A stretch of DNA of 36,521 bases from Candidatus Giovannonibacteria bacterium (lineage in GTDB: Bacteria; Patescibacteriota; Minisyncoccia; UBA11713; 2-01-FULL-45-33): the NCBI GenBank assembly GCA_016176295.1, contig JACOXN010000011.1:1-36521 (forward strand), given 5' to 3'. The translations under genes were made by a program, and so were the position numbers. Below the pieces are notes generated by a model. That model was not told the DNA's origin. It was given only the letters and a program-made list of their open reading frames with translations, and ran no database searches. Positions 1 through 36,521 of this stretch are shown here, one piece after another (the stretch's first letter is position 1; each line of letters starts with the position of its first letter).

Positions 1-1
1 T

Positions 2-2251
2 TATGACGGATCGATCTTGCGAGTTAACGGCGATGCCGATCTTTACGGCGCAGACCTTAGATTGGGAACCGGTTCAGCCACTACTACTTTGACTTCTGCC
101 GCCGGTTTTCTTGGAATCGCTTCAACTTCTCCATGGGGTCTTCTTTCAATAAATCCGAACGGTATTTCAGGACCGGAATTTGTAGTCGGTTCTTCATCCG
201 CCACGCACTTTGTCGTAACTAACGGCGGAAAAACCGGCATAGGCACTACATCTCCACTTTCTCTTCTTACGATTGACGGAAGACCGGCTTCCACTTCTCA
301 GCAAACTGTCGGATTGGACGAATACTTGTTGTTTAATTTGACCGGCGGCGGCACACAATACGGCAACCAAATTTATTTGGATAATGCGCCGACCGGAGTC
401 GCGAACACGGCTGTTGCGCAGATGATGAAAATAAGGGATAACACGACTCTGACAAACACCGTTCGTGGTCTTGAAGTTCAAGCCGACGTCGGAAGCAATA
501 CTCAAGGAAGCAGTATCGCGATAGGCGGCTTTGGCAGAACTTTCGGAGTGCGCGCTATTACCACCGGCGATGCGGGAGGAGTGCAGTTGCCTGCCGGTCT
601 TTTTGCCCAGACTGAAGGCTCTACGCAAGGAAACGCCGTCCGAGCATATTCAACTTCTATAACAAGCGCCGACCTCGTTTATCTTTTGCAGGACACTTCC
701 GCTTTCACAGGTTCTGCGCTCCGCATCAATACTGCGGCAACGGGCGGCTCTTTTACAGGCAACCTGGCTCGATTCCAAGTAGCCGGAGTGAACAAATTCG
801 TGGTAACTGCCCATGGAACTACGACCATTGGAGACGGTTCCACTCAGGCCGGGCTTCAAATCGGAAAAGGAGGACTTTGCGTGGATAACGACGGCTCGTG
901 TACGGCTTCCACGACGGGAAGAATTACCGCGGTATCGTATAACACTGCCAACTCCGACTTGGCTGAAACTTATGCCTCAAACGAAGAACTTGAACCCGGA
1001 GATATCGTTTACACCCAAGGAGGCCTCACCGTAGGAAAAGCCGCTCCGAAAAACAAAACTGCAATAATCGGAGTAGTTTCCACCAAGCCGGGGCTGGAAC
1101 TTGGATTCGATGATAAACAAAGCGCGAAGAATAATTATCCCATCGCTTTGGTCGGACGCGTACCGATAAAAGTTTCCACCGAAGGAGGGAACATCAAGCC
1201 GGGAGACAAAATAATTCTTTCATCTTTGGACGGAGTGGGGATGGCCGGAGGCAAAGGGCCGATAATAGGCGTCGCATTGGAAAGTTTTGACGGCACGAAT
1301 GCTTTATCGGAAGAGGTTGTAAATCAGTTGATGGATAACGAACCGAAGTCTTCGCCTCCGCCGGTGGCCGAAGAGGATACGAATCCAAATGCCACGACCG
1401 ATTGCTATTACAGCGGTGGTGATGCTTTGGGTAGGGCGAAGAAAGATTGCAAACCTTTAACCTCGGATAATAACGCTGATAAAAACGCAGATATAACGCA
1501 GAGTGCGGAAGGTGCGGATTCTACGCAGATAGATAATGGGCCGGCTTCTGAATCGTCCACTTCCGACGGCAAGACTGTAAAAATCGGTAAGATATTGGTA
1601 TTCGTAAATCTCGGGTACTCCGACCTTGGCGTGGATGCCGGAACCGAGGCCTGGGCAGTAGACCAGGAAAGCGGAAAAGTAAGGTCCAATTATTCTCTCG
1701 ACATGGACGGAAAGGACATAATAAATGCAAGAAATATTTTGTCCGCCTCCGGGAACTGGAGCATTGGAGACGACGGCAAGCTGGTGGTAAAAGAAATCCA
1801 GACCGAAAAACTTTGCATAGGCTCGACATGTATTACTGAAACAGAATTGAAAGCTTTGTTGGAAAAAGCAGGGCTGGCGCCGACTTCGCCTTCAGAAGGG
1901 GGAGAATCTCAAGGAGTTAATGACACTGAAGCCCCTGTTGTAACTGTGATAGGCGACAACCCCGCTACTATATATATAGGGGATGCTTACTCCGATAACG
2001 GGGCGTCGGTAACCGACAATATAAACGAAAATTTGGGATACAAAATAAAAGTTGACGGCACGGAGCTTACAGCCGGAGAAAAAGTTCAAATCGATACTTC
2101 CGAGGCCGGTACGCATACAATTACATTTACGGCGACCGACCAGGCGGGTAATACGGGAACGGCGGAACGGACGGTTAACGTTATTGAAATAAATCAGCCC
2201 GAATCTTTCCCTGTTTCCGAGTCTTCGGCTACTTCAACCCCTACTCTATAA
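2..2251 (+). CDS. Large surface/tail-fibre-like protein, 5' partial; C-terminal Ig-like (DUF5011/HYR-type) domain
   Basis: Frame open to the left edge (YDGSILRVNGDADLYG...); GIGTTSP-type repeats; NSDLAETYASNEELEPGDIV segment typical of CPR S74-like fibre proteins; Ig-like domain PVVTVIGDNPATIYIGDAYSDNGASVTDN...GTHTITFTATDQAGN. Confidence 0.8.
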   Translation, partial: YDGSILRVNGDADLYGADLRLGTGSATTTLTSAAGFLGIASTSPWGLLSINPNGISGPEFVVGSSSATHFVVTNGGKTGIGTTSPLSLLTIDGRPASTSQQTVGLDEYLLFNLTGGGTQYGNQIYLDNAPTGVANTAVAQMMKIRDNTTLTNTVRGLEVQADVGSNTQGSSIAIGGFGRTFGVRAITTGDAGGVQLPAGLFAQTEGSTQGNAVRAYSTSITSADLVYLLQDTSAFTGSALRINTAATGGSFTGNLARFQVAGVNKFVVTAHGTTTIGDGSTQAGLQIGKGGLCVDNDGSCTASTTGRITAVSYNTANSDLAETYASNEELEPGDIVYTQGGLTVGKAAPKNKTAIIGVVSTKPGLELGFDDKQSAKNNYPIALVGRVPIKVSTEGGNIKPGDKIILSSLDGVGMAGGKGPIIGVALESFDGTNALSEEVVNQLMDNEPKSSPPPVAEEDTNPNATTDCYYSGGDALGRAKKDCKPLTSDNNADKNADITQSAEGADSTQIDNGPASESSTSDGKTVKIGKILVFVNLGYSDLGVDAGTEAWAVDQESGKVRSNYSLDMDGKDIINARNILSASGNWSIGDDGKLVVKEIQTEKLCIGSTCITETELKALLEKAGLAPTSPSEGGESQGVNDTEAPVVTVIGDNPATIYIGDAYSDNGASVTDNINENLGYKIKVDGTELTAGEKVQIDTSEAGTHTITFTATDQAGNTGTAERTVNVIEINQPESFPVSESSATSTPTL

Positions 2252-2294
2252 AATAAAATGATTACTGAAACAAAAAAAATAAATCAAACCAAAA

Positions 2295-2325
2295 ACACCG
2301 CCAAAAATGACGGAGCTTTCGGTGT
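2295..2325 (-). terminator. Possible terminator of tRNA-like unit
   Basis: Minus strand ACACCG-N19-CGGTGT followed by TTTT; short stem and long loop, so weak. Confidence 0.3.
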
Positions 2326-2397
2326 GGACCCGGTGGGATTTGCACCCGCTTCCTCGTGTGGCAACAACGAGATGTTACGTATATACACTACGGGTCC
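2325..2397 (-). ncRNA. Degenerate tRNA-like element
   Basis: Minus strand GGACCCG TA GTGT ATATACGTA ACAT C TCGTT GTTGCCA CACGA GGAA GCGGG TGCAAAT CCCAC CGGGTCC A: perfect 7-bp acceptor, 4-bp D stem (one G.U), standard arm lengths; mismatches in anticodon and T stems; no GG in D loop; T loop TGCAAAT instead of TTCAAAT. Confidence 0.5.
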
Positions 2398-2423
2398 AGG
2401 TCCACGAGATTATAGTAAAATAG

Positions 2424-2449
2424 AAAAAGCCCCTTTTCAAGGACTTTTT
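2424..2449 (-). terminator. Intrinsic terminator of small RNA unit 2
   Basis: Minus AAAAAGTCCTT-GAAA-AGGGGCTTTTT, 11-bp stem ending in a T run. Confidence 0.75.
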
Positions 2450-2494
2450 CTAAGCCACACTAGTTTGTCCGTAGTTTTACGAACACCCCGTTGT
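2424..2494 (-). ncRNA. Small structured RNA, unit 2 (~70 nt)
   Basis: Promoter TTGACA-N16-TATAAT directly upstream; internal hairpin GTTCGTA-AAAC-TACGGAC; terminator downstream. Confidence 0.5.
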
Positions 2495-2500
2495 ATTCCT

Positions 2501-2528
2501 ATTATACACTCTTCAAAAACCATGTCAA
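2501..2528 (-). promoter_or_regulatory. Sigma70 promoter for RNA unit 2
   Basis: Minus TTGACA(2528-2523)-N16-TATAAT(2506-2501). Confidence 0.75.
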
Positions 2529-2596
2529 TGACAAGTGTGAATAAAATATTAAGAATAAAAAGTAAAAACATACTAAAAAATCAACAAAGAAAATGG

Positions 2597-2621
2597 CACT
2601 TGGCGGCTAAGCCGCCAAGTG
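2597..2621. repeat. Perfect 12-bp-arm palindrome
   Basis: CACTTGGCGGCT-A-AGCCGCCAAGTG between the two RNA units. Confidence 0.8.
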
Positions 2622-2636
2622 AAGAGATCGTAAATC

Positions 2637-2712
2637 AAAAAGAACCCTTTTACAAGGATTCTTTTTGCAGCACCCAGTTTTGGTCTGTAATGCACAGACA
2701 TACTAGCGTTAT
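2637..2712 (-). ncRNA. Small structured RNA, unit 1 (~75 nt)
   Basis: Promoter upstream, internal hairpin GTCTGT-GCATT-ACAGAC, terminator downstream; same layout as unit 2. Confidence 0.5.
2642..2661 (-). terminator. Intrinsic terminator of small RNA unit 1
   Basis: Minus GAATCCTT-GTAA-AAGGGTTC followed by TTTTT. Confidence 0.75.
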
Positions 2713-2718
2713 AGCCCC

Positions 2719-2746
2719 ATTATACACCCCTCAAAAACCATGTCAA
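2719..2746 (-). promoter_or_regulatory. Sigma70 promoter for RNA unit 1
   Basis: Minus TTGACA(2746-2741)-N16-TATAAT(2724-2719); near-identical to the unit 2 promoter. Confidence 0.75.
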
Positions 2747-2883
2747 TGGTACAGTCCGCCAGCCAGTATGAATATTGAACCAAGCCCTCCGCCTCCGGGC
2801 ACAGAAGTTAGCACTTCAACTCCCACACTATGATTAACAAACTAACTAATAAAACAATAATAGTAAAAAATAAAAGAAACGCC

Positions 2884-5800
2884 ATGAAATTCAGAACAAA
2901 AATTTATATTCTGTCATTTGCCCTTATTTTCACCTGGTTTTATTTGCCGGCTTTGATAAATGTAGCGCAGGCTGCGGATGTGGCGGTGGATACCACGATT
3001 TTGACCACCAATACTTCCGGCCACAGCGGAAGCCCTACCGTGGTTTGGACGTCGGACACCACGGGTTATGTTTTTTATTTGGATTCCGCCGGGGGCATTT
3101 CAATGTCCTCAACCACGGACTCCGGAGCGACTTGGAGCGCTTCAAGAAACGTGGACAGCGCGAACACAACTGATGCCGTCAGCGTTGCCGTGTGGTATGA
3201 CAGATGGACCCGCGGGGATACAACCGGAAATCTCATTCACATTGCAACGACAGATACCAGTGTGGACGATGTTTATTACACCCAGCTTGACCTTTCGACC
3301 GGCGCTTTTTCAACCAGCATCGTGGGTACTACCCAGGGCGCTACCTGCACCCGAGGCTCTTCCTGCTATACATCCATAACGAAAGCCGAGAACGGCGTGC
3401 TTTATATGACGGCATCGGACGGCGGGGATTCGTGGGTCGTGAGCTGTTCTGCGTCATGCACGGGAGCCAACTGGTCTGAAATAACCGGAGCTTTCGGCTC
3501 TACGCCCGATACCGGTGACGATGTTCCGATTCTAGTTCCGCTGGTGGGGACCAATAATGTAATGCTCATCTATGCCGACACTTCAGCCAGCACCATCGAT
3601 TACAATGTTTACTCCGCCACTTCGTCCGCTTGGTGGTTTACTGCCACAAAAAACGCAGTAACAGCCGCAGAATCCAATACTTCTTATGAAGCGCAGCTTC
3701 TGGGTGTTACTACGGACATTTATACCGGCATAACTTATCTGACTTACATTGATGACGCGAATGATTACACGACGCAAGACCACGACGTCAACGTCTGGAG
3801 CTATTCATCGACAACAATTGCTTTTGCTCAAGCAACTGAGCCGGTTACCGATGCATCAGGGGGGTTAACCGGAGCAAAAATAGCCATAGATACGAACACT
3901 AACGATCTTTACGTTATTTACGGCAGGCGATCCACTATCGGCACGGCGGCCACAGCCAACCTTTATTACAAATATTCATCCGATGGAGGCGCTAACTGGA
4001 GCGCCGAATCTTCAGCGATAAACAGCACCGCCGACGATATAAACGCGATAGGAATAAATATCATGTCCGCGGACCGGATCGGAGCGACCTGGAATTATAC
4101 GACTGCTCCTAATGCCGACCAGCAATTCTATAATACCGTAGTCAATATTCCTTTCGTAATTTCAGGTAATCTTTATACCGATGAGGGTACCACGGCATTC
4201 AATTGTTCTTCTTCCGGCAAAACCGTAAAAGCATCCATAAACGGCGCGGCGCCCATATCAGGCACATGCACAGCTTCTACCGGCGCATACTCGATAACAT
4301 ACAGGCCGGGAATGGGTGCGGGCACGCCGGTCAGCGTATGGGTTGATGGCGCTTCGACTTTTCGTTCGTTCGCGCTTACCAAAGCTTCAACTACGGACAG
4401 TATTACCAACCTCAAACTCTACCAAAACAGGGTAATAACGCGCTATGAGGCCTCGTCCGGCACCACGACCGCAATTTCGGATTTATCCATATACGACGGC
4501 GATAATGACACCGATATTATGTTCAAAGCCAACGGCGGAACTTTGGAAGTAAACGCAGGAAATATGCTGTATGTCTGGCCGGGTACGGAATTCGCCCCCA
4601 GTGGAGCGGTAACACTTCACGGAGATTCCACGAACTCCGCCGATGTGAACGGTTCCTTACGACTACCTTTCGGTACAAATCAGACCGCCTCCACGCAGGC
4701 CGGCGCAACGCTGACGATGGGCGCCAACAATCTTACTCTGGGAGGAAACTGGTATGCTTCTTCTTCGGCTTCGTTTTCGAACACGGGGACTGTTACATTC
4801 AATGCCACAACCAGCACCAAGAATATAATCGCGACTTCGACCAACTTTTATAATGTTACGTTCAACGGTTCCTCCGGCGGATGGACCTTTGGAGCAAATT
4901 CCGCAACGACAACCAATAACTTTACGATAACAACCGGAACTCTGACTGCACCTTCCACGGGCATGGCGGTGCAAGGCAATTTTACACAGAACGGGACATT
5001 TGCCAATAACTCCGGCACCACTACTTTTTACGGACCTTCGCAAACAGTTTCAGGGACATTGAATGCCGGGTCCGCTTTGGGAAACATCCTAATCAATGGC
5101 AATTCCAATCTTAGCTCTGCTAACTGGTACAATACGGACTGGCTGTATCGCAAGAAGATATCCATCGATAAAACAAAAGTCGTAGCAGACCTCACCGATT
5201 TTCCGGTGCTAATTTCTCTCACCGATTCGAACCTTGCTTCCGGCGCGCAATCCGACGGAGATGATATTCTCTTTGCGGCGGGAGATGGAACGACCAGATT
5301 GCCTCACGAGCTTGAACAATTCACCTCGACCACCGGGACGCTCAACGCCTGGGTGAAGGCCAATGTTTCTTCCACGACGAACACGGATATTTACATGTAC
5401 TACGGCAACTCCGCCACTTCTTCGGAAGAAACTCCGACTTCCGTATGGGATTCGAATTATGTCGGAGTGTGGCATATGGCGGAGGATCCTTCCATATCTA
5501 CGGATGGCGATTGCGGAGGGGGAACAAAAGAGGTTTGCGACTCCACTTCTAATAATAGTGATGCGGACTCAGCAGGTTCTATGACTTCCTCAGACCTTGT
5601 TAACTCTCCTTTTGGAAAGACTCTGGATTTTGACGGGGTGGATGATTATTTGGGTGTTACCAGAAATTCTATTTTAAACAGTACTTTTGACGGCAATCAT
5701 ACGGTTTGTCTGTGGACGAAAAACAATTCAGCGGGAACAGTGCAAAGATTATGGGAAATTAGGGATACCAGTAGTGGGGAACACGCGGCGATTTTTAATT

Positions 5801-8800
5801 ATACTTCTGCCGGTAAGGTCCATTACTATGAAAGTAGTGAGCTTGATGCCGAAGCATTGGGTTCTACGGCATCCAATCTCAATAATGGACAATGGCGGTA
5901 TCTCTGTTTTAGCCTAAACGGCAGTACCCAAACCACTTATGTTGACGGCGTCCAGGATGCTACGAGAACACAAGTTACCGGCGTAAATACTGACTCGCAA
6001 CTTGCATTTGGTACTGACCCAACATCTCCACAGCAGTATTTTCCCGGCCAAATCGACGATATTCGTGTTTCAAATATAGCCCGCTCTGCCGGGTGGATTA
6101 CCACTGAATATAACAACCAGTCTGCAACTTCAACTTTCTATACGGTAGGTTCCCAGCAGGGGCAGGATTTTTGGTACAATATCGACTGGTCATATCGAAA
6201 GAAAATAACGATAGATTCCGACAAAGTCGTCGCGAACTTGCCGGATTTTCCGGTTTTGGTGTCGCTCACTGATTCTGACCTTGCTTCCCGCGCGCAAGGT
6301 GACGGCGACGATATTCTTTTTACGACGGCAGACGGCGTAACCAGAGCTCCGCATGAAATTGAGCAGTACACCTCGACCACGGGCACTTTGAACGCCTGGG
6401 TTAAAACCGATGTATCCTCGACCACGAATACGGTTTTATATATGTATTACGACAACGCCGCCACTTCCTCGGAAGAAACTCCGACTTCCGTATGGGATTC
6501 GAATTATGTCGGAGTGTGGCATATGGCGGAGGACCCATCCATATCTACGGATGGAGATTGCGGAGGGGGTACGAAAGAAGGCTGTGATTCGACGAGTAAT
6601 AATAACGATACCGATTCAAATGGGACTATGACTAGTTCTGATATTGTAAATTCGCGACTTGGAAAGGCTATAAATTTTGATGGCACTGACGACTATATGA
6701 GTTTAACACTGGCTAATGCCGGCACAAGTTTAAATCAAGGCACATTTTCAGGTTGGGTAAAATTGGATTCAAAAGATGCTTACGATGCAATAATGGAAAC
6801 TAGAGCGTCTACATTTGCAGGATTAATAATGAGCGGCGCAACCAACAACCCTTTAACATTCGCATGGGATGGCGTAATGGCTGAATATGATGCCGCCACC
6901 GGTTTGAATATGTCTTTGGCGGCGTGGTATTTTGTTGCCGGCGCTATTCGCTCAAATGGAGTGGATTTGTATCTTGGAGATGCAAGTGGGGCATTAAGCA
7001 CATATACGGATTCCAACTCGAATGGATTGAAAAATATAGAAGGGGTATGGAATTTTGGAAAAGATCCCAATTTTTCCACAAGATATTTAGATGGGTTGAT
7101 CGATGAACTTCGTATTTCTAATGTGACTCGTTCTTCCGGTTGGGTTACCACCGAATACAATAATATGTCCGCCACATCTACTTTCTATAGTTTAGCCGCA
7201 GAGGCATCGCAGGGCGCAAGCGTTACATTCTCGAACAATGCTTCTACGACGAACTTGATGATAAATTCTGGAATTTTAACGGCTCCTTCAGCCGGCCTTC
7301 TTTCCGTTTCCGGGAATTATTCGAATTCAGGGAAATTTACAGCCAATAGCAGTACGCTAACTTTGAATGGCTCTGCATATCAGGCGTTGTCCGGCACCAT
7401 GACCGGGACATCGGCATTTTATAACCTGGAGGTTACGAATAATTCCGCGAGCACAACCTTTGGCTCCGCCGTCGCCGCCACGAATAATTTTACGGCGCAA
7501 ATCCCCGGGGTCCGATTGGGCTTTAAAGCGGGAGCTGCCGCAACATCTACATTGCAGAACATTATTCTAAGCGGAAGCGCCGCAACTCCCGTGTATGTGC
7601 ATTCAGCGACCGGAGGTTCAATGTGGGGATTGGCGGTCCCGGGGACTAGGTCGGTCGCGTACGCGAACATAATGGATTCCAACGCTTGCAGCGGATATGA
7701 CAATATAGATGCTTCCGGCGGGACGGTTACTGATTCCGGCAACAATACCTGCTGGACGTTTGCTGCCACCCAGTCCGCAACTTTGGCGTTGGGAACTCCC
7801 GGGGTCCAAGAAACCAATCAGTTCACATCCGCATCGGTTTCCAACGCCAACCTTTTGAATTTTCAGCTTACTCCTTCGGTAGGCTCTGTAACTATCACGG
7901 GACTTTCGCCGTCCATCAGTTTATTTGGAATCAGCGCTTCGGATATCACAAATGCCCAGATATTCGTGGATTATGACGGAGACGGTCTGCAGGATTCCGG
8001 CGACCTTGCGATATTGGGTTCAGGGTCGGTATCCTCGTCGGTTATCACTTATTCGGGAAGCTATTCCACCTCCACTTCAAGGAATTATTTCTTGCAAGCG
8101 GATGTGGCTAATCTCGCAGCGGGTGATGAAATGTGGCTGACTTTGGACCAGTTGGATATCACGACCACCGCTTCCAAATCAGGCTCTTCGCAATTCGGAT
8201 ACCACGTGCTAAATAGCAGCGGCGTTGCATCGGGCGGAGGCGGCGGAGGAGGAGCGGTCGGAGCGGGTATCGTTTCAAATGCCAATGCCGACCAGGGCGG
8301 AGGAGACTCAATAGGCGCAGAGGACGGATTTACCGCTCCCACTGCCAATGGAACCGGTCTCACCACTCCGGGGAATGCCAACAACTGGACAAACGGCGGC
8401 AATGCCTATGCATCGGATAATTCTTACGCCACCGCCGGCACGGCCGTAGCACAGGACTACGGAAACTTCGGCTTTAGCATACCTTCATCCGACACTATTA
8501 CCGGCATTGACGTAAAAGTGGAAAGCAAAGGCTCGACTGCCGCCGGAACTTTCTCCGTCGCCCTTTCCTGGAACGGAGGCACTACCTATACCACCGCCAC
8601 TTCAAGCTGGACGCTTTCGACATCCGACCAGGTTTTCGTCATGGCCACTTCTTCCGATCTCTGGGGACGCGCATCATGGTCTCCGTCTGAATTTTCAGAT
8701 GCCAATTTCCGCTTGAGAATTACCGCCGCACCCTCGTCAAATACCGTCTCGGTTGACGCAATTCAGGTGAAAGTTGATCACCAGGCCACCGGCGGAGGAG

Positions 8801-8913
8801 GAGGCGGGGGAGGCAGAAGTGCGCTGCCCTATTCAAAGGGGCTGGCGATGATATACCAGTCGTTTTCCCAAATATTGGAAAAGTTGGCCGAGATTTTAGC
8901 CGGCGTACATTAG
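2884..8913 (+). CDS. Giant secreted surface protein with two DUF2341 + LamG/ConA-like units
   Basis: ORF 2830..8913; signal peptide MKFRTKIYILSFALIFTWFYLPALINVAQA favours the ATG at 2884; two copies of WYN.DW.YRKKI.ID..KVVA.L.DFPVL.SLTDS..AS.AQ.DGDDI.F (DUF2341); Gly-rich stretch then RSALPYSK tail. Confidence 0.85.
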   Translation: MKFRTKIYILSFALIFTWFYLPALINVAQAADVAVDTTILTTNTSGHSGSPTVVWTSDTTGYVFYLDSAGGISMSSTTDSGATWSASRNVDSANTTDAVSVAVWYDRWTRGDTTGNLIHIATTDTSVDDVYYTQLDLSTGAFSTSIVGTTQGATCTRGSSCYTSITKAENGVLYMTASDGGDSWVVSCSASCTGANWSEITGAFGSTPDTGDDVPILVPLVGTNNVMLIYADTSASTIDYNVYSATSSAWWFTATKNAVTAAESNTSYEAQLLGVTTDIYTGITYLTYIDDANDYTTQDHDVNVWSYSSTTIAFAQATEPVTDASGGLTGAKIAIDTNTNDLYVIYGRRSTIGTAATANLYYKYSSDGGANWSAESSAINSTADDINAIGINIMSADRIGATWNYTTAPNADQQFYNTVVNIPFVISGNLYTDEGTTAFNCSSSGKTVKASINGAAPISGTCTASTGAYSITYRPGMGAGTPVSVWVDGASTFRSFALTKASTTDSITNLKLYQNRVITRYEASSGTTTAISDLSIYDGDNDTDIMFKANGGTLEVNAGNMLYVWPGTEFAPSGAVTLHGDSTNSADVNGSLRLPFGTNQTASTQAGATLTMGANNLTLGGNWYASSSASFSNTGTVTFNATTSTKNIIATSTNFYNVTFNGSSGGWTFGANSATTTNNFTITTGTLTAPSTGMAVQGNFTQNGTFANNSGTTTFYGPSQTVSGTLNAGSALGNILINGNSNLSSANWYNTDWLYRKKISIDKTKVVADLTDFPVLISLTDSNLASGAQSDGDDILFAAGDGTTRLPHELEQFTSTTGTLNAWVKANVSSTTNTDIYMYYGNSATSSEETPTSVWDSNYVGVWHMAEDPSISTDGDCGGGTKEVCDSTSNNSDADSAGSMTSSDLVNSPFGKTLDFDGVDDYLGVTRNSILNSTFDGNHTVCLWTKNNSAGTVQRLWEIRDTSSGEHAAIFNYTSAGKVHYYESSELDAEALGSTASNLNNGQWRYLCFSLNGSTQTTYVDGVQDATRTQVTGVNTDSQLAFGTDPTSPQQYFPGQIDDIRVSNIARSAGWITTEYNNQSATSTFYTVGSQQGQDFWYNIDWSYRKKITIDSDKVVANLPDFPVLVSLTDSDLASRAQGDGDDILFTTADGVTRAPHEIEQYTSTTGTLNAWVKTDVSSTTNTVLYMYYDNAATSSEETPTSVWDSNYVGVWHMAEDPSISTDGDCGGGTKEGCDSTSNNNDTDSNGTMTSSDIVNSRLGKAINFDGTDDYMSLTLANAGTSLNQGTFSGWVKLDSKDAYDAIMETRASTFAGLIMSGATNNPLTFAWDGVMAEYDAATGLNMSLAAWYFVAGAIRSNGVDLYLGDASGALSTYTDSNSNGLKNIEGVWNFGKDPNFSTRYLDGLIDELRISNVTRSSGWVTTEYNNMSATSTFYSLAAEASQGASVTFSNNASTTNLMINSGILTAPSAGLLSVSGNYSNSGKFTANSSTLTLNGSAYQALSGTMTGTSAFYNLEVTNNSASTTFGSAVAATNNFTAQIPGVRLGFKAGAAATSTLQNIILSGSAATPVYVHSATGGSMWGLAVPGTRSVAYANIMDSNACSGYDNIDASGGTVTDSGNNTCWTFAATQSATLALGTPGVQETNQFTSASVSNANLLNFQLTPSVGSVTITGLSPSISLFGISASDITNAQIFVDYDGDGLQDSGDLAILGSGSVSSSVITYSGSYSTSTSRNYFLQADVANLAAGDEMWLTLDQLDITTTASKSGSSQFGYHVLNSSGVASGGGGGGGAVGAGIVSNANADQGGGDSIGAEDGFTAPTANGTGLTTPGNANNWTNGGNAYASDNSYATAGTAVAQDYGNFGFSIPSSDTITGIDVKVESKGSTAAGTFSVALSWNGGTTYTTATSSWTLSTSDQVFVMATSSDLWGRASWSPSEFSDANFRLRITAAPSSNTVSVDAIQVKVDHQATGGGGGGGGRSALPYSKGLAMIYQSFSQILEKLAEILAGVH

Positions 8914-8915
8914 AC

Positions 8916-9887
8916 ATGTTCAGGATAAAAATATCATTTTTGGCAGTAATTACGTTCCTGATAGTTTTCGGTATTTTGTCCTGGTATACGTTTAAATATT
9001 TCCGGTCGGATAATTGCATCAAAGAATATTCATGGATCAACATTCAATTGAGGTGCGTCGAAAAACCGATAATTAAAAAAACGGAATACAAAAATTTCAA
9101 GCAAACTCTCCTAGAGAAGATAGAATCATATAAAGCGGAGCAGAAAGTAACCAGTGTGGCTGTTTATTTTCGCGATCTCTCCAACGGGCCCATCTTCGGC
9201 ATCAATGAGTTGGAAGAGTTCATTCCGGCCAGTTTGCTTAAAGTCCCTCTTATGATGACTTATTTCAGGATTGCCGAAGAAAAACCGAGTTTGCTCGATG
9301 ATAACATATCCTATAATAGAGATGATGCGGAATTAGCCCAGACAGTAGCGCCGTCGGAGACTCTGGAAAAGAGAAAAGAATACTCGGTTATGTATTTGAT
9401 TGGGAAACTTATAATCGATTCTGATAATCGCGCTTTCATAGCCTTAAAAGACAACTTGGACGCGGTTTATCCCCAAAAAGACCTGCTTTTAGAAACATAC
9501 CATGAAGTGGGTGTAATAAACCTCGGCGGCAATCTAGAAAATACTTTGAACATTAAATCTTACGCATCCGTATTCCGTCTTCTCTATAATGCTTCGTATC
9601 TTTCGAAAAAATATTCCGACTTGGCGTTGGATTATTTGGCGCATTCATCTTACAAAGAAGGGTTGAGGGCTGGGGTGCCTGCAAACATTCCGATGGCCCA
9701 TAAATTCGGCGAGCGGTTTAGCGAACAAGGAAAACAATTGCATGAGTGTGGAATAATATATTTCCCGGGAAACCCTTATTTGCTGTGTGTAATGACTAAA
9801 GGGCAGGATTTCGCTCAATTGGCCGGAATATTACAGGATATTTCAAAAGCGGTTTACGAAGAAGTTAATTCCAGGCTGATCAAATAA
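8916..9887 (+). CDS. Class A beta-lactamase-fold serine hydrolase, membrane-anchored
   Basis: N-terminal TM segment; SxxK-like PASLLKVPLM, SDNRA, HKFG motifs; Beta-lactamase2-like organisation. Confidence 0.75.
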   Translation: MFRIKISFLAVITFLIVFGILSWYTFKYFRSDNCIKEYSWINIQLRCVEKPIIKKTEYKNFKQTLLEKIESYKAEQKVTSVAVYFRDLSNGPIFGINELEEFIPASLLKVPLMMTYFRIAEEKPSLLDDNISYNRDDAELAQTVAPSETLEKRKEYSVMYLIGKLIIDSDNRAFIALKDNLDAVYPQKDLLLETYHEVGVINLGGNLENTLNIKSYASVFRLLYNASYLSKKYSDLALDYLAHSSYKEGLRAGVPANIPMAHKFGERFSEQGKQLHECGIIYFPGNPYLLCVMTKGQDFAQLAGILQDISKAVYEEVNSRLIK

Positions 9888-9903
9888 TTAAGGTTTAAAA
9901 AAT

Positions 9904-12900
9904 ATGTATAAAGGGGTCGAAATAGAGATAAATATCGGATGGTCTAAAAAGATATCTAAGATTTTCAGATCATTTTTAGTGTTTTCATTTATCCTGATTT
10001 GGATATTTTCGCCTCTAGCTGATCCTTTTCTTATTTCCAAGGTCCAAGTCCAAAAGGCGGAAGCCGCTTACACGGGCAAACATCTCCGCACCGTCGAATA
10101 TACCTTAGGTTCCGGAGCGGGTACTTCCGCCACTCAGACCGGAACGGATAATAACGGCACGGCTAGAGCCACCGACGTAAACACGTTCGCCGGTTCTTCC
10201 TGGAACGCCACAAAATCCACCGCCGGCACCAAAACCCTAAAAATCGACGGCACCAACATCCGCGTAGTCTCCGCCTGGCTCGAATATTCCGCCACTATGG
10301 TAACCTCGGCCAACATCACCGACGTAGAGCTCGGATTGGATGTGAGCCCCGGTCCTTCCGCCGGCAACAACGTCTGGCTGGACACCATAAACCGCAATGG
10401 ACAGGGGCTGACCAACACTTCCGGCCTTTCCGGTCCGCAGATCTATGTAGCCGCCAACGCCACTTCTCTTTTTCAAAGCCAGACGGATGCGGATTGGTCT
10501 TCCGGGCTTGCGGTCGTGGGGGTCGCCGCCGTGACCGGACCCACCAGACACCTGCAGACTATGAAGCTTGTCCTAACTTACGAACAGGACTACTCGACAA
10601 TCGCACACAATGAAACGAAAACGGTTCGCTTTCCGATGGGCTCGACCAAAACCGCCGACTGTGCCGTTTCCGCCACCTGCTCATTTACCTACGACACCGC
10701 GAACCGACTCCCGGACCTTGCTTCCGCGAGCGACATTTATGATGTCTGGTTTGAGATCACATCCGAAGGGGATACCACCGCCACCGTGGGGCAGACGGTC
10801 AACTTCACTCCTTCCATCAATGGAGGTGCCGCGGGCACAGCACACTCGGCTTTGGACCCCGCGACGGCATTGGCCGACCATCTCTCTCCTTTCATCATCT
10901 ATCGTCCCTCGGTCGCAACCAACAACTTTGATCCGCTGGTCACTCCCTCCGACACCCTCGATATCGTAAACGGAGCCGGCGTGGCGCTTTCCGCTCTCAC
11001 CGTGGAACTTGTAATTACCTACAAATTTTCCACCGGCGCTTCCGTACAGACCGAAACCGTCCGTTTCTATTACGGTCAGGATACGACTAACAGGGCCGCA
11101 GGAGCTAAAGTCAGTTTTACCGGACCGAATAATTCCACCACTCTTGCCATTTCCAATACCGGAGCTGACGTAAAAAATATTTGGTTCAAGGCCAACGGAT
11201 CCGCCGTCGCCACTGCGCAATTACAGATCTTCGGCGATGTGGACGGCGGTGGGGCTACTGCGGAAACTTCGACCAATGCCAACGTGACTTCGGCTAATCC
11301 GAGAAGCGGAGGCACGACCGTTATCCATGATATGTCCTCCGATGCCGCTTCCGTGAACGATTCGGCTCCCGTGGTAACGGGAGCTTATCAATGGAATACG
11401 GCTGCGGGCTCCGTGACCTCAGCGGAGCTTTACATCACATTCACCTGGTCGGGTTCCTCCGGAGGTCAGGTAACCAAAACAGTTCAGTTCTACGGCGGTT
11501 TGAACGGCGGGTCCATGAACTATGGAACCTCCGCTGATGGAAATGAGATCAGCACCGTTATCAATGTTGCCCTTCCGGAAACAGTCACCAAAACTTACCG
11601 TTCGGCATTTTTGGATATCGATCTCCTTCATTCCGAAGCTACCTCGCTCACCATCTCCACCTTGACCATCGGAGTGAACGGTTCCACGACTCTCGCCGTA
11701 CCGGAACTCGCGGATGCCACTTCGGAAGCATTCAACCAAAGATACCGCAAAGAAATATCTCCGTATCAATTTGCCGGGGGGACCGACATCGGCTGGACCG
11801 AAAGAACATTCAATTCCACGGTTGAGATAGCGACTGCCGACGAAATATCGGGAGCCGCCAGACTGGTGGTGACTTACGATGCGGCGCACGAAACAAAGCC
11901 GATTTTCTCTTCGGCCACCAACCAGACTTTTGAAGTCGGAGGATCTTCTGCGGAAATTTCGCCTATTACCATCACAGATAATGCGGCTCCGAGCATTACT
12001 GCAGCCAATGATATTCGAATCGCCATTGCCACTTCTTCCGTCAATATGCTTTGGGACACTTCGGTTGCAGCGGCTTCGTTGTCCGGAACGGCTTGGAACG
12101 ATGATATCACTTCAAATTCCATTACATACGAAGGGGGGGGATCCGTAGCTGTAATAAATGCAGCGAATAATTTCGAAGGGTCCGAAATGCTTGTAGTTTC
12201 CGGGCTTAAATTCAAGAACTTTTCATCAGCCAATTCTGCCGTCTCAGGGCTTGTTATTTTTACGGGCGGGGTCAATGATATTTCTTCGGACGCTACTGAT
12301 TCAAAGACAGTCGCGCTCTATGGCACTCATTCTATAAGTGATCATTCCGGCTTGCAGATAAGCAATAAATTTAACGGCGCCTCTTCTTATTCAGGTCCGT
12401 TATTTAAATTTCGCCTGGTCCCCGCAGGTGAAAGCATAAATATTCAGAGTTTTGGTTTAAATATCGATACCTCCAATATAGCAGCAAATGATATTACGAA
12501 TTCACAAATTTATGCCGACTATGATTCGGATGGCATTGTGGATGCTTCCGATAATGCGGTTTTCGGTTCGGGGAGCGTTTCCATAAATAATGGAGGCGTG
12601 GGTTCAATTGTTTTTTCTTCAGGCCTTTCTACTTCGACTGCCAGAGATTATATTTTTTCGGCGGCTGTTTCTTCTATTGGTTCGAGTGATGAACTTTCAA
12701 TTCAGTTGAAAAAAAACGATATTACTGCTTCCGGTGTTACATCCGGATTCGAGATTCAATCAAAAAATTTAGACGGAATTGTTAGCGCCAATCATTTTTT
12801 AGCGGTGGTCTTTGCAGGCGGAGCTCCGATTGAGCCGAGAGGGCAGGGCGCAGGGCTGGTCAATAATCCCAATGTTTCAATTGGCGGCGGAGAAGAAATA

Positions 12901-13506
12901 GGCGCGGAGGACGGATTTACCGCTCCCACTGCCAATGGAACCGGTCTCACCACTCCGGGGAATGCCAACAACTGGACCTCTCCATCCAACGCATATTCAT
13001 CGGACAATTCTTACGCCACCGCCGGCACGGCCGTAGCACAGGACTACGGAAACTTCGGCTTCAATATTCCCTCGGGGGACTCGATTGTTGGGGTGGATGT
13101 AAAAGTTGAAGGCAAAGGCTCGACTGCGGCAGGAACTTTCTCCGTCGCCCTTTCCTGGAACGGAGGAACTACTTACACCACTGCCACTTCCAGCTGGACA
13201 CTTTCGACATCCGACCAGGTTTTCGTCATGGCCACTTCTTCCGATCTCTGGGGACGCGCATCATGGTCTCCGTCTGAATTTTCAGATGCCAATTTCCGTT
13301 TGAGAATTACCGCCGCACCCTCGTCAAATACCGTCTCGGTTGACGCGATTCAAGTCCGCGTCCAGCACCAGGTCACCGGCGGAGGAGAAGGCGGGGGAGG
13401 CAGAAGCGCGCTGCCTTATGCGAAAAATTTCGCGATGGTAGATGAATTCTTCAATTCGTTTCAAGAAAAACTGTCATATTTATTGAAAATGGTAAAATTT
13501 AATTAA
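9904..13506 (+). CDS. Giant secreted surface protein sharing its C-terminal module with the 2884..8913 product
   Basis: Signal-like N-terminus; repeated beta-rich modules; C-terminal GAEDGFTAPTANGTGLTTPGNANNWT...RSALPYAK module. Confidence 0.8.
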   Translation: MYKGVEIEINIGWSKKISKIFRSFLVFSFILIWIFSPLADPFLISKVQVQKAEAAYTGKHLRTVEYTLGSGAGTSATQTGTDNNGTARATDVNTFAGSSWNATKSTAGTKTLKIDGTNIRVVSAWLEYSATMVTSANITDVELGLDVSPGPSAGNNVWLDTINRNGQGLTNTSGLSGPQIYVAANATSLFQSQTDADWSSGLAVVGVAAVTGPTRHLQTMKLVLTYEQDYSTIAHNETKTVRFPMGSTKTADCAVSATCSFTYDTANRLPDLASASDIYDVWFEITSEGDTTATVGQTVNFTPSINGGAAGTAHSALDPATALADHLSPFIIYRPSVATNNFDPLVTPSDTLDIVNGAGVALSALTVELVITYKFSTGASVQTETVRFYYGQDTTNRAAGAKVSFTGPNNSTTLAISNTGADVKNIWFKANGSAVATAQLQIFGDVDGGGATAETSTNANVTSANPRSGGTTVIHDMSSDAASVNDSAPVVTGAYQWNTAAGSVTSAELYITFTWSGSSGGQVTKTVQFYGGLNGGSMNYGTSADGNEISTVINVALPETVTKTYRSAFLDIDLLHSEATSLTISTLTIGVNGSTTLAVPELADATSEAFNQRYRKEISPYQFAGGTDIGWTERTFNSTVEIATADEISGAARLVVTYDAAHETKPIFSSATNQTFEVGGSSAEISPITITDNAAPSITAANDIRIAIATSSVNMLWDTSVAAASLSGTAWNDDITSNSITYEGGGSVAVINAANNFEGSEMLVVSGLKFKNFSSANSAVSGLVIFTGGVNDISSDATDSKTVALYGTHSISDHSGLQISNKFNGASSYSGPLFKFRLVPAGESINIQSFGLNIDTSNIAANDITNSQIYADYDSDGIVDASDNAVFGSGSVSINNGGVGSIVFSSGLSTSTARDYIFSAAVSSIGSSDELSIQLKKNDITASGVTSGFEIQSKNLDGIVSANHFLAVVFAGGAPIEPRGQGAGLVNNPNVSIGGGEEIGAEDGFTAPTANGTGLTTPGNANNWTSPSNAYSSDNSYATAGTAVAQDYGNFGFNIPSGDSIVGVDVKVEGKGSTAAGTFSVALSWNGGTTYTTATSSWTLSTSDQVFVMATSSDLWGRASWSPSEFSDANFRLRITAAPSSNTVSVDAIQVRVQHQVTGGGEGGGGRSALPYAKNFAMVDEFFNSFQEKLSYLLKMVKFN

Positions 13507-14303
13507 TGTTCAAACGTTATTCGCTATATGTATTGGTAGGATTGCTGCTGGCTTTGGCGAATTTCGTTTTCGCCGATGAGTACCAAAGCGCCAACTTCAA
13601 GATATTAGATCCGGCTTTTACCGAGTCGGGCGGGGAGATGACCTCGGCCAGTTTCAAGGTCGTGGGGTCTTTGGGGCAGGTTGCCATAGGCACTTCCACC
13701 AGCGCCGCGTTCGGCGACAAAGCAGGATTTTACTATTACCCGGAGCCGACACCGACACCCTCGACAACTCCGACCCCGACTCCCACACCGGCTCCGATCT
13801 TAGGAGGCATAATTTCCGATATTTTAAGAAAATTCGTAAAGCCGGAGCCTTTGCCGCCGGGAATTCCGTCGCCCTGCCCGTACCCCCAAACCGACTTAAA
13901 TTGTGACGGCAAAATTGATTTACAGGATTTATCCATATTCCTTTATTTTGAGCCCAAGCCCAGCCCCAACCCCGCGGACTTCAATGCGGACGAAAAAGTA
14001 AATTTGCGCGACATGAGTTTGCTTTTCTTCGACTGGACTGGAAAAGTTATCACCTATTCTTCCGAAGATCAGTCTATATTCGACCCCATGGATAAATTTG
14101 TCAGCGCCGGTAAAAGTTTCTTCGAAAGGCTTTTTGGACAGGGTGAGCCGGCTGCGGTTGCCGTCTCGGGAGAGTCCGACGAGGGTGCGGAAATAAGTTC
14201 CCGTGGTCTGGCAGGAAGCGTTACGCAGGCGATAAAACGGGTTTTTGTAGGTTTTATGGGAACCGTTTTCCTGGTTTTGGACTGGATTTACGGACTATTT
14301 TAA
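13506..14303 (+). CDS. Dockerin type I-containing surface protein with Pro/Thr linker
   Basis: Start overlaps the upstream stop (TAATG); PTPTPSTTPTPTPTP linker; DLNCDGKIDLQDLSIFLYF...DFNADEKVNLRDMSLLFFDW double dockerin-like Ca loops; hydrophobic C-terminus. Confidence 0.8.
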   Translation: MFKRYSLYVLVGLLLALANFVFADEYQSANFKILDPAFTESGGEMTSASFKVVGSLGQVAIGTSTSAAFGDKAGFYYYPEPTPTPSTTPTPTPTPAPILGGIISDILRKFVKPEPLPPGIPSPCPYPQTDLNCDGKIDLQDLSIFLYFEPKPSPNPADFNADEKVNLRDMSLLFFDWTGKVITYSSEDQSIFDPMDKFVSAGKSFFERLFGQGEPAAVAVSGESDEGAEISSRGLAGSVTQAIKRVFVGFMGTVFLVLDWIYGLF

Positions 14304-14331
14304 TAAACATCCGCACTTAACCTCCCCTCGC

Positions 14332-14350
14332 CCCTCCTTCGTAAGGAGGG
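14332..14350. repeat. Left hairpin flanking the DUF559 gene
   Basis: CCCTCCTT-CGT-AAGGAGGG then AAAATTAC. Confidence 0.7.
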
Positions 14351-14408
14351 AAAATTACTGCTGATTATTTATCTTCACTTGCGAATCGTGAGTTGGAGGA
14401 GGTAAAGT

Positions 14409-14771
14409 GTGAGCATGACTGAGATCTTCAACAGAAGGACATATACTTTCAAACGAAAACTATTACGCAAAAATTTACCTGAAGCAGAGATCATATTATG
14501 GTCCCAGCTTAAAAATAAAAACATTAAAGGTTACAAGTTCCGTCGGCAGTATGGAATAGGACGTTATGTTACAGATTTTTATTGTCCAGAGTTAAAGTTA
14601 TCAATTGAAATTGATGGAGACTATCATTCAGTTGCAGATGTTAAAGATTACGATATTGTACGGCAAGATTATTTTAAATCTTTAGACATAGATACTTTGC
14701 GGTTCACAAATAACAACATTAAGCATAATTTATCCACAATCCTTAAAGAAATATCAAGACATTGTCCGTAA
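14409..14771 (+). CDS. DUF559 (Vsr-like) putative endonuclease
   Basis: ILWSQLKNKNIKGYKFRRQYGIGRYVTDFYCPELKLSIEIDGDYH...YDIVRQDYFKSLDIDTLRFTN; GTG start 14409 or ATG 14415. Confidence 0.85.
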   Translation: MSMTEIFNRRTYTFKRKLLRKNLPEAEIILWSQLKNKNIKGYKFRRQYGIGRYVTDFYCPELKLSIEIDGDYHSVADVKDYDIVRQDYFKSLDIDTLRFTNNNIKHNLSTILKEISRHCP

Positions 14772-14775
14772 TTTT

Positions 14776-14794
14776 CTCCCCTTAAGAAGGGGAG
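14776..14794. repeat. Right hairpin flanking the DUF559 gene
   Basis: GTAATTTT followed by CTCCCCTT-AAG-AAGGGGAG, inverted relative to the left hairpin. Confidence 0.7.
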
Positions 14795-14816
14795 ACTTGC
14801 CTGCTGGCAGGCAAGT
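14795..14816. repeat. ACYTGCC palindrome family, variant copy
   Basis: ACTTGCCTGC-TG-GCAGGCAAGT. Confidence 0.7.
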
Positions 14817-14849
14817 TCGGAGGGGTAAAAAGGCGCGGGAATTTTGTGT

Positions 14850-14855
14850 TATAAT
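14850..14855 (+). promoter_or_regulatory. Extended -10 element (TGT TATAAT) for the cohesin operon
   Basis: TATAAT 14850-14855 preceded by TGT; ATG at 14866; no clear -35. Confidence 0.5.
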
Positions 14856-14865
14856 TAATGCATAA

Positions 14866-16185
14866 ATGACTAAGCTAAAGTACGTTGGTATTTTATGCTT
14901 TTTGGCGTTATTAGGCGCCTTGCTGCCGGCAGGCAGGCCGTTTTTTGCGTATGCCGCGGGCGACGCCGGCTTGTTTTTAAGTCCTGCCAGCGGTTCTTTC
15001 GTGGTGGGAAGCACCGTGGATGTTTCCATTATTTTGGATACGAAAGGAAAAGCGGTTAATACCGTGGAAATAGAGCTGGCTTTCCCGGCGGATAAACTGC
15101 AGCTTGCGAATCCCTCCGTTGGCAAATCTATAATCCAGCTTTGGCCGGCTCCGCCTTCGTATTCCAACCGCGAAGGCAAAATTTATTTTGTAGGCGGAAT
15201 TCCTTCTCCGGGGATTGTAACTTCGCAGGGAGTCGTGCTTACTCTTACTTTCCGGGTCATTGCTCCCGGCGAGGGACAGATAAAATTCGGCGAGCGAACC
15301 AAGGTATTGGCCAACGACGGCAGAGGCACGGATATTTTGGGCCAGTCAACTCCCTCATTCATACGTTTTTTGCTTCCTCCTTCGCAGGGTCCGCAAATTT
15401 TTTCTCCCACGCATCCGGATCAGGAGCGCTGGTACAGGGATCCTAATCCGGTTTTTGTCTGGCAAAAAGGCCAGTTTGCCGAAGCATACAGTTATTCAAT
15501 TGATGAAGATCCGTCCGGTTTTCCGGACACCGTTTCCGAGGGAAAAGAAACGACGGCTTCTTTTGGCGACCTGAAATCCGGCATGCGGTATTTCCACCTG
15601 CGAGAAAAAAATGCGGGAGTCTGGGGCGGAGTTTCCCACTACTCGGTAAAGATAGACAAAGAACCGCCCGCTTCATTTATGGTCAGTGTTTCCCCCGGGC
15701 TTCATACCACAAGCCGCAACCCCATATTCAGGTTTTTCACGACAGACGCGCTTTCCGGTCTCGACCGGTTTGAAATGAAAATAGTTTCGCTTTCATCGGG
15801 AGTAACCGAGGATTCCCTGTTTTTCGGAGTTAATTCTCCCTATCAGGCGCCAAATTTTAATGCGGGCAGATACCAGGTGATAGTCCGGGCGGTTGACCTG
15901 GCGGGAAATACGACCGACGAGACTGTCACAATGAATATCGTCGGAGCGGCGACCAGATTTTTCACTCCGGAAGGAATTGATCTGATCTTTTTCTTTGTGC
16001 CGTGGATTTGGGCGGTCGTAGTTTTGGGTCTTCTCTTTTTGCTGTTCCTTATTTTGCTTTTTATGCTTTGGATTAGGCATAAACATCATTTAAAACACGC
16101 TTTTCGCGAGGACTTTAAAAAATTACTGGGTTTAATGGGGGACAGTACCCCGCCTTTGCCTCCGGTTTCAGGAGTTGTAAAATGA
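14866..16185 (+). CDS. Cohesin-like domain protein with C-terminal transmembrane anchor
   Basis: LFLSPASGSFVVGSTVDVSIILDTKGKAVNTVEIELAFPADKLQL...GVVLTLTFRVIAPGEGQIKF; Ig-like region; TM near C-terminus FFFVPWIWAVVVLGLLFLLFLILLFMLW. Confidence 0.75.
   Translation: MTKLKYVGILCFLALLGALLPAGRPFFAYAAGDAGLFLSPASGSFVVGSTVDVSIILDTKGKAVNTVEIELAFPADKLQLANPSVGKSIIQLWPAPPSYSNREGKIYFVGGIPSPGIVTSQGVVLTLTFRVIAPGEGQIKFGERTKVLANDGRGTDILGQSTPSFIRFLLPPSQGPQIFSPTHPDQERWYRDPNPVFVWQKGQFAEAYSYSIDEDPSGFPDTVSEGKETTASFGDLKSGMRYFHLREKNAGVWGGVSHYSVKIDKEPPASFMVSVSPGLHTTSRNPIFRFFTTDALSGLDRFEMKIVSLSSGVTEDSLFFGVNSPYQAPNFNAGRYQVIVRAVDLAGNTTDETVTMNIVGAATRFFTPEGIDLIFFFVPWIWAVVVLGLLFLLFLILLFMLWIRHKHHLKHAFREDFKKLLGLMGDSTPPLPPVSGVVK
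14919..14938. repeat. ACYTGCC palindrome family, degenerate copy inside signal-peptide coding sequence
   Basis: CCTTGCTGCCGGCAGGCAGG, 18/20 to CCTGCCTGCCGGCAGGCAGG. Confidence 0.55.
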
Positions 16186-16955
16186 ATACAATGAACAAAA
16201 CTTTTATTGTGTCCGCTGCCGTTTTGGGACTTTTGTTTTGCATATTGCCGCTTTCAGTGCGCGCACAAACTAATATTCCGGTTCCCGTCATTTCAGTAAT
16301 ACCCGCGCAGTACTATCCTATGGACGAAGTGCTTTACATGGAAGGGAAAGCGAAGCCGGATTCCAAAGTCGACATATTTTTTGAAAAATATTCCGGCGGA
16401 GCCGCCCCGATAAAGATAACTGTCGAAGCCAATGATGCGGGAGAATGGTTTTTAAACGAGGACCTGGATCTTCCTTCCGGTGAATGGATGGTGCGCGCCA
16501 GGCATGCCGATCCGCAGGGCGACTGGTCCAACCCGCGCATATTGCGGTCAATAAATTCCGGTTTTACTGTTTTCGGAATAACCGTCAAATATCTTCCCCT
16601 AGCGATTTCGGTGTTTATTTTTATAATCGCCGGTTTTGGCCTTATTTTATACTCTTTTTTGAGGATACAATCGGTGAAGCGCCTGGGAAAAGAACATGCC
16701 TCGCATGAGATGCTGGAAGCGGCCAAAAAAATAGCGCGAGAGAAAGAAAAAGAGGCGATCGAACTGGTGGTGGAAAAAGGTTTTGTGAATGTAAAGCGCG
16801 ACATTGAGCTGGAACTCGACCATTTAAACTCCAAACTGAAAGCCGCCGGAGATCTTTTGCCGGAGGAGTTCGACCACAGGGACAAGTTGTTAAGAGAGCT
16901 CAGCAAGCTGGAGCAGGAAATAGACAAAAAAGTCAGGGATTTGGACGGGATATAA
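16182..16955 (+). CDS. Secreted Ig-like domain / TM / cytoplasmic coiled-coil membrane protein
   Basis: Signal peptide; IPVPVISVIPAQYYPMDEVLYMEGKAKPDSKVDIFF; TM; charged coiled coil; ATG overlaps the preceding TGA. Confidence 0.7.
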   Translation: MNTMNKTFIVSAAVLGLLFCILPLSVRAQTNIPVPVISVIPAQYYPMDEVLYMEGKAKPDSKVDIFFEKYSGGAAPIKITVEANDAGEWFLNEDLDLPSGEWMVRARHADPQGDWSNPRILRSINSGFTVFGITVKYLPLAISVFIFIIAGFGLILYSFLRIQSVKRLGKEHASHEMLEAAKKIAREKEKEAIELVVEKGFVNVKRDIELELDHLNSKLKAAGDLLPEEFDHRDKLLRELSKLEQEIDKKVRDLDGI

Positions 16956-16956
16956 A

Positions 16957-17685
16957 ATGAAAAAATATCAATCATTAATTATTATTCTGGTTTGTCTTTT
17001 CACCCCCTTTCTGGCCGCAAATGCGCAATATTCTTCCATAGAATTGAAGCAGCCGACAATCATAATAAACCCGGAGATATATTATCCGTTCGATGAAGTG
17101 CTTTATATCGAAGGGCGTTCCCAGCCGAAAGGCGTAGTTGAAGTGAGGTTGCAAAAATCGGCGGCAAGGCCGATGTCGTTTAGCGTGCGTGCGGATGCGA
17201 ACGGCGAATGGGTGCTTGCGGAAAAAGTTCCTTTGGAAGCGGGAGACTGGGAGGCGAGGGCGCGCGCGATTGGGAAAACTCCGGCAGGAGATGAAATAGC
17301 GTCGGAATGGTCCAACCCCAGAATATTTAAAGTTATCGTAAACGGCATAACCATAGGCGGGGTCAATATAAAATTTGCCGCCCTCTCGCTGGTCATAGCT
17401 TTTCTGCTGATGCTGGGTATCGCTCTCGTCGTTTATTTTTCCCTCAAAGTGCGCAAGCTTAATTCCGCGCTGCTGGAAAAAGAAATAGAGGGAGCGAAAG
17501 AGACGGTTCACGAAGGTTTTAGCGAACTTAAAAAAGATGTTTTGGATGAACTCCATGCTCTGGAGATTTCCGGAAAACAGCTGGCGCCCGAAGAATTGGC
17601 CAGGAAAGAACATCTTCTGCGGGAATTGGAGCGTATGGAGCATGGAATGGAAAAAGAAATCGGCGACATTAGCCGCAGAATCTAA
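16957..17685 (+). CDS. Paralogue of the preceding Ig-like / TM / coiled-coil protein
   Basis: QPTIIINPEIYYPFDEVLYIEGRSQPKGVVEVRLQ; same topology; LAPEELARKEHLLRELERMEHGMEKEI vs LLPEEFDHRDKLLRELSKLEQEIDKKV. Confidence 0.75.
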   Translation: MKKYQSLIIILVCLFTPFLAANAQYSSIELKQPTIIINPEIYYPFDEVLYIEGRSQPKGVVEVRLQKSAARPMSFSVRADANGEWVLAEKVPLEAGDWEARARAIGKTPAGDEIASEWSNPRIFKVIVNGITIGGVNIKFAALSLVIAFLLMLGIALVVYFSLKVRKLNSALLEKEIEGAKETVHEGFSELKKDVLDELHALEISGKQLAPEELARKEHLLRELERMEHGMEKEIGDISRRI

Positions 17686-17687
17686 TC

Positions 17688-17712
17688 TTGACCGAAACTA
17701 AGTTTCGGTCAA
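17688..17712. repeat. REP-like palindrome at the 5' end of the RAYT gene
   Basis: TTGACCGAAACT-A-AGTTTCGGTCAA, perfect 12-bp arms. Confidence 0.85.
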
Positions 17713-17714
17713 TA

Positions 17715-18371
17715 ATGCCTCACATGCGTAAATCTTCTTTCGTAGAAGGCGAATTTTATCATATTTATTCCCATTCCATCGGTAATCTTGATTTGTTCAC
17801 TTCCAGTCGGGATTATTCTCGGTTTTTGAGCGCTTTATTCGCTGCAAATGGTAAGCGTGAAATTTATCATCTGGATCGTTCTCGTGGCCTAAACTTAGTT
17901 TCGGACATACGGGACGGAAAAATAAACATCGGTGAAAGCTTAGTTGATATCATCGGGTTTTGTTTGATGCCGAATCATTTTCATCTGATATTGCGTGAAC
18001 TGTCGGATGGCAATATTTCAATTTTTATGCACCGGATATTGGTAAGTTATTCGAAATATTATAATTTAAAATATGAAAGGCGCGGGCATGTTTTTGAAAG
18101 GACTTTTGATGCTAAGCATTTGCACGATGATGAATATCTGATGCGCGCTTTGGCTTACGTGAATTTAAATCCCGAGGATCTTAAGCAGTGGAGAAGGAAG
18201 GAGGTAAAATATCCGTGGTCAAGTTTTCAGGACTACACAGAAGAAAATAGATGGGGTGGTTTGCTTAAAACAAAATTTATGCTTGATTATTTTAATTCGA
18301 GTAAAATAGAGCTCAAAGAATTTATAGAAAGCGCCAGAAAAGATGAGTATGAAAACCTTGACCTAAACTAA
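17715..18371 (+). CDS. REP-associated tyrosine transposase (RAYT, Y1/IS200-like)
   Basis: GEFYHIYSHSIGN...GFCLMPNHFHLILRE...RRGHVFERTFDAKHLHDDEYLMRALAYVNLNPE...YPWSSFQDY; ATG at 17715 preferred over TTG 17688. Confidence 0.9.
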   Translation: MPHMRKSSFVEGEFYHIYSHSIGNLDLFTSSRDYSRFLSALFAANGKREIYHLDRSRGLNLVSDIRDGKINIGESLVDIIGFCLMPNHFHLILRELSDGNISIFMHRILVSYSKYYNLKYERRGHVFERTFDAKHLHDDEYLMRALAYVNLNPEDLKQWRRKEVKYPWSSFQDYTEENRWGGLLKTKFMLDYFNSSKIELKEFIESARKDEYENLDLN

Positions 18372-18381
18372 GTTTAGGTCA
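18359..18381. repeat. REP-like palindrome overlapping the RAYT stop codon
   Basis: TGACCTAAACT-A-AGTTTAGGTCA, perfect 11-bp arms. Confidence 0.85.
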
Positions 18382-18438
18382 GTTGGCCATTTTCATATTT
18401 TTTTCATCGGCAGATATTATTATGAACTTATAATTAAA

Positions 18439-18466
18439 AACCCCGGGAGGGGTTATTGTTTTTTGA
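18439..18466. terminator. Bidirectional terminator between convergent RAYT and PRODH genes
   Basis: AACCCC-GGGA-GGGGTT with T-rich tract after it (+) and TTTTTAATT on the minus side. Confidence 0.7.
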
Positions 18467-18472
18467 ATTAAT

Positions 18473-19378
18473 TTATAAAGATAGAAGCAAGTATTTCGGG
18501 TTTTCCAGCAGCCGTCTTTTGACATACCCTGCCCATTCCGGGCCGTATATCAGATAGATATGCGGAGGATGCCCCATACCTTTCAATGCCCGGGCGAGCT
18601 CGGTGTTTACGCCATAGAGTATGGCCGGGTGGGTGTAAGGAGACCCTGCGAAAAAATTTTGGATGTCGGTCTCGTGGGTCGCTATCTCAACTTCAATTTT
18701 ATGATTGACGAGAACACGAATCATTCTTCTAAATTGCCAAAGTATTTCTGGAAGCTCTCGTTCAAATGAGAGCGTCAGGGGGTTCTCTTTTCTGTAAGCG
18801 CCTTTGCAAATCCGCGTGGGGATGGGGCGCTTCGCCAGCCGGAAGCAAAACTTTTCCCAATTTTCACTGCGGATATTCGCTTGCACGACCCGTCCGATAT
18901 TGCGGAATCCCGCGTCCCAGAGTGTGTCCAAAAAATCGAAGTATTTTGAGGCGTATTCCGGTTCTTCGGCATCTATCCAGACTCTGATGTTTTGGCCCTC
19001 GGCCTTTTCAAGTACCTCGTAAAATTCGTCGTTGATGGACGAATTCAGATCCGCTTCCAAAATTCCGAACTGGCTTAACTTGAGGGATACGGAAGCCGTG
19101 AGATTTTCCCCATGAAGTTGGGCCCTTCGCAATTCATCCAAAAGTTCGGAATAAGCGCTGCAGGTTTGAACGACGGCTTTCCGGTTATGAGCGTGTTCTC
19201 CCGCATAATTTAAAATTACAGGATAGCCGTCACGCGAGAGTTCGCGGGCTTTTTCCAGCCCTTCTTTGAGAGTTCTTCCCGCGATGAAGTTTTTTGCGAT
19301 GGGCCAGGCCCAATATTTCCAGCCGGGCATCTTTACCGCTATATTTGCCGCTAATTCCAATGGGTTAAGCATTTTCAA
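18473..19378 (-). CDS. Proline dehydrogenase family protein
   Basis: VSLKLSQFG..., IRVWIDAEEPEY, RICKGAYRKENPLTLSFE, EIATHETDIQNF, IYGPEWAGYVKRRLLENPKY. Confidence 0.75.
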   Translation of the reverse strand: MKMLNPLELAANIAVKMPGWKYWAWPIAKNFIAGRTLKEGLEKARELSRDGYPVILNYAGEHAHNRKAVVQTCSAYSELLDELRRAQLHGENLTASVSLKLSQFGILEADLNSSINDEFYEVLEKAEGQNIRVWIDAEEPEYASKYFDFLDTLWDAGFRNIGRVVQANIRSENWEKFCFRLAKRPIPTRICKGAYRKENPLTLSFERELPEILWQFRRMIRVLVNHKIEVEIATHETDIQNFFAGSPYTHPAILYGVNTELARALKGMGHPPHIYLIYGPEWAGYVKRRLLENPKYLLLSL

Positions 19379-19392
19379 TGACCTCTTGTTCT

Positions 19393-19421
19393 TTGCTTAA
19401 ACTTTAGAAAAACTATATAAT
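19393..19421 (+). promoter_or_regulatory. dnaG promoter
   Basis: TTGCTT-N17-TATAAT; ATG at 19433. Confidence 0.65.
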
Positions 19422-19432
19422 TATTGCAAGTT

Positions 19433-21274
19433 ATGCCATCACCTGTTGAAGAAATAAAGCAAAGAATAGACGTTGCCGAGCTTATCGGTTCGTATGTAAG
19501 ACTTCAGAAGACCGGGGCGAATTTTAAGGGGCTTTGCCCTTTTCATAACGAAAAAACACCATCGTTCGTGGTTTCCCCGTCGCGCCAGATATGGCATTGC
19601 TTCGGATGTTCTAAAGGCGGGGATATTTTCAGGTTCATCATGGAAATCGAGGGACATGAGTTTCCGGAAGCTCTAAAAATATTGGCGGAGAAAGCCGGTG
19701 TGCAGATAAAAAGGGAAGACCCATTGATAAGGAGCGAAAGGAACAGGCTTTACGCGATAATGGAGGAAGCCGCAAAATTTTTTGAAGACAATCTCTATGG
19801 AGAAACGGTTCCATCTGAAAATTCTTTAACCCCACCGCGGAATAAGTCTGGATTGAATTCCGCGGCGGCGCGCCCCCACCCAGAATTTTCATCTGGAACC
19901 GTTTCTCCTCATCGTTATTTAATATCTCGCGGTCTTAAAGATGAAACCATAAAAGAATTCCGTGTCGGGTTTGCTCCGGCTGAATGGAGGAATCTTTTAA
20001 ACCGCCTGGTTGCGAAAGGATTCAAAGCTGAAGAGGCGGAAAAAGCGGGGCTGGTCATCAAGAAGCAGGAATCGGGAATAAGAAATCAGGGGTACTATGA
20101 CCGCTTCAGGGGGAGGATAATTTTTCCGGTTTTTGACTACAACGGCAGAGTGATAGCTTTCGGCGGCAGGATAATGCCGGGGGCGGATGAAAACTCCGCA
20201 AAGTATATCAATTCGCCGGAGACGATGCTTTACCAGAAAAGCAAAGTGCTATACGGCCTCCACAAAGCAAAAACGGAAATATTAAAAAAAGGCGAATGTG
20301 TGCTTGTGGAGGGATACATAGACGCGCTCATGGCCTGGCAGGCAGGGACTAAAAATGTGGTAGCCTCGTCCGGAACAGCTCTCACCCAGAGCCATTTGGA
20401 TATTTTGCGCCGGCTTTGTGAAAATCTGATTGCGTCTTTCGACATGGACTCCGCCGGAGCCGACGCTTCCAAGCGCGGCATAGAAATGGCGCTGGCGAAT
20501 AATTTCAATATAAAGATAGTGAGTTTGGGAGAGGCGAAAGATCCGGCGGATCTGGTGGCGAAAGACCCGGCACTTTGGCAGAAAGCCGTAGCTGAAGCCA
20601 GGCACATAGTGAGGTTCTTCATGGATAATCTGCTTGCGGCTCATCCTAGAGGAACCCCCGAGCTTTCAAGGGAATTTCAGAAAGCCGTGATACCGAAAGT
20701 GGCATCGCTTTCCACTGATCTTGAGAAAGCGCACTGGGTAGGAGAGATTGCGAAGACGCTGGGTATAAATGAGGATGCGGTTTGGGCGGCATTGAAAAAG
20801 GTAAATATGGGGAAATCGTCTGTTTCGGGCCAGTATTCCGGTTTGAGACCCGGAGCCGGCAAATCCCGGAAAGAGTTGCTTGAAGACAGGGTTTTAGGTA
20901 TGCTTGCGAAATCGCCCGAATTGTTCCTCAAATCGGAATCGGAGCTCAAAGAATCATTCTTTGCGCTGGACAAGGTTCCGATATTCGTGGAGTTTAAAAA
21001 AATCTCCGCGGGGGAGTCTTCGGGGTTCGGAGCGCCAATGCAGGAACTTGTTTCGCGGATGGCGCTCGAAACGGAGATTTTTCTGGAGACCGTGGCTGAT
21101 ATGGAGGAGGAGTTCAGGCGCTGCGGACGGGAGCTTAAAAAGGAGCATTTGAAAGAAAAACTAACCGGCATCTCGCAGATGGTCGGCAAAGCCGAGGCGG
21201 AAAGGTCCAAAGAATTGCCGAAACTTATGGAGGAATTCAGGGTCGTCTCTTCGGAACTTTTGAAATTAAATTAA
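19433..21274 (+). CDS. dnaG: DNA primase
   Basis: CHC2 zinc motif CPFHNEKTPSFVVSPSRQIWHCFGC; TOPRIM EGYIDALMAWQAG...ASFDMDSAGADAS. Confidence 0.97.
   Translation: MPSPVEEIKQRIDVAELIGSYVRLQKTGANFKGLCPFHNEKTPSFVVSPSRQIWHCFGCSKGGDIFRFIMEIEGHEFPEALKILAEKAGVQIKREDPLIRSERNRLYAIMEEAAKFFEDNLYGETVPSENSLTPPRNKSGLNSAAARPHPEFSSGTVSPHRYLISRGLKDETIKEFRVGFAPAEWRNLLNRLVAKGFKAEEAEKAGLVIKKQESGIRNQGYYDRFRGRIIFPVFDYNGRVIAFGGRIMPGADENSAKYINSPETMLYQKSKVLYGLHKAKTEILKKGECVLVEGYIDALMAWQAGTKNVVASSGTALTQSHLDILRRLCENLIASFDMDSAGADASKRGIEMALANNFNIKIVSLGEAKDPADLVAKDPALWQKAVAEARHIVRFFMDNLLAAHPRGTPELSREFQKAVIPKVASLSTDLEKAHWVGEIAKTLGINEDAVWAALKKVNMGKSSVSGQYSGLRPGAGKSRKELLEDRVLGMLAKSPELFLKSESELKESFFALDKVPIFVEFKKISAGESSGFGAPMQELVSRMALETEIFLETVADMEEEFRRCGRELKKEHLKEKLTGISQMVGKAEAERSKELPKLMEEFRVVSSELLKLN
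19799..19908. repeat. ~110-bp palindromic insertion within dnaG coding sequence
   Basis: 27-nt arms 19799-19825 and 19882-19908 complementary at 25/27, with nested CCGCGGAAT...ATTCCGCGG. Confidence 0.85.
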
Positions 21275-21369
21275 CCCGCCAAATTTTGCATGATTTTGGC
21301 GAAGTGATCAAAAAGTAAAAAGCAATTAAACTTATAAAATGAGAATTAATAATTAAATTTAGGCGGGAA

Positions 21370-22635
21370 ATGGCAAAAGCTTTAAAAAAAAGTAAAAAAA
21401 TAAAGCCAAGGAGATTAGGCATAAAGTCCAAAAAGCCCAAGAAAAAGAGCGCTGTTTTGATGCGTAAAAAAGGTAAAAACCGTCAGACTTCGCGGGCCGC
21501 CGTATCTCGCCTTGGCGCAAGAGCTAAAGCGGGCAAAGCCAAAACCAAGCTCACGAAGGAAGAGTTCACCCAGGAGAAAATAGAAACGCTGATGAAAAAA
21601 GGCCAGGAGAGGGGGTTTGTGACCTACGCGGAAATATTGAGTACTTTCCCGCATATTGAATTCGATCTTGGTTTTTTGGAAAATCTTTACGCGCGTTTGG
21701 ATACTTCAGGGATCGATGTCTTGGAGGGAAAAGAACTTTTGGAGCTTGACGACGGGAAGAAAACTCCGAAAGAGCTCGCCATGGAACGGGAAGCCCATCT
21801 TCCCCGTGTGCCGGATTCCGTGCAGATGTATTTAAAAGAGATAGGGCGGATAGCGCTCCTTACCGCGGAAGAAGAGCGGGAGCTCGCAAAAAGAATAGAA
21901 ATAGGGGATGAAGATGCCAAAAAGAAGCTGGCGCAGGCCAACTTGAGGCTCGTGGTTTCCATCGCCAAAAGATATGTCGGCCGGTCGCCCAATCTTACCC
22001 TTCTTGACCTGATTCAGGAGGGAACTCTGGGCCTTTTCAGGGCGGTTGAAAAATTCGAATGGAGAAAAGGATACAAATTTTCGACCTATGCCACCTGGTG
22101 GATCAGGCAGGCGATAACGAGAGCCCTGGCCGACCAGGCGCGCACCATCAGGATTCCGGTGCACATGGTGGAAACAATTTCAAAATACCAGCAGGTGGTG
22201 CGCAGGCTCACGCAGGAATTGGGGAGGGACCCTTTGGCCGAAGAGATAGCGGCGGAAATGGCGATGGACGTAAAAAAGATCCACTACATCCAGCAGATAT
22301 CCCAGGATACGGCTTCATTGGAAGCTCCGGTGGGGGACGACGACGAGGATTCTCTCCTTGGGGATTTTATTGAAGACGAAAAAATGCTGACTCCCGCGCA
22401 GGAATCGGCAAGGCGCCTTTTGCGGGATCATTTAAAAGAAATAATGATAGACCTGATGCCCAGGGAGCAGAAAATTTTACGTATGCGTTTCGGTTTGGAC
22501 GACGGCGTTACGCATACTCTGGAAGAGGTGGGGAAAGAATTCGGTGTGACTCGCGAACGCATCAGACAAATAGAAGCAAAAGCCATCGAGAAAATAAAAC
22601 AGCACGAAAAATCGGTTAAATTGCAGGGGTATTAA
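21370..22635 (+). CDS. rpoD: RNA polymerase primary sigma factor
   Basis: [93 protein letters not shown]...[23 protein letters not shown]. Confidence 0.97.
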
Positions 22636-22647
22636 GAAGCGGAAGCT

Positions 22648-23775
22648 TTAAAGTAAACTCACTTCCCTTTCCCGGTCCTTCGCTCGCGGCGTTATTTCTC
22701 CTCCGTGAAGATGCGCAAGTTCCCTAGCCAAATGAAGCCCGATGCCAAGCCCCTCGCTTCCCTTATCGCTTGCCTCTCGGGCGAACATATCAAATATTCT
22801 TTCCAGCATCCGGGGAGAAATGCCCATGCCCGAGTCTTTAACTTTTATCAGCACTTCACTGGGGCTGATTTCCGCGCCAAAAAAGATAGGCGAGTAATTT
22901 CCTGAATATTTGGAGGCGTTTTGCAGAAGATTCGTAAACACCTGTTCTATCCTGAGCGCATCGGCAAAAATGACAACGGGTTTACGCGGGGTGAGGACTT
23001 CCAATTTTTGTTCTTTCTTTTTTATGGAGGGCAGAATACTCTGGGCCGCTTTTTCCATGATAGGGTAGAGGTCCACCTCTTTTTTATCAAGTTCCATTTT
23101 CCCGTTCTCCAGGCGCGATACGTCCATCAGGTCGTTGATAAGCCGTTTCATATTGGCGGTCTGATGCGAAATAATTCCGAGGGCGGTTCTCGATTCTTCA
23201 TCATTGAATTTGTATTCCATAAGTTCAAGCCAGAGCGAGATCGGCGCCAGGGTATTCCTCAGTTCATGGCCCAACGCTGCGAGGAAATTACGTCGCCGCT
23301 CTTCATGATTTTTCTTTTCCGTAATGTCTGATTTTATTGCGATAAAGTGGGTTATTTCTCCATCCGCGTTTTTCACCGGGGTGATGGTTTCCACCTCATT
23401 ATAGAAAGTGCCGTTCTTTTTTTTATTTACAAGTTCTCCGCGCCAGACCTCACCTGCCCTGATTGTTTCCCACAGTTTTTTGTAATATTCGTCGTTTTGT
23501 CTGCCGGATTTTAGAATGCGTGTGTGCTGCCCTATGACTTCATCGGCTTCGTAGCCGGTAAGGCGGGTGAAAGCCGGATTAACCCACTGGATGAAGCCAT
23601 TTTTGTCGGTTATTACAATGCCGTTGGCGGCCGCCATTAACGCGCTTGTTTTAAGCAGTATTTGTTCCTGGGCCTTTTTAAGCTCGGCTGAGGAACTCAA
23701 CTCTCCGGTCTTGAGCTTCGGTTTCTTTTCTTTCTCTTTTTGTTGTTTTATTTTCTTCATTTCGAAAAATACCAA
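22648..23775 (-). CDS. PAS-domain sensor histidine kinase with apparent 3' frameshift
   Basis: PAS/PAC, HisKA LAALGHELRNTLAPISLWLELMEYKF, HATPase N and G1 boxes; expected final segment is in another frame. Confidence 0.9.
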   Translation of the reverse strand: MVFFEMKKIKQQKEKEKKPKLKTGELSSSAELKKAQEQILLKTSALMAAANGIVITDKNGFIQWVNPAFTRLTGYEADEVIGQHTRILKSGRQNDEYYKKLWETIRAGEVWRGELVNKKKNGTFYNEVETITPVKNADGEITHFIAIKSDITEKKNHEERRRNFLAALGHELRNTLAPISLWLELMEYKFNDEESRTALGIISHQTANMKRLINDLMDVSRLENGKMELDKKEVDLYPIMEKAAQSILPSIKKKEQKLEVLTPRKPVVIFADALRIEQVFTNLLQNASKYSGNYSPIFFGAEISPSEVLIKVKDSGMGISPRMLERIFDMFAREASDKGSEGLGIGLHLARELAHLHGGEITPRAKDREREVSLL

Positions 23776-23802
23776 AAATCCCTTTTAAAATCGTAAAAAA
23801 AG

Positions 23803-23831
23803 AGATTAACATTATTTTCATTTGTTGTCAA
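23803..23831 (-). promoter_or_regulatory. Histidine kinase promoter
   Basis: Minus TTGACA(23831-23826)-N17-TAATCT(23808-23803). Confidence 0.6.
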
Positions 23832-23861
23832 TGCCGCGCCGAGCCGAAGAAAGAGGAGAAT

Positions 23862-24773
23862 TTATTGATCAAAAAAGGACAGGAGATATGCGTCTATTTC
23901 GCGCTGTTCCAGGTCGTAGAAATATTTTTTTTCCGAATGTAATTTTGCGGCCAGGCCTTTTCCTACGAACCTCCAATGCCACGGCTCGAATTTATAATAT
24001 GCGTTATTTTTGGGGTAAGAGAGCGCGAACCCGTATCTGTATGCGTTCTCGCCAAGCCATTTGTAGGCGGGAGTATATTCAAAAGCTGAAAAATCGGCGC
24101 CTGTTTTTTCGGTCGTGAAATCCACAGTGGTGCCCAGCTGGTGCTCCGAGTAACCCTGGTCGGCTGAGAACTGGTTGGCTCCGGTTCCGTAAGTTATCGA
24201 GTAGACGGATTTGAGGCCGGCTTGAGTGTCGAAAGAGCGATAGGCGGAAATTATTTTGATGCCCATTTCTGCTCTCTCAGCGTCATCTAGGAGTTCGCGT
24301 AGAAAAGGGACAACATCGGCATGCAAAAACTGCTCTTTATCCTGTTGATAGGAATATTGCGGTTCCGTCGGCGCAAGTTTTGCCGGAATATAATTTTCGT
24401 TTAAAAAATAAACCTTCGAATACTTTTTCAGCCACTCGGGGTCCATTTTTCGAAGCTTCTCGATAACTCCCACTGCGCTTTGAACGCCCTGGATTTGCGC
24501 CGAGAAAAAATCCATGCGGCTTTTTTCGGCCTCGTAATCGCGCTGGAACTGGTCGCGTTCAATTTTTGTCTTCTCCAGGTCGTCCGCCGTAAGAGCAAGG
24601 CTTGCGGTCGTTGAAGCAAATTTGAGAGTTAATTCTGAAAGTTCATTTTCGAGGTTTTGTTTGGTTTTTGTGAGTGTGAATATTCCATACGCCGAGTATC
24701 CGGCCGCAGACAGCAGAAAGATGAGTATCAGCGTTATAATTAACTTGTGCTTGTTTAACGGCGGGGTTTCCAT
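23862..24773 (-). CDS. D-alanyl-D-alanine carboxypeptidase, VanY/M15B family
   Basis: ISAYRSFDTQ...SEHQLGTTVDF...EPWHWRFVG. Confidence 0.9.
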   Translation of the reverse strand: METPPLNKHKLIITLILIFLLSAAGYSAYGIFTLTKTKQNLENELSELTLKFASTTASLALTADDLEKTKIERDQFQRDYEAEKSRMDFFSAQIQGVQSAVGVIEKLRKMDPEWLKKYSKVYFLNENYIPAKLAPTEPQYSYQQDKEQFLHADVVPFLRELLDDAERAEMGIKIISAYRSFDTQAGLKSVYSITYGTGANQFSADQGYSEHQLGTTVDFTTEKTGADFSAFEYTPAYKWLGENAYRYGFALSYPKNNAYYKFEPWHWRFVGKGLAAKLHSEKKYFYDLEQREIDAYLLSFFDQ

Positions 24774-24810
24774 TAAATACATTATACCCCATTTTCGCCT
24801 ATCCCTGTTG

Positions 24811-25146
24811 TTATTGGGGCATTGGTACTATGTCGAGAATATCAATATAACCTCCCGGAATCTGGAGATTGGGGTTATCTTTAAATATATCAGCCGCCGC
24901 CTCGTGCGATTCGGCCTCGACGATCGAATACCCGGTTACCTCGTTTTTTACATCCGCGATTCCATCCGATGTCACCCTCTTGGTTTTTCCCAGCGGAGCA
25001 CCGCCATCGGCAAGAACCGCCTCATTTTTTTTCATCCACTTTCTCCATTCTTCCATAGCGGCTTTACCTTGCTCTGGCGTCATTTCGGCCATCATTTTTT
25101 CTATGGAGGCGGCCGGCGCCATGTATAGAACAAAATATTTTTTCAT
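24811..25146 (-). CDS. YCII-related domain protein
   Basis: MKKYFVLYMAP...GYSIVEAESHEAAADIFKDNPNL. Confidence 0.7.
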   Translation of the reverse strand: MKKYFVLYMAPAASIEKMMAEMTPEQGKAAMEEWRKWMKKNEAVLADGGAPLGKTKRVTSDGIADVKNEVTGYSIVEAESHEAAADIFKDNPNLQIPGGYIDILDIVPMPQ

Positions 25147-25211
25147 ATGTTAAATATAACTGTTAATAAATTAAATTTCGGTGAATATTTGGAAAATTAT
25201 TTTAAATTCAT

Positions 25212-25240
25212 TTGTCACTCATTTCTCCATATTATATAAT
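25212..25240 (+). promoter_or_regulatory. Promoter of the second YCII-like gene
   Basis: TTGTCA-N17-TATAAT; ATG at 25246. Confidence 0.7.
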
Positions 25241-25245
25241 CAGGT

Positions 25246-25578
25246 ATGAAAAAATTTATACTTCTTTACAATGGTCCTGCTACTGATCCGTCAGATATGC
25301 CCGAAGAGGCGCGCAAAGCAATAATGGCCAAATGGGGCGAATGGATGGTTAAAGCAGGCAGTTCTCTCGTCGATATGGGCCAGCCGATGGTAAACGGAGC
25401 ATCTGTCGTGGACGATGGAACGAACGGGGTTCCGACCCAACTAAACGGCTACAGCATTATTCAGGCTGACGATATGGAAAAAGCAAAGGCACTGGTTGCG
25501 GGGCACCCTTTTTTGAGCGAAGGAGCCGGAAAATTCAGCGTAGAAATATATGAGCTGCTTCCAGCTCCAAAGATGTAA
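25246..25578 (+). CDS. YCII-related domain protein, paralogue of 24811..25146
   Basis: MKKFILLYNGPATDPSDMPEEARKAIMAKWGEWM...LNGYSIIQADDMEKAKALVAGHPFL. Confidence 0.75.
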   Translation: MKKFILLYNGPATDPSDMPEEARKAIMAKWGEWMVKAGSSLVDMGQPMVNGASVVDDGTNGVPTQLNGYSIIQADDMEKAKALVAGHPFLSEGAGKFSVEIYELLPAPKM

Positions 25579-25603
25579 ATTATTATCTATAGTTCCAAAA
25601 AAT

Positions 25604-25648
25604 ATCGAAAATTAAAACACCATTGGGAACGGTGCCTTAATTTTCGAT
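25604..25648. repeat. Long hairpin downstream of the YCII-like gene
   Basis: ATCGAAAATTAA...CACC...GGTG...TTAATTTTCGAT, 12-bp outer stem. Confidence 0.6.
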
Positions 25649-25779
25649 GCTCCCGAATTAAAACTTTCGCAAACTTTTGAAATCATTTTACCAAATCTGA
25701 TACACAAATTCAAGAAGCGAAATCTGAAATGATACGCCCCGCCACTATTTTTCTGGGGCAAAGGAGGCGGGGCGATGGA

Positions 25780-25856
25780 CTCGCCCGCGCGGAGGAGGGG
25801 TCTGGGGAGGAATCCGCGCGGGCTTCGGCTTTCTTTTTTGAAAAAATCGGCGGCTA
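25780..25856 (-). repeat. 77-bp inverted repeat, copy 1
   Basis: Reverse complement identical to 27952..28028. Confidence 0.95.
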
Positions 25857-26552
25857 CTTCTGAAATATAATCCAAAAATGTTTGCAGTTGTAATCCTCAC
25901 CAAAAAATTTTGCGACTTTGGCAATACGCTTTTCTTCAACCACTTTCCATTTTTTGTAAAAATTCATCAATTCTGCGCGGTCAAAGATCTTTTCAAATTT
26001 GCCCGTGGTCGGATGAAGAAAAGCATTTTTCTCGTGCGCAGGAGATTTTTCTAGCATCTCCTTGTGAAATTCATCATCTGTTGAAAGTGTATAAACTAGC
26101 AAGTATCCTCCAGGCTTGAGAACACGCAAAAATTCGTCTCGCGCAAAAGAGCGGCCATCAGTTGATTCAATATCGGTTGAAGCGAAACAATCAATCGCGA
26201 AATCAAAACTTTCATTTTCAAACGGCCATGTTTTTGTAGCGTCCTGAACAATAAACCGCACATCATTTTCTACGCCAACAATAGCCGCTCTTTTTTGCGC
26301 CTCATCTATTGCAATGCTAGAAAAATCAAACGCTCTCATATTTGTGCCCTGTTTCGCAAGCCAAATGCTGTTTCTTCCTTTTCCACAGCCCATTTCGACT
26401 CCGCGCAAGCTTTTTGTTTCGCCTTTTGATTTCAACCAATCCCAAAACAACGAAACTCCGCTTGATTCGTCGTTAGAATCCATTGGAAGAAGAACGTAAG
26501 GATTTTTATGTTCTTCTTCCCAAATTTTTTGTTGGTCGGCGTGAGTTATCAT
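25854..26552 (-). CDS. SAM-dependent methyltransferase
   Basis: GVEMGCGKGRNSIWLAKQGTNMRAFDFSSIAIDEAQKRA...FDFAIDCFASTDIES...EFLRVLKPGGYLLVYT. Confidence 0.85.
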   Translation of the reverse strand: MITHADQQKIWEEEHKNPYVLLPMDSNDESSGVSLFWDWLKSKGETKSLRGVEMGCGKGRNSIWLAKQGTNMRAFDFSSIAIDEAQKRAAIVGVENDVRFIVQDATKTWPFENESFDFAIDCFASTDIESTDGRSFARDEFLRVLKPGGYLLVYTLSTDDEFHKEMLEKSPAHEKNAFLHPTTGKFEKIFDRAELMNFYKKWKVVEEKRIAKVAKFFGEDYNCKHFWIIFQK

Positions 26553-26556
26553 ATTT

Positions 26557-27090
26557 TTAGTAATGCTCCGGATTAAGAAGATGTATAAGAGCGGTTATCA
26601 CTGCTTGTTTACTATATCCTTTTCTATCCAATCGTCCTTTAGTAAGAGCTCCTATCATACCCTCTCTTTCTCCAATGTTTTCATCGTGAGAAAATCCTGC
26701 TTCTTTTGCTGCTTCATCAATTTCGTAATCCTTGCTAAAAACTAAATCAATCATAGATTTTGGATATTCAAAGGCAGAAGACCCGCCTAAATGAAAATTT
26801 TTACCGTCATAAATCGCGCACATGGTTATGTCCATATACCCACTCTTGGTATTCGGTACTTCTATAAGTCCGCTTTCTAAGCCCACAGATAAATCACAAT
26901 CTTTGAAAGCATTTCTGGCTCTATTCATTGCACCTTGCACGGTTTGCTCCATGTTTTTTGGTTGCTTATGCACCCCAGAATCAACTGCCATAGCAATAAC
27001 CTTTGCCGAAGAAAACTCTGGAAAATCTAAAAAAGCCTCTTCTACCGCCTGCACCTTTGTTATATTTTTTGACCCAACATTTACTTTCAT
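26557..27090 (-). CDS. Inosine/xanthosine triphosphatase family (YjjX/DUF84-like)
   Basis: MKVNVGSKNITKVQAVEEAF...GAMNRARNAF...SVGLESGLIE...REGMIGALTKGRLDRKGYSKQAV. Confidence 0.85.
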   Translation of the reverse strand: MKVNVGSKNITKVQAVEEAFLDFPEFSSAKVIAMAVDSGVHKQPKNMEQTVQGAMNRARNAFKDCDLSVGLESGLIEVPNTKSGYMDITMCAIYDGKNFHLGGSSAFEYPKSMIDLVFSKDYEIDEAAKEAGFSHDENIGEREGMIGALTKGRLDRKGYSKQAVITALIHLLNPEHY

Positions 27091-27094
27091 AAAT

Positions 27095-27301
27095 TTATTT
27101 CAAAAGTTCATCAGCCGATACTCCGAGCGCATTAGCCAACTTTTGAATTGTCGCAAGGGTAAGGTTTTTCTTCCCGCTTTCAATATTACTAATATAACCT
27201 CTATCAACTTCTAATGCACGAGCAACGTCGCCTTGCGACATATTCTTTTTCGTTCTAATACGCTTCATATTTTGCCCTAACTTTGATGATATGTTTGCCA
27301 T
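27095..27301 (-). CDS. XRE-family HTH regulator
   Basis: MKRIRTKKNMSQGDVARALEVDRGYISNIESGKKNLTLATIQKLANALGVSADELL. Confidence 0.9.
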   Translation of the reverse strand: MANISSKLGQNMKRIRTKKNMSQGDVARALEVDRGYISNIESGKKNLTLATIQKLANALGVSADELLK

Positions 27302-27306
27302 ACAAA

Positions 27307-27873
27307 TTATTTTTCTAGAATTTCTAAAACCTTATCTCTTAATTTCTCAAACTTGAGATAGCCAGCTCTTTTATTGAAATGTCCGGCGTTTAGTATAAAA
27401 GAAAGCTCAACGCCAAGATTTTTTGAAAGTTCTTTACCATTTTCTAAACCGACATAAGGGTCGTTGTTAGATTGAAAAACATCAAAATGTTGAGCTTTCT
27501 TTTTAATTGCTTCCCAATCGAAAGCAAAACCGCTAAAACTGCTATCCCTGTCGTAATTTGCAATAGGCTGAACGCCGACAGGCGTTCCAGCAAAAAAAGC
27601 AGCTTTTATAGGATGTTCTAATTTTTCTAGTATTCGCAAGGCGAATATACCTCCTAAACTATGACCAATGAAAATAGTATTTTCATTTATGTATTGCTCA
27701 TAGTTTTTTAGAACATCAAACCACTCTGCTATTTTTGCGGGCACTATTGGTGGCGAGGGAAATTGTGGCACAAAGACCTTACAGCCCTTTTGCTCCAGTT
27801 CTTGTTTTAGCCACGGAAACCAGTTTTCTTCGGGATATCCCTCTGTCCCGTGGAAAATAAATACATTGTTCAT
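27307..27873 (-). CDS. RBBP9/YdeN-like alpha/beta hydrolase
   Basis: FIFHGTEGYPEENWFPWLKQEL...NTIFIGHSLGGIFALRIL...AGHFN. Confidence 0.85.
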   Translation of the reverse strand: MNNVFIFHGTEGYPEENWFPWLKQELEQKGCKVFVPQFPSPPIVPAKIAEWFDVLKNYEQYINENTIFIGHSLGGIFALRILEKLEHPIKAAFFAGTPVGVQPIANYDRDSSFSGFAFDWEAIKKKAQHFDVFQSNNDPYVGLENGKELSKNLGVELSFILNAGHFNKRAGYLKFEKLRDKVLEILEK

Positions 27874-27951
27874 AGATATTCACATTTTATCATTTTGTTA
27901 TATTGCCGGACAATGTTATACTACAGTACATCATATATTTATTTATGAATT

Positions 27952-28028
27952 TAGCCGCCGATTTTTTCAAAAAAGAAAGCCGAAGCCCGCGCGGATTCCT
28001 CCCCAGACCCCTCCTCCGCGCGGGCGAG
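27952..28028 (+). repeat. 77-bp inverted repeat, copy 2
   Basis: Identical in inverse orientation to 25780..25856; contains GCCCGCGCGG-N21-CCGCGCGGGC. Confidence 0.95.
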
Positions 28029-28090
28029 CGAACCCTCTCGTCTTCAAAATCCGAGTTCGTATCTAGTTTCTTGGCTCGCCCTTCTCTCTG

Positions 28091-28184
28091 ACTTTCGAGC
28101 GTTTGATTGGATCAAAGAGTACAAGTATCCGACGGTAATGCATGATCAGATGAAAAGTCTGCTGGCCAAGTACGAGAACGTGTA
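28091..28184 (+). pseudogene. C-terminal coding remnant, family unresolved
   Basis: Open frame DFRAFDWIKEYKYPTVMHDQMKSLLAKYENV* with no start, lying just outside repeat copy 2. Confidence 0.35.
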
Positions 28185-28195
28185 AGGCACACCGG

Positions 28196-28217
28196 ACCTG
28201 CCTGCCGGCAGGCAGGT
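28196..28217. repeat. ACYTGCC palindrome family, copy A
   Basis: ACCTGCCTGCCGGCAGGCAGGT, perfect 22-nt palindrome followed by TTGC. Confidence 0.85.
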
Positions 28218-28322
28218 TTGCCATTTGTTTGCCCCGGGGGCGAGCTTTGTCCCCGGGGTAGACGTTTGATACCGATTGAGAACATGACCCAGCGCGTTGC
28301 CCAAAATTACGAGCCTAATACG

Positions 28323-28344
28323 ACCTGCCTGCCGGCAGGCAGGT
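28323..28344. repeat. ACYTGCC palindrome family, copy B
   Basis: Identical to copy A, also followed by TTGC. Confidence 0.85.
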
Positions 28345-28397
28345 TTGCTTAACTTTTGGAATGTTAAGCAAATATGATTCTGTACCATTTGCTTAAC

Positions 28398-28874
28398 TTA
28401 GTTCAATGCCCAGATTGAATAGTTTAAATACATCGCAAAGCTAACCCAAAGAATGTACGGCACCAGAAGCCATGCGGCTGGTTTAGAGATTTTATAAAAC
28501 GCAACGATTGTAGCGAGGATGGCGAGCCAAAGGAACACGATCTCAACAAGCGCACCGCCAGGGCTATGCAGACCAAAAAAGATGATTGACCAGAGCGTGT
28601 TCAAGACCAGCTGGCCGAGAAATATACCGAGGGCGATTTTTACATCCCTGCGGTCCAGTCCCTTTTTCCAGATGAGAAACGCCGCGATGCCCATAAGCGC
28701 AAACAGTGTCGTCCAGACCGGACCGAACACCCACGCCGGAGGATTGAGTGCTGGTTTAACGATCCCGGCGTACCAGCCGGCAATGGACGGAGCCGTAAAC
28801 ACCGAACCAATGATCCCAGCAAGCTCGGAAACTACAATGGCGATGATGAGTTTGAATGTGTTGTTGATTTTCAT
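28398..28874 (-). CDS. TspO/MBR family tryptophan-rich sensory protein
   Basis: IAGWYAGIVKPALNPPAWVFGPVWTTLFALMGIAAFLIW...LNTLWSIIFFG. Confidence 0.92.
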   Translation of the reverse strand: MKINNTFKLIIAIVVSELAGIIGSVFTAPSIAGWYAGIVKPALNPPAWVFGPVWTTLFALMGIAAFLIWKKGLDRRDVKIALGIFLGQLVLNTLWSIIFFGLHSPGGALVEIVFLWLAILATIVAFYKISKPAAWLLVPYILWVSFAMYLNYSIWALN

Positions 28875-28876
28875 AT

Positions 28877-29185
28877 TTATTTTTTAATTTTATTATGGTG
28901 TTCTAATAATTTCTCGGCTGGGGAGATACCACCGAGGACTTTGTGCGGAAAGTAATTCCAGGCGTCGGTTACTAGCTCGAGCACATTGCTCAATTCCGAA
29001 GCGTCTCCGCCACGATCGAACATAGCCACGACTTTCATCATGTCGTCGTTATCCTCTTCGTGAAAAATAACGTCCCGGACATGATCCAGAGTAAAATCGC
29101 TCTCGGTTTCCTTGAGCATATCCACGAGCTCCTGCTCGATCTCTTTCCGTCGTTCTAGAATTTGTTGTTTTGATTCAATTTCCAT
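28877..29185 (-). CDS. Conserved hypothetical protein
   Basis: 102 aa ORF tightly spaced in operon; C-terminal AWNYFPHKVLGGISPAEKLLEHH. Confidence 0.6.
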   Translation of the reverse strand: MEIESKQQILERRKEIEQELVDMLKETESDFTLDHVRDVIFHEEDNDDMMKVVAMFDRGGDASELSNVLELVTDAWNYFPHKVLGGISPAEKLLEHHNKIKK

Positions 29186-29187
29186 AA

Positions 29188-29562
29188 TTAAAATGGGATG
29201 TCTTCTGGGTTTATTTCTTCTTCGTCATTACTACTTTCTAAAGCATCATTATCATCAAGATTTTCACCCTGAACATCAGCAGAATATTTACCTATTGCCT
29301 CATTGTACAAGTTAGCAACCTCCGTATTGAATTGGTCTTTGTCGGTTAAAAATTGTCCAAACTTTGTATGAACATTCTCGTAAATTACTTGATGAGCTTT
29401 ATTCCCTAAAAGATTTTCATCGTAAGCATCTAACTCAAAGCTATCTGTTTCCGCCGCATTCAACAATGCAAGTAATCCATTCTTATCAATTTTGTCTATC
29501 TCTTGATATTCTTTTCCATCCCAATAGAAACCTTTATTATTTTCAATCTTTAAATATTTCAT
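29188..29562 (-). CDS. Small acidic protein with SSB-like C-terminal tip
   Basis: Starts MKYLKIENNKGFYW next to the upstream stop; ends ...NDEEEINPEDIPF. Confidence 0.7.
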   Translation of the reverse strand: MKYLKIENNKGFYWDGKEYQEIDKIDKNGLLALLNAAETDSFELDAYDENLLGNKAHQVIYENVHTKFGQFLTDKDQFNTEVANLYNEAIGKYSADVQGENLDDNDALESSNDEEEINPEDIPF

Positions 29563-29563
29563 A

Positions 29564-31621
29564 TTATTTTTTGAAGCTGTCATATAATCCTTTTCGAATG
29601 CTATATGCCTCTTGACCAGCTTCCAATGTGTCCAAAAGGGTATCATAGCTACCTATTGATTCGGTTCCATTTGCAGTTTTAAACTCTTTTTCTCCTGGTG
29701 AACCAGAAAAGATTCTATATTCATCTTTGCCGTTAACTATTTTTCTTTGCGTATAGAGCACATAATCAGGCTCCATAAGCATACCTACTGTATTATTGTG
29801 AGTTACAACGATGACAGGCATTTCTTTTGAGATATCTTTTATCTCTTTGTTTACATTTTTCTTTAAGAACAAGTTGTCAAAAGAAGATTCAGGCTCATCT
29901 ATTAACAACATCTCGTATTGACGAGCATCCTGTAAAACTCTAAGCAAATTAAATTCCGCCATTTCACCCCCAGACACTTTCTTGTCATACTCATTCAGAA
30001 CCTGATAGGTTACTTTGCAAAAATATCGATATAATTCAGTTTTTTCGAGACTTTCAATAATTTTTAATTCCTCAAGAAAAGCAATTGGTAAGTTGTATTT
30101 TACGAATGCGTTAGTGAAGGATACTTGTTTTCCAGATTCGTCGTGTAGCCCCTGTGCCCCCACATAGGGGCTCGCGATTACTCTGATTTTGAATTTTCCG
30201 AACGACTCCGTTTTCTTAATCTCAGTTTCTTTCTTTATCGAATTTGCAACAGCATTAAATCTTCTTATCCGTTCTCTCTCTAGTTTTATGCGATAAAAAT
30301 CTATGTCGTCATCATCAATCTTGGGACTGGAGGTCTTACTCTCAAGTTGTTGTCTTGTCTCACTAACAAGTTCATTTATCCATTCTTTCTTTAGGCGTGC
30401 CTCTAATAACTTTTTATACTGCTTTGCCAGATCATTAGATAAATTTTTTAGATTATCATCAGAAATATACTTACTGATCGTGCTTTTATAAGTATGATTA
30501 TTTAGCAACAACATTACCGCTTTTAACAAGCGTTTCAATTCTTCCTCTTGGGTTTTTCGTACCTGGTATTTTGTTTCTTTGAACAGTTTTGCTTTAGAAA
30601 ATTCATCCTGAAGTTTCTCACTGGAAGCAAAATCTAACAATGTCTCGATATACTTTTCCAATTTGTGATTCGTTGCTCTACGATCTATCTCAATGACGTC
30701 CTCTACGACCTTACGAAATTCTTTCAAGTGCTCTTCTCTTATTGCACTTTTGTCCTTTTCCACCCTTTCATTAAATTTCTTCTCGTCATCTCTTACCAAA
30801 TCAAATTGTTTTATGTATTTAATGGATTTTTCTTCGGTTTCGTAAATATCCTTTAATTTATCAAGAAAATAGGTTTTCCCCGATGATCTTCCACCAATAA
30901 TAATATTTAACCCGCTTGATAACTCCTGTCCGTCACTAAAGACTTGAAAGAATCCGTGCCTACCGGTATTTGATAAGAAAACTTTGTTTTTATCTCTTAG
31001 AGCTGTCTTAATAGCGCTAAGTGTTAGCGGATTGGAATTTGTGTTAATAAAAGTGTGCTTACCTTGGTGCCTTTCAGCATCCAGGTCGATACTGATCCGT
31101 GCATCACTAAATACAACAGGCGTTAGAGAGTTTGTTTCTTTTATAATTCGGTGAAATTTTTTTGGACTTTGAACTTCGCCGGCAAAGATACAGTCTGAGA
31201 GTGAATCGATCGCACTTTGGCGAACTTTTGGCCTTTTGTCGTAATGGGGAATCAGTAGATATCCGCCCAAATCAACAAAGATTTCTTTTAATTTATCAGA
31301 AGATATTTTATTTCCACTAGCGAGCTCATTTTTTACAGACTCACATTTTTGGCTAAAATCATCAAGATTATCGTTTTCACCAATCAATAAAAGGTGGCCG
31401 TCTTCAAAATCTATCTCAATACCTGGGAAAACGACTACATTTTCGAGTGTCTTTGCGATTTCTTTGAATTGTTCTAGGTCGAATAAATTATGATTCGTGA
31501 TGGCAACAGCATCCACCGAAAGAGCGCTGGCGTACTCTTGAAACTTTGCCAAATCAAACTCAAAATGTGCGTCTTTGTCATTTACTGGGATAGTATGGAT
31601 GTGGAAGTCTACTCTTTTCAT
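29564..31621 (-). CDS. PHP-domain + ABC/SMC-like ATPase fusion (TrlF-like), putative defence protein
   Basis: N-term PHP VDFHIHT, AITNHN, PGIEID, PHYD; C-term Walker A GGRSSGKT, signature VSGGEMAEF, Walker B MLLIDEPESSFDN, H-loop VVTHNN. Confidence 0.85.
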   Translation of the reverse strand: MKRVDFHIHTIPVNDKDAHFEFDLAKFQEYASALSVDAVAITNHNLFDLEQFKEIAKTLENVVVFPGIEIDFEDGHLLLIGENDNLDDFSQKCESVKNELASGNKISSDKLKEIFVDLGGYLLIPHYDKRPKVRQSAIDSLSDCIFAGEVQSPKKFHRIIKETNSLTPVVFSDARISIDLDAERHQGKHTFINTNSNPLTLSAIKTALRDKNKVFLSNTGRHGFFQVFSDGQELSSGLNIIIGGRSSGKTYFLDKLKDIYETEEKSIKYIKQFDLVRDDEKKFNERVEKDKSAIREEHLKEFRKVVEDVIEIDRRATNHKLEKYIETLLDFASSEKLQDEFSKAKLFKETKYQVRKTQEEELKRLLKAVMLLLNNHTYKSTISKYISDDNLKNLSNDLAKQYKKLLEARLKKEWINELVSETRQQLESKTSSPKIDDDDIDFYRIKLERERIRRFNAVANSIKKETEIKKTESFGKFKIRVIASPYVGAQGLHDESGKQVSFTNAFVKYNLPIAFLEELKIIESLEKTELYRYFCKVTYQVLNEYDKKVSGGEMAEFNLLRVLQDARQYEMLLIDEPESSFDNLFLKKNVNKEIKDISKEMPVIVVTHNNTVGMLMEPDYVLYTQRKIVNGKDEYRIFSGSPGEKEFKTANGTESIGSYDTLLDTLEAGQEAYSIRKGLYDSFKK

Positions 31622-31626
31622 AGGTT

Positions 31627-33915
31627 TTATTTCAGATCAAACGGATCCCATCCTTTCATCGACGAGTCGAAAGAATATTTTGCATTACGATTGATCTTCC
31701 AACCATTAGGTCCGTCTTGAACGGCGATGCCACCATCAAAGCCTTTCTTGCCCTTTAACCACGCTTGGAGTGCTTCGGCTTTGTATTTTGTATCATTGCT
31801 TTCGGCGGTTATGCCGGCCTTAGTATCAAGAATATAAATCTTGCCCTTTGTCTGGATAATCCAGTCGGGATAAAAGAGCTTTTCTTTGTTTTCGTCAGGA
31901 TTGTAATAAGAGATGGAGAAATATTCGCTTCCGGTATCACCGTTCTTATGCCACCAAACGATACTCTTGTTTTTGGGCGATTCAAGAAATTCAATAAAAT
32001 TCCTCTCATTGTTTCCACCTCCGAATAGTCCCGCTGGTGTTTTTTCAAACCAAAACGGCTCCATCGCAGATTTCTTGGTAGGGATAGATTCGTATTGATC
32101 GGTAAAGAATAATGCCTCACGTGGGATTTCAATGTGCTCGATACGCTTCGCACGGGCAGATTTCTTGTTTACTTCCTGCTCTCGAAGAGGACGGTACTCA
32201 AGAAGTGCATCGCCAATGATAGGCGCCAGGGCACCTGCCGGACTCACAAGGTCGTTCACGATAATCTTGTAAGCATCAGTACGTGAAGCTCCTAACTTGT
32301 TCATGAGCCAGATATTGAGTGCGGTTTTTAGCTTTCCCCATGAGCGTTCCGGTGCGAATTTTCTATTCTCATCTGTCTGCTTGGCAATTGTCTTGAAACA
32401 GAGCAAGTTATAGAGTCGCTCGAGGTCATGCCGAGACATTTCCTGATCGTGACTTCCACCTTCCTCAAATAGTTCTTTGGTGAAATTGTCATAGTCATCA
32501 ATTTCCACGCCAACAATTAAGCCATTGGTAACTTTCGGCTTCAAATCCAAGTTCTTAATATCGAGCTTCTTATCTGCAACTTTCTTGAATGTCTGTTGGA
32601 ATGTATCACCGAGGTCATTGTAGTCAGCACGTGTCATAAAGACGGATTCAAGTTTGATCGGCTTTATATTTTTCTTACGATAGCTACCGTTGATCGCTGG
32701 TCGATTTTCAGTCTTTGATTTGGCATATTCCGCCAAGACTTCATTTCGCTTATAGTTCGTGTAGAGATAGCCAAGATTGAGTTCGGGATGAGCAAAATGC
32801 GTTCCAAACGGCATACGCAAGATGCGTCCTACAGTCTGGATCGCAAAAGTTGGATTCTTAATCTCTCGGAACATCACGAGTACGCCAGCTCGTGGACAAT
32901 CCCAGCCGGTCGCGGCGGCCTGCTTGAATAGTAGAAACGAAACCGGAGAGTTACTTTTCTCCAAGTCCTCAAGGTTTTCTTTTTCTTTCGAGAGCCAGAC
33001 AGCGATCTGATTTTCTTTTACGCCTTTACGCTTAAGAAAATCTAAAACAATCTGCTGTTTTGTTGTTCCGCTAGTTTCTTTAATCGCTTGATCATCGTTA
33101 GGTAACTGGATGAGCACAAGCGGATTTACTTCAGTTTTAACGTCTTTGTATAAAGCGACAAGGTCCTGCCGTTTGTTGTAGGCAAGTTCCAAAAGCATCT
33201 CGTCCTGATCAAGTTTTTTGACCGCCTTTTGCCCCAAATCTTCCTCAGTTTGGAAAACAATCTTTTCCTTAATAAGCCCGGCCTCAACTACTTCGGATCG
33301 CCTCACTTCGACGTATCCGGCAGTGTCCGCTCGGGTAGGAATGTATTTGGGCGTAGCGGATACGCGAAGTGTAACTTTGGGCTTGATAAGGCCATCTACG
33401 ACTTCAAGCGCAAGTTCCGTGTCCGAACCGATATGCTCCTCGTCGATGATCACAACAATCTTTCGGCCGTCGTCGTGGGTTTCGTTTATAAAATTGTCGA
33501 ATGTGAGTCCTTGCTCGTTTTCACGGCGCAATTTTCTGCTGTCTTTTGTCTTACCCTTAATCTTCTGCCAGTTAATAAAGAAAACATCATTTTTGTGGAG
33601 CTTTCCTCGTGAAAGATCGTTAAGATCAATCAAGTCGAGTTCCGATGCGCCACCATAATATTCAAAGAGTTTCTTTTTGCTCTGTGCGTACGAGTCCTCG
33701 CTGAATGAGAACCACACGAATGCGACATCGTTGCCCTCGAAGCGTGGATCACTCACGATATCTCGCAAGAACTGTGCGAGCATAATCGTCTTTCCCGAAC
33801 CGGTTGGCGATTTGAAAACGAGTGGAGTGTTTCGATTAGGTAGTTTCCACAGTGAAAGGAACTCATTTTTGAGTTTTGATACTGCGGTTTCTTGGAATGG
33901 TTTTAGTGCAAACAT
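31627..33915 (-). CDS. res: Type III restriction-modification system Res subunit (helicase-nuclease)
   Basis: SPTGSGKTIMLAQFL, VVIIDEEHIG, RVSATPKY, AAATGWDCPRAGVLVMFREIKNPTFAIQTVGRILRMP; C-terminal PD...DTK-type nuclease YPDWII...IYILDTKAG. Confidence 0.92.
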   Translation of the reverse strand: MFALKPFQETAVSKLKNEFLSLWKLPNRNTPLVFKSPTGSGKTIMLAQFLRDIVSDPRFEGNDVAFVWFSFSEDSYAQSKKKLFEYYGGASELDLIDLNDLSRGKLHKNDVFFINWQKIKGKTKDSRKLRRENEQGLTFDNFINETHDDGRKIVVIIDEEHIGSDTELALEVVDGLIKPKVTLRVSATPKYIPTRADTAGYVEVRRSEVVEAGLIKEKIVFQTEEDLGQKAVKKLDQDEMLLELAYNKRQDLVALYKDVKTEVNPLVLIQLPNDDQAIKETSGTTKQQIVLDFLKRKGVKENQIAVWLSKEKENLEDLEKSNSPVSFLLFKQAAATGWDCPRAGVLVMFREIKNPTFAIQTVGRILRMPFGTHFAHPELNLGYLYTNYKRNEVLAEYAKSKTENRPAINGSYRKKNIKPIKLESVFMTRADYNDLGDTFQQTFKKVADKKLDIKNLDLKPKVTNGLIVGVEIDDYDNFTKELFEEGGSHDQEMSRHDLERLYNLLCFKTIAKQTDENRKFAPERSWGKLKTALNIWLMNKLGASRTDAYKIIVNDLVSPAGALAPIIGDALLEYRPLREQEVNKKSARAKRIEHIEIPREALFFTDQYESIPTKKSAMEPFWFEKTPAGLFGGGNNERNFIEFLESPKNKSIVWWHKNGDTGSEYFSISYYNPDENKEKLFYPDWIIQTKGKIYILDTKAGITAESNDTKYKAEALQAWLKGKKGFDGGIAVQDGPNGWKINRNAKYSFDSSMKGWDPFDLK

Positions 33916-33919
33916 ATAT

Positions 33920-35575
33920 TTATAGGCGATTTAATTCCTTATACACCTCGAGGATCGGCTCGGGGATATCCTCGACTCGGATATTGGCGGAAGAATACTC
34001 GCCCTTGTATTCGTTCTTGCCCCAACTAAAGATATAGAGAGCAACTGGCAAATCTTTCTTTTCCAATTTTGTAATCAATTCGGCAAGCTTTGCTTTATCC
34101 TCTTTGAAGTAAATCGCAGTCATTCGCTCTCGTCCCTCGAAGATTTGCCACCACTCGTTTTTCTCGACTTCATTGAGTGTATCCTCGCGTACGGCGATCA
34201 TCTCTCCGGCTTGGTAGGTAATTTTAACCTTCGCATCGTCAGATATTTTGTGTAGATGCTCAATATCTACCAAGTCAGTTTTATAGTAAGAGAGGTTTGC
34301 TGGAATACCTTTTACATTTGAGTATCCCTCAATAACTTTCTTAATTCGTGGGTAAGTAATTTCCTCGGCTATTTGATTTTCATTATTGGTGCAAAGGATA
34401 AAGCGGTGATTGCTTCCATGTCTTTCATTCATCAGTAAAACAGCATGGCCAGTGGTTCCTGATCCAGCAAAGAAGTCTAATACCAAAGCATCTTTTCGGT
34501 TATAGATTATTGTTTCAAGGCATCTAGCTGTAGCAAATAAGGATTTTGGGAATGGAAATTCTGCCCCGATCATGTTTTTTACCAACGTGGTTCCGTATTT
34601 TCCTGCATCCAGATCGCCACCGGTCCAAACTGTTTTATATCGTGCGGGTACAGCAGTAACATAGAGCTGGAAGTCGCCTTTTTTCTCTTTGATCTCGATT
34701 CGATCAATATGATCAGTGATTGAATCTAACCCAAAGTGCCAACGTCTTTCTTTACCATTATCGTCAATCGGCCAAACCTCAATTTCTCCACTCTCTAAAA
34801 CAGAACTACGTTTCTTTGGATGAAAAGAGTCCTTTTGAACTTCGCCTATTCTGACGACACGCCCATCTTTAATGTAGATCGGATAAAACATAGTAGGCCT
34901 TTCCGATCTATAAGATGCCCGTCCAGCTCGCCTCAAATTTCGTGTATCTTCTTTGGTTTCAGGATTTTTTCCGACCACAGATAAACCTTTTGGGATCACA
35001 AAATGGGCATATTCATGTGAATCAGAAAAATTTCGACTCGGTAAGCCTTTTGGATTATGCTCAACAACTACTGTCGTGATGTCGTGCATCGGAAAAAGCT
35101 TTGCAAGCAACATTAAGAGTGTCGCATTCTCATGCTTGTCGATAGTCACAATCAGCACACCATCATCTTTCAACAGTCCCTTTGCGATCTTGATTCTATT
35201 ATTCATCATCGACAACCATTTGCTGTGACGATATGCGTCATTCTCATCAACGTAATCATTGTTATATTTCCAATCACTGGCACCAGTGTTATACGGCGGG
35301 TCAATATAAATTACGTCTACACTCTTTTTGTGAGTGTAATTTAGAACGCTGACAGCGTGATAATTATCGCCCTCAATAAGTAAATTCGTCGGCAACTTAT
35401 CGTTTTTAATGGTGCGTCTCTTTTTGACTTCTTTTAGAACGGGGATGTTCTTTTTACATTGCTCAACAATATCTTCCTGCTTTTCCTCAAACACAATGCC
35501 AAGATTGTTTTTCTTGAGATGTTTTATTTGTGCTTTTAACTCCAATATTTCTTTTTGTAAATCTTTTTCAGGCAT
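33920..35575 (-). CDS. mod: Type III restriction-modification system Mod subunit (N6-adenine methyltransferase)
   Basis: VDVIYIDPPYNTG then LVLDFFAGSGTTGHAVL; start MPEKDLQKEI at 35575. Confidence 0.93.
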   Translation of the reverse strand: MPEKDLQKEILELKAQIKHLKKNNLGIVFEEKQEDIVEQCKKNIPVLKEVKKRRTIKNDKLPTNLLIEGDNYHAVSVLNYTHKKSVDVIYIDPPYNTGASDWKYNNDYVDENDAYRHSKWLSMMNNRIKIAKGLLKDDGVLIVTIDKHENATLLMLLAKLFPMHDITTVVVEHNPKGLPSRNFSDSHEYAHFVIPKGLSVVGKNPETKEDTRNLRRAGRASYRSERPTMFYPIYIKDGRVVRIGEVQKDSFHPKKRSSVLESGEIEVWPIDDNGKERRWHFGLDSITDHIDRIEIKEKKGDFQLYVTAVPARYKTVWTGGDLDAGKYGTTLVKNMIGAEFPFPKSLFATARCLETIIYNRKDALVLDFFAGSGTTGHAVLLMNERHGSNHRFILCTNNENQIAEEITYPRIKKVIEGYSNVKGIPANLSYYKTDLVDIEHLHKISDDAKVKITYQAGEMIAVREDTLNEVEKNEWWQIFEGRERMTAIYFKEDKAKLAELITKLEKKDLPVALYIFSWGKNEYKGEYSSANIRVEDIPEPILEVYKELNRL

Positions 35576-35579
35576 AAAT

Positions 35580-36428
35580 TTATTTGGAATTAGCAATCTG
35601 GCCATGTGCTTTTTGGATGGCCTCGCGAGCCTTGGTCGTTTTATCAGCTTTCTCTTTCTGAATTATCTTCTCATCGAGAATCTGCTCAATACCTATTTTG
35701 ACTGTCTCGAAATACTGCAAACACTCGTCTTCTGTCAACTCATGAATTCCAGTACTTAATATCGCGTATAGACTTCGATTTTCTACTAGGAATTCAGGAA
35801 GATAATCCTTAACCATTTTTATCTTTTCATCCATTCTGGCCTTCAAATAATCACCGTTTGGAAATTTACTATTCTCCGCCTGTGCTTTTGCGCGTGCTTC
35901 CTCAATAAGATTTTCAAATACACGTCGTAGGTACACAAATGAACCGATACCAATGCCGTGTGCGGCGAGTCCAATGCCACGTGTAAACTCCTTATATTGT
36001 TCCTCGTCGAGGATTTTTCTGTATGCCTGCGCTTGAGGAATTTGAAAGTCAGCAACAGATGGAAACTGTCCAACTTTCGTAAAGAAATTACCAGCCTTAA
36101 AATAGGAGGTATGATAAGCGTGAGAATTATTACGAGTACACTGATACTCGACTTCAATCAATCCGTCATGTCTCGTAGTCCAGGGAGGTATAGAGACATT
36201 GTCAGATAAATAGTTGTATGCCCTAAATACGCCCTCCTTATCACACCAAATACAATAGGCATCTATTGTGTCCCTATTGGTGAGATTTTTATATATCTTT
36301 TCGGCGGTCATACCGATCGACAAGTCAAAGTTATGGTAGGGAGGCATTTCTAGATGAAAAGCCTTTACCGACTCCAAATAAGGATCGGGCTGGATCGTAT
36401 TCTGTTGTGTGGCGATTTCCTTTGGCAT
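35580..36428 (-). CDS. Hypothetical protein with putative zinc-binding N-terminus (DUF4145-like layout)
   Basis: YCIWCDKEG...EYQCTRNNSHAYH; helical GSFVYLRRVFENLIEEARAKA; start MPKEIATQQ. Confidence 0.6.
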   Translation of the reverse strand: MPKEIATQQNTIQPDPYLESVKAFHLEMPPYHNFDLSIGMTAEKIYKNLTNRDTIDAYCIWCDKEGVFRAYNYLSDNVSIPPWTTRHDGLIEVEYQCTRNNSHAYHTSYFKAGNFFTKVGQFPSVADFQIPQAQAYRKILDEEQYKEFTRGIGLAAHGIGIGSFVYLRRVFENLIEEARAKAQAENSKFPNGDYLKARMDEKIKMVKDYLPEFLVENRSLYAILSTGIHELTEDECLQYFETVKIGIEQILDEKIIQKEKADKTTKAREAIQKAHGQIANSK

Positions 36429-36432
36429 ATAT

Positions 36433-36520
36433 TTAATTTTTTGCTGGTTCAAGCAACCATTCCCAAAGCGGTTTAAATTGTATCATCAAGCCGTCTTTTT
36501 CTACTTCTCGTTTTTCATCC
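36433..36520 (-). CDS. C-terminal fragment of the next operon gene, truncated by the window edge
   Basis: ...DEKREVEKDGLMIQFKPLWEWLLEPAKN*, stop 4 nt before the next start. Confidence 0.45.
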   Translation of the reverse strand, partial: DEKREVEKDGLMIQFKPLWEWLLEPAKN

Positions 36521-36521
36521 C

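Follow-up and report, generated by a model that had tools for sequence, protein, structure and literature searches.

What are the two short RNAs apparently encoded on the minus strand near one end of the window, the whole 36,521-nt stretch of Candidatus Giovannonibacteria DNA analyzed here, and on what might they act? A preliminary description took them for a duplicated structured non-coding RNA family. There is such a family, with 64 distinct loci and strong covariation, but the RNA first noticed, here called RNA-A, is only one half of a pair. The other half, RNA-B, is a tRNA-like RNA encoded immediately downstream.

Two cassettes and a tRNA-like gene

Two plus-strand genes flank the cassettes, of which the first encodes a bacterial Ig-like domain and the second laminin-G domains; the contig also encodes dnaG and the main sigma factor, and the genome measures 828 kb. 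As first described, both promoters read TTGACA-N16-TATAAT exactly (12/12, spacer 16), and they are the only 12/12 sites within positions 1-6000. The 28-base promoter block occurs three times in the genome with at most three mismatches, a reversed control giving no occurrence. The central hairpins, GTCTGTGCATTACAGAC (2699-2683) and GTTCGTAAAACTACGGAC (2484-2467), are where they had been recognized, terminator hairpins are found in both cassettes, and the two RNAs fold far better than their dinucleotide shuffles (z -4.55 and -5.85; 0/200 shuffles as good). Two points had to be revised. The two RNAs are indeed there, but the units are not equivalent, unit 2 being without a tRNA-like partner; and the cassette of unit 1 was correctly drawn but stopped short, as the downstream tRNA-like gene belongs to the conserved unit. 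The features of unit 1 are as follows.

2501 to 2528, minus strand: RNA-A promoter, TTGACA at 2528-2523 and TATAAT at 2506-2501, 12/12
2421 to 2494, minus strand: RNA-A, about 74 nt, with outer stem P1, hairpin P2, single-stranded linker and terminator
2467 to 2484, minus strand: P2 hairpin GTTCGTAAAACTACGGAC, whose 3' strand ACTACGG can pair with CCGTAGT of the RNA-B acceptor-5'/D-arm region
2454 to 2460, minus strand: RNA-A linker GTGTGGC, complementary to GCCACAC in the RNA-B anticodon arm (2362-2356)
2421 to 2452, minus strand: RNA-A terminator, a hairpin of 14 pairs, conserved in the family, with a T run after it
2409 to 2417, minus strand: RNA-B promoter -10 region, TACTAT (2417-2412) overlapping TATAAT (2414-2409), 9/12
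2325 to 2405, minus strand: RNA-B gene including the 5' extension, degenerate tRNA-like
2398 to 2405, minus strand: RNA-B 5' extension GTGGACCT, complementary to the acceptor 3' strand GGGTCCAC (alternative stem)
2325 to 2397, minus strand: RNA-B tRNA-like body, from ARAGORN, Rfam tRNA and the 64-element table
2391 to 2397, minus strand: RNA-B acceptor 5' strand
2372 to 2388, minus strand: RNA-B D arm
2354 to 2370, minus strand: RNA-B anticodon arm
2333 to 2349, minus strand: RNA-B T arm
2326 to 2332, minus strand: RNA-B acceptor 3' strand, with A73 at 2325
2298 to 2313, minus strand: possible RNA-B terminator

The start of RNA-A in unit 1 (about 2494) was placed from the -10 box, and the RNA is supported by its fold (z -5.85), by base-pair covariation in the family and by its complementarity to RNA-B, which in P2 is an exact 7-nt match. 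The terminator loop holds TTGAAA (2440-2435), a -35-like site for RNA-B from which TACTAT is spaced by 17 nt. ARAGORN calls the tRNA-like gene at 2397-2324 on the minus strand and it makes a poor tRNA (Rfam tRNA, 30.3 bits). The window copy may be weakening, perhaps decaying, because its RNA-B carries A3:U70, its linker match extends over only 7 nt and nested cofolding of its own RNA-A and RNA-B gains almost nothing (-0.7 kcal/mol).

Some further observations concern the surroundings. A plus-strand open frame of 191 amino acids (2258-2833), without a Pfam match, runs antisense to both RNAs; it ends much like the surface-protein gene that precedes it, which suggests a past rearrangement. The third copy of the promoter block lies on contig C4 of the same genome (L003, 1528-1450), where a terminator hairpin follows directly and the RNA-A hairpin domain is absent; another minus-strand promoter of the same type occurs near 775-700 of L003. 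A promoter-only repeat, our first working idea, was dropped, the third copy being the one without the hairpin domain.

A conserved pair in the Patescibacteria

Homologues with conserved structure exist in number, and what is conserved is RNA-A together with RNA-B: blastn against relatives gave a joint match of ~215 nt in several families, and the 64 distinct loci collected are almost all from Patescibacteria. When 85,462 species genomes were scanned with a pattern, 26 loci came back, most of them under the label of a Patescibacteria lineage (Nealson-, Uhr-, Yanofsky-, Giovannoni-, Moranii-, Falkow-, Azam-, Campbell-, Sungii- and Gribaldobacteria); three carry no label but 'bacterium', and one, possibly mis-binned, is given as Methylomirabilis. 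With covariance model R1, 32 of the 387 genomes of the class yielded 42 loci scoring 80 bits or more, and a phylum-wide sample searched with the covariance model added distant relatives in other classes. The 64-element table omits L083 and L110, the latter of which, with an 11-nt match, is probably a real element.

Occurrence is patchy, some genomes carrying two or three elements, and the repeat unit of about 250 bp is found in intergenic regions that have nothing in common (fusA/tuf, rpsG/fusA, beside alaS). Linkage to one protein family was considered and rejected, as neighbors vary (fusA/tuf, rpsG, alaS, atp genes, ftsZ, prfA, PriA, surface proteins; identities from translations and a few Pfam scans). 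Viral contigs, phages and plasmids gave no match to the element, which lends no support to a phage element. Contig ends are where several of the elements are found (G361:C11:149, G355:C3:24, G196:C8:41, G071:C6:118, the end of G229:C24, and G671:C18:123), as would happen if assembly had broken off at nearly identical copies. At L077 (1318-1758) an ordinary tRNA-Thr gene begins 4 bases after RNA-B, and at L030 (1053-1715) an open frame near the element resembles, by eye, a REP-associated tyrosine transposase.

RNA-B resembles tRNA-Ala

RNA-B has the cloverleaf of the Rfam tRNA family (RF00005) with its D/T-loop elbow, several relatives scoring 36-59 bits. Among the 64 loci, U55 occurs with G18G19 in 13/13 and G55 with G18G19 in 0/51, a co-occurrence that corresponds to the D-loop/T-loop contact of the tRNA elbow, and there are compensatory changes in the anticodon and T stems. 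The bacterial alanine identity set consists of A73, G2-C71, G3.U70, G4-C69 and G20 (PMC9976931). G3.U70 and A73 are each present in 62/64 elements, the window copy being an exception at position 3; among the 32 tRNAs of the host genome G3.U70 occurs only in the two tRNA-Ala genes, and many RNA-B copies also carry the acceptor of host tRNA-Ala(UGC), GGGCCCG/CGGGTCC. By its sequence, RNA-B thus resembles a paralogue of tRNA-Ala and would have the tRNA fold derived from it.

What RNA-B lacks are the features of a canonical elongator, namely a decoding-competent loop, a constant anticodon and a purine at position 37. Its 'anticodon' takes twelve different triplets in the 64 loci, UGA, UAG, UGG, CGA, UGU and UGC among them, which an ordinary tRNA would not do. 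With a pyrimidine, C or U, at position 37 in 61/64, normal decoding is unlikely.

RNA-A is complementary to RNA-B

The RNA-A linker is the reverse complement of the RNA-B anticodon loop and the 3' strand of the anticodon stem, as a rule over 8-13 contiguous Watson-Crick pairs, and the hairpin part of RNA-A is antisense to the acceptor-5' strand and the D arm. The Watson-Crick run between the upstream RNA and the anticodon arm averages 10.6 for cognate and 5.5 for non-cognate combinations (z 28.7, by a permutation that ignores phylogeny); in 38 held-out loci, outside the set used for pattern and model, the values are 10.66 and 5.51 for mismatched partners (z 21.6, with the same neglect of phylogeny). 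Duplex energies for the acceptor/D-arm contact likewise favor cognate over mismatched partners (z -13.1 in the family and -11.1 in the 38 held-out loci); in the first 26 loci, duplex energy is -40.1 kcal/mol for cognate and -29.3 for mismatched pairs (z -11.6), against z -1.4 for the T-arm control region of the same loci.

As a safeguard for tests uncorrected for phylogeny we rely on a tRNA control and on comparisons within genomes. Genuine tRNAs of the same genome give a mean run of 5.35 with RNA-A and a maximum of 9. In genomes with several copies RNA-A mostly matches its own neighbor best: L025 and L037 have runs of 12 and 11 with their own partners, and cross values of 4-5. The same four genes, identically ordered, flank L048 and L050, and yet both halves of the pair have changed in step, the linker from GTTGGGTGCTA to CTGCGTGTCAA and the anticodon arm together with it. 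Complementarity is thus maintained by co-variation, as between an antisense RNA and its target, on the evidence of the held-out loci and of same-genome specificity, and the predicted pairing of RNA-A with RNA-B is strongly supported by these comparisons. Nested cofolding gains only modestly from cognate partners (-6.2 versus -1.7 kcal/mol) because both contacts cannot be drawn without a pseudoknot.

RNA-B also has a second potential conformation. Its 5' extension, GUGGAYC, can pair with its own acceptor 3' strand, GGUCCAC; the pairing run averages 8.14 in the 64 elements and 3.90 in genuine tRNAs, and in L077 and L079 base changes keep the pairing. Together, RNA-A and the extension would open three of the four RNA-B arms, the T arm staying.

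A model for the pair, and its alternatives

How might the two RNAs work together? The reading that we favor, and hold to be somewhat probable, is that of a two-gene antisense module in which RNA-A would pair with and unfold an alanylatable, probably non-decoding RNA-B. RNA-A (about 75 nt) would be the dedicated antisense partner of RNA-B, itself made from its own downstream promoter. First contact would be made between the single-stranded linker of RNA-A and the exposed 3' side of the RNA-B anticodon loop, a predicted U-turn loop (U33-N-R). Pairing would then spread by strand exchange, P1 engaging the anticodon stem and P2 the D arm, while the 5' extension captures the acceptor 3' strand. RNA-B would be neither charged nor active because its tRNA fold is lost. 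Free RNA-B, on the other hand, would adopt a tRNA fold bearing the alanine determinant G3.U70/A73 and be alanylated, probably without taking part in normal decoding.

The main rivals are a cis-acting switch and an active hybrid. A switch in cis, which we judge improbable but worth weighing, would consist of a single read-through transcript that refolds from a tRNA to a structure with long-range pairing and back, and so controls termination or tRNA maturation by a T-box-like logic. It would suit the constant order, orientation and close spacing in all loci, the terminator between RNA-A and RNA-B, the single-molecule folds, which often pair the two, and the GGUGGA extension opposite UCCACC, which recalls the UGG/CCA contact of a T-box. 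Against it stand the lack of a downstream gene under control and the signs of a separate RNA-B promoter. A -10 box lies just before the 5' extension, with TAnnnT in 63/64 and at least 5/6 hexamer matches in 68% of loci against 15% of shuffled ones, and in L072 and L074 the widened gap between terminator and RNA-B holds a new -10. The RNA-A promoter averages 10.75/12 in the family against 7.93 when shuffled, with at least 10 matches in 53/63. Because RNA-A has this near-consensus promoter and RNA-B its own -10 box, two separate transcripts are likely.

The active species might instead be the hybrid itself, with free RNA-B inactive and the complex serving, for example, as a scaffold or guide that presents the acceptor/T-arm minihelix. 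The structure would be self-consistent, with the T arm free and the 5' extension supplying the acceptor helix. We regard it as unlikely, since elbow covariation and conservation of G3.U70 make sense only with selection on the whole tRNA fold as well, and since no linked protein gene recurs among the neighbors. It is very doubtful that RNA-B is an ordinary tRNA gene beside an unrelated upstream sRNA or attenuator: ARAGORN and Rfam do score it as a tRNA, but its 'anticodon' varies among homologues, position 37 is a pyrimidine, RNA-A co-varies with it, and real tRNA-Ala matches (e.g. L087 and L112) have no RNA-A. A neutral relic, a functionless inverted duplication of a tRNA gene, would account for the sequence of RNA-A, which looks like the antisense of the RNA-B 5' half in permuted order, and for the degraded window copy, but is strongly disfavored and barely credible with complementarity surviving sequence change at 64 loci in many lineages and promoters and terminators intact.

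Returning to the antisense module, we tentatively entertain a further step, with no great expectation that it will hold: an RNA-only toxin-antitoxin or selfish module in which RNA-B would be a mimic of Ala-charged tRNA whose anticodon loop is non-alanine or non-decoding, harming or modulating translation, and RNA-A the unfolding antitoxin. Such pairs would have diversified, mostly without cross-reaction, and have spread to intergenic sites in Patescibacteria genomes. Its basis is the adjacency, diversification and patchy multi-copy occurrence of the elements.

An orphan RNA-A in unit 2

Unit 2 retains an RNA-A with terminator, and also the -10 box that follows.

2719 to 2746, minus strand: promoter of unit 2, TTGACA at 2746-2741 and TATAAT at 2724-2719, 12/12
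2637 to 2712, minus strand: orphan RNA-A, start inferred, 57.7-bit match to model R1, with P1 CTAGT/ACTGG, P2 at 2699-2683, linker ACTGGGTGCTG at 2678-2668, terminator at 2666-2637
2597 to 2621, no strand assigned: palindrome CACTTGGCGGCTTAGCCGCCAAGTG, at the expected start of the tRNA-like partner

No tRNA-like partner follows unit 2, and against the RNA-B of the window it has no clear match (longest run 4). A search of its own genome for a partner found AGCACCCAGT at two places, unit 2 itself and C14:11195. Since the expected starting place of RNA-B is taken by a dispersed palindrome, unit 2 is an RNA-A orphaned of its partner, and RNA-A could for that reason have other targets. The palindrome is a dispersed repeat in this genome (G000 C8, C9, C25 and C4) and in relatives; its copies are often paired, a few hundred bases apart, and resemble bacterial REP sequences.

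Relation to known systems

Antisense RNAs are known from control pairs such as ColE1 RNAI/RNAII, CopA/CopT and the type I toxin-antitoxin RNAs. RNA-A appears similar to these in being a short RNA with a strong promoter and terminator, in its predicted hairpin or linker contact with a U-turn target loop, and in the many, seemingly mutually specific variants within one genome; it differs in that it would target a tRNA-like RNA, where those act on an mRNA or a replication primer, and in that the two genes are tandem on the same strand and do not overlap. As in T-box riboswitches, one RNA would pair with an anticodon loop, and the acceptor end faces a UGG-like stretch. Unlike a T-box, however, it has no downstream gene, its partner tRNA-like gene is next door, and the contact covers 8-13 bp including the anticodon stem, not a codon. 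In place of a gene leader with stem I, specifier loop and antiterminator we find a tRNA-like gene and a terminator with unrelated neighbors, and Rfam T-box models gave no match in the window and 10 loci at the gathering cut-off. The tmRNA is another tRNA-like RNA with G3.U70, a feature shared by RNA-B, which differs in being only 85 nt long and in showing no tag reading frame, whether by inspection or by annotation; the L040 contig also carries a tmRNA distinct from RNA-B.

The pseudo-tRNA tRNAOther of Bacillus cereus is, like RNA-B, tRNA-like and probably non-decoding; the part of the report cited here describes it as poorly charged with lysine and does not mention a partner RNA (PMC3399842). 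RNA-B differs from it in keeping an alanine determinant and in having a co-evolving partner. In the window and the elements, Rfam at the gathering cut-offs gave no family beyond tRNA itself; low-threshold matches (rimP, traJ and others) were rejected, lying far below the cut-offs and reflecting terminator hairpins. We found no description of a tRNA-like RNA with a tandem co-evolving antisense partner in the open-access literature. Pseudo-tRNAs are known and so are antisense RNAs; their tandem co-evolving combination is, as far as we have found, previously undescribed.

What would such a pair mean? Known antisense RNAs control mRNAs or replication primers, while here a tRNA-like RNA comes with its own tandem partner, whose bases have tracked it one by one in evolution; we found no description of this type of RNA control. 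The module makes non-coding RNA accessible to testing in a very large group of bacteria, most of them uncultured, and provides natural RNA pairs, each specific to its own partner, by which a tRNA fold appears to be turned on and off.
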